Assembly: GCA_012730045.1 (NCBI GenBank)
Contig: JAAYBR010000081.1
Location: forward strand, 1 to 43,974
Source: Candidatus Hydrogenedentota bacterium
Lineage (GTDB): Bacteria > Hydrogenedentota > Hydrogenedentia > Hydrogenedentales > CAITNO01
Length of the DNA: 43,974 nt
Direction: 5' to 3'
Part shown: piece after piece, positions 1 through 43,974 of the stretch
Position numbering within the stretch: position 1 is the stretch's first letter
Layout of the letters: each line of letters opens with the position of its first letter
Made by a program: the position numbers and the translations under genes
The notes under the pieces: generated by a model
Seen by the model: the letters and a program-made list of their open reading frames with translations, nothing else
Database searches by the model: none
What the model was told of the DNA's origin: nothing

Positions 1-1
1 G

Positions 2-340
2 CAGCCCCCCGCCGCAGAGCCGCACCCCGCGCAGGCCCCCGCCGCAGAGCCGCCCCCCGCGCAGGCCCCCGGCGCACCGCGCTCCGCCGCCCGGGGGAGC
101 GCGTCCATACCGTCCATACCGTCCATACCGTCCATATCGTCCATCCCGTCCATCCCCCCCATCCCCCCCACCCCCCCGCGCTACCCCGAGGTCTCCGCCA
201 ATGCGGCGCTGGTCCTGATCGGGGTGGCCTGCGCCCTCCTGGACCGCCAGCTCTCGGCGCAGGCCGACGCCTTCGGGGAGGAGGGGGGCTTCACGGAGCG
301 CCTGTACACCCACCGTCAACGCCGGAGACGCGACGCATGA
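2..340 (+). CDS. Four-helix-bundle suffix-domain protein, C-terminal part (5' end outside window)
   Basis: The frame is open from the left edge to a TGA at 338-340. The last 50 or so residues ([20 protein letters not shown], then LLDRQL and [11 protein letters not shown]) resemble the C-terminal suffix domain found on four-helix-bundle (S23-like) proteins, which often sit inside type I restriction-modification loci. I recognise the family from this pattern; the helical bundle itself is off the edge. Before the suffix lies a low-complexity linker rich in Pro, Ala and Gln, followed by a Ser-Ile-Pro repeat encoded by six 9-base units at 103-156. The stop codon overlaps the hsdR start as ATGA, so the two are probably translationally coupled. 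Its role in restriction-modification is not established. Confidence 0.7.
103..156 (+). repeat. In-frame array of six GTCCAT-N3 nonamers
   Basis: Six copies of GTCCAT plus three bases follow one another with an exact period of 9 (starts at 103, 112, 121, 130, 139 and 148), then decay into a C-rich tract. In the frame of the overlapping gene they encode Ser-Ile-Pro or Ser-Ile-Ser units. The same core forms inverted intergenic arrays at 14601-14681 and 18387-18477. Confidence 0.85.
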
Positions 341-3300
341 CCGCCTCTTTTTCGGAATCTGTCGTGGAGGACGCCGCCCTCTCCTGGCTCGGCGCCGCCG
401 GGTGGCGCGTGGCGCACGGTCCGGACATCGCGCCGGACTCGGCGGGCGCGGAGCGCGCGCACTACGGCCAGGTGGTCCTGGAACGGCGGCTGCGCGCCGC
501 GCTGGCGCGTCTCAACCCGGCGCTCCCCCCGGAGGCCCTGGACGACGCCTTCCGCAAACTAATGCACCCCGAGGGGCCGACGCTGGAGACGCGCAACCGC
601 GCGCTGCACCGCCTGCTGGTGGACGGGGTGACGGTGGAGTTCCGCCGCGCGGACGGGTCCATCGGCGGTGCGCAGGCGCGGGTGATGGATTTCGACACCC
701 CGGACACCAATGACTGGCTGGCGGTCAACCAGTTCACGGTGGTGGAGAACAAGCACACCCGCCGCCCGGACGTGGTACTGTTCGTCAACGGGCTGCCACT
801 GGTGCTGGTGGAGCTGAAGAACGCGGCGGACGAGAACGCGACCCTCTGGTCGGCCTTTCACCAGTTGCAGACGTACAAGTCGGAGCTGCCGGCGCTGTTC
901 GCGTACAACGCGCTGCTGGTGATCTCGGACGGGCTGGCGGCGCGGGTCGGCACGCTCACGGCGGGGCGGGAGTGGTTTAAGCCGTGGCGCACGGTCCACG
1001 GGGAGGCGCTTGCCCCGCCCTCCATGCCGGAACTGGAGGTCTTGGTCGGGGGTGTCTTCGACAAACGCCGCTTGCTCACCCTGATCGGCCATTTCCTGGT
1101 CTTCGAGGACGACGGCGGCGGCAACCTGGTGAAGAAGATGGCGGGCTACCACCAGTTCCACGCGGTGAACACGGCGCTGGCGGAGACGCTGCGGGCGGCG
1201 CGGACGCATGCGGGGGAGACCCAGGGCCGCTATGAGTCCGGAAGGCAGCCCGGCGGCGAGCCGGGCGACCGCCGCGTCGGGGTGGTGTGGCACACACAGG
1301 GTTCGGGCAAGAGCCTGTCCATGGCGTTCTACGCGGGGCGGGTGATCCGCGAGCCCGCCATGGAGAACCCGACGGTGGTGGTGCTGACGGACCGGAACGA
1401 CCTGGACGACCAGCTTTTCGGCACCTTTTCGCGGTGCGCGGACCTGCTACGCCAGCCGCCCGCGCAGGCGGAGAACCGGGCCGACCTGCGCGCGAAACTG
1501 TCGGTCGAGGCGGGCGGCGTGGTGTTCACGACGATCCAGAAGTTTATGCCGGAGGAGAAGGGGGACCGGCACCCGGTGCTGTCAAACCGACGCAACATCG
1601 TGGTGATCGCCGACGAGGCGCACCGGAGCCAGTACGACTTCATTGACGGGTTTGCCCGGCACATGCGGGACGCCCTGCCGGGCGCGTCCTTCATCGGGTT
1701 CACGGGGACCCCCATCGAGCTGGTGGACGCGAACACGCGGGCCGTGTTCGGCGACTACATCAGCGTGTACGACATCCAGCGGGCGGTGGAGGACCGGGCG
1801 ACGGTGCCGATCTACTACGAGAGCCGCCTGGCAAAGCTGCAGTTGAGCGAGGCGGAGAAGCCCACCATAGACCCCGATTTCGAGGAGGTGACGGAGGGCG
1901 AGGAGGAGGCGCGCAAGGAGAGGCTGAAGAGCCGGTGGGCGCAGCTGGAGGCGGTGGTGGGCGCGGAGAACCGGCTGAGGCTGCTGGCGAGGGACATTGT
2001 GGAGCACTTCGAGAAGCGGCTGGAGGCGATGGACGGCAAGGCGATGGTCGTGTGCATGAGCCGCCGGATCTGCGTGGAGCTCTACCGGGAAATCTCGGCG
2101 CTGCGCCCGGACTGGGCGCACGGGGACGACGACAAGGGGTGCCTCAAGGTGGTGATGACGGGGTCGGCGTCCGACGGCCCGGAGTGGCAGGAGCACATCC
2201 GCAACAAGCCCCGCCGCGAGGCGCTGGCCGCGCGGTTCCGCGACGCCGGCGACCCCTTCCGGATCGTGCTGGTGCGCGACATGTGGCTGACCGGGTTCGA
2301 CGCGCCCAGCCTGCACACCATGTACCTGGACAAGCCGATGCGCGGCCACGGCCTCATGCAGGCCATCGCGCGGGTGAACCGGGTGTTCCGCGACAAGCCC
2401 GGCGGGCTGGTGGTGGACTATCTCGGCCTGGCGCAGGAGCTGAAGGAGGCGCTCGCCACCTACACGGCGAGCGGCGGCACCGGCCGGACGGCCATAGACC
2501 AGAACGAGGCCGTCGCGCTGATGCTGCAAAAATACGAGGTGTGCTGCGGCCTGTTCCACGGGTTCTCCTGGGAGCCGTGGACGACCGGCGCCGCGGCGGA
2601 CCGGCTCGGCCTGCTGCCGGCGGCGCAGGAGCACATCGTGGCGCAGGAGGACGGCAAGAACCGTCTCTTCGGCGCGGTGCGGGAACTGTCGCAGGCCTTC
2701 GCGCTCTCCGTGCCGCACGAAGAGGCGCTGCGCATCCGCGACGACGTCGCCTTCTTTCAGGCCGTGCGCGCGGCCCTCGCCAAACGCGCGGAGGGCGGGC
2801 CGAAGTCCGACGAGGAGCTGGACCACGCCGTGCGCCAGATTGTGTCGCGGGCGGTCTCTTCAGACGGGGTGATTGACATCTTCGAGGCGGCGGGGCTCAG
2901 GAAGCCCGACATCTCGATCCTGTCCGACGAGTTCCTGGCCGAAGTGCGCAACATGCCCCAGCGCAACCTGGCCGTCGAGCTGCTGCGCAAGCTGCTGACC
3001 GGCGAAATCAGGACGCGGCAAAAGAAGAACGTCGTGCAGGCGCGGTCGTTCCTGGAAATGCTGGAAAGCGCCCTGCGGAAGTACCAGAACCGCGCCGTTG
3101 AGGCGGCCCAGGTGATCGAGGAGCTGATCGCGCTGGCGAAACACATCCGCGAGGCCGCCGCGCGGGGGGAGGCGCTTGGGTTGACGGAGGACGAGGTCGC
3201 CTTCTACGACGCGCTGGAGACCAGTGACAGCGCCGTGAAGGTGCTGGGCGACGACACGCTGCGGGCCATCGCGCGGGAGCTGGTCGCCACGGTGCGCCGG

Positions 3301-3462
3301 AATGTGACCATAGACTGGACCCTGCGCGAGGCTGTGCGCGCGCAGCTGCGCGTGCTCGTGAAGCGCATCCTGCGCAAACACGGCTACCCGCCGGACAAGC
3401 AGGAAAAGGCGACCCAGACCGTGCTGGAACAGGCCGCGCTGCTGTGCGCGGAGTGGGCATAG
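337..3462 (+). CDS. hsdR: Type I restriction endonuclease R subunit (HsdR)
   Basis: This is the ATP-dependent translocase and nuclease subunit of a type I restriction enzyme, which cuts DNA after translocating it past an unmethylated recognition site. The 1041-residue length is normal. The N-terminal nuclease domain has Asp at about 145 and the ELK motif at about 159-161, a PD-(D/E)xK site. The SF2 motor shows GSGKS at about 322-326 (Walker A), DEAH at about 426-429, GFTGTP, and the late motif [19 protein letters not shown] followed by [10 protein letters not shown]. The start ATG overlaps the preceding stop. HsdM and HsdS are not in the window and would be expected to the left. All visible key motifs are intact, so the subunit looks functional. 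The stop lies 7 bases from the convergent lipoprotein stop. Confidence 0.95.
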
Positions 3463-3469
3463 CGCCCGC

Positions 3470-4873
3470 CTACTGGGCGGGGGCGTCCTGGGCGCAGCGG
3501 AAGCCGTAGTCCTCGCGGGTGGCGTCCATGCGGTCGAAGTGGCGGGAGGCGCAGCGCGCCTCAAACTTGCCGGTGAGGTAGGATCCGCCGCGGAGCACGC
3601 GGAAGATCTGGCCGTAGTCCTTGGTCACATCCTGGTTGCCGGGGTAGGCGTCGTACCAGTTGGACACCCACTCGTAGGCGTTGCCGGCCATGTCCACGCA
3701 CCGGTACGGGGAGGTGCCGTTGAAGTACAGGCCCACGCGGACACGGCGGGCGTTGCCGGCCTCTTTCGTGTTGGCCATGCCCTCCTCGAAGGTCCAGCCC
3801 CAGGGGTACTCCCGCCCGTCGCTGCTCCGGGCGGCCTTTTCCCACTCCTCCTCCGTGGGCAGGCGCTTGCCGACAAGGGAGGCGTAGCGCATGGCCTGGG
3901 ACCAGGAGACGCCCGTGGCGGGCCAGTTCTCCTGACCCTCGGGGAAGCTGTGTTCCGGAAAGACCGCCTTGTAGTCCTGGTTCGTCACCTCAAACTTGTC
4001 CATGTAGTAGGGCTTGAGGCTCACCACCCGCTTCGGGCGCTCGTCGGGCGCGCGGTCCTCGTTGCCCATGGTGAAGTCGCCCCCGGAGATCAGCACCATG
4101 CCCGGCGGCACCGCGCCCGGGCTCATCTGGAGCTGCACGGTCTCGGTGGCGTTCGCCGCCAGCGTGACAATTTTTTCCTCCTGGACAAAGCCCGGCGTGT
4201 GCACGCTCACGAGGTAGCTGCCGGGGAACAGGGTGAACCGCGAGGGCGTGGTCTGCGCCTGCGCCACGTTGTTGATCCAGATCTTCGCGCCCGTGGGCCG
4301 CGAGAACACCTCCATCTGCGCCTCCATGGGCTTCAGCTCGTGCTTGAACTCGAGCTTGAAGTTCTCCTCGATGGTGAAGGCGTTGGTGATGGGGTAGTAG
4401 TTCTCCAGACGCAACTCGTAGGAGTAGTCGCCCACCTGAAGCGGATACCCAAACACGGGGGTGGAACCGACCTTTTCCCCGTCCACATAGATGTCCGCGC
4501 CGATGGGTTTGGACTCCACCGAGACGGTCCCCATCAGGGGCTCCATGGCGATGGTGAAGGTCTCCTCGGGCTCCCCCTTCACCACAATGTCGTGGAAGGT
4601 GCGCTTGTAGCGGTCCAGGGTCAGCAGCACCTCGTACTTCCCCGCCGGAAGCCCCTCCACGGTCACCGGCGCGGTGCCCCGGTCCTCCCCGGCGACCAGC
4701 ACGGCGGCCCCGGCGTCGGGCGCGCTCTCAATGATGATCCGGGTGGCCGGCTTGGGCGGCTCTTTGGGGCCGCATCCGGCCAGAAAAAGCACGGCGCACA
4801 GGGCGACACCCCACCCGCTGCGCCCCAAGCCTCCTCTGCGTGCGCCCCCCACCTCAGGAAGTCTCTTCCCCAT
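3470..4873 (-). CDS. Lipoprotein with PEGA repeats and an FGE-sulfatase (SUMF1-type) domain
   Basis: The 467-residue product starts with a basic stretch, a hydrophobic core and the lipobox LAGC near residue 34, so it should be lipid-anchored outside the inner membrane. Residues from about 45 to 250 form about three PEGA-type beta repeats (for example PIGADIYVDGEKVGSTPVFG and PTGAKIWINNVAQ). The C-terminal half is a formylglycine-generating-enzyme-like domain: GMVLISGGDFTMG, FEVTNQDY, GKRLPTEEEWEKAAR, GNAYEWVSNWYDAYP, RVLRGGSY and a final YGFRCA. In true FGE the segment after RGGS carries a catalytic Cys pair; here it reads RGGSYLTGKFEARCASR and the pair is missing. A binding or structural role is therefore more likely than sulfatase maturation. 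An AGAGG Shine-Dalgarno lies about 10 bases before the ATG, and an extended -10 lies upstream at 4962-4970. Confidence 0.85.
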   Translation of the reverse strand: MGKRLPEVGGARRGGLGRSGWGVALCAVLFLAGCGPKEPPKPATRIIIESAPDAGAAVLVAGEDRGTAPVTVEGLPAGKYEVLLTLDRYKRTFHDIVVKGEPEETFTIAMEPLMGTVSVESKPIGADIYVDGEKVGSTPVFGYPLQVGDYSYELRLENYYPITNAFTIEENFKLEFKHELKPMEAQMEVFSRPTGAKIWINNVAQAQTTPSRFTLFPGSYLVSVHTPGFVQEEKIVTLAANATETVQLQMSPGAVPPGMVLISGGDFTMGNEDRAPDERPKRVVSLKPYYMDKFEVTNQDYKAVFPEHSFPEGQENWPATGVSWSQAMRYASLVGKRLPTEEEWEKAARSSDGREYPWGWTFEEGMANTKEAGNARRVRVGLYFNGTSPYRCVDMAGNAYEWVSNWYDAYPGNQDVTKDYGQIFRVLRGGSYLTGKFEARCASRHFDRMDATREDYGFRCAQDAPAQ

Positions 4874-4961
4874 GGCGGATGAATCCTCTCAACCGGCACA
4901 AGCAGAAATATGATGACTGCGAAACAGAGAAAAAAGTGCGGCAACCCGCGACCTTGTTCAC

Positions 4962-4970
4962 AGTATACCA
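4962..4970 (-). promoter_or_regulatory. Probable extended -10 promoter of the PEGA/FGE lipoprotein gene
   Basis: Read on the minus strand, the bases are TGGTATACT, an extended -10 (TGN plus TATACT). It lies about 90 bases upstream of the lipoprotein start. There is no clear -35 at 17 bases, which the TG extension can tolerate. The rest of the 284-base divergent gap (4874-5157) is comparatively AT-rich, and I see no other element in it. Confidence 0.45.
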
Positions 4971-5157
4971 TCCTTTAACGCGATTCGCATTATGTTTCTT
5001 CCTCTTCCGCGCCGCGGCATTGGTGGTGCCAATGTTCCGCCCGGACGCAACCTCGCGCCCCTGGGCATGGTCTAACCTCCGGCAGTTTCGGGACCCGACG
5101 GGTCCGCGCGCCAGAAACAACCGTGCCCGCGGGCACACACGGAGAGGGACGGCGGCA

Positions 5158-7524
5158 ATGTCAAACACAGCGGGGCGGTGGGCGGTCCTTTCCCTGGCGG
5201 GCGTCCTTTTGGTGGTCCTGCTCTCCTGGTGGATGTCCCTGGCGCCGTCCGCCCTGCCGGAAACCGCCCCCCCCGAGGCCTTTTCAGCCCACCGGGCCAT
5301 CAAGCACATTGAGGCCACCTGCCAGGTGCCGCATCCGGCGGGCTCCAAGGCCAACGACGGGGTCTGCGCCTACATCCAGGAGCAGCTCGCCGCGATGGGG
5401 GTGGAAACCGTCCTGATTGACGGCCCCGCGGGCGGCCGGCACGGGCAGTCGCTCACCTGGGAGCGCGCGGTGCTGGGGCGGGTCCGGGGCACCGCGCCGA
5501 CCAAGGCCATCGCCGTGGACGCGCATTTCGACTCTGTGCCCTATGGCCCCGGCGCGGCGGACGACACGTCCGGCATCGCCGCCATGCTGGAGACGGCGCG
5601 CGCGCTGAAGGCGGGGCAGCCCCTCAAGAACGACGTCATTTTCTGCTTCGCCGACCAGGAGGAGTTCGGCGGCGACGGCGCCCGGGCCTTCATCGGGCAT
5701 CCGTGGTTTGAGGAGGTGGGGCTGGTGCTGGGGCTGGAGACGCGCGGTGTCAAGGGGCCGGGGCTCATGTTTGAGAGCACCCGGGAGAACGGGTGGATCA
5801 TCCGGGAACTGGCGAAGGCGGACGTTTCCCCCCGGACGAACTCCATGATGACGGATTTCTACCGGCGCATGCCCTTCGGCAGCAATTTTGACCAGTACAA
5901 GAGGCACCGGCCCGGCTTCAATGTGGCGTACATTGACGGGTTCGCCTATTACCACATCTCGCTCGACAGCCCGGAAAACGTGAGCCTGAACAGCCTCCAG
6001 CACCACGGCGCCTACATTCTGGGCATCGCGCGGCATTTCGGCAACCTGCCGCTGGACGGCGACCTGAGCGCGCCCGACGCCGCCTATTTCAACCTGCTGG
6101 GGGACTGGATGGCCGTGTATCCCCTGGCCTGGAACCGCCCGCTGGTCCTGCTGGCGACGGCGCTCTTCCTCGCGGCGCTGGTGTTCGGGCTGGCCGTGCG
6201 GGGCGTCCGGTTCGCGGGGCTGCTGGGCGGGTTCATGGCCGCCGCGGGCACCCTCGTGCTGGCCATGGCGCTGTGGGCGCCCGGCGCGGCGCTGGCCTTC
6301 CTGCGCTTCAAGGAGATGGCCCTCTACTCCAACAACGCCTACTGCCTGGCCTTCGCGCTGCTGGCCTTCGCCGCCCTGGCGGCGGCGGCGGCCACGCTCT
6401 GCCGCGCCCTGCGCCCGGCGGAGATGGTGGGCGGCCTCATGCTGCTCTGGACGGCCGTTCTCTGGGGCATGCACCTCTACGTGCCCGGCGGGGTCTACGC
6501 CCCCGTGTGGGTGCTGGTCTTCGGCGCGCTCCAGGTGGCCGTGCTCGCCTGGGCCGGCCGCGGCGGCCGCGAATGCGCCCCCGGCGCGCTGGCCGGGGCG
6601 GCGGCGCTCACCGTGCCGTCCGTGCTCATCGTCTTCCCCATGATCCCCATCATCGGCTACGCCCTCACGGCCATGGGCGCCTTCAGCGTGGCGGCCCTGC
6701 TCATCCTGATCTTCTTCCAGCACACGCCGCTGCTCGCCGCCACCGGGGACCGGTTCCGCCGGTGGGCGCCGGGCGCGCTGGTCCTCGCCGGGCTGCTGGT
6801 CTACGGCTTCGCCTTCTACACGAACCTGCCCGGCCCCCGCACCCCCAAGCTGAACTTCCTCTCCTACCTCGTGAACTTCGACAAGGGCGAGGCCTGGTGG
6901 GTCAGCGCGGACCCGGAGCCCGACGAGTGGACCTCCCAGTTCTTCGCCCCCGGCACCTCCCGAGCGCGCATCGGCGAGATCATGCCCGGCAACGAGCGCG
7001 AGTACCTCAAGGCCCCCGCGCCCCTGGACCCGCTCGGCCCGCCGCGCGTCGAGGTGTCGTCCGACCGCGTTGAAAACGGCCGCCGCATCGTCGAGGGGCG
7101 CCTCGTCTGCCCGCGCGACGGACAGCGCGTGACCGTGCGGGCGCTGTCGGCCACGCCGGTCCACGCCGCCACCGTGGCGGGTGTTGAACTCGGCACCGGC
7201 GCCCCCTTCTCCTTCCACCTGCGGATCATGGACAAGGCGGGGGTCGCCCTGCGGCTGGAGAGCGACCCCGGCGCGCCCATCGTGCTTGAGGTCCGCGAGG
7301 AGTCCTACGGCATCCCGTCCTTCCCCGAGGTCAAACCCCGCCCCGACTGGATGGCCACCGAGCCCAACCGCGTCATAGACCACCGCCGCCCCCTCCACAG
7401 CCACCACACCGTCACCCTCTGCACCATTGACTTGGGCACGGGGGCTCAACAGGCAGCCGAGTCGGATGAACAAAACTGGGACGAGGTTGAGACAACAGTG
7501 CTGGTCACTCCGCCCATCCTCTGA
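5158..7524 (+). CDS. Membrane-anchored M28-family zinc peptidase (ERMP1/Fxna-like)
   Basis: The 788-residue product has an N-terminal signal anchor (residues about 8-28), an M28 peptidase domain (about 45-300) and several hydrophobic helices from about 320 to 560, then a soluble tail. The M28 zinc and catalytic residues are recognisable: His in AHFDS at about 123, Asp in AADDTSG at about 135, Glu-Glu at 168-169 in DQEEFGG, Glu at 194 in LETRG, and a late His near 266. This layout matches the ERMP1/Fxna group of aminopeptidase-like proteins with a multi-helix C-terminal half. The chosen ATG has GGAGAGGGA upstream; a longer frame back to 4840 lacks a signal-like start. The last 30 or so residues come from lower-GC DNA at the edge of a repeat-rich gap and may not be native. 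Confidence 0.88.
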   Translation: MSNTAGRWAVLSLAGVLLVVLLSWWMSLAPSALPETAPPEAFSAHRAIKHIEATCQVPHPAGSKANDGVCAYIQEQLAAMGVETVLIDGPAGGRHGQSLTWERAVLGRVRGTAPTKAIAVDAHFDSVPYGPGAADDTSGIAAMLETARALKAGQPLKNDVIFCFADQEEFGGDGARAFIGHPWFEEVGLVLGLETRGVKGPGLMFESTRENGWIIRELAKADVSPRTNSMMTDFYRRMPFGSNFDQYKRHRPGFNVAYIDGFAYYHISLDSPENVSLNSLQHHGAYILGIARHFGNLPLDGDLSAPDAAYFNLLGDWMAVYPLAWNRPLVLLATALFLAALVFGLAVRGVRFAGLLGGFMAAAGTLVLAMALWAPGAALAFLRFKEMALYSNNAYCLAFALLAFAALAAAAATLCRALRPAEMVGGLMLLWTAVLWGMHLYVPGGVYAPVWVLVFGALQVAVLAWAGRGGRECAPGALAGAAALTVPSVLIVFPMIPIIGYALTAMGAFSVAALLILIFFQHTPLLAATGDRFRRWAPGALVLAGLLVYGFAFYTNLPGPRTPKLNFLSYLVNFDKGEAWWVSADPEPDEWTSQFFAPGTSRARIGEIMPGNEREYLKAPAPLDPLGPPRVEVSSDRVENGRRIVEGRLVCPRDGQRVTVRALSATPVHAATVAGVELGTGAPFSFHLRIMDKAGVALRLESDPGAPIVLEVREESYGIPSFPEVKPRPDWMATEPNRVIDHRRPLHSHHTVTLCTIDLGTGAQQAAESDEQNWDEVETTVLVTPPIL

Positions 7525-7590
7525 CCGGACGGCCCCATCCAGGGCAATCGCACTGAAATGTCCGGCAAGAAGGGACGAATGCCCCTTGTG

Positions 7591-7697
7591 CCCATGAGCT
7601 GGTGTTGTTTGTCCCAACGGCTGCCGTGTGGGTGCCGTGCTGAGGGATTCCTCGGGCTCACCTCGCATCCATGAGTTGGTTCTATTTGTCCCAACGG
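7591..7697. repeat. Two imperfect direct copies of a 30-base element
   Basis: The segments 7591-7620 and 7668-7697 share CCATGAG(C/T)TGGT followed by TTTGTCCCAACGG, and they start 77 bases apart. They lie in the 462-base gap between the M28 peptidase and purN. The sequence from 7440 to about 7800 differs in texture from the genes around it and looks like decayed repeat-element DNA. I see no gene in it. Confidence 0.6.
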
Positions 7698-7815
7698 GAC
7701 ATCCGAATATAGCCCAGGGCAGGCCGCCGCCCGAAGGGCCAGGCCTGCCCTGGGGAGGAGGCCCCCCCAAAAGACTTGCCCTGAAGGGGCAGCCGAAATT
7801 CCACGCACCTGAGAG

Positions 7816-7900
7816 AAGACGAGGCAGGCGGGACGCCTGCGGTACGGAAGGCACCCCGCCGGCCCTCTTCGTACCGCAGGCGTCCCGGCGGCCTTGTCTT
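7816..7900. repeat. Inverted repeat of the RRDACGTE type
   Basis: The arms 7816-7848 (containing CAGGCGGGACGCCTGCGGTA) and about 7867-7900 (containing TACCGCAGGCGTCCCGGC) are imperfect inverses. Each arm also contains its own small GGCGGGACGCC palindrome. Translated, they give the RRDACGTE and VPQAS peptides familiar from false genes in many genomes. A diverged relative lies at 12358-12460. Confidence 0.75.
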
Positions 7901-7929
7901 TGGGTGCCCGCCACAGGGGCGCGGCCTTC

Positions 7930-7938
7930 TGCTAGAAT
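7930..7938 (+). promoter_or_regulatory. Probable extended -10 of the purN promoter
   Basis: TGCTAGAAT is a good extended -10. It lies 48 bases before the purN ATG, leaving a leader of about 40 bases that includes a GGGGGAGAAG ribosome site. There is no recognisable -35. Confidence 0.5.
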
Positions 7939-7986
7939 AGGCGCTCCGGCGGCGGCGCGGGCCGCGGGCCGGGGGAGAAGTGAGCC

Positions 7987-8601
7987 ATGCCCTTGCGCGT
8001 TGTCGTCCTGCTGTCCGGAAGCGGCACCACCCTGCAAAACCTGATAGACCACATCGCCCGGGGCGCGCTCGACGCCCGGATCACCGGCGTGGTGTCGTCG
8101 CGGGCGGGGGCCTACGGCCTGGAGCGCGCGCGCCTCGCGGGCATCCCGGCGGCCACGGTGCCCCGGAAGGCCTACGCCGACGATCAGGCCTTCAACGCCG
8201 ACCTGTGGCGCGAGATCCGCGGCATGGGCGCGGACCTCGTGGTGCTCGCCGGGTTCATGTCCCTCATCACGGTGCCCGGGGACTTCCACAACCGCATCGT
8301 CAACGTGCACCCCGCGCTCATCCCCGCCTTCTGCGGCCACAGGATGTACGGCCACCACGTCCACGAGGCCGTGATCGCCTTCGGCGTCAAGGTCTCCGGC
8401 GCCACCGTCCACTTCGTGGACGACCAGTACGACCACGGCCCCATCATCCTGCAGAAGAGCGTGCCCGTCCTCGACGACGACACGCCGGACACCCTCGCCG
8501 ACCGCGTGCAGGCCGCCGAACGCGAAATCTACCCGCAGGCCCTCCAGCTCATCGCCGGGGGCAGGGTCACCGTCGAGGGCCGCCGCGTCCGCGTGCGATA
8601 G
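7987..8601 (+). CDS. purN: Phosphoribosylglycinamide formyltransferase
   Basis: This enzyme transfers a formyl group from 10-formyltetrahydrofolate to GAR, the third step of purine synthesis, in the cytosol. The 204-residue length is normal. The phosphate loop LLSGSGTTLQNL is at the N-terminus. The catalytic triad of the family is visible as Asn106 and His108 in NVHPALIPAF and Asp at about 146 in VHFVDDQYDHGPII. The segment AFCGHRMYGHHVHEAV departs from the E. coli form but keeps the fold pattern. The gene is not with other pur genes; it follows a repeat-rich gap and precedes an unrelated secreted protein. It has its own likely promoter at 7930 and a strong ribosome site. Confidence 0.95.
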   Translation: MPLRVVVLLSGSGTTLQNLIDHIARGALDARITGVVSSRAGAYGLERARLAGIPAATVPRKAYADDQAFNADLWREIRGMGADLVVLAGFMSLITVPGDFHNRIVNVHPALIPAFCGHRMYGHHVHEAVIAFGVKVSGATVHFVDDQYDHGPIILQKSVPVLDDDTPDTLADRVQAAEREIYPQALQLIAGGRVTVEGRRVRVR

Positions 8602-8678
8602 GCGCCGCCGACCCCGCAAAACGCGCGCCGCAAAAACCCAAGGCGCTATACTGTCCGCAGTCAAGGAGGCCGCTTGTC

Positions 8679-9494
8679 ATGCTGAAACGACTTTTCCGAT
8701 GGCTTCTGTTTCCGGCGGTGCTGCTGCTCGTGGTGCTGATGGGCGCGCTGCACGCGGTGAACCTGGGGTCCGTGTTTGAGTGGGGCAAGCCGCGCCCGGA
8801 GGGCAAGCCGACGCCGCGCCCGGAGGGCATGGGATGGGTGGACCTTTTGGACGCGGAGCACGCCCCGCTCTGGAAGAACCTGGACGATGACAGGAAGGTG
8901 TTTGAGATCGAGGCCGGCGTGCTGCACATCCTCGGCGAGTCGCTGCACCCGCTCCACTACGCCACGTACACGGGCGAGGAGTTTTCGGACTTCGACCTGC
9001 ATCTGGAGTTCAAGCTGTCCACGCCGCGCATCGCGCCCCTGGCGGCGCTGATGGTGAACCCGCAGATCATGTGCAACAGCGGCGTGTTCCTCCGCGCGCC
9101 CGTGGGCGACTCGCCCCTGCGCGGGTTTGAGATCCAGGTGCTGGGGGATTACGGCTGGCCCGCGACCAAGAACGGCACGGGCGCCATCTATGACGTGGTG
9201 AGCCCCATGTTCAACCTGGCCCGGCCCACCGGCGAGTGGAACAGCTACGACATCTCCCTGCGCGGCTCGGAGGTGACGGTGACGGTGAACGGGTGGAAGG
9301 TGATAGACACGGACTTCGCGCAGATGACGGAGCCCATCGGGAAGTTCAAGACGCCCTACGCCGAATTGCCCAAGGCCGGGCGCATCTCCCTGCAGGACCA
9401 CGGCGGCGAGCTGTGGTACCGCAACATCCTGATCCGCCGCGCGGAGGGCCCGGCCGCGACGGTCAAGCGCGCCATCACCAATCTTGTGAACTAG
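8679..9494 (+). CDS. 3-keto-disaccharide hydrolase / DUF1080-domain protein, membrane-anchored
   Basis: The 271-residue product begins with MLKRLFRWLLFPAVLLLVVL, an uncleaved anchor or signal peptide. It continues with a concanavalin-like beta-sandwich of the DUF1080 (3-keto-disaccharide hydrolase) type: GWVDLLDAEHAPLWKNL near residue 50, EFSDFDLHLEFKLS, NSGVFLRAPVGDSPLRGFEI, GEWNSYDISLRGSEVTVTVN and GRISLQDHGGELWYRNILIR at the end. Relatives hydrolyse 3-keto-glucosides or act as sugar-binding modules, and they are abundant in Planctomycetes-like genomes. The substrate is not determined here. AAGGAGG is 10 bases before the ATG. The gene is convergent with the SUI1 gene, and the gap between them carries an inverted nonamer array. 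Confidence 0.85.
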   Translation: MLKRLFRWLLFPAVLLLVVLMGALHAVNLGSVFEWGKPRPEGKPTPRPEGMGWVDLLDAEHAPLWKNLDDDRKVFEIEAGVLHILGESLHPLHYATYTGEEFSDFDLHLEFKLSTPRIAPLAALMVNPQIMCNSGVFLRAPVGDSPLRGFEIQVLGDYGWPATKNGTGAIYDVVSPMFNLARPTGEWNSYDISLRGSEVTVTVNGWKVIDTDFAQMTEPIGKFKTPYAELPKAGRISLQDHGGELWYRNILIRRAEGPAATVKRAITNLVN

Positions 9495-9499
9495 GGGCG

Positions 9500-9619
9500 C
9501 GCGCGGGCACGCCCGCGCGAAGGAAGGCGGCAGTCTTTCGCGGGAGTCCACATCGTCCACACAGTCCACCCCGTCCACTCTGGACGATGTGGACGATGTG
9601 GACAGGTGGACAGGTGGAC
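9500..9619. repeat. Hairpin followed by inverted GTCCAC / GTGGAC nonamer array
   Basis: A GCGCGGGC-AC-GCCCGCGC hairpin at about 9500-9519 is followed by four GTCCAC-N3 units (starts 9546, 9555, 9564, 9573). After 2 bases come five TGGAC units (9581, 9590, 9599, 9607, 9615). The left arm has period 9; the right arm slips to 8 at its end. The array fills the gap between two convergent genes and could fold into a long imperfect stem in either transcript. Confidence 0.8.
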
Positions 9620-9631
9620 ACCGCTTTCCCG

Positions 9632-9997
9632 TCACCCCTTTTCGCGCAGGAAGGCGGTGATCTTTTCGGCGTGGTCGCCCTGGATCTCCACGAGATCGCC
9701 GAGGGCCTTGCCGCCGGCGGCGCAGTGTTTCCGCAGGGCCGACAGCAGCGCCTCGGCGTCGCCGGAGACGTTGCGCACGAGGGTCATCACCTTGCCGCCC
9801 GCGCGGCGCTCGACGGAGACCGGGTAGCCCCCCTTCTTCGTCTTGGCCACGTGCCAGGGCGGAGGCGCGCCCTCCGCCTTTTCGGCCTGGACCCGCGCGG
9901 CGGCTGCGGCCACGTCCTCCGGCGCGATGCCGGGCACGGCGAGGCCCGCAAAGGGGTTGTGGGTGAGGGATTCCTTTCCGGGGGTGTCCGGGGTCAT
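9632..9997 (-). CDS. SUI1/YciH-family translation initiation factor homologue
   Basis: The 121-residue protein carries a C-terminal SUI1 domain of the bacterial YciH type: GYPVSVERRAGGKVMTLVRN, then ALLSALRKHCAAGGKALGDLVEIQGDHAEKI. The family binds the small ribosomal subunit and influences start-codon fidelity; in bacteria it is not essential. About 55 residues precede the domain and look unstructured. The ATG overlaps the TGA of the upstream DUF6259 gene as ATGA, so translation is probably coupled to a secreted glycosidase-like protein, an odd pairing. Longer readings of this frame upstream run inside that gene and have no support. Confidence 0.88.
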   Translation of the reverse strand: MTPDTPGKESLTHNPFAGLAVPGIAPEDVAAAAARVQAEKAEGAPPPWHVAKTKKGGYPVSVERRAGGKVMTLVRNVSGDAEALLSALRKHCAAGGKALGDLVEIQGDHAEKITAFLREKG

Positions 9998-12258
9998 GGG
10001 GTCTTCTCCTCCGGCGCGGGCCACTCGCAGACCGCCAGATCGCCCGCTGTCAGTGTCACAGTCACCCGCCCCGGCCCCTCCGCCGCCACCGGCGCGGGAA
10101 CGCCGTCGGCGCGGAACAGGCGCGGGGCCGCGCCCTCCGGCAGGGGGTAGTCCGGCGTGTCCAGGTTCAGGGCCACGGTCTGCGGCGCCTCCGTGATGTT
10201 GGCCAGCACGACAGCCACGCCGCCGTCGGCGGCGCGCCATGCCGAGGCCAGCACGCCGGGCGCGGGCATGCTGTACTCGCGGACCCGGTCGCGCCGTCCG
10301 GCGTAGATGGACAGGCGGGACACGGGGATCTCCGACGCCGGAACACCAGTCTCGGGCGGGCGCAACATGACGCCGTCACGCAGGTAGGCGAGCGCGGCCC
10401 GACGCAGGCGGGCGGCGCGCACGAAGAAGTCCGTCTCCTCCGCGCGCTGCTCCAGCAGCTCCGGTTTGAAGTTGGCGAGGCAGGGCTGCTGCCCCCAGAG
10501 AAGGGCGCGGGCCTGTTCCAGGCGGAACTGCGCGGAGAATTTGCGGTCGAGGAGGACGAGGGGCTCGGCGGGCGCGAACTCCGGGGGCCACAGCTCGTCG
10601 TAGGGCGGCTCGGTGAGGGAGGCGTAGTTGCCGAAGAGGAGGGCCGCGTCGTTGTACACGGCCTGGAACAGGGGGACGGGCTCCCACTCTCCCGGCGCGG
10701 CGTAGCGCTCGCGGCTGACCTGGAGGCTGAGCATGAGGTCGAGTCGGGGCAGCCACGCCTCGCCGCAGCCCTCGCCCGCCAGGGTCGCCTCCGTGCGCCG
10801 GGCGCAGCGCGCGCGAATGTCCTTCTCCAGCGCGGCGAAGCCCTCCACCCACCACGACCCGCCGCCGCGCGGGTGCCCGTGCGACACGTCGTAGCACGCG
10901 CAGCTCGCGCAGGCCTGGTCCATGTAGATGCCCCCCGCGCCGAACTCCGCCACGGCCTTTTCCGCGAGCCCGGCGTAGGTGTTCCGCCAGAACGCGGTGC
11001 CCATGCACATGGGCGTGCAGGCGGCGTTGTTGAAAATGTTGTAGACCTCGCGGCCGATGGCACCGTCGGGGTTCTTCACGGCGAAACGTTCGGCCCGCTC
11101 GGTCTTCCAGCTCTCCGTCTCCAGCCCCCAGAGCCGCTGGTTCATGTAGAGGATCGCGTGGACGCCCTTCGCCTCCGCCGCCGCCAGGGCCGCACGGAAC
11201 GCGTCGCCGCCCTCGCGCGGCGGGAAGTACTCCGGGAACCCCGTGTCGTAGGCGCAGCCGTGCCACCAGTGCCAGAACACGCTCACGGGCAGCCCGGTTT
11301 TCTCCGCCAGCGCGGTCGCGGGCGGCAGCACCCCCGGCGACTTGCCCCGGTTCCACACCCACAGCGCGGTGTCCGCCGCCCACGCGGGGACCCTCCCCAG
11401 CCGCTTGCGGCTCTGGTCGGCCCAGAACCCCGCCGCAGCCCCCGCGCGGTAGCGCTCCGCCGCGCCGAACCAGCCGCCGCGGAAGACGGCGATGTCGGCG
11501 GCGTACTCCGGCGCGAAGCGGCTGCCGCCGCCCTTCCCCGGCAGATGGGCCATCTCCAGGCCGACACCGCCCGCGCCGTCGCCGCAGACCGCGAAGAGCT
11601 TGCGGTGCGCCCCCGTGTCGGCGCTGGAGAGCATCACGCCGGGGCCGGTGTCATTGCAGAAGGCGACAAACTGCATGGACAGGAGGCCCGGGTATTCCCA
11701 TGCGCGGCGCGCGGGCTGCGGCGGGTCGCCGGGGTTGAGCAGCCGGCCGGGGTTGCGCGCGAGGGACCCCATCCACTCCGGAACGGCCAGCGCGTCGCCC
11801 TCGCCGGGGCGCAGCCCGGCGACGCGGGGAAACACCACCTGCCGGATGCGGTTGAAGGGAAGCCCCGTGACGGCGAAGGTGAGGCGGAACGCGCCGTCCG
11901 CCGGGACCACCTCCGCCTCGACCCGCGCGTCGAGGGCGCCGTCCTTCACGCTGAACCCGGACCACGCCAGGCGCAGGCCGCCGTCCGCGGACGGTTCCAC
12001 GGCAACCGTTTCCGCGCCCGAAGCGCGGAGCGCCCCGCCGTCGTCCAGCGTGAGGGTCCACAGCCCGTCGGGGTGCGCGCCCTGGACAAATTCCCGGCCC
12101 GTGGCCATGTCCCGCAGGGAGACAATGCCGCCGGTGGCGGGGTCCAGGGCGAGGGCCGCGCCGCCCGACTCCAGCACCGCCGGGGCCTCGGAAAACGCGG
12201 CGGCGCAGGCCAGGAGGATCGGGAGGACAATCCAGGAAAGGCGGCGGGAGGAACGCAT
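9994..12258 (-). CDS. Secreted DUF6259-type glycosidase-like protein
   Basis: The 754-residue product has a signal peptide (MRSSRRLSWIVLPILLACAA). A beta-sandwich N-terminal domain (about 25-280) is followed by a TIM-barrel-like core (about 290-620) with VSVFWHWWHGCAYDTGFPEY, GVHAILYMNQRLWG, GAGGIYMDQACASCACYDVSHG and a terminal beta domain. This arrangement fits the DUF6259 family, which resembles clan GH-D-like glycosidases; no substrate is known. The Asp in YMDQ is a plausible catalytic acid by position, which is inference. AAGGAGAG lies 8 bases before the ATG, and a TATAAT is at 12298-12303. It probably acts outside the cytoplasmic membrane on a polysaccharide or glycan. Confidence 0.75.
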   Translation of the reverse strand: MRSSRRLSWIVLPILLACAAAFSEAPAVLESGGAALALDPATGGIVSLRDMATGREFVQGAHPDGLWTLTLDDGGALRASGAETVAVEPSADGGLRLAWSGFSVKDGALDARVEAEVVPADGAFRLTFAVTGLPFNRIRQVVFPRVAGLRPGEGDALAVPEWMGSLARNPGRLLNPGDPPQPARRAWEYPGLLSMQFVAFCNDTGPGVMLSSADTGAHRKLFAVCGDGAGGVGLEMAHLPGKGGGSRFAPEYAADIAVFRGGWFGAAERYRAGAAAGFWADQSRKRLGRVPAWAADTALWVWNRGKSPGVLPPATALAEKTGLPVSVFWHWWHGCAYDTGFPEYFPPREGGDAFRAALAAAEAKGVHAILYMNQRLWGLETESWKTERAERFAVKNPDGAIGREVYNIFNNAACTPMCMGTAFWRNTYAGLAEKAVAEFGAGGIYMDQACASCACYDVSHGHPRGGGSWWVEGFAALEKDIRARCARRTEATLAGEGCGEAWLPRLDLMLSLQVSRERYAAPGEWEPVPLFQAVYNDAALLFGNYASLTEPPYDELWPPEFAPAEPLVLLDRKFSAQFRLEQARALLWGQQPCLANFKPELLEQRAEETDFFVRAARLRRAALAYLRDGVMLRPPETGVPASEIPVSRLSIYAGRRDRVREYSMPAPGVLASAWRAADGGVAVVLANITEAPQTVALNLDTPDYPLPEGAAPRLFRADGVPAPVAAEGPGRVTVTLTAGDLAVCEWPAPEEKTP

Positions 12259-12297
12259 GCAGGCTCTCCTTCATGAGGTTGCGCGACAGGACGCCCC

Positions 12298-12303
12298 ATT
12301 ATA
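12298..12303 (-). promoter_or_regulatory. -10 element of the DUF6259 gene, abutting a GC palindrome
   Basis: The minus strand reads TATAAT, a perfect -10, 40 bases upstream of the DUF6259 ATG. Directly upstream in the spacer is a GC palindrome (about 12304-12321, CCGGCGCGCGCCGCCGG on the plus strand), which could hold a regulator. The -35 at 17 bases is poor. Confidence 0.45.
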
Positions 12304-12357
12304 CCCGGCGCGCGCCGCCGGATAGATCGGACGCCAAGAAACGGGAAGTTTTGCCCT

Positions 12358-12460
12358 CTTCCGTAGCGCAGGCGTCCCCGCCTGCCCTGTCTTTCATCCA
12401 GCCACCGGTTTGGCTTCCGGCCCGAAGACAAGGCCGCCGGGACGGCGGCGCCACGGAAGG
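12358..12460. repeat. Second inverted repeat of the RRDACGTE type (diverged)
   Basis: The arms 12358-12394 and 12424-12460 both carry a CTTCCGT...GTCTT frame in inverse orientation. They match the 7816-7900 element at GCAGGCGTCCC on one side but have changed to GCCGCCGTCCC on the other. The element lies between divergent genes, so it is not obviously a terminator. Confidence 0.65.
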
Positions 12461-12525
12461 ACGCCTTTCCGTCCTCCCCCGCCGTGCCCCGCGGCGGGAA
12501 CGGTTTGGGAACCGCACGGCGGGCG

Positions 12526-12534
12526 TGGTATCTT
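12526..12534 (+). promoter_or_regulatory. Extended -10 very close to the GH3-like start
   Basis: TGGTATCTT is an extended -10 that ends 6 bases before ATG 12541, with TTGGGA 18 bases upstream of its hexamer. Transcription would begin at or next to the start codon, so the mRNA may be leaderless. The alternative is that translation begins at ATG 12550 using the AAGGG at 12536-12540, which would then lie before the predicted transcript start. Confidence 0.4.
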
Positions 12535-12540
12535 CAAGGG

Positions 12541-14571
12541 ATGAAACGCATGCTGACAGTTGCGGTGTGTTGGGGTGTGCTGGTGTGCGCCGCGGCGGCG
12601 TCCTTTGCCCAGCCGTCGGCGTTCCACCCGGAGGCGGAGACTCCGCCGAAACCGGCGGCGCCCGCGGCGCCGGAGGCCGCACCCCCCGCGCCCGCTCCTG
12701 AAGCGGCCGCCCCGGAGGCCCTTCTGGCGGCGATGTCCCTGCAGCGCCGGGTGGCGCAGCTCATGATGATCAGCATCCAGGGCACCAAGAGCCCCCTGCC
12801 GGAGGAGCAGCTGTTCCTCAAGACCCTGGGGCCGGGCGCGGCGCTGGTGCGCCGGGCGAACAAGCCGGGAACGGTGGTTGCGCTGACCACGCAGATCCGC
12901 ATGCTGTCCGGCGCCGGAAGCGTGCCCCCGTGGATCGGCACGGACCTGCACGAGCTGGCCGCCGGGGATCCCGGCGGGGGGGCGTCGCCCTTTCCGGCGC
13001 TGCCGTCGCTGCTGACGCTGGCGGCGGCGAACGACGACGACACGACGCGCCAAATCGGCGTCCTGCTGGCAACGCATCTCCAGGCGCTCGGGTTTGACCT
13101 GTGGATGGGGCCGCCCCTGAGCCTCGCACCGGGCCCCGGCCTCGGCGGCGGGTCGGTCAACTGCCTCGGCGGCGACCCCGCCTTCGTGGCCCGCGCCGCG
13201 GGGATCCTGATGGACTGCCACCGCGCCCGCGGCGTCGTCTGCCTGCCCATGGGCTTTCCCGGCGGCGCGCTGAACCGCGAGGACCGCGGCGCGGCGGTGC
13301 TGACAACCGCCCCCGCCCAAATGGACGAACAGGACCTGCTCCCCTTCCGCAAGGCCGCCGAGGCGGACGCGCCGATGATCCATGTGGGCAACACCTACGC
13401 GCCCCTGATCGACACGGCGGGGCGCCCGGCGTCGCTGTCGCCCGCCATAATCACGGGGCTCCTGCGCGGGCAGCTGGGCTACAAGGGCGTGGTGGTGGCG
13501 GGGCCGATGGACGCCCCGGAGATCAGCTCCGGCAAGGACCCGGCGGAGGCGGCGCTGGACGCCCTGCGGGCCGGGGCCGACATGCTGCTGTGGCAGGGGC
13601 CCTGCGGCCAGCCCGGCCGGACGGTGGAGCGGATCGTCCAGGCGGTGACGCAGGGGGAGCTGCCCGCGGAGGTGGTGGACGCCGCCGTGCTGCGCGTGCT
13701 CCGGGCGAAACAGTCCCGGCCAGTCCCGGCGGAGAAGGCGGAGAACGCCGAAAACCTGTTCCGCAAGAACGACCTCGGCCGGGCGGTGGAGCAGGCGGAG
13801 CGCCGCGCCATCACCCTGCTCCATCAGACGGCCCCCGTGCTGCCGCTTGACAGGGACCTTTCGACCCCCGTCGGCGTCACCGGCACCGTCGGCACGGAGG
13901 AGCTGTGGGAGGCCCTCCGGAAGCCGCTCAAGCATGTGTCCATGCAGCCCATCACCACGGCGCGCCACATCGGCGACATCCAGCGATTCGAGATCGAGCG
14001 CCTGACCAAGGGCATGGGCGGATTCAGGACCATCATCTGCGTGCTGTCCGACCGCGAGCGCGTGGAGACGCAGATCGAGCTGGTCCGCGCGCTGAAGACC
14101 AAGGCGCAGTCGCTGGTGGTCGTGTACCTCGGCTGGCCGGGCAACGCCCACCGCCTCGGCGACGCCGACGCCATCCTCCTCGCCTACGGCACCGGCGACC
14201 GGCCCGGCCACGCCATGAACGCCGTCGCCGACGTGCTCCTGGGCAAGGGCCCCGTCGGTTTCGCCGACCTGCCCGAAACCATCGCGCTCAAGGCCGGCGA
14301 GGCGCGCACCTTCAGCGTCGCCGACGTTGCCCAGGTCCCCTCGGGCCGCCTGCCCGTCGCGCTGTCGGAAAAACTGCCCGCAGGGCACGCCGCCCGCTTC
14401 GCACCCGCCAACGCCGTGAAAAAGGCCGAATGGACCTTCGGCGACAAGCGCGTCGCCAAACCCGCAGCCCCCTTCACCTTCGAAGCCCCCGGCACCTACC
14501 CCGTCACCGTCACACTGACGGACCAGCAGGGCGAAAGCCGGACCAGGACCTTCCAGGCCGTGGTGGAGTAG
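12541..14571 (+). CDS. Secreted GH3-family homologue lacking catalytic residues, with C-terminal PKD-like domain
   Basis: The 676-residue product has a signal peptide, an Ala/Pro/Glu-rich linker (about 25-58), a GH3 N-terminal barrel like beta-N-acetylhexosaminidase NagZ (MSLQRRVAQLMMISIQG to about 350), a second alpha/beta domain and a PKD-like C-terminus (FEAPGTYPVTVTLTD). Compared with NagZ, KHFPGHGD is replaced by LPMGFPGGALN near residues 235-245, so the His/Asp dyad is gone. The nucleophile loop, VV(T/S)DDLxM in active enzymes, reads VVVAGPMDAPEI near 318-329, so a Gly replaces the Asp. The protein is probably not a hydrolase; binding or a structural role is inference. ATG 12541 or 12550 could be the start. 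It diverges from the DUF6259 gene. Confidence 0.82.
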   Translation: MKRMLTVAVCWGVLVCAAAASFAQPSAFHPEAETPPKPAAPAAPEAAPPAPAPEAAAPEALLAAMSLQRRVAQLMMISIQGTKSPLPEEQLFLKTLGPGAALVRRANKPGTVVALTTQIRMLSGAGSVPPWIGTDLHELAAGDPGGGASPFPALPSLLTLAAANDDDTTRQIGVLLATHLQALGFDLWMGPPLSLAPGPGLGGGSVNCLGGDPAFVARAAGILMDCHRARGVVCLPMGFPGGALNREDRGAAVLTTAPAQMDEQDLLPFRKAAEADAPMIHVGNTYAPLIDTAGRPASLSPAIITGLLRGQLGYKGVVVAGPMDAPEISSGKDPAEAALDALRAGADMLLWQGPCGQPGRTVERIVQAVTQGELPAEVVDAAVLRVLRAKQSRPVPAEKAENAENLFRKNDLGRAVEQAERRAITLLHQTAPVLPLDRDLSTPVGVTGTVGTEELWEALRKPLKHVSMQPITTARHIGDIQRFEIERLTKGMGGFRTIICVLSDRERVETQIELVRALKTKAQSLVVVYLGWPGNAHRLGDADAILLAYGTGDRPGHAMNAVADVLLGKGPVGFADLPETIALKAGEARTFSVADVAQVPSGRLPVALSEKLPAGHAARFAPANAVKKAEWTFGDKRVAKPAAPFTFEAPGTYPVTVTLTDQQGESRTRTFQAVVE

Positions 14572-14600
14572 GCGGGGGAGGGGCCAAGCCCTTTGTTTTT

Positions 14601-14681
14601 GTCCATTTCGTCCATGCTGTCCATGTTGTCCACAGCGCGAACTCCATGGACTGTATGGACGGCATGGACTCTATGGACAGC
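14601..14681. repeat. Inverted nonamer array: four GTCCAY-N3 then four ATGGAC-N3
   Basis: The left arm has units at 14601, 14610, 14619 and 14628. The right arm has ATGGAC units at 14646, 14655, 14664 and 14673. Period is exactly 9 in both arms, separated by 9 bases. A single strand could fold so that each GTCCAT pairs with an ATGGAC while the N3 positions mostly do not pair. It lies 30 bases after the GH3-like stop and 24 bases before the HzsA-like promoter. Confidence 0.9.
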
Positions 14682-14704
14682 GAGAACCCCGCCCCCGCTT
14701 TTCG

Positions 14705-14733
14705 TTGACGGTTCTGCCCGTTTTCCCTACAAT
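14705..14733 (+). promoter_or_regulatory. Sigma-70-type promoter of the HzsA-like gene
   Basis: TTGACG is followed after exactly 17 bases by TACAAT. The predicted transcript start, about 14740, leaves a 25-base leader with AGGAG at 14751-14755. This is one of three promoters in the window with almost the same hexamers. Confidence 0.8.
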
Positions 14734-14764
14734 GGGAGGTACACGGATTCAGGAGCCGTTCACT

Positions 14765-17700
14765 ATGCGCCCTGCCATGACTTTTCGCTGCGTGATCGTT
14801 GTGTGCCTCTGCGCCTGCGCCGCCGGAACGGCGGAACCGGCCAAGGTCTACGCCGACCGGCCCAACCGCATCTCATTCGAGCCGCAGACGGCGCAGTTTG
14901 TCCGCTTTGTCATCCACCAGAGCAGCGTCGGCGCGGCGTGCCTGGACGAGCTGGAGGTCTACGGCCCGGACAAGAAGGTCAATCTCGCGGCGCAGCCGGG
15001 GGCGGAAGCGTCGGCGTCGGCGTGCCTTTCGGGGTATCCGCAGCACGCGGTTGAACACCTGAACGACGGGGCCTACGGCAACGACAAGAGCTGGATCGGC
15101 GGCGACGGGCCGGGGCAGTGGGCGCAGATCCGGCTGGCGGCGCCCGCCGAAGTGGCGCGGGTGGTCTTCTCGCGGGACCGCCTGCGGGATTTCGCCGACC
15201 GCGTGCCGACGGCCTTCGAGGTGCTGCTGTCGCCGGACGGCGAGACGTGGACCACGGCGGCGTCGGTGACGGCGGAGGCCGGGCCGGTGCGGCTGCGGTC
15301 GCAGGGCGGCGCGCCGGGCATCCCCTCCCCTCCCCCGCCGCCGAAGGCCGCGCATCCCGCCTCCACCGACGACACGGCGCTGGACCCTCCGCACTACGCC
15401 TTTCTGGCGGAGGAGCACGCCTGGCTGAAGACGTACGGCCGCGCGGACCTCGACCCGCGCCTCGTGCCGTACAACGGCCGGGTGAAGGACTACCCCCGCC
15501 ACCGGGGGGACGACGCGGTGCCCCTGCCGGAGCTGGCGGCGGCCCCGCCGCTGGACGCGCCGCCGGACGGCGCGGCATGGCGCGGGGCGTCGCGGGCCGT
15601 GGCCCGTGTGGCGCACCCCTATGACTTCGACCGGGGGCCGCTGGTGGAGCATGCGCTGCGGGCGGGATGCCACGGCGGCACGCTGTGCCTCGCCCTGCGG
15701 GTGGACCGTCTCCTGAGCGCCCATGTGGCGGTGCTGTCCACGCCGGACAACGGCGCCTGCGGCGTGGTCGCCGTGAAGGGGAACCGGCTGGTCTTCCGCG
15801 ACTTTTCGGAGGGGGATCCGCCAAAGGAGCAGCCCGTGGAGGGGCGGTTCAACAGGGACCTGACGGAGTTCTCCCTGCGCCTGCCGCTGGCGTGGTTCCC
15901 CGAATGCCGCGAGAAAGGGCTGCGCGTGGGCCTCGGCATGGGGGGGCGCCACACCCCCGCCGACGGGCGGCCCGTGCTGCTGGCCTTTGCGCCCTTCGCC
16001 CTCGCGGAGGAGTCCCCCGGCGGCGGCGGGTTCCGGGTGCGGCTGACGGCCGCGCCGGGCGGGGAAATGGTGACGCTGCGGGCTGACGACGGGGAAGGAG
16101 AGAAGACACTTGCCCTGCGCCCCGGCGCGTCCGAGGTGCTGGAGGTGGCCGCCGCCGACGGCCCCATCGGCCCCGAGGCAACCCTCACCGTGCGCGATGC
16201 GGAGGACCGGGAGCACGTCCTGCGCCTGTTCCGCTACGACCCGCTGGCACGCACGCTGGCGCTGTTCGGCGACATGCTGGACCGCTTCGAGGCGCGGGGG
16301 CTGGATGTGAAGGCGGAGCGCGCGCAGTGGGACGCGTTCGCCAGACGCCGCGCGAAACTCACGGCGAAGGGGCGGCCCGACGCCGCCGCGCTGCGCGCCG
16401 CCTTCTTCGAGGCGCGCACCGCCAAGCGCGCCCTGCTGCTGCGCGACCCCGAAATCACCGGCATCGGCCGCCTGCTCTTCGTCAAGCGCAACGCCTTCGA
16501 GCCGTCGCACAACTACAGCGACTACTTCGACTCGGCCTACCGGCCCGGCGGCGGCGTCTGCCTGCTCGACATCCCCCGCGACGGCGGCCGCTGGGCGCCG
16601 GACCAGGCGCGGGTGACGGAGCTGTTCGCGTCGGGCGGCGGCATCGCGCGGAACCCCATGGCGGACTTCGACGCGTCGCGCGTCTACTTCTCCTACCGCC
16701 CGGAGGAGAAGGGGTACTACCACGTCATGTCCATGGCCCCCGACGGCTCGGATCTGAAACAGCTCACGGACGGCCCCTTCCACGACCTGTGGCCCTGCCC
16801 CCTGCCCGACGGCGACCTGGCCGTCATCAGCACGCGCTGCACGGCGCGGTTCATCTGCTGGCGTCCCCAGGCCTCCGTGCTCTTCCGCATGAAGCCCGAC
16901 GGATCCGAGTTCACGCCCCTGTCCTTCGCCAACCTCACGGAGTGGGCGACGTCGGTCATGGACGACGGGCGGATCATCTGGACGCGGTCGGAGTACCAGG
17001 ACAAGGGCGCGGACTTCGGCCACACCCTGTGGGCCGTGCGCCCCGACGGCACCTGCCCGGAGCTGGTCTTCGGCAACACCATCATCCAGCCGAACGGCTA
17101 CGCGAACGGGCGGCAGGTCCCCGGCACCAAGGAGTTCTCCTGCACCCTCATCTCGCATTTCGGCGACCTGAACGGCCCCATCGCCCTCGTGGACACGGGG
17201 CGGGGGCGCTTCACCCGCGACGCCATCACCAGCCTCACGCCCGAGGTGCCCTGGCCCGGCATGTGGCCCGACAACGAGTGCTTCCGAGAGGCGCACCCCG
17301 TGGCGCGCGACTACTTCCTCTGCGCCCACGCCCCCCGGAAAACCTTCGGGCTCTACCTGCTCGACCGGTACGGCAACCGCGAGGCGCTGCATTTCGACCC
17401 CGCGATTTCCAGCATGTGCCCGACGCCGTTCGCGGCGCGGCCCAAACCGCCCGTCCTCGACGGCGGCAAGCCCGTCGAGGACGCCGCCCCGGAGACCGGC
17501 GAGTTCATCATGCAGGACGTGTACGCGGGCCTCGGCGCCGCCGTGCCGCGCGGCGCGGTGAAGTACCTGCGCGTGGCCGAGGAGGTGCGCGCCACGCTCG
17601 ACCAGATGCCCGACGGCACCTACCGCGCCGACCACCCGGAGTTCCAGGACTGGTACGCCACACCGGTGCACAAAGTGTCCGGCCCCCACGGCTGGCCGAC

Positions 17701-18379
17701 CTATGTGGCCAAGGCGTCCCACGGCATCGTGCCCGTGGAGCCCGACGGCTCCGCCCGCTTCACCGCCCCGGCGGGGAAGGTGCTCTACTTCTCCGCGCTA
17801 GACGAAAACTACAACGAGCTGCAGCGCATGCGCAGCGTGGTGCAGCTCCAGCCCGGCGAGACGCGCGGCTGCGTGGGCTGCCACGAAAGCCGCCAGCAGG
17901 CCCCGGTCCAGCACCGGCGGCTCCTGGCCCAGGCACCCCGGGCTCTGACCGTCGCCGACTGGGAAGGAAAACCCTTCTCCTACGAGGAGGTGGTCCAGCC
18001 CGTGCTCGACAGGCACTGCGTGTCCTGCCACAACCCGGAGCACCCAAAGGGCCTCGACTACACCGGGGTCCTCGACGCCGACAAGATCCCGGCGTCCTAC
18101 CGCACGCTCATCGAGAAGGGGCTGGTCCACTACGCCGACATGGGCTGGAACTCCGGCGGCTGCGAGAAAATGGAGCCCCTCACCCTCGGCACGCTCAAGA
18201 GCCGCCTGTGGGAGAAGCTCAACGCGGGCCACCAGAAGATCCAGCTCACCCCCGACGAGACCCTGCGCATCAAGACCTGGATAGACCTCAACTGCCCACT
18301 CTGGCCCGACTACAAGAACCGCCTCGAACGTCCCGGCGAGACCGAGCGCCTGGCAAGAAGCGGGGACGGCGGGCGGTAG
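14765..18379 (+). CDS. HzsA-like di-haem c-type cytochrome with discoidin-like N-terminus
   Basis: The 1204-residue exported protein has a signal peptide (CVIVVCLCACAAGTAEP), a discoidin/F5-8C-like region (about 20-180: FVIHQSSVGAACLDELEVYG and HLNDGAYGNDKSWIGG), a central helical part, and a beta-propeller with PD40-like repeats (for example YYHVMSMAPDGSDLKQLTDG). The C-terminal region has two c-type haem sites, CVGCH at 1036-1040 and CVSCH at 1085-1089. The propeller plus paired CxxCH layout resembles the hydrazine synthase alpha-subunit family, which has many members outside anammox bacteria. No beta or gamma hydrazine synthase subunit or other anammox gene is present, so hydrazine synthesis is not implied; a periplasmic redox role is likely. 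AGGAG is 9 bases before the ATG. Confidence 0.85.
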   Translation: MRPAMTFRCVIVVCLCACAAGTAEPAKVYADRPNRISFEPQTAQFVRFVIHQSSVGAACLDELEVYGPDKKVNLAAQPGAEASASACLSGYPQHAVEHLNDGAYGNDKSWIGGDGPGQWAQIRLAAPAEVARVVFSRDRLRDFADRVPTAFEVLLSPDGETWTTAASVTAEAGPVRLRSQGGAPGIPSPPPPPKAAHPASTDDTALDPPHYAFLAEEHAWLKTYGRADLDPRLVPYNGRVKDYPRHRGDDAVPLPELAAAPPLDAPPDGAAWRGASRAVARVAHPYDFDRGPLVEHALRAGCHGGTLCLALRVDRLLSAHVAVLSTPDNGACGVVAVKGNRLVFRDFSEGDPPKEQPVEGRFNRDLTEFSLRLPLAWFPECREKGLRVGLGMGGRHTPADGRPVLLAFAPFALAEESPGGGGFRVRLTAAPGGEMVTLRADDGEGEKTLALRPGASEVLEVAAADGPIGPEATLTVRDAEDREHVLRLFRYDPLARTLALFGDMLDRFEARGLDVKAERAQWDAFARRRAKLTAKGRPDAAALRAAFFEARTAKRALLLRDPEITGIGRLLFVKRNAFEPSHNYSDYFDSAYRPGGGVCLLDIPRDGGRWAPDQARVTELFASGGGIARNPMADFDASRVYFSYRPEEKGYYHVMSMAPDGSDLKQLTDGPFHDLWPCPLPDGDLAVISTRCTARFICWRPQASVLFRMKPDGSEFTPLSFANLTEWATSVMDDGRIIWTRSEYQDKGADFGHTLWAVRPDGTCPELVFGNTIIQPNGYANGRQVPGTKEFSCTLISHFGDLNGPIALVDTGRGRFTRDAITSLTPEVPWPGMWPDNECFREAHPVARDYFLCAHAPRKTFGLYLLDRYGNREALHFDPAISSMCPTPFAARPKPPVLDGGKPVEDAAPETGEFIMQDVYAGLGAAVPRGAVKYLRVAEEVRATLDQMPDGTYRADHPEFQDWYATPVHKVSGPHGWPTYVAKASHGIVPVEPDGSARFTAPAGKVLYFSALDENYNELQRMRSVVQLQPGETRGCVGCHESRQQAPVQHRRLLAQAPRALTVADWEGKPFSYEEVVQPVLDRHCVSCHNPEHPKGLDYTGVLDADKIPASYRTLIEKGLVHYADMGWNSGGCEKMEPLTLGTLKSRLWEKLNAGHQKIQLTPDETLRIKTWIDLNCPLWPDYKNRLERPGETERLARSGDGGR

Positions 18380-18386
18380 TGCCCTT

Positions 18387-18477
18387 GTCCATGGCGTCCA
18401 TGGAGTCCATACCGTCCATGCGCTGACCCGCACGGACCCTCATGGACGATATGGACGCCATGGACGATATGGACCGG
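18387..18477. repeat. Inverted nonamer array: four GTCCAT-N3 then four ATGGAC-N3
   Basis: The left units start at 18387, 18396, 18405 and 18414; the right units at 18442, 18451, 18460 and 18469. Period is exactly 9. The spacer is about 19 bases, longer than in the 14601 element. The copy number per arm and the core are the same as at 14601-14681, and the two elements bracket the HzsA-like gene. Confidence 0.9.
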
Positions 18478-18487
18478 CATCCCCGCC

Positions 18488-18518
18488 TTGCCGGGGCGGG
18501 GCAGTTTCGTGGTACCCT
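18488..18518 (+). promoter_or_regulatory. Probable promoter of the isomerase gene
   Basis: TGGTACCCT is an extended -10 at 18510-18518, with TTGCCG at 18488-18493 and a long 19-base spacer. The predicted leader is about 29 bases and includes AAAGGAG. The -35 directly follows the nonamer array. Confidence 0.4.
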
Positions 18519-18553
18519 GCGGGTTCGTGCCTAACCCCAAAGGAGACTTCGCC

Positions 18554-19996
18554 ATGACCCGTGAGGCCCCCGCTGTGAAGACCGTCCGCGTCGGCCTGTT
18601 TGGCATTGGACTGGACACGTACTGGCCCCAGTTCCCGGGGCTGCATGACCGGCTCTGCGGCTATCTGGAACGCATCCACGGCCGGCTGGCGGCGGCGGGC
18701 GCGGAGGTGGTGGACGCCGGGCTGGTGGACAGCGTGCCGAAGGCGCGGGAGGCGGCGTCGCTGTTCCGCCGGGAGGAGGCGGACATCCTCTTCCTCTACA
18801 TCTCAACCTACGCCCTGAGCTCGACGGTGCTGCCGGTGGTGCAGCGGGCGGGGGTGCCGGTGGTGGTGCTGAACCTCCAGCCCTCGGCGGCGCTGGACTA
18901 CGCGGCGTTCAACGCCCTGGGCGACCGGGGCCTCATGACGGGCGAGTGGCTGGCAAACTGCCAGGCCTGCTCGGCGCCCGAGATCGCCTGCGTCTTCAAC
19001 CGCGCGGGGATTGACTACCACCTGGTCACGGGCACGCTGGACGACCCGGAGGCGTGGCGCGAGATCGGCGCGTGGCTGGACGCGGCGCGGGCGGCCAACG
19101 GCATGCGGGAGAACCGGGTGGGCGTGCTCGGCCACTACTACTGCGGCATGCTGGACGTGTACAGCGACATGACGCAGCAGGCGGCGGTGTTCGGGTGCCA
19201 CTTCGAGCTGCTGGAGATGTGCCGGCTGCGGGAGCTGCGCGACGCGGTGACGGACGCGGAGGTGGCGGCCAAGCTGGCGCAGTTCCGCGGCGAGTTCGAG
19301 GTGGCGCCGGAGTGCTCCGCCGCGGAGCTGGCGCGCGCGGCGAAGACCTCGTGCGCCCTGGACGCGCTGGCGGCGCGCCACGGCCTCGGCGCGATGGCCT
19401 ACTACTACGAGGGCGCGCCGGGCAACGAGTACGAGAACATCGTGACGTCGGTCATCGCGGGGAACTCGCTGCTCACGGCGCACGGGGTGCCCGTGGCGGG
19501 CGAGTGCGAGGTGAAGAACGTCCAGGCGATGAAGATTCTGGACCTCCTCGGCGCGGGGGGCTCGTTCTCGGAGTTCTACCTCATGGACTTCGCGGACGAC
19601 GTGGTGCTGCTGGGCCACGACGGACCCGGCCACATGGCCATCGCCGACGGCCCGGTGAAGCTGGTGCCCCTGCCCATCTACCACGGCAAGCCGGGGCAGG
19701 GCCTCTCCATCGAGATGAAGGTGAAGAACGGCCCCGTGACCCTGCTCAGCGTGGTGCAGGACGGCGCGGGCCGCCTGAAGCTCCTCGTCGCCGAGGGCGA
19801 GTCCGTGCCCGGGCCGATCCTCCACATCGGCAACACCAACAGCCGCTACCGTTTCCCCATCGGCGCGAAAAACTTCGTGAACGCGTGGTCCGCCGCCGGG
19901 CCCGCCCACCACTGCGCCATCGGGATCGGCCACGTGGCGGACACGCTGGAAAAGCTCGCCTCCCTGTGGAAGATCGAGTGCGTGCGGGTCTGCTAG
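18554..19996 (+). CDS. L-fucose/L-arabinose isomerase-family protein (AraA-like fold)
   Basis: The 480-residue protein has no signal peptide and should be cytosolic. The family interconverts aldoses and ketoses such as L-arabinose and L-ribulose, using Mn2+. Likely metal or catalytic positions are Glu in AYYYEGAPG, Glu in VAGECEVKN, His in DDVVLLGHDGPGH and the His pair in PAHHCAIGIGHVADTLEKL. These match the order Glu, Glu, His, His in AraA, though the sequence is distant and AraA or FucI activity is not proven. AAAGGAG lies 8 bases before the ATG. A GH127 arabinofuranosidase 5 kb downstream supports a role in L-arabinose metabolism, but there is no kinase, epimerase or transporter in the window. 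Confidence 0.8.
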   Translation: MTREAPAVKTVRVGLFGIGLDTYWPQFPGLHDRLCGYLERIHGRLAAAGAEVVDAGLVDSVPKAREAASLFRREEADILFLYISTYALSSTVLPVVQRAGVPVVVLNLQPSAALDYAAFNALGDRGLMTGEWLANCQACSAPEIACVFNRAGIDYHLVTGTLDDPEAWREIGAWLDAARAANGMRENRVGVLGHYYCGMLDVYSDMTQQAAVFGCHFELLEMCRLRELRDAVTDAEVAAKLAQFRGEFEVAPECSAAELARAAKTSCALDALAARHGLGAMAYYYEGAPGNEYENIVTSVIAGNSLLTAHGVPVAGECEVKNVQAMKILDLLGAGGSFSEFYLMDFADDVVLLGHDGPGHMAIADGPVKLVPLPIYHGKPGQGLSIEMKVKNGPVTLLSVVQDGAGRLKLLVAEGESVPGPILHIGNTNSRYRFPIGAKNFVNAWSAAGPAHHCAIGIGHVADTLEKLASLWKIECVRVC

Positions 19997-20070
19997 GCGC
20001 GCCGATGCGGCAGAGGTTTTTCGTGGGCGCGTCTCCGCGGCCGGGCGACGTTTCGGATTCTGGGGCGTTG

Positions 20071-20155
20071 GCGGGCATGAGATTGCTTCGCTTCGCTCGC
20101 AATGACGTGTGTTTTCGCGGTCATTGCGAGCGAAGCGAAGCAATCTCGTGCCCGC
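20071..20155. repeat. CERSEAI-type palindrome, copy 1
   Basis: Two 36-base arms, with one mismatch, flank a 13-base loop GTGTGTTTTCGCG. The core TCATTGCGAGCGAAGCGAAG is that of a palindrome common in many bacterial genomes, whose translations give CERSEAI and LLRFARND. Read as DNA the structure is nearly perfect. It lies in the gap between the isomerase and the GH67-like gene. A second copy is at 27427-27506. Confidence 0.93.
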
Positions 20156-20216
20156 GAGGACTCGCCCCCCCTTCCAGGGGGACCGAGAGGGTTTACACTG
20201 CGGAAAGGTGATTGCC

Positions 20217-22649
20217 ATGCGCATACTGTTGCTTGCCGTCCTGGCCCTGTCCCCGTTCACCGCTGCCGCCGAATCGTGGCAGATTGTCCTCGGTGCGGAA
20301 CACCGGGCCGACGAGGCGGTCCGGGTGGCCGTGGAGGACCTGACGGTCTACGGCAAGAACTTCGGCATCGTCTTCGAGGCCGTGTCCGACGAGGCCTTCG
20401 GCGAGGGCAACCTGCTGGTGGTGGGAACCGCCGCGCGCAACCGCCTCGCGGCGGACCTCGAAGCCCCGCAGCCCCCGGAGAACCCCGATGGCTTCGCCAT
20501 CCGCACCGTGACGGCGGACGGGCGGCGGGTCATGACGGTGGCGGGCGGGTCGGTCCTCGGCGACGTGTACGGGCTCTACTGGGTGTGGGACCGCATGCGC
20601 GTGGCGCGGGCGGTGCCGGACATCACGGCCACGCGCGCGCCCGCGGTGCCCGTGCGGCTGGGCGGCGCGTGGGGGCGCGGCGGCGGGGCGGGGTCCTCGC
20701 CGGAGCGGATGCGCCTCGCCCTGCGGTACAGCTACAACTGGGTTCCCGGAACACCGATCCTCGACCTGGTGCCGTGGGACTCGGAGCCCGAGGCGTCGGT
20801 GAACGCGAAGAACCGCGAAGCCGCCCGGGAGCTCATCGCGTATGCGCACTCGCTGCACATGAAGTACTTCAGCTTCGCCAACGAGTTCACGTTCCATCCC
20901 TCGCTGCTGGAGGCGGCCGGCGCGGCGCTCTCGCCCTGCGACCCGAAGTTCTGGGACGCGCTCCAGGAGAAGTTCCGCATGCTCCTCACGGCGATGCCGG
21001 AGCTGGACGGGGTCGAGCTGTGCAACGACGACATTTCGGGGTTCTGGGACGCGTACCAGCCCTTCGACGTGACGCGGGACGCCCCGGAGTGCGACTGGTC
21101 GTACACGAAGCGGTTCAACACCTTCGTGCGGAAGGTGCACGAGGTGGTGGCCGGGGAGTTCGGCAAGACCTACTTCCACTTCACCTGGGGCCTGCGCGAG
21201 CATGAGATCCACTGCCAGCCGGAGGTGTACAAGGCGGTCTTCAACGCCGACATGCCCGTGGACCACTTCTACGCCATGCCGAAGATCACCCGGGGCGACC
21301 GGTGGTGGCACCAGCCGTACAACGCCACGTTCAACCTGACGCCGCACGAGACCGTCGTGCTCTTCGAGACGATGAACTACCACGAGGGCGGGGCGACGCG
21401 CATGTTCCCCACCTTCTCCGGCGAGTACTTCCAGCGCGGCCTCCAGACCTTTCTCGCGCCGGAGAACAGCAATGTCCGCGGCATGGCCGCCCTCGCGGGC
21501 GCGGGCACCGACGACTGGGGCACCACGGGCGCGCACAGCTACATCCTCTACCGGCTCATGTGGGATCCCAACGATTCCATGGACGACATCGCGCGGGACT
21601 TCTGCGCCATCCACTTCGGCGCGGCGGCGGCGGAGGACATGGCTCGGATTCTCCTGCTCACCCCGACGGCCCACCAGTACGGCCTCCACATCGAGCCCAT
21701 CTCCTACGGCCAGTTCAACTCGTTCCTGCACATGCGCGTGGGCACGTTTCCCGCCGACGGCTACCCCGCCATTGACGGCGGCAAGGAGCATCTCGCCTTC
21801 CTGCGGCGGGTCTACCTGCGCTGCGTGCCGTGGCGCGGGCCGACCCTGCGCGCCCTGGCGCAGGGGCTGGAGACGGCGGACGACATGACCGCGCGGTATG
21901 CGGACGCGCGCGGCAAAATCGCCGACCCCGCGCTGGCGGAGGAGTTGGGCATCCGCCTCGCCATGACGCGCAACCTGATCCGCACGAACATCGGCTATGT
22001 GAAGGTCATGTTCGCCTATTTCGACCAGATGGACGCCCCGTCGCCGGAACACCACGCCACGCTGGCGGAGGCGCTGGAATGCCTCACCACGGCGAAGGCC
22101 GACTTCCAGGCCACCCCCGGGTTCAAATTCGACCTGTTCGGCGTGAACGCCCTGCAGCGAAACGCCGAGGACGCGCTGAAGGACACGGAGGCGGCGCGGG
22201 AGCGCCTCGCGCGCGTCCCCAACCGGCGGGAGATCGAGGCGCTCATCGCGGACCAGCAGCGCCGCTACCGGGAGGTGCTGGAGGCGCAGAAGGACAAGGC
22301 GAGACTGTTCGCCCGCTTCGAGGTTCTGGTGGACGGGCAGGACATGCTGGTCCTGAAGGGGGACGGCTACCAGGTCGTCAACATCCGCTGGGACGGCGCG
22401 CATGTGCAGGTGGGCGACATCCACTTTCCCCTGCCCGAAAGCCCCGGCACCCTCGTGCCCAGGGACATTGAGTCGCGGCCCATGCACCCCTTCGTGCTGG
22501 AGCAGCCCTCGCCGGAAAACGGCCATCAGGCCAAGGTCTATCTCGACGACCAGCCCGGCGCGAACGGCTGGATGCGCTTCGAGCTCTACTGGATCCCCGA
22601 GACGCCCGAGGCCCTGGGGCTGGTCGTCCCCTGGGCCGGGGAAAAGTAG
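20217..22649 (+). CDS. Secreted GH67-like (alpha-glucuronidase-type) glycosidase
   Basis: The 810-residue product has a signal peptide (MRILLLAVLALSPFTAAA) and an N-terminal alpha/beta domain (about 25-140) like the one that precedes GH67 and GH20 catalytic barrels: DLTVYGKNFGIVF, NLLVVGTAARNRL, SVLGDVYGLYWVWDRM. A TIM barrel follows (about 145-480) with MPELDGVELCNDDISGFWD, TYFHFTWGLREHEIHC and NYHEGGATRMFPTFSGEY, then a helical region and a beta C-terminus. GH67 enzymes remove glucuronic acid from xylan fragments. The match is to domain order, so the substrate is open. GGAAAGG lies about 8 bases before the ATG; longer readings run into the palindrome at 20071-20155 and are unlikely. Confidence 0.72.
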   Translation: MRILLLAVLALSPFTAAAESWQIVLGAEHRADEAVRVAVEDLTVYGKNFGIVFEAVSDEAFGEGNLLVVGTAARNRLAADLEAPQPPENPDGFAIRTVTADGRRVMTVAGGSVLGDVYGLYWVWDRMRVARAVPDITATRAPAVPVRLGGAWGRGGGAGSSPERMRLALRYSYNWVPGTPILDLVPWDSEPEASVNAKNREAARELIAYAHSLHMKYFSFANEFTFHPSLLEAAGAALSPCDPKFWDALQEKFRMLLTAMPELDGVELCNDDISGFWDAYQPFDVTRDAPECDWSYTKRFNTFVRKVHEVVAGEFGKTYFHFTWGLREHEIHCQPEVYKAVFNADMPVDHFYAMPKITRGDRWWHQPYNATFNLTPHETVVLFETMNYHEGGATRMFPTFSGEYFQRGLQTFLAPENSNVRGMAALAGAGTDDWGTTGAHSYILYRLMWDPNDSMDDIARDFCAIHFGAAAAEDMARILLLTPTAHQYGLHIEPISYGQFNSFLHMRVGTFPADGYPAIDGGKEHLAFLRRVYLRCVPWRGPTLRALAQGLETADDMTARYADARGKIADPALAEELGIRLAMTRNLIRTNIGYVKVMFAYFDQMDAPSPEHHATLAEALECLTTAKADFQATPGFKFDLFGVNALQRNAEDALKDTEAARERLARVPNRREIEALIADQQRRYREVLEAQKDKARLFARFEVLVDGQDMLVLKGDGYQVVNIRWDGAHVQVGDIHFPLPESPGTLVPRDIESRPMHPFVLEQPSPENGHQAKVYLDDQPGANGWMRFELYWIPETPEALGLVVPWAGEK

Positions 22650-22654
22650 GCACC

Positions 22655-22699
22655 GGTCGGACAGGTCGGACGGGTCGGACCAGTCTGACAGGCCTGTGT
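22655..22699. repeat. Five-unit nonamer array with GGTCGG core
   Basis: Units start at 22655, 22664, 22673, 22682 and 22691: GGTCGG three times, then AGTCTG and GGCCTG, each plus three bases. The array is just past the GH67-like stop and 5 bases before the convergent GH99-like stop. No inverse arm is adjacent. It is exactly as long as the array at 24571-24615 on the other side of the GH99-like gene. Confidence 0.8.
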
Positions 22700-22704
22700 T
22701 TTCT

Positions 22705-24474
22705 CTACTCTGTCGCGTGAAACCGGTACATGAACCGGCCCGGGGGCGCGGCGTCGCCGTGGAGGGTGAATTCCAGAATGTCGCCGTCGGCCTGTGTGTT
22801 GTCGGCCCACTTGAAGCCGAAGTCGAGACGGTCGCCGGGTTTGAGCCCCAGCGCCTCCCTCGGCACCGCGAGGGTCAGGCGGGCGCCGTCAACGGTCCAC
22901 CGCGCCGTGCCGGCGGGTGTCCAGCTCCAGCCGCCCGCGCAGCGTTCCACCGTCGCCTCCGCGCCGTCCCGCGCGCGGTTGACCAGCAGGTCAAAGCCCT
23001 CCCAGCCCGTGTCGGCGCGGCGGTCCAGGTTGAGGAACAGCCGCATCCACACGCCGTCGGCGGGCGGGGTGAGGGCTTCGCGGGTCCGCGCCAGGAACCA
23101 CACAAAGCGGTCGTCGCGCGCCACGCGGCACTCCACGATGTTGTTGCGCAGGGTGGCGTTCACATACCGCCCGGCGCTTCCCCAGCCGGGATGGTCGCGC
23201 GGCGGCAGGCCCGCATGGTTGCGGTAGACGGGCGTCACGGCGTCCCATTGCGCCGCGCCGTCGTCCGGGGCAATGGACACGCGCGGCCCGGCGGCGGGCT
23301 GGGGGCGCGCCCCCTTGTACCGCCGGACGCGGTCCACGAGCTGGTGGTAGTAGGCGTCCGTGTGTCCGCCGCGCATGGGCTCGATGTCGCGGCTGTTCTC
23401 GTGGTTGAACTGGTCCACGAACATGACGGGCTCGCGCACGCCCGCGAACTCGTCAAAGCGCATGGCGATCCACTCGTTCCATCCGGTGACGAAGACAAAC
23501 TTCGGGTCCTCCGCCAGCGCGCGCGACCACTGCTCCGCGAAGTTGAACCCGTGCCACGCCGCGTCAGGGCGCGTGTCCCAGGCGCCGCCGTGGAAACTGC
23601 GGCCCAGCGCGCCCTTCTCCGACAGCGCGCCGAGGCGCCCGTTCACGGCGTTCTGCGCGACGCCGACGGTCATCTGCTCCTTCCCGCCCGCGCGGTTGGG
23701 AAACACATGCTGCGGGTGGACCTCCAGCCAGCCCCACTGGTCCGGGCCGCTGGGTCCGGTGAAATAGGACGGCTCCGGTTTGCGGAAGGTGAAGAAGTCC
23801 TTCACGGAGTCGTCCACCTTCGCCGGGTCGGCCAGAATCAGCGGCTTGCCGTCCCACAGGAACCAGAGGTCGCGGTGAAGGCCCGGCCCGTAGAGGTCGG
23901 CGTGGAGAGTGTCCACCACCTTCCGGGGATCCCAGAATGGCGTGAGAAACGCGATCTGCGGCGTGCGCTCCCCGGCGGCGCGCAGGTCGGCGTAGACCGC
24001 GCACAGCGCCAGATAGTTCTTCTGGTAGGTCTCCTGGTTGGTCACGTCAAAAATGACGACGTCCACCTGCGCGTCCGCGAGCATCTGCGCGTGCTTTCCG
24101 ATGACCCAGGGATCGTCGGAGAGGTAGTAGCCGAAGAGCGGCTCGCCCCAGTGGTGGAAGGCGTGCATGGGCCCCCAGGCGGGGTGGCTGGCGTCCGCCA
24201 TCGCCTCCGGATGCGCCGCGAGGATCCTGCTGATGTCGTGCGGCCCCGACTGCCCGTGCGCGCCCTGCCACAGGAAGTAGAACATGCCCACAAACCGCTC
24301 CGCGCGCGGCGCGGGGGCCTCCGGCGCGGTCACCGCCGCCCGCCCCAGCACGTCCACCGCCTCCCATGTGTCGGCCATGAGGTCAGCGGCCTCGGCAGGA
24401 GTCTCCACCCCCACAGTGGGACACAGCAAAGCGGCAAGAACAACGCACCGAAAAACGCGGGAGAGAACGATCAT
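22705..24474 (-). CDS. Secreted GH99/GH71-like glycosidase
   Basis: The 589-residue product has a signal peptide and a single barrel (about 60-400) with features of the GH99-like group: FVGMFYFLWQG, GYYLSDDPWVIGKHAQML, VDVVIFDVTNQETYQKNYLA and KFVFVTGWNEWIAMRFDEFA. The GWNEW motif is typical of this group. A C-terminal beta domain (about 430-589) resembles carbohydrate-binding sandwich domains: WMRLFLNLDRRADTGWEGFD and DRLDFGFKWADN. GH99 and GH71 relatives act on mannans or alpha-glucans, but here the substrate is unknown. GAAAGGG is about 9 bases before the ATG. Five-unit nonamer arrays lie on both sides of the gene. Confidence 0.78.
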   Translation of the reverse strand: MIVLSRVFRCVVLAALLCPTVGVETPAEAADLMADTWEAVDVLGRAAVTAPEAPAPRAERFVGMFYFLWQGAHGQSGPHDISRILAAHPEAMADASHPAWGPMHAFHHWGEPLFGYYLSDDPWVIGKHAQMLADAQVDVVIFDVTNQETYQKNYLALCAVYADLRAAGERTPQIAFLTPFWDPRKVVDTLHADLYGPGLHRDLWFLWDGKPLILADPAKVDDSVKDFFTFRKPEPSYFTGPSGPDQWGWLEVHPQHVFPNRAGGKEQMTVGVAQNAVNGRLGALSEKGALGRSFHGGAWDTRPDAAWHGFNFAEQWSRALAEDPKFVFVTGWNEWIAMRFDEFAGVREPVMFVDQFNHENSRDIEPMRGGHTDAYYHQLVDRVRRYKGARPQPAAGPRVSIAPDDGAAQWDAVTPVYRNHAGLPPRDHPGWGSAGRYVNATLRNNIVECRVARDDRFVWFLARTREALTPPADGVWMRLFLNLDRRADTGWEGFDLLVNRARDGAEATVERCAGGWSWTPAGTARWTVDGARLTLAVPREALGLKPGDRLDFGFKWADNTQADGDILEFTLHGDAAPPGRFMYRFHATE

Positions 24475-24570
24475 GTGTCAGGCCCTTTCAAGAGCGGCCA
24501 TTCTCGCATAGCCGCCCCGGACAGGGGAAGAAAAGGACCCACCGATGAGCACACAGCGCATGCCTGAGGA

Positions 24571-24615
24571 ATCAGACCGATCGGTCTGATCCGTCAAATC
24601 GGTCCGATCAAGCTG
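24571..24615. repeat. Five-unit nonamer array with ATC-N6 core
   Basis: Units ATCAGACCG, ATCGGTCTG, ATCCGTCAA, ATCGGTCCG and ATCAAGCTG run from 24571 with period 9. The first two are inverses of each other, so part of the array is also a palindrome. The array lies in the gap before the GH99-like start and after the GH127 stop. The rest of this 180-base gap shows no other element that I can support. Confidence 0.75.
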
Positions 24616-24654
24616 AGAAGCACCCTCCAGACTCAACCCCCGTTCATCGGTGGT

Positions 24655-26991
24655 TCACTTCTTCCTCATGATCCTGGCGTCGAAGATGCCGCCCGCGAAG
24701 TTCCCGGGGTGGGCCTGGAACCGCACCGTGATCTTCTTCTTCCCCTTGAGCAGCTTTTCAGGCAGGGGGTAGGCCGTGTCGAAGAATTCGCCGGGCTTGT
24801 CGTTGTCCAGGGTCTGGGTGGCGAGTTTCTGTCCGTCCACGAGGACGTCGAAGGTGCGCGCGCCCGTCTCGCTTCCCCAGTAGGTGACCACGAGGTCCTG
24901 GGACGCGTCCGGTGCCGTCTGGAGGTCGAAGGCGAACCAGCCGCCGTCGGTGGCGTGCCGCCACTTTCTGCCCTGCCAGTCCCCGGCGCCGGTGTTGTCC
25001 CCCTCCAGGTTGTGGTCGCGCTCAGGCTGCATCTCGCCGATCCGGACCCTGTCCACGGTGCGCTCCTCGATGTCGTGCAGGCGCGCCTCCTCCGCCCGCC
25101 TCCGGGTTTCCTCGGCGCGCCATTCGTCCTCCGTGTACAGGTCGAGGTACACCGTGTGCCGTCGCCCGTGGAAGCTGTGAAACGGTGTGAGCGTCAGGTC
25201 TTCGGGCCGTCCGGCGCCTTCGGTGCGGAAGGTCAGCGTCTCCCCGGCCACGGGCTTCAGCCAGTCGGAGACGGGGCGGCCGTCTGTGACCAGCACGGGC
25301 AGTTCGCGGTTCTCCGCCTCCGTGCCCAAATCCGCCGCCAGCACCACGGGGCCGTGGAACACCGCGACCCGGTTCGGGTTGTCCGGCATGGACTCCGTGC
25401 GCAGGGCCAGCGGCAGTTCGAAGGTCACCACATCGCCGTCCTCCCACTCCCGGCGCAGGTCCGCGTAGCCCCCCGGGCCGGGGGACACCAGCGTTTCCGT
25501 CCCGTTCACGGCGAAGGCCAGCGGCCCGGGCGCCCAGTGGGGGTGCCGGATGCGGAGGGATGTTGTCACGGGGGCCGCCGCGCCGATGGTGATGCGGACC
25601 GCGCCGGACTTCGGCAGCTCCGTGTCAAGGCGGAGGCGGACCCCTTTCTCCGCCCAGTCCAACTCGGAGGCGATGAACTGGTTCACATACACCCCCTCCG
25701 CGTCGCGGGCGTAGAGATGGACGCCGTGCCGGGCGTGGTTTTCCATGCCCGTGCCGGAGCAGCAGGTGAAGCTGTCAAAGGGCGTCATGAAAGTCTTCTG
25801 TCCGCCCGGTTTCAGGGTGAGGTAATAGAGGACCATGCCGTCGTCGGGGTTTTGCGAGGCGAGGAGGTGGTTCCACAGGGCGCGCTCCGCGTAGTCCGCC
25901 AGCTCCGCGCGCGCGCCGCGCCGGAACAGCAGGCCCGTGAGCTTGACCATGTTGTAGGTGTTGCAGGTCTCGCAGGTGTTTGCGCCAAGACGGTCGTTGA
26001 GTTTTCCCGGCTCGCCGAAATGCTCGTCATTGCTGTTTCCGCCGACGGCGTAGGTGTGGTCATGCGTGACGGTGTTCCAGAAGAAGGGCGGGATGGCCCC
26101 GAAGGGCGCCTCCCCCGTGAGTTCGTGGATGCGCTCGCAGCCGATGACCTTGGGGAACTGCGTGTTCGCGTGTTTCCCCTGCAACTCGTCGCGGCCTTCG
26201 GCCAGCGGGTCGAGCACGGCGCGGTGGTAGAACTTCTTCGCCAGGTCGAGGTACTTCGCCTCGCCCGTGTCGGCGGCCAGGTCGGCCAGCACCTCGTTTA
26301 TGCCGCCATGCTCGCAGGCGAGCATGGTCTGCCACTGCTCCTCCGACAGGTTCTTGGTGGTTTCGATGGAGAAGTCCGCCAGTCCGCGCGCGACGGCCAG
26401 CGCCTTTTCGTTGCCGCAGAGCCGGTAGGTGTCGCGCAGGCCCGCGAAGAGCTTGTGCAGGGTGTACCAGGGCACCCAGGAGCCGTTGAGGTCGAAGCCC
26501 TGCGAGGCAATCTCGCCGCGGGCGACCTTTTCAAACACCTCCTTGCCGCCCGGAATCGCCGCGACGTACCCGTTGCCGTTCGCCTGCTGGCACGCGGCCA
26601 GCCCGTCCACCATGTATGCGGCGCGCTCGCAGAACCGCGCGTCCCCCGCAGCCTTTGCCATAAAGGCGCACGCGGACAGGTAATGCCCCGCGCTGTGCCC
26701 GGCCACGCCCTGCCGCTCCCATCCGCCGTAGGCCTCCGCCTTTTCCGGAAGCCCCGCCTCTTTCCGGAACCCCGCCAGCAGCCGGTCCGGCTCCAGCGAC
26801 AGGAGATACGCCGCGCCCAGATCCTGCGCATGGCGGAACGGCCCGTCGAGCAGCCGCACCTCGCCCGGGCCGAAGGGCTGCACCGGCAGTTTCGGCGGGG
26901 CGGCGAAAACCTCCTGCGACAGCAGGAGCAGGAGCCCCGCCGTGACCGCGCCCAGGGCCTGCAGATTCCGTTCCACACGAAAGATGTTCAT
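24655..26991 (-). CDS. GH127 beta-L-arabinofuranosidase, secreted
   Basis: GH127 enzymes release beta-L-arabinofuranose with a Cys nucleophile held by zinc. The 778-residue product has a signal peptide (LQALGAVTAGLLLLLSQEVFA) and the GH127 barrel (about 35-560). Glu341 and Cys343 in NTCETCNTYNMVK and Cys410-Cys411 in SFTCCSGTGMENHARHG match Glu338, Cys340, Cys417 and Cys418 of the characterised enzyme HypBA1. A C-terminal beta domain (about 620-778) may bind carbohydrate. The start is the ATG with AGAGGG 8 bases upstream, not the one 15 codons earlier, which has no ribosome site. All key residues are present, so activity is likely. It supports an arabinose role for the nearby AraA-like isomerase. 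Confidence 0.93.
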   Translation of the reverse strand: MNIFRVERNLQALGAVTAGLLLLLSQEVFAAPPKLPVQPFGPGEVRLLDGPFRHAQDLGAAYLLSLEPDRLLAGFRKEAGLPEKAEAYGGWERQGVAGHSAGHYLSACAFMAKAAGDARFCERAAYMVDGLAACQQANGNGYVAAIPGGKEVFEKVARGEIASQGFDLNGSWVPWYTLHKLFAGLRDTYRLCGNEKALAVARGLADFSIETTKNLSEEQWQTMLACEHGGINEVLADLAADTGEAKYLDLAKKFYHRAVLDPLAEGRDELQGKHANTQFPKVIGCERIHELTGEAPFGAIPPFFWNTVTHDHTYAVGGNSNDEHFGEPGKLNDRLGANTCETCNTYNMVKLTGLLFRRGARAELADYAERALWNHLLASQNPDDGMVLYYLTLKPGGQKTFMTPFDSFTCCSGTGMENHARHGVHLYARDAEGVYVNQFIASELDWAEKGVRLRLDTELPKSGAVRITIGAAAPVTTSLRIRHPHWAPGPLAFAVNGTETLVSPGPGGYADLRREWEDGDVVTFELPLALRTESMPDNPNRVAVFHGPVVLAADLGTEAENRELPVLVTDGRPVSDWLKPVAGETLTFRTEGAGRPEDLTLTPFHSFHGRRHTVYLDLYTEDEWRAEETRRRAEEARLHDIEERTVDRVRIGEMQPERDHNLEGDNTGAGDWQGRKWRHATDGGWFAFDLQTAPDASQDLVVTYWGSETGARTFDVLVDGQKLATQTLDNDKPGEFFDTAYPLPEKLLKGKKKITVRFQAHPGNFAGGIFDARIMRKK

Positions 26992-27061
26992 GGAGACGCC
27001 CTCTATCCGGTTGGTTTCGTGCCGGGGGCCGGACAAGGCGGCCCGCCGCCGTCACCCCGTC

Positions 27062-27067
27062 ATTGTA
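27062..27067 (-). promoter_or_regulatory. -10 element upstream of the GH127 gene
   Basis: The minus strand reads TACAAT, the same -10 as in the promoter at 14705, about 70 bases upstream of the GH127 ATG. The -35 at 17 bases is weak. Confidence 0.4.
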
Positions 27068-27160
27068 GAGGATGCGCCGGCCCGGAACCCACTCCGCCGG
27101 GAAGAGGGGAGAAGGCGTGCAGGGATGGAAACGCAATGAGGGTTGCTATTAACTCCACTG

Positions 27161-27205
27161 CAAAAGAATAACCCCGCCGGAGGCCTTACGGCTGGTCCAG
27201 CGGGG
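27161..27205 (-). terminator. Probable intrinsic terminator on the minus strand
   Basis: A GC-rich stem (CCCCGC at both ends, loop TTAC on the plus strand) spans 27172-27205. On the minus strand it is followed by TTATTCTTTTG. It would end transcripts coming from the DUF4832 gene before they enter the GH127 promoter. The 581-base gap 26992-27572 also holds a GTGGATCCAC palindrome at 27319-27328, a GAATGCG/CGCATTC hairpin at 27332-27354 and the CERSEAI palindrome. I see no gene in it. Confidence 0.55.
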
Positions 27206-27426
27206 AACAGATGTTGACGGCATTGTAGGATGTGTTTGCCGTCCAGTTAAGATTTCTCGCACTTTCCAATCGCCGGATGAGAAATGCCCGTTGACACACA
27301 TGAATGACATCGGGGCTTGTGGATCCACGCTGAATGCGTCAGCGGAACGCATTCCCGCTCACCCAGTAGATGGGACGAACCTGAGCCGTTCCGGCAAGAA
27401 ACTGCCCCGTTCGCCGGAGCGTTGGC

Positions 27427-27506
27427 GTGAACGAGATTGCTTCGCTGCGCTCGCAATGACGTGTGTTTTCGCGTCATTGCGAGCGTAGCGAAGCAATCTC
27501 GTTCAC
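27427..27506. repeat. CERSEAI-type palindrome, copy 2
   Basis: Two 34-base arms, with one mismatch, flank the loop GTGTGTTTTCGC, almost the same loop as in copy 1 at 20071-20155. The outer stem has changed on both arms together: GCGGGCATGAG in copy 1 is GTGAACGAG here, and the opposite arm changed to match. This suggests selection or mobility acting on the paired structure. Confidence 0.93.
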
Positions 27507-27572
27507 GGGGCGACCCCGGCTCCTGCAGTGTCCAATCCGGCGATCAAGGGCACTTTGGACAGAACCCCGCCC

Positions 27573-28985
27573 TCACGGCTGCGCCTTGGGGGCCACCGTG
27601 ATCTTTCCGAGTTTGTAGCGCCGGTGGCCGTCCGTGTCCGCGAGGGGCAGGGCGATCACCGGGGTGCCGTCGCGCCGGCCGACGGACACGAAGACGTCAT
27701 ACTCCCCGGCGGGCAGGTTGAGGGCGAAGCCGTGGCTGGAGGATGCGGCGCGTTCGGGGGCGGCGCCGGGCGCGGCGACCTCCAGGGTCCGCGCGTCGAA
27801 GGACTCGTCCACGAAGACGGCGGCGATGCCGCCCTGGGCGTCCTTGAGAATGTAGGCGGGGAAGCCGCCGGGATAGCACGGGGCGACGCCCGCGTTGGCC
27901 CACGTGGACGTGAAGGACACGCGCTCGTCCAGGCGGACGCTTTGCGGCCAGCGGGCCTCGCGGAGCTGGAGGCGGTAGCCCAGCCGCAGGTTGGTCTGGT
28001 CAATCAGCTTCCGCTCGCCCTCGAGAAACTCGCGGGGGAACCAGTGGATGCTCATGTAGCTGGTGTGGTACTCCTCGACGGCGCGCAGGAAGACCTCGGG
28101 CAGCCAGGCGCCCCGTTCCTGGCTGGATTTCCAGTGCTCGTGCTCGAGGATGACCGGCAGGCGCGGCCAGAAGTCCGCCGCCATGTCCGCGTGGTAGTAC
28201 GAGCGCGGCGGCGGCTGCACCAGGATGCTGTTGTCGCGCAGGGTCATGCCCTTCTCCCGCGCGTGGGCGATGGTCTCGTCGCCCTGGAAACTGTAGTCGT
28301 CGTTGGCGGCGAGCAGTGTCTTCGTGAAGTGCCGCGCGTAGATGTCCATGTGCTTCTTCACCACCTCCGCCGGGTAGGTGATCTGCGACGTGTGGAAGGT
28401 GTGGCCCTCGCCCCAGACCCCGAAACTGCCCACATCCACAAAGGCGACGTTCGGGTTGCCGTCGTAGCGGGCCGCCAAGGCGGCGACGAAACGCTCCACC
28501 TTCTCCAGGAAGACCGGGTCGTTGTAGTCCGGCTCCCAGAGGTTCCCGTCCGGGTCAATCCCCTTCCCGCCGGTGCAGAAGTGGCCCTTCGCGCCCGCGT
28601 CCTTCACCCATTCCGGCGTGGCGTAGCGCAGCCAGGACTCGGCGGAGGAGAAGCACAGGACGATCTGGAGCCCCTTGTCAATCCAGCGCTGGGCCGGGCC
28701 GTCCACGATGGACCAGTCGAAGACGCCCTCCTGCGGCTCGATGTAGGCCCAGGGCAGGCGGAAGTAGACGCTCGACAGGCCGGGAAAGTCGTCCACCGTG
28801 TCCGTGGACGCCAGCTTGCTCCCGTAGTTCGTCGGGACGTTGGAGTAGTAATACAGGGTCCATCCCATCATGGGGTTCACCAGCGCGGCGCCGGTGTCCG
28901 GCGGGCGCACGGCCACCTCCTCCGGCGCGGCCAGGACCGGAATAGAAAGAAGCATCGCAAGGGCTGGGGCGAAAAAGCGGTTCAT
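27573..28985 (-). CDS. Secreted DUF4832-domain, GH42-like barrel protein
   Basis: The 470-residue product has a signal peptide (MNRFFAPALAMLLSIPVLAA) and a barrel domain with ALVNPMMGWTLYYYSN, SSVYFRLPWAYIEPQEGVFD, WIDKGLQIVLCFS, NVAFVDVGSFGVWGEGHTFH and PVILEHEHWKS. A C-terminal beta domain follows (from about 340: LGYRLQLREARWP), which I assign to DUF4832. The first part resembles GH42 and GH5-like barrels. The conserved GxWGE motif and the Glu in LEHEH could supply the two acids, which is inference; no substrate is known. GGAGAG lies about 7 bases before the ATG. Transcripts may end at the terminator at 27161-27205. Confidence 0.7.
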   Translation of the reverse strand: MNRFFAPALAMLLSIPVLAAPEEVAVRPPDTGAALVNPMMGWTLYYYSNVPTNYGSKLASTDTVDDFPGLSSVYFRLPWAYIEPQEGVFDWSIVDGPAQRWIDKGLQIVLCFSSAESWLRYATPEWVKDAGAKGHFCTGGKGIDPDGNLWEPDYNDPVFLEKVERFVAALAARYDGNPNVAFVDVGSFGVWGEGHTFHTSQITYPAEVVKKHMDIYARHFTKTLLAANDDYSFQGDETIAHAREKGMTLRDNSILVQPPPRSYYHADMAADFWPRLPVILEHEHWKSSQERGAWLPEVFLRAVEEYHTSYMSIHWFPREFLEGERKLIDQTNLRLGYRLQLREARWPQSVRLDERVSFTSTWANAGVAPCYPGGFPAYILKDAQGGIAAVFVDESFDARTLEVAAPGAAPERAASSSHGFALNLPAGEYDVFVSVGRRDGTPVIALPLADTDGHRRYKLGKITVAPKAQP

Positions 28986-29156
28986 GCGGGCTCTCCATGG
29001 TTCTCCCCATGATAAAGAATATCCCGGCCCAAAGAAAGGCTGCGCTGCCGGAAGGGGGGGCGAATGGGAGGCTGGGAAAGGGCGGCGTCTCCGGGGCTGA
29101 AAGAAGTGCGCCCGGTGACCCGGGCCTTTCCGGACCGCCGGATTGGCGGCCGCGGG

Positions 29157-30230
29157 TCAGCCGGCCTGCATGTCGAAAAGGCGGCGGGGCTTGGGCACCT
29201 CCACGGCGAAGCGGCGCTCGTCCAGCACGGGCGGATAGAGCACCCGCACGGGGGAGGTCCGGTCTCCGGTCATCCAGGAGAACAGGTCCACAATGCCCTG
29301 GGCGGCGGCTTCGCGCACGGGCAGCCAGACATGGGCCGCCGCCTCGGGCAGGACCGCCGCGTTGTTCACGTAGGTCCATGCCACGAGGTCGAAATCCTTC
29401 CCGCAGTCCCGGCAGGCCCGGCGCGCGCCCTCGCGCAGGCTGGCGCCGTCCTCCGTGCCGCTGGAGTCAATCAGCCCGGTCACGGTGCGGTCCGCCAGCA
29501 GCCGGTGCACCGCCCCGATGATCCGCTGCGCGTCGAAGGAGACGGGAATCACGAGGTCCTGCTCGAAGGCGATGCCGGCCTCCTCGAGCGCCCGCCGGTA
29601 GCCCCGCATCCGCTCGATGCCGGGCTGAAACCCCGAAAAGGCCTTGAGCATGGCGATGCGGCGGTGGCCCCGGTCCAGCAGATACCGCGTGCTGCGGTAG
29701 GCGCCCTCCTCGTAGTCCACGGCGGCGCAGCTCGCCTCCGGCAGGCTGTCCAGCCGTCCGATCACCACATACGGCGTCCCCGAATCGTGGAGGCGGCGCA
29801 GCACCGTGTCCGCCGGGCGCAGGGGCCCCGCGATGATCAGCGCCTTGAAAAGCTGCTGCCACACGCCCCGGGCGTAGTCCTGGGCCTCCCCCGCGCCGCG
29901 CGGGTTCAGGTCGAAGGCGACATACTCCCCCCGCGTGCCGAATATCTGGTAGAGGTAGTTGAACAGCCAGAACAGAAACTCCTGGCTCAGCGGAACCTCG
30001 CCCACCGGCGCCGGCAGGGTAATGCCCAGGCACGCGTTGTGGTGGCCCCGCAGCGACCGCGCCCCGATGTGCGGCTGGTAGCCCACCTTCTCCATCAGCT
30101 CCTCAATCCGCCGGCGCGTCTCCGCGCCCACCCCCGACTGCCGGTTAAGCACCCGGCTCACCGTCTTTGCCGACACGGCCAGCTCGCGCGCTATGTCATG
30201 TATGGTCCAGTGACCCGGCTGTTGTGACAC
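29157..30230 (-). CDS. LacI-family transcriptional regulator
   Basis: The 357-residue protein has an N-terminal helix-turn-helix (TIHDIARELAVSAKTVSRVL, then GYQPHIGARSLRG as hinge helix) and a periplasmic-binding-protein-like sensor domain from about residue 65. Members bind palindromic operators and respond to sugars or their phosphates. The start is a GTG with AAAGGAGG upstream, just before the HTH; longer readings upstream are unlikely. A GGTAACC-GGTTGCC near-palindrome lies at the predicted transcript start, so it probably represses itself. The surrounding sugar-active genes are plausible targets but I did not find the same operator at them. A short GCCCGG...CCGGGC stem at about 29112-29127 lies past the stop. 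Confidence 0.9.
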   Translation of the reverse strand: MSQQPGHWTIHDIARELAVSAKTVSRVLNRQSGVGAETRRRIEELMEKVGYQPHIGARSLRGHHNACLGITLPAPVGEVPLSQEFLFWLFNYLYQIFGTRGEYVAFDLNPRGAGEAQDYARGVWQQLFKALIIAGPLRPADTVLRRLHDSGTPYVVIGRLDSLPEASCAAVDYEEGAYRSTRYLLDRGHRRIAMLKAFSGFQPGIERMRGYRRALEEAGIAFEQDLVIPVSFDAQRIIGAVHRLLADRTVTGLIDSSGTEDGASLREGARRACRDCGKDFDLVAWTYVNNAAVLPEAAAHVWLPVREAAAQGIVDLFSWMTGDRTSPVRVLYPPVLDERRFAVEVPKPRRLFDMQAG

Positions 30231-30346
30231 CTCTCGCCTCCTTTCGCTGGGCCGATGACGACCCTTGCCACCCTGGCCGCCCTCCCCCCACGGGAAGACG
30301 GCCCCTGCGCACACCCGCCCCCGATGCCCCCCCGCGCACAAGGCAG

Positions 30347-30372
30347 GGTAACCGGTTGCCAATGAAAGTCTA
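30347..30372 (-). promoter_or_regulatory. LacI-type operator overlapping the regulator's own promoter
   Basis: GGTAACCGGTTGCC at 30347-30360 is a 14-base palindrome with one mismatched pair and a central CCGG, the usual form of LacI-family operators. On the minus strand TAGACT at 30367-30372 could be the -10, with TTGCGT 18 bases further upstream. The operator would then cover the transcript start of the regulator gene. This is pattern-based inference. Confidence 0.5.
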
Positions 30373-30453
30373 ACATCCCCCCCCTGAATCACGCAAGCCG
30401 GACCGAATCGCGCAGAGGAGGGGGGCAAAGGGCTGGCGGCGACCTGAACCCGC

Positions 30454-30564
30454 GGATGGGTGGGATGGAGGTATGAGAAGCAGGGGAAGGATGGGAACAT
30501 CCGCCCCAGAAGCTCCCCCGCCTCGGCAGTCGTCCCATTCTTCCCATGCCTACCATCCCTCCTG
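30454..30564. repeat. Inverted nonamer array with GGATGG / TCCCA core
   Basis: The left arm 30454-30498 holds five units (GGATGGGTG, GGATGGAGG, TATGAGAAG, CAGGGGAAG, GATGGGAAC). The right arm 30529-30564 holds four (GTCGTCCCA, TTCTTCCCA, TGCCTACCA, TCCCTCCTG). Period is 9 and the arms are approximate inverses. It fills the middle of the 600-base gap between the LacI gene and the pseudopilin gene; the rest of that gap holds only their promoters. Confidence 0.7.
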
Positions 30565-30709
30565 AAAACGCCGTTTCCCGACTTGATTCCCCCCCGCCGA
30601 GGCGCTTTCTTGCTGCGCGGCTGCCCAGCGGCCGATGCGGCGACCGTGCTCACGAGAGCAAGGCGGCGTTGGGAAGCGTTTTGAACCGCACCACTATTGA
30701 GAAAAGTTC

Positions 30710-30738
30710 TTGACAAGGCTTCTGTTTTGGGGTACACT
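30710..30738 (+). promoter_or_regulatory. Strong sigma-70-type promoter of the pseudopilin gene
   Basis: TTGACA is followed after exactly 17 bases by TACACT. It is almost identical to the promoter at 34154-34182. The predicted leader is about 85 bases. Confidence 0.8.
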
Positions 30739-30830
30739 TCATAGAGACATCGGTTACTCTGAGGGGCGGTTGGCCGGACGAGTGGACCGGCGAACAGCCT
30801 GCAAGGAAGCAAATGGAAAGGATTCCTACC

Positions 30831-31847
30831 ATGAAGAGACGCGGTTTCACCCTCATCGAGCTGCTGGTGGTTATCGCCATCATCGGCATCCTGGCGGCCA
30901 TCCTGCTGCCGGCCCTGGCGCGCGCCCGCGAGGCCGCCCGCCGCTCCTCGTGCCAGAACAACCTCAAGCAGTGGGGCCTGGTCTACAAGATGTACAACAA
31001 CGAGGCCAAGGGCGCCTTCCCCCCGCTGCAGACCATTCGAGACCGGACGTCTTACGGCGGCACCTTGGAAGTGGACAAGGCTGCGGTTGGACCATCGGTT
31101 GCGGCGCTGTACCCGGAATACCTGACGGACCCCAACATCATCCTCTGCCCCTCCGACGCCCAGTTAAGTGAGCATCAGGCGGACCTGGTCTTCAGTGCGG
31201 ACAACTTGGACGGTGCGAGTCCGACGCTCATCGGTCAGCCCCGCTTCGCCTTTGACCCGCAGGTGATTGACTCCAGTTACGCCTACTTCGGATGGGTCAT
31301 GGACAATCTCAAGTGGCAGTCAAATTCCAGCGACTTCGCGCTGCTCGGTGCGGCATTGGAGCCCGGCCAGACCCTGCCAAACGCCCTTCCCACCCAGATG
31401 GCTTCCGTGCTTATGGGGTTCCTCTATCCGACGGTCATGGGGGGTCAGTATCCCCCCACAGTCGCCGACAAGGACATTGAAGCCTCCACGACGGTGCCGT
31501 TCTTCGGCCGCGGCAACGGCGGCGGCGACACGATCTACCGCATGCGCGAGGGTATTGAGCGCTTCCTGATTACCGACATCAACAATCCCGGCGGGGCCAG
31601 CATGGCGCAGAGCACGCTGTGGGTCATGATGGACATCATGTCCTCCGGCACCTCCGGCTATCTGTTCAACCACATTCCGGGCGGCTGCAACGTCCTGTTC
31701 ATGGACGGCCACGTCGAGTTCATCCGCTACACGCCCGTGCCCGGCATTGACGACATGAACGGCGCGGCCGCCGAGGCCGCCGTCCAGGGTGCCACACAGC
31801 CGGTGATCCCCACCATCGCCGTGCTGATCGGCCTGCTGGGTTCCTGA
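30831..31847 (+). CDS. Type II/IV pseudopilin with H-X9-DG-like C-terminus
   Basis: The 338-residue protein starts with [20 protein letters not shown], a class III signal cut after Gly5 by prepilin peptidase, with the Glu at mature position 5. The body contains [20 protein letters not shown], as in the many H-X9-DG pseudopilins of Planctomycetes-like bacteria. Near the C-terminus is [18 protein letters not shown], in which 10 rather than 9 residues separate His and DG. No prepilin peptidase, secretion ATPase or secretin is in the window. The gene stands alone between a strong promoter and a strong terminator, so a high-expression, self-contained transcript is likely. An in-frame ATG at 30813 with AAGGA upstream is an alternative start. 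Confidence 0.9.
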
Positions 31848-31907
31848 TTCCAGCCCGCAATCCTGCGCCGGCGGGGCGTGACTCCCGCACCGCCGGAAAG
31901 TCCCTCA

Positions 31908-31947
31908 GCGGGGCCCCCTCACGGGGGCCCCGCGTTGTTTTTGTTTT
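31908..31947 (+). terminator. Strong intrinsic terminator after the pseudopilin gene
   Basis: A perfect 11-base stem (GCGGGGCCCCC / GGGGGCCCCGC) with loop TCAC is followed by TTGTTTTTGTTTT. It is 60 bases past the pseudopilin stop. Confidence 0.9.
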
Positions 31948-32025
31948 GCGGGCGCGGTGTGGCAGACTGTTGTCCCGGGGCGGGGACGGCCGGGCGGGTG
32001 GTCCCCGCATGAGAGGGAGCGTTTC

Positions 32026-32832
32026 ATGTCCTTGTGGCGGTTATTGGTGCGGGCGCCGGCGCTGCTGGCGATGAGCCTCACCCTGATCCTGATCCGGCTG
32101 CTGGTGTGGCCGGCGGCGCTGGTTTCGGAGCCCGCGGACCGGCGGCACAGCCGGGCGCTGCTGCAGTTGTGGACCCGGCTGTTCGCGCGGCTGGGAGGCA
32201 TCCGCGTGGTGTCCACCGGGACGCCGCCGCGCCGCCCCTTCTTCCTGGTGGCGAACCACCTGACCTATCTGGACATGCTGGCGCTGTGCCATGTGACGGG
32301 CTGCCTCTTCGTGAGCCGCGAGGACGTGCAGCACTGGCCGGTGATCGGCGCGGTGTCGCGGTCGCTGCGGATCATCTTTGTGGACCGCGCGAGCCGCCGC
32401 GACACGGTGCGGGTGAACGCGCTGATATCGCAGGCGATGGCGGCGGGCGAGGGGGTGGTGATCTTCCCCGAGAGCCACACGAGCCGGGGGGTGGACGTGG
32501 ACCCCTTCAAGACGGCGCTCATTGAGCCCGCCTGCGCGGGGGGCGTGCCGGTGCATTACGCCACGCTGAACTACGAGACCGACCCCGGGTGCCCGCCGCC
32601 GGGGGTCGTGGTGCTGTGGTGGCGGCCCGAGTCGTTCTTCTACCACCTCCAGCGGCTGCTGCGCCTGAAGGGGGTGACGATCCGCGTCCACTTCGGCGAG
32701 AAACCCCTGTTTGACCCGGACCGCAAGGTGCTGGCCCCCCTGCTGCGCGATGCGGTCCGCGCCCACTACCGCCCGATGGAGGGCGCGCCCGAACCGGAGC
32801 CGGAAACGGCCCCGCAACCCCAGGAGGCCTGA
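32026..32832 (+). CDS. plsC: 1-acyl-sn-glycerol-3-phosphate acyltransferase (PlsC family)
   Basis: The 268-residue membrane protein transfers a fatty acyl chain to lysophosphatidic acid or a related acceptor in phospholipid synthesis. A hydrophobic helix lies at about 10-30. The acyltransferase motif NHLTYLD gives His78 and Asp83 (HX4D), followed by IIFVDRASRRD and VIFPESHTSRG, which stands for the usual FPEGTRS. The last 20 residues are Pro/Glu-rich. GAGAGGGAG lies before the ATG. The SGNH hydrolase gene starts 5 bases after its stop, so the two probably form an operon. PlsC itself is likely but the family is broad. Confidence 0.85.
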   Translation: MSLWRLLVRAPALLAMSLTLILIRLLVWPAALVSEPADRRHSRALLQLWTRLFARLGGIRVVSTGTPPRRPFFLVANHLTYLDMLALCHVTGCLFVSREDVQHWPVIGAVSRSLRIIFVDRASRRDTVRVNALISQAMAAGEGVVIFPESHTSRGVDVDPFKTALIEPACAGGVPVHYATLNYETDPGCPPPGVVVLWWRPESFFYHLQRLLRLKGVTIRVHFGEKPLFDPDRKVLAPLLRDAVRAHYRPMEGAPEPEPETAPQPQEA

Positions 32833-32837
32833 CCGCC

Positions 32838-33530
32838 ATGAAAATTCCCCGCCGTGCGGCCGCGCTGCTGCTTTGCGCCGCCCTGGCCGCCCTCGCCGCC
32901 CCGGCGGCGGACCCGTCCCCCGAGATCACGGAACACTACACCCGCATGATGAATTACCACGGGTACATGGACGGCAGCGTGCCCGGGGGCGCGGTGCTGT
33001 TTGTCGGCGACAGCATCACCCAGGGGCTGTGCGTTGCGGCGGTGTGCGAGCGCGGCGTGAACTACGGCATCGGCAGCGACACGACCGTTGGCGTGCTCCA
33101 GCGGCTGCCGGCATACCGGTCCATGGACCGGGCGCGGGCGGTGGTGGTGGCCATCGGGGTGAACGACCTGTGGCGGCGTGACAACGCGGCCCTCCTGGAG
33201 AACTACCGGAAGATCGCCGACGCCGTCGCGGGGCGCGCGCCCCTGCTCTTCAGCGCCGTGCTGCCGCTGGACGAGCGGATGAAAGAGGACATCCGGGGCG
33301 TCAACGCGCGCATCCGCGAGCTGAACGCCGGCCTCGCCGCGCTGTGCGCGGAGCGGGGCGACTGCCGGGTGGTGGACGTGTTTGACACGCTGCTGGACGC
33401 GGACGGCAGCCTCGCGCCGGAATATCACACGGGGGACGGCGTGCACCTGAGCGACAAGGGCTACACGGTTTGGATCGCCGCGCTCCGCGGCGCGCTGGAG
33501 GCCCTGCCGCCCCGCGCAGCGAAGGGCTGA
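32838..33530 (+). CDS. Secreted SGNH/GDSL-family hydrolase
   Basis: The 230-residue product has a signal peptide (RAAALLLCAALAALAAPAA). The SGNH blocks are complete: GDSI with Ser59 (block I), Gly in NYGIGSDTT (II), GVND with Asn109 (III), and DGVHLS with Asp200 and His203 (V). The similarity is to the platelet-activating-factor acetylhydrolase or rhamnogalacturonan-acetylesterase type of lipase/esterase. The natural ester is unknown. Its start is 5 bases from the stop of the acyltransferase gene, so it is co-transcribed with it. Confidence 0.88.
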   Translation: MKIPRRAAALLLCAALAALAAPAADPSPEITEHYTRMMNYHGYMDGSVPGGAVLFVGDSITQGLCVAAVCERGVNYGIGSDTTVGVLQRLPAYRSMDRARAVVVAIGVNDLWRRDNAALLENYRKIADAVAGRAPLLFSAVLPLDERMKEDIRGVNARIRELNAGLAALCAERGDCRVVDVFDTLLDADGSLAPEYHTGDGVHLSDKGYTVWIAALRGALEALPPRAAKG

Positions 33531-33544
33531 CGCCGGGTTACTAA

Positions 33545-33655
33545 CGCGAAGGCGCAACGTGGAGGCTCCCTGTCTTCCTTTGCGCCTTCGCGCCTTTGCG
33601 TCAGATTCTTCCCTTCCCCTCCCCGAATCTGCGCTCATCTGCGCAACCTGCGGAC
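33545..33655. repeat. Patchwork of repeat-type sequences (LCAFAPLR and ICAHLRNL kinds)
   Basis: A perfect 13-base inverted pair (CGCGAAGGCGCAA at 33545-33557 and its inverse at 33580-33592) is followed by CGCGCCTTTGCGT and by TCTGCGCTCATCTGCGCAAC at about 33627-33646. Both kinds of sequence recur in many genomes and produce the false peptides named here. They fill the gap between convergent genes. Confidence 0.6.
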
Positions 33656-33699
33656 AGAAAAGAAAACGCCCGCATCCCCCCACCGGGGGGCTGCGGGCG
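33651..33699 (-). terminator. Intrinsic terminator of the TIGR04073 gene
   Basis: The stem CGCCCGCA ... TGCGGGCG, extended by CCCCCC/GGGGGG, spans 33667-33699. On the minus strand it is followed by TTTTCTTTTCTG. It lies 18 bases past the TIGR04073 stop. Confidence 0.85.
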
Positions 33700-33716
33700 C
33701 GACATGCCTTTCGGAA

Positions 33717-34097
33717 TTAGAAGATGTACTCGGGCTCGAGGACGGCCTCGTAGTTCACGCTCTTGTCGGAGAAGGGGAAACTGACCGACTCGAACACGCC
33801 GGTGCCCGTGCGCATGACGGCGCGCGCGGTGCCGAGCACGGGGGCGACACCCACGAGGTAGCCGAGGGGCTTGCCCTTCTTGAGGTTCTTGTCGAAGGTC
33901 ATCGGAATCTCGGCCCAGCCGAACATGATGTTCGACAGGCCGCGGCCGAACTTGGTCAGGGACTTCTCCAGCCCCGTCGGCTTCGGCAGGTCCACGTCCG
34001 GATCATAGGACTGGGCCTGGACCGGCGCAACCGACGCGAAGACCGCGGCCAGCAGGGCCGCCACGATGACCAGCGTGCTCACTCGTTTCAGATTCAC
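33717..34097 (-). CDS. Exosortase-associated protein, TIGR04073 family
   Basis: The 126-residue product has a signal peptide (VSTLVIVAALLAAVFASVAP, cut after VQA) and a small domain with LTKFGRGLSNIMFGWAEIP, KGKPLGYLVGVAPVLGTARA and GVFESVSFPF. The Gly/Pro pattern fits TIGR04073, a family noted in bacteria with exosortase systems; its function is unknown. The GTG start is chosen because GGAGGG lies 8 bases upstream; an ATG 14 codons earlier would be only 8 bases from the predicted transcript start and has no ribosome site. Promoter and terminator are both strong. It diverges from a polysaccharide operon beginning with a Wzz-type gene, but I see no exosortase or PEP-CTERM protein in the window. 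Confidence 0.8.
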   Translation of the reverse strand: MNLKRVSTLVIVAALLAAVFASVAPVQAQSYDPDVDLPKPTGLEKSLTKFGRGLSNIMFGWAEIPMTFDKNLKKGKPLGYLVGVAPVLGTARAVMRTGTGVFESVSFPFSDKSVNYEAVLEPEYIF

Positions 34098-34153
34098 AGC
34101 GCACACCCTCCAGAAGGGTTCAAACGCCCCGGGTTTCATCCTGACACGCGTTC

Positions 34154-34182
34154 AGTGTATCATAGGGCGGTTCGGTTGTCAA
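34154..34182 (-). promoter_or_regulatory. Strong sigma-70-type promoter of the TIGR04073 gene
   Basis: On the minus strand TTGACA is followed after exactly 17 bases by TACACT, the same hexamers and spacing as the pseudopilin promoter at 30710. The leader is about 50 bases to the GTG start. Confidence 0.85.
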
Positions 34183-34262
34183 TAGTTTATAACCGGCCCC
34201 CGGGGAACGTGAAAACGCCCCCCCGCCGCGGGCCGCACGGCCCCAACACCCGGGAGGTGCCC

Positions 34263-36026
34263 ATGAAGAACGAAGCCTACCGAAGCGCGCTCCGCACGCT
34301 GTGGCGCAGGGCCCCCTGGATCCTCGGCGCCACCGCGCTGGCCGCGCTGGCCGCCGTCGGCAGGGAGCTGCTGTTCCCGCCGCAGTTCGCCGCCGAACAG
34401 ATGCTCATGGTCAGCGGCCTGGCCGCGGGCGGCGACGCCGTCGCGCTGGTGCCCCAGCCCCTCAGCCCGAAGGCCTACGAGCACATGCTCACGAGCGCGG
34501 CGGTGCTGGGCAGAACCATTGAGCGGCTGGAGAAGGACGGCGCCTTCGGGGCGGACGGCCCCCCGGCCATCGAGGACTTCTCCGCCCTGCTTTCCGTGAA
34601 GACGGAAATCGTGGACGAGACCAGCCGGCCGGTGAACTACTCCCCCCTGATCCGCGTCTCCGCACGCGGGGAGACGGCGGAACAGGCGGTGGCCATCGTG
34701 AACACCTGGGCGGAGACGGCCACCGAGGTGGCCCAGCGCGCCTCGTCCGTGCGCCTGAGCGCGCCCGCCCTGATGCTCACCCGGCACAAGGAGGAGTACG
34801 AGAAGGAGGTGGAGGCGGTGTGGAAGCTCCAGGCGGAGGAGCAGGCCCAGTGGAACACCGACGTGCTCCAGCGCACCCTGAGCAACCGGGTGGACCTGCT
34901 GAACGAACTGGAGCACAGCCGCAACGAGGGGCGGCGCAAGCTGGAGATCGCGCGGAAACGCCTGGAGGAGATCGCCGGGGACCTCACCGCGCGGCTCGAA
35001 ACGCAGAGCGGCCAGTATGCGGGGGAGGCGGACACCCTGCGCGCCGAAACGGCCCGGGAGCTGGGCGAGAACAACCTGGACGCCCTCGCCCTGCAGATGG
35101 GGCGGGAGCTTGACCTGGTGCACTCGCTGGAAACGCAGCAGCTTGACCTGACGCGCGAAATCAAAGGCATGGAGGAGCGTCTGGCAAAGGTGCGCGGGGC
35201 CCTCGAGAAGGAGCCGCTCCTGCTGGAGCTGGGCCGCGCCCCCTCGGAGACGGCCTGGTGGATTTCGGGGGCGGAGAACCCGAAGACCCTGGCCGAGCTC
35301 CAGGGCAAGGTGATGGTCTCGCAGGAGATCAACACGGCCCACCAGGAGCTGAAGAAGGAGGAGAACGAGGCGGTGGCCACCCTCGCCCAGAAACAGGCGG
35401 AGATGTCGGTCATCGCCGGGCAGCTCGAAGCCGCGAAAACCCGGCACGAGGCGCTCAAGGCGCTCTTCGCCGAGCACAAGATGACACAGGCCCGGCTGTC
35501 GAACGATCTGGACATCGCGGAGAAGCTTTACTCGAACCTGCGCACGGACGAAAAGACCTTCCTCATCCAGGAGGAGCGGGAGCGGACGCTGGAGGCCAGG
35601 AGTCTGGAGGCCGAACTGGCCGAAACGGAGCGCCAGATCGAGGCGGCGAAGGCGGAAGTCGCCGACCTGCAGCGGAGTCTGGCGGAGCACACGGTGGCGC
35701 AGATCCGCCTGAAGACCCTCGAGTCCCAGGCGTCCTCCATCTTCAACGACATCGCCCGCACGGAGCGCCAGACCCTGGCCGCACTGGGCGTGGCCTCGGG
35801 CGCTGAGGGGCAGGAGGACCGGCCCGTCGGCCTGAACCGGATGACGTTGGAGACCTACGCGACCGAGGACCGGGGGCTCCTCGGGAAGAAGGGGCGCGTG
35901 CTGCTGGTTACCCTGCTGGCGTTCATGCTGTCCGCCGCCTACGCCTACCTGAAACACGACGGCCTGCCCAGGTTCCGCGCCTGGATGGAGGCCTTCGAGG
36001 CCGCGGACAAACGGAAAGGAAAATGA
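34263..36026 (+). CDS. Wzz-type polysaccharide chain-length determinant / co-polymerase
   Basis: The 587-residue protein has two membrane helices, at about 17-35 and 557-575. Between them lies a Wzz-like domain (QFAAEQMLMVSG, NYSPLIRVSARGETAEQAVAIVNTW) and a long helical coiled-coil region (about 180-520) rich in Glu, Lys, Gln and Leu. Such proteins set the length of O-antigen or capsule chains, with the loop in the periplasm. There is no C-terminal tyrosine-kinase domain. GGGAGGTG lies before the ATG, and a longer frame upstream has no ribosome site. Its stop overlaps the next gene as ATGA, so it begins a coupled operon. Confidence 0.88.
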   Translation: MKNEAYRSALRTLWRRAPWILGATALAALAAVGRELLFPPQFAAEQMLMVSGLAAGGDAVALVPQPLSPKAYEHMLTSAAVLGRTIERLEKDGAFGADGPPAIEDFSALLSVKTEIVDETSRPVNYSPLIRVSARGETAEQAVAIVNTWAETATEVAQRASSVRLSAPALMLTRHKEEYEKEVEAVWKLQAEEQAQWNTDVLQRTLSNRVDLLNELEHSRNEGRRKLEIARKRLEEIAGDLTARLETQSGQYAGEADTLRAETARELGENNLDALALQMGRELDLVHSLETQQLDLTREIKGMEERLAKVRGALEKEPLLLELGRAPSETAWWISGAENPKTLAELQGKVMVSQEINTAHQELKKEENEAVATLAQKQAEMSVIAGQLEAAKTRHEALKALFAEHKMTQARLSNDLDIAEKLYSNLRTDEKTFLIQEERERTLEARSLEAELAETERQIEAAKAEVADLQRSLAEHTVAQIRLKTLESQASSIFNDIARTERQTLAALGVASGAEGQEDRPVGLNRMTLETYATEDRGLLGKKGRVLLVTLLAFMLSAAYAYLKHDGLPRFRAWMEAFEAADKRKGK

Positions 36027-37033
36027 TGCTGCGCGTCGGACTCATCGGCTACGGGTACTGGGGCCCCAACCTCGCCCGAAACTTCAACATGCACGCCGGG
36101 TGTACCCTGGTGCGCGTGGCGGACATGCTGGAAAAACGGCGGAAGCTCGTGGAGAAGTCCTACCCCGCCGTGGACGTGGTGGACGACCCCGCCCGGATCA
36201 CCCGGGCGGACGACATTGACGTCGTCGTCGTCGCCACGCCGGTCTTCACCCACTTTGACCTGGCCAGGGACGCGCTGCTCCACGGCAAGCATGTCTGGGT
36301 GGAGAAGCCCATGACCTCCAACAGCGCCCAGGCCGCCGAGCTGGTGGACCTCGCGGAGTCGCGCGGACTGCTGCTCATGGTGGACCACACCTTCCTGTTC
36401 ACCGGCACGGTGATGAAGATGAAGGAGCTGGTGGACGCCGGGGAGCTGGGCGACATCTACTACTACGACTCGGTGCGCATCAACCTGGGCATCTTCCAGC
36501 ACGACATCAACGTGATCTGGGACCTGGCACCCCACGACTTCTCGATCATGGACCACCTGCTCGGGCCGAAGGCCCGCGCCCTCAGCGCCCACGGCTCGGG
36601 CCATTTCAACACGGGGCTGGAGGATGTGGCCTACGTCATCGTCCACTACGACAACAACCTCATGGCCCACTTCCATGTGAACTGGCTCTCCCCCGTGAAG
36701 GTGCGGCGCACGATCCTGGGCGGATCGAAGAAGATGCTGCTGTGGGACGACCTGAACATGGAGGAGCGGATCAAGGTCTACGACAAGGGGATGGAGGTGG
36801 AGACGAAGGAGGGCATGTACCAGATTCTCGCCACCCCGCGCCACGGGGCCATGCACGCCCCGGTGGTCCCCGGCGTCGAGGCCCTCTACGCGGAGATTGA
36901 CTACATGGCGCGCTGCCTGGAGAGCCGGGAGCGCCCCTTCAACGACGGGCAGGCGGGCCTGCGCATGGTGCGCCTGCTGGAGGCGACGGACGCCTCGCTG
37001 CGCGAAAACGGCCGCCTCGTGGAGCTTGCCTGA
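36023..37033 (+). CDS. Gfo/Idh/MocA-family sugar-nucleotide dehydrogenase
   Basis: The 336-residue cytosolic enzyme has a Rossmann fold (LIGYGYWGPNLARNF), the EKP motif at about 94-96 (VWVEKPM) and a C-terminal substrate domain with WDLAPHDFSIMDHLLG, whose His is a typical catalytic residue. NAD-linked members in similar loci oxidise UDP-GlcNAcA at C3 in making UDP-diamino-sugars (WlbA/WbpB type). The neighbouring acetyltransferase fits that pathway, but the aminotransferase partner is not visible. The start overlaps the preceding stop; a second ATG one codon later is also possible. GGAAAGGA lies upstream. Confidence 0.88.
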   Translation: MMLRVGLIGYGYWGPNLARNFNMHAGCTLVRVADMLEKRRKLVEKSYPAVDVVDDPARITRADDIDVVVVATPVFTHFDLARDALLHGKHVWVEKPMTSNSAQAAELVDLAESRGLLLMVDHTFLFTGTVMKMKELVDAGELGDIYYYDSVRINLGIFQHDINVIWDLAPHDFSIMDHLLGPKARALSAHGSGHFNTGLEDVAYVIVHYDNNLMAHFHVNWLSPVKVRRTILGGSKKMLLWDDLNMEERIKVYDKGMEVETKEGMYQILATPRHGAMHAPVVPGVEALYAEIDYMARCLESRERPFNDGQAGLRMVRLLEATDASLRENGRLVELA

Positions 37034-37066
37034 GGCGCGGACACGCCGGAGAAAAGGAGCCCCTTC

Positions 37067-37579
37067 ATGGACAGTTACAACCGCATCGCGCCCGATGTGA
37101 CCCTCGGCGAGGGGGTGCGCCTGGCGTGCTTCATCAACGCCTACGGCTGCCGCATCGGCGAGCGCACGAAAATCGGCGCCTTCGTGGAGATCCAGAAGAA
37201 CGCCGTCATCGGCGCGGACTGCAAAATCTCCAGCCACACCTTCATCTGCGAGGGCGTCTCCATCGGCGACGGCGTCTTCATCGGGCACAACGTCACCTTC
37301 ACCAACGACAAGTACCCGCGCGCCGTCAACCCGGACGGCTCGATGCAGACCGAGGCGGACTGGAAGGTGGCGCCCGTCCACGTGGGCGACCGCGCCTCCA
37401 TCGGATCCAGTGTCACCGTCCTGTGCGGCGTCACCATCGGCGAGGGCGCCATGGTCGGCGCGGGCAGCGTGGTCACCAAATCCGTGCCCCCGGGCGAGCT
37501 GTGGGCCGGAAGCCCCGCCCGCTTCCTCCGCCGCGCCCCGGACGCCCCCCAGGAGGGCGCGGAACCCCCGACGGCATGA
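37067..37579 (+). CDS. Hexapeptide-repeat acetyltransferase (WlbB/WbpD type)
   Basis: The 170-residue protein consists of left-handed beta-helix hexapeptide repeats, visible as IGERTKIGAFVEI, IGADCKISSHTFI, IGDGVFIGHNVTFTND and IGEGAMVGAGSVV. His in SSHTF or IGHN could be catalytic. Members acetylate the 3-amino group of UDP-sugars. The combination with the dehydrogenase 33 bases upstream suggests synthesis of an acetamido or diacetamido uronic-acid-like sugar. AAAAGGAG precedes the ATG. The stop overlaps the glycosyltransferase start as ATGA. Confidence 0.87.
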   Translation: MDSYNRIAPDVTLGEGVRLACFINAYGCRIGERTKIGAFVEIQKNAVIGADCKISSHTFICEGVSIGDGVFIGHNVTFTNDKYPRAVNPDGSMQTEADWKVAPVHVGDRASIGSSVTVLCGVTIGEGAMVGAGSVVTKSVPPGELWAGSPARFLRRAPDAPQEGAEPPTA

Positions 37580-38772
37580 CCGCCCCCCCGACACGCCGCG
37601 CCCTGATCCTTGTGGAGAACCTGTCGGTCCCCTTTGACCGCCGGGTCTGGCGCGAGGCCCTCACCCTGCGCGACGCCGGGTGGCGGGTGTGCGTGGTCTC
37701 GCCGCGCGGCGCGGACCGTGACACGGCCGCCCACGAGGTGATTGACGGCGTGGAGGTGCGGCGCTTCCGCCTCGTTGAGGCGGAGGGCGGCCTGAAGGCC
37801 TATGTCCTGGAATACGGCCTGGCACTCGTCTCGATGTTCCTGCTCACCCTGCGCTTCCGCCTGGGCGGCCGCCTCGATGTCATCCAGACATGCAACCCGC
37901 CGGACCTGCTCGTCTTCGCCGCGCTCCCCTTCCGCCTGCTGGGCGCGCGGATCGTGTTCGACCACCACGACCTCTCGCCGGAGCTGTACATCTCGAAGGG
38001 CGGCCGCGCGGGCAGCGGGCTCCACCGCGCCCTTCTCTTTTTCGAGCGCCTGACCTTCCGTCTCGCGGATGTGGTCATGTCCACCAACGAATCCTACCGC
38101 CGCATCGCCCTGGAGCGCGGCGGCAGGGACCCGCGCGACGTGTTCGTCGTCCGCAACGGCCCCGAACTGTCGCGCCTGCGCTGCGCCGCGCCCGACCCCG
38201 CCCTCCGGGAAGGGAAACCGCACCTGCTGGTCTACGTGGGGATGATGGGCGGACAGGACGGGCTGGACTACCTGCTGCGCGCCGTGGCGGCGCTGGCGGA
38301 GGCGCGCGACGACTTCCGCGCCCTGCTGGTGGGCGACGGCCCCGCGGTGCCGGGGCTGAGGGCGCTGGCGGCGGAACTGGGCGTCGCGGACCGGGTCGCC
38401 TTCACCGGGCTCGTCGGCCAGGAGAAGGTGTTCGAGGCCATCGCCACCGCGTCGGTCTGCGTGTGCCCGGACCCGAAGATCGGGCTGAACGACCTCTCGA
38501 CGCTGGTAAAGGTGCTGGAGTACATGGGCATGGCGAAACCCGTGGTGGCCTTTGACCTCGCCGAGACCCGCGCCTCCGCCGGGGAGGCCGCCCTCTACGC
38601 GACGCCGAACAACCCCCGGGAGTTCGCGGACAAGATCGCCGAGCTGCTGGACCATCCGGAAGAGGCCGCGCGGCGCGGCGAGACCGGCCGGGAGCGCATC
38701 CTGAACGGCCTGGCCTGGGACCACCAGGCCGAACATCTCCTCGCGGCCTATGGCCGCGCCCTGGAGCGGTGA
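37576..38772 (+). CDS. Group 4 glycosyltransferase
   Basis: The 398-residue protein has a GT-B fold of the GT4 family: N-terminal domain with VENLSVPFDRRVWREALTL, middle DVIQTCNPPDLLVFAALPF and VFDHHDLSPELY, and C-terminal donor domain with LVYVGMMGGQDGLDYLLRA, LVGDGP, VAFTGLVGQEKV and a KVLEYMGMAKPVVAFDLAETR nucleotide-sugar site. It should add one sugar to a lipid-linked or surface glycan on the cytosolic face. The start overlaps the acetyltransferase stop. Donor and acceptor are not known. Confidence 0.92.
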   Translation: MTAPPTRRALILVENLSVPFDRRVWREALTLRDAGWRVCVVSPRGADRDTAAHEVIDGVEVRRFRLVEAEGGLKAYVLEYGLALVSMFLLTLRFRLGGRLDVIQTCNPPDLLVFAALPFRLLGARIVFDHHDLSPELYISKGGRAGSGLHRALLFFERLTFRLADVVMSTNESYRRIALERGGRDPRDVFVVRNGPELSRLRCAAPDPALREGKPHLLVYVGMMGGQDGLDYLLRAVAALAEARDDFRALLVGDGPAVPGLRALAAELGVADRVAFTGLVGQEKVFEAIATASVCVCPDPKIGLNDLSTLVKVLEYMGMAKPVVAFDLAETRASAGEAALYATPNNPREFADKIAELLDHPEEAARRGETGRERILNGLAWDHQAEHLLAAYGRALER

Positions 38773-38773
38773 C

Positions 38774-39751
38774 GTGGGCCCCCGCCCGGATGACGCCCCC
38801 CTCCCCTCCCCTCCGCCCGACGACCCCGAATCGCTCTCCCGCGCCGTGAAGGACGCCGCGCGCGCCCTGGGCTTTGACGCCTGCGGCGTCGCCGCCGCAA
38901 CCGCCGAGGCGGACGACGGTTTTGACGCGTGGATGGACGCCGGCCACGCCGCGGGCATGGACTGGATGCGGCGCACCCGCGACCTGCGCCAGAACGCCGC
39001 GCTGAAACTGCCCGGCGTGCGCTCCGTGGTGGTGGTGGCGGCGGGCTACGCCCAGCCGCGCCCCCCCACGCCCCCGGACCACGGAAAGGTGGCGCTCTAT
39101 GCCTGCTTCCGCGACTACCACCGCGTGCTGCTGCCACGGGTCCGCCTGCTCGGAAAACGCCTCACGGAGCTGGCCCCGGAGACGGAGCACTACGCCTGCG
39201 TGGACAGCGGCCCCGTGCGCGAGCGCGCCTGGGCCGCCCGCGCGGGACTGGGATGGATCGGGAAGAACAGCCTGCTCCTCCACTGGGAGCTGGGCTCGTG
39301 GCTGTTTCTCGGCGCGCTCCTGACCACGGCGGAGCTGGCCCCCGACACCCCGGCTGCGGACCGCTGCGGCGCCTGCCGGGCCTGTCTCGACGCATGCCCC
39401 ACGGGCGCCATCGTCGCGCCCCGGGTGGTGGATTCAAACCGCTGCATCGCCTACCACACCATAGAGAACAAGGGCGCGGTTCCCGAAGAGGTGGGCAGCC
39501 GCCTCGGGGACTGGGTGTTCGGCTGCGACGCCTGCCAGGAGGTCTGCCCCTGGAACCGCCGCGCCCCGCGAACCGCAGAGCCGGACTTTCTGCTCCGGCC
39601 GGAGGCGGCCTGTCCGCCCCTGGACGCGCTGGCGGACATGACGGAGGGGACCTTCGGCGCGCGGTTCAACGGCACCCCCGTGCGCCGCGCCGGGCTGGAG
39701 GGCATGCGCCGCAACGCGCGCGCCGTCCGGCGGAACAGGGGGGACGCGTGA
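38774..39751 (+). CDS. queG: Epoxyqueuosine reductase
   Basis: QueG reduces epoxyqueuosine to queuosine in tRNA, using cobalamin and two [4Fe-4S] clusters. The 325-residue protein has an N-terminal cobalamin-binding domain (residues about 20-160), VDSGPVRERAWAARAGLGWI with the catalytic Asp, and two cluster sites, CGACRACLDACPTGAI and CDACQEVCPWN. The GTG at 38774 is chosen because GGAG lies 7 bases upstream; ATG 38750 within the glycosyltransferase gene is an alternative with no ribosome site. It is in line with polysaccharide genes, but its function is tRNA modification. Confidence 0.9.
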   Translation: MGPRPDDAPLPSPPPDDPESLSRAVKDAARALGFDACGVAAATAEADDGFDAWMDAGHAAGMDWMRRTRDLRQNAALKLPGVRSVVVVAAGYAQPRPPTPPDHGKVALYACFRDYHRVLLPRVRLLGKRLTELAPETEHYACVDSGPVRERAWAARAGLGWIGKNSLLLHWELGSWLFLGALLTTAELAPDTPAADRCGACRACLDACPTGAIVAPRVVDSNRCIAYHTIENKGAVPEEVGSRLGDWVFGCDACQEVCPWNRRAPRTAEPDFLLRPEAACPPLDALADMTEGTFGARFNGTPVRRAGLEGMRRNARAVRRNRGDA

Positions 39752-40365
39752 TGCGCAAACTCATCGGCCGGCGGGCGGGGCATGTTCTGCTGCTGGTGCC
39801 GCTGGCGCTGCTCGCCGCGCTGGCGGCGGCCTATTTTGTATTCACCGGCCCGACGGATCTGGACGCCTACCCCGGTGCGGCAGACTCCCCCTACCGGCTG
39901 CCGTTCCCGGCGGGAAAGACATGGCTGTGCGTGCAGGGCAACCGGGGCATTGTCAGCCACCGGGAGGGGGAGCGCTTCGCCTATGACTTCGCCATGCCGG
40001 AGGGGTCGGAGGTGTGCGCCGCCCGTGCGGGCGAGGTGGTTTCGGTGGTTCAGCAAAATGACGGCCACGGGTACCGGTGGCCGAACAACCGGGTGGTGGT
40101 CCGCCACGACGACGGCACGCTGGGATCCTATCTGCACATCCGGAAGGACGGCAGCCTGGTGGCGGAGGGGGCCCGGGTGGCGCGGGGGCAGGTGATCGCG
40201 CTGAGCGGGCACGTGGGCAACAGTATGCTGCCGCACCTGCACTTCCACGTCAGCGACCCGGCGCGCGGGGAGACCGTGCCCGTGTCCTTCGCCGACATGG
40301 ACCGGCACCGCGGCGTGCCGCGCATGTTCTGCCGCTACACGTCGGGCAACGCGCCGCCGCAGTGA
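39751..40365 (+). CDS. M23-family metallopeptidase, membrane-anchored
   Basis: The 204-residue product has one N-terminal membrane segment (VLLLVPLALLAALAAAYFVF) and an M23/LytM domain: HREGERFAYDFAMPEG with the zinc ligands His and Asp, AARAGEVVSVVQQNDGHG, then HLHFHVSD with the HxH motif. Active members cut cell-wall peptides; others regulate amidases. All zinc ligands are present, so activity is likely. The ATG overlaps the queG stop by one base, with GGGGGG upstream. It is the last gene of the operon; the next gene is convergent, 10 bases away. Confidence 0.88.
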   Translation: MRKLIGRRAGHVLLLVPLALLAALAAAYFVFTGPTDLDAYPGAADSPYRLPFPAGKTWLCVQGNRGIVSHREGERFAYDFAMPEGSEVCAARAGEVVSVVQQNDGHGYRWPNNRVVVRHDDGTLGSYLHIRKDGSLVAEGARVARGQVIALSGHVGNSMLPHLHFHVSDPARGETVPVSFADMDRHRGVPRMFCRYTSGNAPPQ

Positions 40366-40375
40366 CCCGTGACGG

Positions 40376-40978
40376 TCATTCTTCGGAAATGTCGTTGAGG
40401 GAGGTCAGTTCGGGGTACTTGGGGGTGACGTTGCGGTAGAAGGCCTGAATCTCGCGCAGGTCCTTCTCATAGTCGCCCGTGGGATGGTAGAGGCCGCCCA
40501 CGCCGCCGCGGCGGCGCTTGTAGTCGAGGTAGCCCAGGGCGATCGGCACGCCCGCACCCACGGCGATGTGGTAGAAGCCGCTCTTCCATGCGCGGACCTT
40601 TTTGCGGGTGCCCTCGGGCGGCACGGCCAGGATGAGCCGGTCGCGCTCCCCGAAAAGGTCCACGCACTGGCCCACCACCCCGTTGGGCTTGCTGCGGTCG
40701 ATGGGGATGCCGCCGAGCCAGACCAGAAAGCCCCGGAACGGCCAGCGGAACACCGACTCCTTGGTCATCCAGAAGAGCTTCGCCCGCATGAGGAATCCAA
40801 GCGCCAGCATGACCGGAAGGTCCCAGTTGGTCGTGTGGGGCGCGGCGATCATGACGAACTTGGGAACGTCCGGCAGCTCGCCCTCCTTCTTCCAGCCGAT
40901 CAGGCCGAGAAAGACGCGCGCCCACAGGCGGCCCAGAATGGAGACAAACGGCGTGTCGAAGATGGTGAAACGGGGCAT
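40376..40978 (-). CDS. Second PlsC-family acyltransferase
   Basis: The 200-residue protein has the acyltransferase motif HTTNWD (HX4D) near residue 48, followed by GGIPIDRS and PPEGTRK. It is short and lacks an obvious long membrane anchor, as in the glycerol-acyltransferase subgroup. It should acylate lysophospholipid or a related acceptor. It differs clearly from the PlsC at 32026, which has an HLTYLD motif and FPESHTS. AGGGA lies about 6 bases before the ATG. It is preceded by the RRM gene, whose terminator at 41066-41106 separates them. Confidence 0.85.
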   Translation of the reverse strand: MPRFTIFDTPFVSILGRLWARVFLGLIGWKKEGELPDVPKFVMIAAPHTTNWDLPVMLALGFLMRAKLFWMTKESVFRWPFRGFLVWLGGIPIDRSKPNGVVGQCVDLFGERDRLILAVPPEGTRKKVRAWKSGFYHIAVGAGVPIALGYLDYKRRRGGVGGLYHPTGDYEKDLREIQAFYRNVTPKYPELTSLNDISEE

Positions 40979-41065
40979 GGAATTTCCCTGGCGCTCCCCC
41001 TCCGGGGTCCGGCAGCAATCAGGGATTGTACCCCAACCGGGGCGTGAGGCGCATCCGGACCGCTG

Positions 41066-41106
41066 AAAAAAAACCGGCCGGACACCCCGGAGGGATGCCC
41101 GGCCGG
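41066..41106 (-). terminator. Intrinsic terminator of the RRM gene
   Basis: On the minus strand CCGGCCGGGCATCCC and GGGGTGTCCGGCCGG form a stem with a TCC loop, followed by eight T. It lies 20 bases past the RRM stop. Confidence 0.9.
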
Positions 41107-41125
41107 AACAGTTGGCCGTCTTGGA

Positions 41126-41494
41126 CTAGTAGCGGGAGCCGCCGCCGCCGCCGCGGTAGCCGCCGCCACCGCCGCCGCCGCCGCGGTAGCCGCCGCCGCC
41201 GCCGCCGCCGCTGCGGTAACCGCCGCCGCCGCTGCCGCCGCGGCCGCCCTCTTCCTTCGGACGCGCCTCGTTGACCTTCAGCGCGCGGCCGTCCACGTCG
41301 CGGCCGTCAAGCGCCGCGATCGCGGCGGAACCCTCGTCGCCGTTGGGCATCTCGACGAAGGCGAAGCCGCGCGAGCGGCCGGTTTCGCGGTCCGTGATGA
41401 TGCGGGCCGAGGAGACCTGACCGTAGGCCTCAAAGGCCTCCCGAAGATCTTCCTCACGCGTGTTGAAGGAAAGGTTACCCACGAAAATGTTCAT
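41126..41494 (-). CDS. Glycine-rich RRM RNA-binding protein
   Basis: The 122-residue protein has an RRM at about 1-80 with RNP2 (IFVGNL) and RNP1 (RGFAFVEM), then a C-terminal tail of GGGGGGYR repeats. Bacterial glycine-rich RRM proteins of this kind, common in cyanobacteria and Planctomycetes-like groups, are often induced by cold and may act as RNA chaperones. The ATG has AAGGAG 9 bases upstream; a TTG three codons earlier overlaps the ribosome site and is not the start. The leader is about 150 bases with a GC hairpin at 41612-41636, which fits thermal or translational control by inference. Confidence 0.93.
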   Translation of the reverse strand: MNIFVGNLSFNTREEDLREAFEAYGQVSSARIITDRETGRSRGFAFVEMPNGDEGSAAIAALDGRDVDGRALKVNEARPKEEGGRGGSGGGGYRSGGGGGGGYRGGGGGGGGYRGGGGGSRY

Positions 41495-41611
41495 ACCGAT
41501 CAACTCCTTGTTCGGTTCGGGCGTTCCGCCCGGGTGTCTGGGCAGTCGGGTCAGCGCTGACGGAGTACAAATTCACAAAGACACCACAGGAGCTGATCGA
41601 CGTGCAATTCC

Positions 41612-41654
41612 GGGACAGCCGCACAGTGGCCGTCCCAAAGCAACCGGCATTATA
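41612..41654 (-). promoter_or_regulatory. -10 element and leader hairpin of the RRM gene
   Basis: The minus strand carries a perfect TATAAT at 41649-41654, with a weak -35. Close downstream, GGGACGGCC and GGCTGTCCC form a 9-base stem at 41612-41636 with one weak pair. The ATG is about 120 bases further, so the transcript has a long structured leader. I see no gene in the leader. Confidence 0.5.
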
Positions 41655-41742
41655 ACAGAAAGCGCGCAAAAATGCTTCCCTTTTTTCGGATTTTTTCGCC
41701 CGCCGCGCGGTCCGCGCGGCGGGCGAAAATCCGTTCCAATCG

Positions 41743-43974
41743 TTACCCGCGTCCGGCCCGGGAGACGACGCCCAGCACCACCAGGGACAACGCCCCGAGG
41801 AACAGGTCGCCCAGGCGGCTCTTCAGCGACTCCGTGGACAGGCCGGCCTTGCCGCAGCCGCTGCAGCCGCCGCAGCCGCCCATCTCCAGCTCGCCGCGGT
41901 CGAGCACACCGTCGCCGTTGGCGTCGAGGGCGGCGAACAGGACCGGGGTCATGTTCCAGATCCGCGCGCGCGCCTCAGCGAGGTTCAGCGTGCCGCTGCC
42001 ATCGGCGTCAAGCTCGTCGAACACCTCTGCCAGCAGGTCCCGGGCCGTCCCGGAGGACGCCGGATCCACGCCCAGGGACACCGACAGGGCCACCGGCGTG
42101 CCGGGTTCCGCGAGAACGCGACCCGGAGGATCCTGGCGCACCACCGCGCCCGCGGCGACAACGCTGCTGTATTCCTCCGTGACCGCGCCGGCCACGAAGC
42201 CGGCCGCCGCCAGGGCCGCCTCGGAAGCCGGGCGGGCCATGCCGGTCACGTCCGGAATCTCGACGGCCGTGGGGCGCGCGCCCTTGCTGACCACGAAGCT
42301 CACCGCGGACCCGGCCCCGGCCTCAACGCCGCCGGCGGGATTCTGCGAAATCACCCGGCCCGCCGGGAAGGTTGCGCTGTACTCTTCGGTCACCGTGCCG
42401 ACGACCAGGCGGGCAACGGTGATCGCGCCTTCCGCGGAGGCCCGCGTCAGACCGACCACATTCGGCACCAGGATGGGGGCCGGCCCCTTCGAGAGGACGA
42501 CGCTCACCGCCGTGCCCGGGGCGGCCGGGGTGCCGGCCGGCGGATTCTGGTCGGTGACCAGGCCCGCGGCCAGGATTTCACTGTACGCCTCGGTCACCGT
42601 GCCGAGCGTCAGGCCCGCGGCCGCAAGGGCGGCCTCCGCCTCGGCGCACGTCAGCCCGGCGACATTCGGCACGGGCCGGTCGGAGGCCGGATCCGGACCC
42701 AGGGAGACCTCAAGGGCCACCGCCGTGCCGGCCGCAACTTCCGTGCCCGCAGCCGGCGTCTGGCTCATCACGTTGCCCGCGGGCACCGTGGCGCTGTACG
42801 ACTCCGTCACCGCGCCAAGCGTCAGGCCCGCGCCTGTGAGCGCCGCCTCGGCCGCCGTGCGGGTCAGGCCCACCACATACGGCACCGCAACCGGCGCCGC
42901 ACCCAGCGAAACCTCAAGGGCCACCGCCGTGCCGGCGGCGACTTCTGTGCCCGCAACCGGCGTCTGGCTCATCACGTCGCCCGCAGGCACCGTGGCGCTG
43001 TACGACTCCGTCACCGCGCCAAGCGTCAGGCCCGCGTCCGCAAGCGCCGCCTCCGCGGCCGCCCGCGTCAGGCCCACCACGTTCGGAACCGCAACCGGCG
43101 CCGCACCCAGCGAGACCTCAATGTCCACCGCCGCGCCCGGAAACACTTCCGTGCCCGCAACCGGCGTCTGGCTCATCACGTCGCCCGCAGGCACCGTGGC
43201 GCTGTAGGACTCCGTCACCACGCCAAGCGTCAGGCCCGCGCCCGTGAGCGCCGCCTCGGCGGCGGCCCGCGTCAGGCCGACCACGTTCGGAACGGCCACC
43301 GGCGCCGGACCCAGCGAGACCTCAAGGGCCACCGCCGCGCCCGGAAGCACTTCCGTGCCCGCCGCAGGCGTCTGGCTCATCACGTCGCCCGCGGGCACCG
43401 TGTCGCTGTACGACTCCGTCACCGCGCCGAGCGTCAGGCCCGCGCCCGTGAGCGCCGCCTCGGCGGCGGCCCGCGTCAGGCCCACCACGTCGGGCACGGC
43501 CACCGGCGCCGGACCGAGAGAGACTTCAATGTCCACCGCCGTGTTCGGAAGCACTTCCGTGCCCGCAACCGGCGTCTGGCTCATCACGTCGCCCGCAGGC
43601 ACCGTGGCGCTGTACGACTCCGTCACCGCGCCAAGCGTCAGGCCCGCGCCCGTGAGCGCCGCCTCGGCGGCGGCCTGCGTCAGGCCGACCACGTTCGGAA
43701 CCGCCACCGGCGCCGGACCCAGCGAGACTTCAATGTCCACCGCCGTGTTCGGAAGCACTTCCGTGCCCGCCGCAGGCGTCTGGCTCATCACCTGGCCCGC
43801 CGGGACGGTGTCGCTGTAGGACTCCGTCACCGCGCCAAGCGTCAGGCCCGCGCCCGTGAGCGCCGCCTCGGCGGCGGCCTGCGTCAGGCCCACCACGTCG
43901 GGCACGGCCACCGGCGCCGGACCGAGAGAGACTTCAATGTCCACCGCCGTGTTCGGAAGCACTTCCGTGCCCGC
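41743..43974 (-). CDS. PASTA-repeat surface protein with EF-hands and Cys-rich transmembrane tail (N-terminus outside window)
   Basis: The gene continues past the right edge; 743 codons are visible. Nine PASTA domains are recognisable from their starts (VPDVVGLT, VPNVVGLT, VPYVVGLT, VPNVAGLT, IPDVTGMA and the like), each about 67 residues. The outer six are nearly identical, with a 201-base DNA period. Two EF-hand loops follow, DADGSGTLNLAE and DANGDGVLDRGE. The C-terminus is GGCGGCSGCGKAG, then a hydrophobic helix (LFLGALSLVVLGVV) and SRAGRG. This order of Cys-rich motif, helix and basic end resembles a sorting or anchoring tail. No kinase domain is visible, unlike in the PASTA kinases. It is probably anchored and exposed. 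Calcium binding and wall binding are inference. Confidence 0.87.
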   Translation of the reverse strand, partial: AGTEVLPNTAVDIEVSLGPAPVAVPDVVGLTQAAAEAALTGAGLTLGAVTESYSDTVPAGQVMSQTPAAGTEVLPNTAVDIEVSLGPAPVAVPNVVGLTQAAAEAALTGAGLTLGAVTESYSATVPAGDVMSQTPVAGTEVLPNTAVDIEVSLGPAPVAVPDVVGLTRAAAEAALTGAGLTLGAVTESYSDTVPAGDVMSQTPAAGTEVLPGAAVALEVSLGPAPVAVPNVVGLTRAAAEAALTGAGLTLGVVTESYSATVPAGDVMSQTPVAGTEVFPGAAVDIEVSLGAAPVAVPNVVGLTRAAAEAALADAGLTLGAVTESYSATVPAGDVMSQTPVAGTEVAAGTAVALEVSLGAAPVAVPYVVGLTRTAAEAALTGAGLTLGAVTESYSATVPAGNVMSQTPAAGTEVAAGTAVALEVSLGPDPASDRPVPNVAGLTCAEAEAALAAAGLTLGTVTEAYSEILAAGLVTDQNPPAGTPAAPGTAVSVVLSKGPAPILVPNVVGLTRASAEGAITVARLVVGTVTEEYSATFPAGRVISQNPAGGVEAGAGSAVSFVVSKGARPTAVEIPDVTGMARPASEAALAAAGFVAGAVTEEYSSVVAAGAVVRQDPPGRVLAEPGTPVALSVSLGVDPASSGTARDLLAEVFDELDADGSGTLNLAEARARIWNMTPVLFAALDANGDGVLDRGELEMGGCGGCSGCGKAGLSTESLKSRLGDLFLGALSLVVLGVVSRAGRG
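42690..43974. repeat. Tandem 201-base repeats inside the PASTA gene
   Basis: Six or so units recur at 201-base spacing; the GTTCGGAAGCACTTCC block, for instance, is at about 43548, 43749 and 43950. Blocks are shuffled: alternative versions of the DIEV/ALEV and VLPN/VFPG/VAAG segments occur in different orders, which suggests recombination between units. Confidence 0.85.

Follow-up and report, generated by a model that had tools for sequence, protein, structure and literature searches.

Inverted arrays of nine-base units in Hydrogenedentota and their proposed pairing with an S23-type 4helix_suffix gene

How a bacterial genome comes to hold, between its genes, runs of one hexamer repeated every nine bases and faced by the same runs in inverse is the question raised by the window analysed here, a stretch of 43,974 nucleotides that forms contig C81 of a 4.46-Mb draft Hydrogenedentota genome (G000). 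At 14601–14633 on the plus strand, four units read GTCCAT TTC GTCCAT GCT GTCCAT GTT GTCCAC, and they face four ATGGAC units (GTCCAT on the minus strand) at 14646–14678, all spaced nine bases as the original prediction had it. The same plan was correctly recognised at 18387, where four GTCCAT units on the plus strand (18387–18419), 7 bp downstream of a predicted stop codon at 18379, face four ATGGAC units on the minus strand (18442–18474), again with 9-base spacing. A third array had been described as an exact GTCCAC version; its plus-strand left arm does carry four GTCCAC units at a spacing of 9 (9546–9578), but the four GTGGAC units of its minus-strand right arm (9589–9619) are spaced 9, 8 and 8, so the exactness holds for one arm. 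The reading that only the hexamers pair stands in part: the base preceding the hexamer is usually a pyrimidine, so that pairing can reach past 6 bp, and triplets match across arms slightly more often than expected by chance (44% against 37.5%, p about 0.004). A further array was overlooked, and with it the partnership of arrays with a gene that is the subject of what follows. This array has six GTCCAY units at 103–153 on the plus strand, in frame within the linker of an S23-type gene, where they encode Ser-Ile-Pro repeats.

The arrays are abundant far beyond chance, as a comparison with shuffled sequence proposed at the outset bears out. The whole G000 genome holds 308 three-unit GTCCAY-N3 matches (155 and 153 on the two strands), while the reversed pattern gives 0 and 0. 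Strict runs of three, four and five units number 5, 45 and 11 in 1.30 Mb of this genome, and five Markov-1 copies of the same 1.30 Mb yielded two runs of two units and nothing longer. The corresponding runs in a congener (G008) number 12, 36 and 3, and in both genomes the modal arm has exactly four units. A scan for any hexamer at periods of 7–30 is dominated by ATGGAC/GTCCAT at period 9. A word flanked by units at −9 and +9 is GTCCAY in 94–99% of cases in the genomes read, with a pyrimidine nearly always at the sixth base; because the base preceding the word is mostly a pyrimidine as well, the core approximates to YGTCCAY. GTCCAY arrays occur in 49 of the 68 genomes of the phylum and are mostly non-coding, which agrees with the prediction of a recurrent and apparently undescribed family of intergenic inverted arrays. 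A search of the available literature on GTCCAT arrays, REP reviews and TIGR04258 found nothing relevant. Among G000 contigs C50, C85, C53, C72 and C27 (loci L096, L104, L115, L128 and L088), several start or end in an outward-facing 4+4 array and two carry the same array; assembly therefore seems to break at these repeats.

The genomic setting was compiled for 82 arrays from G000 and G008, some of which are orthologous pairs so that the counts are not all independent, with neighbouring genes called by a purpose-written predictor using a position-specific seed. Four of the 82 were judged coding. Among the 65 arrays with known neighbours, 30 lie between divergent, 23 between co-directional and 12 between convergent genes; the median distance is 28 bp for stop codons and 113 bp for start codons. 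Arms are variously inward-facing, outward-facing or single, single-arm arrays being numerous, and two-arm arrays between divergent genes are outward-facing in 18 of 20 cases. No constant head was found on the array flanks and no T run 3' of the arms in a base table. An intrinsic terminator was rejected on the missing T run and the 30 of 65 arrays between divergent genes, in line with the view that this is not a normal terminator. A coding origin from MDx, WTx or SIx repeats was likewise discarded, as the triplets contain stops and most arrays are intergenic.

The arrays might nevertheless act as hairpins with regular internal loops, in RNA or as cruciform DNA, serving mRNA ends or processing with their sequence incidental. 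Folded as RNA, the three window arrays are predicted to be very stable (z of −7.7, −7.7 and −5.4), with hardly any open triplets in the 18387 array, and eight viral contigs with at least two single-arm GTCCAY/RTGGAC arrays (L234, L311, L316, L301, L233, L323, L296 and L333) keep them on one strand per contig relative to co-directional genes in 8 of 8 cases. Hallmark phage proteins identify several of these array contigs as real phages, with L234 and L233 being Mu-like, and the stretches read showed no S23-type gene. The confinement to a single strand may point to a strand-specific role or to descent of the copies from one founder. Further points for a hairpin are joint T to C changes at the sixth base of both arms in two orthologous arrays, considered below. 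We regard a hairpin role as improbable all the same, given a hexamer that is identical across phyla with no co-variation, the many one-armed arrays, and a commonest setting at divergent promoters rather than gene ends. A terminator role makes little sense for the many arrays that sit between divergent genes. An Rfam search of the window gave no match, which also indicates that it contains no rRNA. A first scan of viral contigs was set aside as proof of phage spread, since 99 of its 179 clusters were collagen-like Gly-Pro-X coding repeats (GGTCCA...).

Comparison of G000 with G008 shows how the arrays evolve in place. If the G000 sequence examined contained the two flanks of a G008 array, an array was almost always present between them. 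The G008 orthologue of the 14601 array retains the hexamers, loop and flanks, with three units in its right arm, and that of the 9546 array has GTCCAT rather than GTCCAC in both arms; at the syntenic place of the 18387 array no array was found and the sequence is different. Across 15 orthologous pairs, in which 85 of 103 units could be aligned, hexamer positions 1–5 are identical at 422 of 425 bases, a constraint somewhat overstated because only units recognised in both genomes enter the counts. Flank identity in the same pairs is 85.6% (1412/1650), and triplet identity is 64.5% (118/183) even though the unit alignment was picked to favour triplets. Units are frequently gained and lost in multiples of nine, and the count often returns to four. 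Such gains and losses, together with a period that is harmless to the reading frame and the few arrays that are coding, would suit an origin by slippage, from neutral short tandem repeats or from once-coding repeats. However, unit number shows a sharp mode at four rather than a falling distribution, the hexamer is nearly frozen while the triplets diverge faster than the flanks, and 4 of 82 arrays were judged coding; slippage of neutral repeats is thus a highly implausible account.

Covariation between the arms had been put forward as a mark of the family. This expectation is not supported, as the hexamer is constant in sequence rather than co-varying. In two arrays (that at 9546 and L093/L175) both arms have undergone the same T to C change at the sixth base, which fits homogenisation as well as pairing; homogenisation accounts equally well for matched sixth bases, since direct copies also agree. 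No arrays were found in a further genome, G011, at the readable places that match those near the window genes, and single sites therefore turn over at the family level. In one G008 locus (L213, near 18171–18694 of C1153), a five-unit G000 array (L097, 13266–13307) has as its counterpart about 0.5 kb that reads, by eye, like a HicB/HicA-type gene pair.

The gene that holds the overlooked array lies at the edge of the window. It is cut by the contig end, leaving its C-terminal part at 2–340 on the plus strand (linker and 4helix_suffix; TIGR04258, E=4.6e-18), with the 4helix_suffix domain at 185–331 on the plus strand matching TIGR04258 positions 1–49. The window protein (P0001) scores 64.9 bits against a cut-off of 40, and the proteins of two loci outside the phylum, L041 and L055, score 60.9 and 67.1. 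In the latter two, TIGR02436 matches the N-domain above its cut-off, and PF05635 matches it weakly, below the gathering score (E=7.5e-7 and 5e-6). An AlphaFold model is all-helical with modest confidence (mean pLDDT 68), and its best Foldseek matches in the PDB are the S23 structures 2gsc and 2rld, both weak (best E 0.04). No nuclease, transposase or polymerase domain was recognised in the S23-4helix_suffix protein. Structures of S23/IVP-type proteins have been available since 2006, and no function is known for them; the Xanthomonas S23 protein forms a homopentamer of four-helix bundles, also of no known function, and the Coxiella intervening sequence has been termed selfish (PMC4990558).

Array and gene keep company in position. 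All four TIGR04258 genes of G000, and a fifth gene with the N-domain only, each have an array nearby, placed within the linker, at the 3' end or immediately past the stop, and the cores of the five all differ (GTCCAY, GTCCGTG, GTCCGAC, GATCCGAC and TCCCAT). In 15 phylum genomes, 24 of 30 TIGR04258 loci have period-9/10 arrays, compared with 26% of random windows from their own genomes; at the other 6 of 30 loci the lag test detected no array. Lag-9/10 array signals over 48 loci number 73 within 200 bp of the gene (43.7 kb) versus 9 farther away (103.9 kb), a 19-fold difference in density. The two also coincide across genomes, with TIGR04258 found in 37 of 49 array-positive and 5 of 19 array-negative phylum genomes by a hand count uncorrected for kinship; in 12 of the 49 array-positive genomes no TIGR04258 match was present.

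An independent approach came from the arrays alone. When 84,980 species genomes were scanned for a 2+2 GTCCAT pattern without regard to gene content, 43 loci emerged, and at two of these, L041 and L055, an S23-type gene touches the array; the start codon of the L041 gene sits inside it. TIGR04258 was found in 11 of 19 searched genomes picked solely by the GTCCAT-array pattern, and in nine of those 11 a GTCCAY array lies in or adjoins the TIGR04258 gene. The nine include Thiosymbion, Acidobacteriales, Planctomycetales, Lentisphaerae and several Verrucomicrobia, and where a genome has several TIGR04258 genes, the remaining genes carry other cores or none. TIGR04258 was not found in 8 of the 19 pattern-picked genomes, where some hits resemble other palindromes; Prosthecobacter (L031) and L070 have true-looking arrays yet lack TIGR04258. 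Some hits of the 2+2 pattern, in WOR-3, Patescibacteria, Clostridium and Solidesulfovibrio, were not counted as members because they resemble palindromes of other kinds or coding sequence.

The partnership extends to lineage. On a quick tree of 49 proteins, built from the N-domain and suffix with the repeat-coded linker excluded (three rows being suffix-only) and labelled with cores by eye, nine core labels require 9 changes, against a minimum of 8 and a shuffled mean of 24.2, with 0 of 200 shuffles as low. An earlier tree of the N-domain only agrees (10 changes, shuffled mean 19.1). All 11 GTCCAY-linked proteins, including that of the window, form one clade (SH-aLRT 83), the RTGGAC clade, with hosts in six phyla: Hydrogenedentota, Verrucomicrobiota, Thiosymbion (Gammaproteobacteria), Acidobacteriales, Planctomycetales and Lentisphaerae. 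GTCCGTG-linked proteins adjoin this clade in the tree, and the labels TATAGGAC and ATGGGA do not form single clades. Arrays and gene are thus partners in position, genome distribution and lineage. Each protein lineage has its own array core, and the array of a gene is found on its 5' side, within its linker or on its 3' side; for GTCCAY, solo arrays with the same core are dispersed between the genes of gene-holding genomes.

A different reading of the same observations is that the arrays are regulatory or insulator sites of an unrelated host protein, and that the S23-type gene often travels along with them or is a gene under their control. Their positions are conserved between congeners, the hexamer is strongly constrained, and the intergenic, commonly divergent setting (30 of 65), outward two-arm arrays (18 of 20) and distance of about 110 bp from start codons would all suit such sites. 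A host site would be expected to track host phylogeny, which the different cores on different S23 lineages, and the union of GTCCAY with a single S23 clade across six phyla, do not do. We therefore disfavour this reading and consider it unlikely, though the most serious of the alternatives.

Cores other than GTCCAY also occur. Further runs of about four units in G000 are built on GTCCGTG-N3 (period 10), TCCCAT-N3, GTCCGAC-N2 and GATCCGAC-N, GTCCGTG arrays occur in 23 of 68 phylum genomes, and arms of different GTCC cores are paired at L095 and L087. Other members of the protein family carry GTCCGTG, GATCCG, TCCCAT and GTCCTTT. Candidate cores adjoin 4helix_suffix genes at L406 (2118–2235) and L393 (951–1074), of a period-10 GAGGGC/GCCATCG type and a GGTCCTAT type. 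Separate repeat families are also seen in the window. Two near-perfect 36-bp inverted repeats (GAGATTGCTTCGC...GCGAAGCAATCTC) lie at 20071–20155 and 27426–27507, and copies of the former recur many times in G008 as a separate dispersed palindrome family. Palindromes centred on CGCAGGCGTCCCGCCTGC occupy 7816–7900 and 12344–12459, the latter stretch having matches at many places in G008 and G011. At 42693–43974, a 204-bp sequence is repeated six times in tandem, the copies being 91% alike, in a predicted gene that runs off the window end.

On balance we favour a model in which arrays and protein are probably the two parts of a REP-RAYT-like pair, with the arrays acting in cis and the S23/IVP-type protein with its 4helix_suffix in trans; the window gene at 2–340 is proposed as the trans-acting partner of the GTCCAY arrays. 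The S23-4helix_suffix protein, probably oligomeric as its S23 relatives are, would recognise the repeated core (YGTCCAY for the window lineage) on DNA or on a transcript; the triplets would serve as spacers, and the preferred footprint would be about four units. We infer both this recognition and a step by which arrays spread; recognition would explain the fixed cores, the free triplets and the constant unit number. Weighing against the model are the lack in the protein of any recognised nuclease, transposase or polymerase domain that could drive spreading, the modest confidence of the structural match, the six phylum loci without an array by the lag test, the array-bearing genomes in which TIGR04258 was not found, and the phage contigs whose single-arm arrays come with no S23 gene in the sequence read. 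Dispersed arrays may be non-autonomous, REP-like copies retained between genes, some perhaps taken over as sites at gene boundaries, and the element may have diversified into lineages that each use a core of their own, repeated about four times in units of 9 or 10 bases. The wider proposition, of an undescribed class of element that crosses phyla, in which a core-reading protein of many lineages has seeded cognate arrays and perhaps some boundary sites, strikes us as evenly poised. The original prediction had offered a repeated protein-binding site or an RNA stem with regular bulges. The former fits better, as the fixed hexamer and many single arms speak against a purely structural RNA, and the gene-array partnership explains the family better than either option alone.

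The strict link between the 4helix_suffix branch and a readable repeat code provides a direct and cheap handle on S23/IVP function. If each protein binds its own core, bacteria would possess a second solution of the REP-RAYT kind, unrelated to the first, and a natural set of recognition specificities in the protein-core pairs. The model, if true, would also account for a visible share of the intergenic repeats in metagenome assemblies of Hydrogenedentota and Verrucomicrobia, and for contig breaks at arrays in those assemblies.

Among known systems, CRISPR and TIGR arrays differ in their dimensions, the present arrays having a constant part of 6–7 nt, spacers of 2–3 nt and about four units, and the exclusion of CRISPR in the original prediction was sound. 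MPTR repeats of Mycobacterium also combine a constant core with a variable spacer in short direct arrays, as coding repeats of PPE genes; the arrays described here share the core-and-spacer design and are instead mostly intergenic and inverted. The protein resembles the S23/IVP proteins of 23S rRNA intervening sequences through a distant N-domain match and a similar predicted fold (2gsc, 2rld), and is distinguished by its additional 4helix_suffix domain, its repeat-coded linker and arrays outside rRNA. At the two plus-strand array loci read outside the phylum, the gene adjoins its arrays among other genes rather than lying in a 23S rRNA intervening sequence. PF05635 has been noted to resemble Avd of diversity-generating retroelements (PMC10053308), and the predicted Avd-like fold of the array protein is suggestive of the same relationship. 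As in those retroelements, the triplets beside constant cores vary fast, although such change need not be targeted.

The closest parallel in behaviour is REP-RAYT, in which repeats flank their cognate gene and repeat types have diversified in step with protein lineages (Nunvar et al. 2010, PMC2817692). A literal version of that parallel would make the arrays a miniature element that a conventional transposase (a RAYT or another) mobilises and that carries the S23-type gene as cargo. The patchy distribution over phyla, near-identical copies with common loops in Thiosymbion and the frequency of Y1 transposases in the phylum are compatible with this. Nevertheless, the arrays have no constant ends and no fixed orientation of flanking arms, single arms are common, and positions are kept nearly always where both flanks are found in the congener; PF01797, frequent in the phylum, does not track the arrays and is frequent in array-negative genomes too. 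We accordingly think an ordinary transposon very unlikely. Returning to the pairing of array and S23-type protein, its repeats lack the GTAG or CGTC head or tag on a 20–40 bp imperfect palindrome that marks REP elements, and its gene is TIGR02436-like with TIGR04258 rather than a Y1 tyrosine transposase, in keeping with the claim that these are not REP elements. The protein would be an S23/Avd-like helical bundle without a transposase domain, and its repeat strings together about four 9-base units, each a core and a free triplet, in arms that are single, inward or outward. Judged from sequence, neither repeat nor protein is homologous to REP-RAYT. The likeness is one of working and not of membership: as with BIMEs and REPINs, palindromic repeats in high copy are dispersed mostly between genes, a cognate gene stands beside its own repeats, and the array core co-diversifies with the protein lineage.

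Follow-up and report, generated by a model that had tools for sequence, protein, structure and literature searches.

What does a bacterium build with a long array of PASTA domains that has no kinase attached and ends in EF-hands and a cysteine-rich tail? An open reading frame (ORF) of this kind runs off the end of a contig in a metagenome-assembled genome (MAG) of Candidatus Hydrogenedentota (4.46 Mb, 155 contigs). The window analyzed here is that whole contig (G000:C81; 43,974 nucleotides), and the named relatives found through the EF-hand/tail alignment are also Candidatus Hydrogenedentota MAGs. C-terminal sorting tags show which proteins a bacterium puts on its surface, and the tail was followed across the phylum. 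We conclude that the ORF probably encodes the stalk and anchor with which a giant exported protein of the cell surface ends.

A kinase-less PASTA array is joined to EF-hands and a cysteine-rich tail

The following features were assigned, all on the minus strand.

41743..43974, minus strand: C-terminal 743 codons of the putative surface protein gene (ORF; runs off the contig at its 5' end)
43906..43974, minus strand: partial further PASTA unit at the contig end, of which the last 23 residues are present (translation and unit register)
42682..43905, minus strand: six 204-bp PASTA units, the probably recombining core (TRF period 204, 91%; units 80 to 94% identical; PASTA): W1 43905-43702; W2 43701-43498; W3 43497-43294; W4 43293-43090; W5 43089-42886; W6 42885-42682
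42055..42672, minus strand: three diverged PASTA units, each with a one-to-one orthologue (Pfam; tree): W7 42672-42469; W8 42468-42265; W9 42258-42055
41881..42042, minus strand: canonical EF-hand pair (Pfam EF-hand_5/_1/_6 over cutoff, two stretches; conserved in nine paralogues)
41848..41880, minus strand: Cys/Lys signature GGCGGCSGCGK (two tail alignments; spacing statistics)
41746..41847, minus strand: rest of the tail, with spacer, hydrophobic GDLFL helix, and basic end (two tail alignments; profile searches)

When the 743-residue ORF was searched against Pfam, nine complete PASTA domains (PF03793) were found with 466.7 bits against a gathering score of 23.2 (E value, 2e-143), together with EF-hand_5 in two stretches (30.6 bits against 25.9). 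The calcium ligands at positions 1, 3, 5, 9, and 12 are kept in both EF loops, DADGSGTLNLAE and DANGDGVLDRGE, as read from the sequence. The ORF closes with the tail GGCGGCSGCGK...LKSRLGDLFLGALSLVVLGVVSRAGRG, which is cysteine rich, then hydrophobic, then basic. Domain searches detected no kinase domain either in the window ORF or in its 5' part on another contig, C95. An earlier sequence-only reading had described at least nine PASTA domains, two EF-hands, and a Cys-rich tail with no kinase, and all of these were seen. AlphaFold2 modeling of the last PASTA domain, EF-hands, and tail yielded a usable structure for the EF-hands alone; residues 141 to 167 of the model formed a helix of low confidence.

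The NCBIfam equivalog model NF033483 (PknB_PASTA_kin) scored 470.8 on this kinase-less ORF, above its cutoff of 450. Since the cutoff is passed through the PASTA repeats alone, automatic annotation may miscall the protein as a kinase, and NF033483 is a likely source of such errors. The PASTA Ser/Thr kinases (PknB and Stk1) share extracellular tandem PASTA domains with this protein and provide the nearest solved structures of its PASTA domains. In contrast to them, it has no kinase domain, its membrane part is C-terminal, and it carries EF-hands and many more repeats.

The 5' part of the gene lies almost certainly on a second contig

Contig C95 starts within a PASTA array of like kind on the same strand, and the array is interrupted by a contig break on both C95 and C81. 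The C95 ORF has a signal-peptide-like start, MRKSSLLLTGLVFLGMLGGGGAAA, followed by repeated modules of about 240 amino acids ("FGDIS" modules), each with a PASTA unit after it. No exact overlap was found between the end of C95 and the end of the window, and the 31 residues that end C95 and the 23 at the edge of the window could be opposite ends of a single 68-residue unit. An orthologue in a sister genome (JAKPUV010000551.1, L038) carries the modules, the array, the EF-hands, and the tail together on a single contig. From this arrangement we strongly infer the C95-C81 join, which would almost certainly place the 5' part of the gene on C95. If the join is right, the full length comes to at least about 2,400 residues, with no fewer than 15 complete PASTA domains. 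The repeated module, "EPVTFGDIS...," with PASTA after each copy (L018:2-5086 on G000:C95 and L038:1-3405), is without a match in Pfam or NCBIfam, and AlphaFold2 gave a pLDDT of 32 for the N-terminal module.

The tail recurs on many otherwise unrelated exported proteins

The sequence-only reading would have been refuted by a tail unique to this protein. Searches instead placed the tail on 9 to 10 proteins of the same genome, nine of which are paralogues sharing both the EF-hands and the tail. Tails were collected with profile searches and from selected stretches of sequence, and all genomes compared were MAGs. A nine-tail profile found nine strong members and one weak member in the own genome and had members in 22 of 68 genomes of the phylum. 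With a profile of 55 diverse tails, members were found in 34 of the 68, including 17 of 17 genomes of the same family, at 2 to 32 proteins each. Diverged tails are present in other families; family f11 has nearly none, with a weak match in 1 of 25 genomes.

The tail layout consists of a Cys motif with a Lys, about 15 residues, the stretch LGDLFLxGLxLxxL, and RR. Among the 55 tails, the distance from the last Cys to GD is 14 to 18 residues in 47 and most often exactly 15, a Lys stands within 5 residues after the last Cys in 50, and about 17 residues separate GD from the first basic residue. A stop codon lies within 0 to 16 amino acids of the significant matches examined. By a simple rule, 23 of 27 complete tail ORFs have a signal-peptide-like N terminus. 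The domains preceding the tail are diverse: M6 InhA-like and trypsin-like peptidases, WD40 propellers, LRR, cohesin, InlB repeats, and PMP/beta-helix domains with choice-of-anchor Q. A signature, a hydrophobic helix, and a basic end at the extreme C terminus, carried by many otherwise unrelated exported proteins per genome, are the general marks of a C-terminal sorting signal. On this pattern, the tail is very probably a sorting or anchoring signal, and its cleavage by a dedicated enzyme is predicted, with less assurance, by analogy with known tags.

The tail could also be only a permanent membrane anchor, the helix and basic end staying in the inner membrane while the Cys residues are acylated or disulfide bonded and nothing is cut. 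A hydrophobic stretch of about 17 residues with a positive end, seen in nearly all of the 55 tails, would suit such an anchor, as would the fact that no cognate protease was singled out. An anchor of this kind, however, does not require that a Cys/Lys motif be conserved at a fixed distance or that GD be almost invariant in its hydrophobic part, and known tags of such a layout are processed; we consider this reading unlikely. It is very improbable that the Cys-rich motif serves to cross-link neighboring stalks through metal binding or disulfides, with sorting incidental. Two to four Cys residues in most tails and, in the own genome, Ca-competent EF-hands directly upstream of the tail are in keeping with cross-linking. 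Yet the number of Cys residues ranges from 1 to 6 and the layout is kept even in tails with a single Cys, and many tails have no EF-hands ahead of them but follow GEGE linkers or PASTA domains. A processed sorting signal remains the preferred reading.

A strict scan of 84,980 GTDB genomes with the RLGD-FL core, which is sensitive to close relatives only, found relatives in Hydrogenedentota only. One Pseudomonas match was rejected, as it combined EF-hand similarity with an RLGDVFL that occurs by chance in a different frame. Matches to a degenerate DNA pattern of the Cys motif were no commoner than those to a reversed control. In the literature we found no mention of the Cys/LGDLFL tail or of PASTA proteins in Hydrogenedentes.

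The tail resembles MYXO-CTERM but has no significant match among library models of sorting signals

Nine tails and then 55 were compared with NCBIfam (June 2026) and Pfam, and no significant match to a sorting signal was found. Among the 55 tails, the MYXO-CTERM model (TIGR03901) hit one, without significance (E value, 0.11); the best E value was 0.59 for PEP-CTERM models and 0.064 for NPXTG, and LPXTG was not among the matches listed. A methyltransferase model matched by one tail (E value, 6e-4) is unrelated and was taken as chance. The suggestion of a sorting signal distinct from both PEP-CTERM and LPXTG is thus well supported, since no library model matches significantly and the tail recurs at the C termini of many exported proteins.

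In Myxococcus xanthus, MYXO-CTERM has a GCGC motif before a helix and basic end, is cleaved by MrtX, and is proposed to be lipidated at Cys (PMC11980579). The tail shares with it a Cys signature (often GCGC in MYXO-CTERM), a hydrophobic helix, a basic end, the position at the extreme C terminus, and an occurrence on dozens of exported proteins per genome. It differs in its Cys residues, which stand about 15 residues before GD, in its conserved Lys, and in the LK.RLGDLFL stretch; moreover, no MrtX orthologue was recognized among the five membrane proteins of the genome that were scanned. Because the TIGR03901 match fails, we exclude the tail from MYXO-CTERM. It appears to be a C-terminal sorting signal with Cys residues that has yet to be described, comparable to MYXO-CTERM but outside that family.

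JDVT-CTERM, Synerg-CTERM, and CGP-CTERM are C-terminal signals with an essential Cys that are paired with CPBP/Rce1-like proteases; NCBIfam names the pairings with MrtJ, MrtS, and MrtA. The match of our tails to JDVT-CTERM was not significant, and the Synerg-CTERM and CGP-CTERM models were unmatched. Unlike the compact known Cys tags, the tail holds its Cys about 15 residues away from GD. PEP-CTERM, VPDSG-CTERM, and IPTL-CTERM share the tripartite C-terminal plan, and an XrtH-like exosortase is present in this genome, but the tail has no P-containing signature and no significant match to these models.

IPTL-like-looking tails of an LPxAG type occur separately in these genomes. The gene next to the C95 ORF (L018:5090-6226) encodes one FGDIS module, one PASTA domain, and this other C-terminal tag (LPAAGGAGLGLL...RRCRR), which was also seen in another genome (L094). 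The LPxAG-type tags are perhaps exosortase substrates.

Candidate processing enzymes were short-listed

The search for a matching sorting protease, which the sequence-only reading had proposed, succeeded in part: candidates were short-listed, and no single enzyme was picked out. The genome contains six CPBP/Rce1-like matches and one XrtH-like exosortase. Among the five membrane proteins scanned, the best CPBP protein reached 32.7 bits to Mrt_core against a cutoff of 100, and the CPBP proteins scored far under the cutoffs of all Mrt models. The XrtH-like exosortase (L071 / L140, G000:C92:356-1282) scored 80.1 bits, just under the XrtH cutoff of 86.

Co-occurrence of three CPBP proteins and the exosortase with tails was compared by hand and singled out no enzyme. 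In genomes at least 90% complete, the MrtA-like CPBP protein of contig C104 occurs in 19 of 19 tail-rich genomes, yet 20 of 23 tail-poor genomes have it as well, and the exosortase is absent from three tail-rich ones (G006, G017, and G035). The MrtJ-like CPBP protein of C59 was rejected as the cognate enzyme, as most tail-rich genomes are without it. In the C104 family, positions resembling ExxxR, YHxxK, and HxxxE are kept in most members examined; in the exosortase family, Cys, Arg, and His are kept. A CPBP/Rce1-like protein is the leading, if tentative, candidate for the tail-cleaving enzyme, and the XrtH-like exosortase is a doubtful one.

The exosortase gene is followed by that of a small membrane protein. 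In family f11, relatives of the exosortase align in split pieces only. In two further CPBP-like proteins (L076 and L077, on G000:C80 and C108), WGxxQQ replaces the usual EExxxR catalytic motif.

The PASTA array probably expands and recombines between fixed ends

The 204-bp core units are 80 to 94% identical pairwise (TRF mean, 91%). The six units once called nearly identical are all present, but at this identity they are only similar. Among pairs of informative sites in the core units, 157 of 325 fail the four-gamete test. This incompatibility agrees with the view that blocks are shuffled among units, while a permutation of its spatial clustering is borderline (P = 0.06). Since units this similar show such strong incompatibility, the array probably expands and recombines, and unit expansion with exchange is probably the simplest reading of the core.

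At the array edges, units pair one-to-one with those of the orthologue (C5 with O4, W7 with O9, W8 with O10, and W9 with O11) at 77 to 86% DNA identity and in supported clades, and the orthologue's core units O5 to O7 cluster together in the tree. The core between C5 and W6 comprises at least 7 units if the ends of C95 and C81 are taken as one unit; the congeneric orthologue has 3. The proposed length variability is thus supported, the repeat number differing between two species of one genus and so not being fixed at that level.

Repeat-number differences and mosaic units might be assembly artifacts of short-read MAGs with mixed strains. Contig breaks fall within the array on both C95 and C81, the sister MAG is fragmented and 10% contaminated, and the spatial permutation reaches only P = 0.06. 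Against an artifact, which we judge quite unlikely, stand the many base differences between units, the single contig holding the sister-genome array, the clean orthology of the edge units, and the breadth of the incompatibility. Read as a surface stalk that expands and recombines, the array would be a clear case in which recombination changes length and the ends stay fixed.

The array was also suggested to bind cell wall or glycans. PASTA Ser/Thr kinases are a family thought to sense the cell wall, and their PASTA domains are the closest solved ones to those found here, so the array might be the working part, binding peptidoglycan or glycans and tuned by its variable units. Nothing was found in support of such binding, however. 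Peptidases, WD40 propellers, beta-helices, and other unrelated N-terminal domains all precede the same kind of array-EF-tail block, as expected of a shared stalk, and what varies in the core is the count of units, not a clear binding face. A role in display fits these combinations better; a display stalk is likelier than wall or glycan binding, to which we give little probability.

A proposed lineage-specific sorting system

By analogy with MYXO-CTERM, the protein would be exported by Sec and halted at the inner membrane by the hydrophobic stretch and basic end. The Cys/Lys motif, just outside the membrane, would be modified, most likely by lipidation, and a multipass membrane protease would cut off the helix. 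The modified C terminus would then hold the protein at the surface, and the PASTA array would form a stalk of evolvable length that lifts the N-terminal domains off the cell. Export, helix retention, Cys modification, and cleavage are carried over from MYXO-CTERM; the direct observation is the sequence pattern.

It is quite plausible that Hydrogenedentota have a sorting system of their own, with the Cys/Lys and LGDLFL signal, a fixed spacer of about 15 residues, and their own membrane protease and modifying step, and that they use it to display peptidases, propellers, and giant repeat proteins, with recombining PASTA arrays as the stalks. A tag found in neither NCBIfam nor Pfam, on dozens of proteins in an uncultured phylum, would make the surface proteome readable from genomes, and the tag-bearing proteins form a concrete substrate set for the enzyme hunt.

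Two further observations concern the contig. An 18-bp perfect inverted repeat with a 1-base loop (window positions 41693 to 41729) lies directly downstream of the stop codon of the PASTA-EF-tail gene. The contig start (positions 1 to 177) holds GC-rich tandem repeats of 30 bp and 9 bp upstream of a gene at positions 337 to 3462, whose product may be a type I restriction R subunit.
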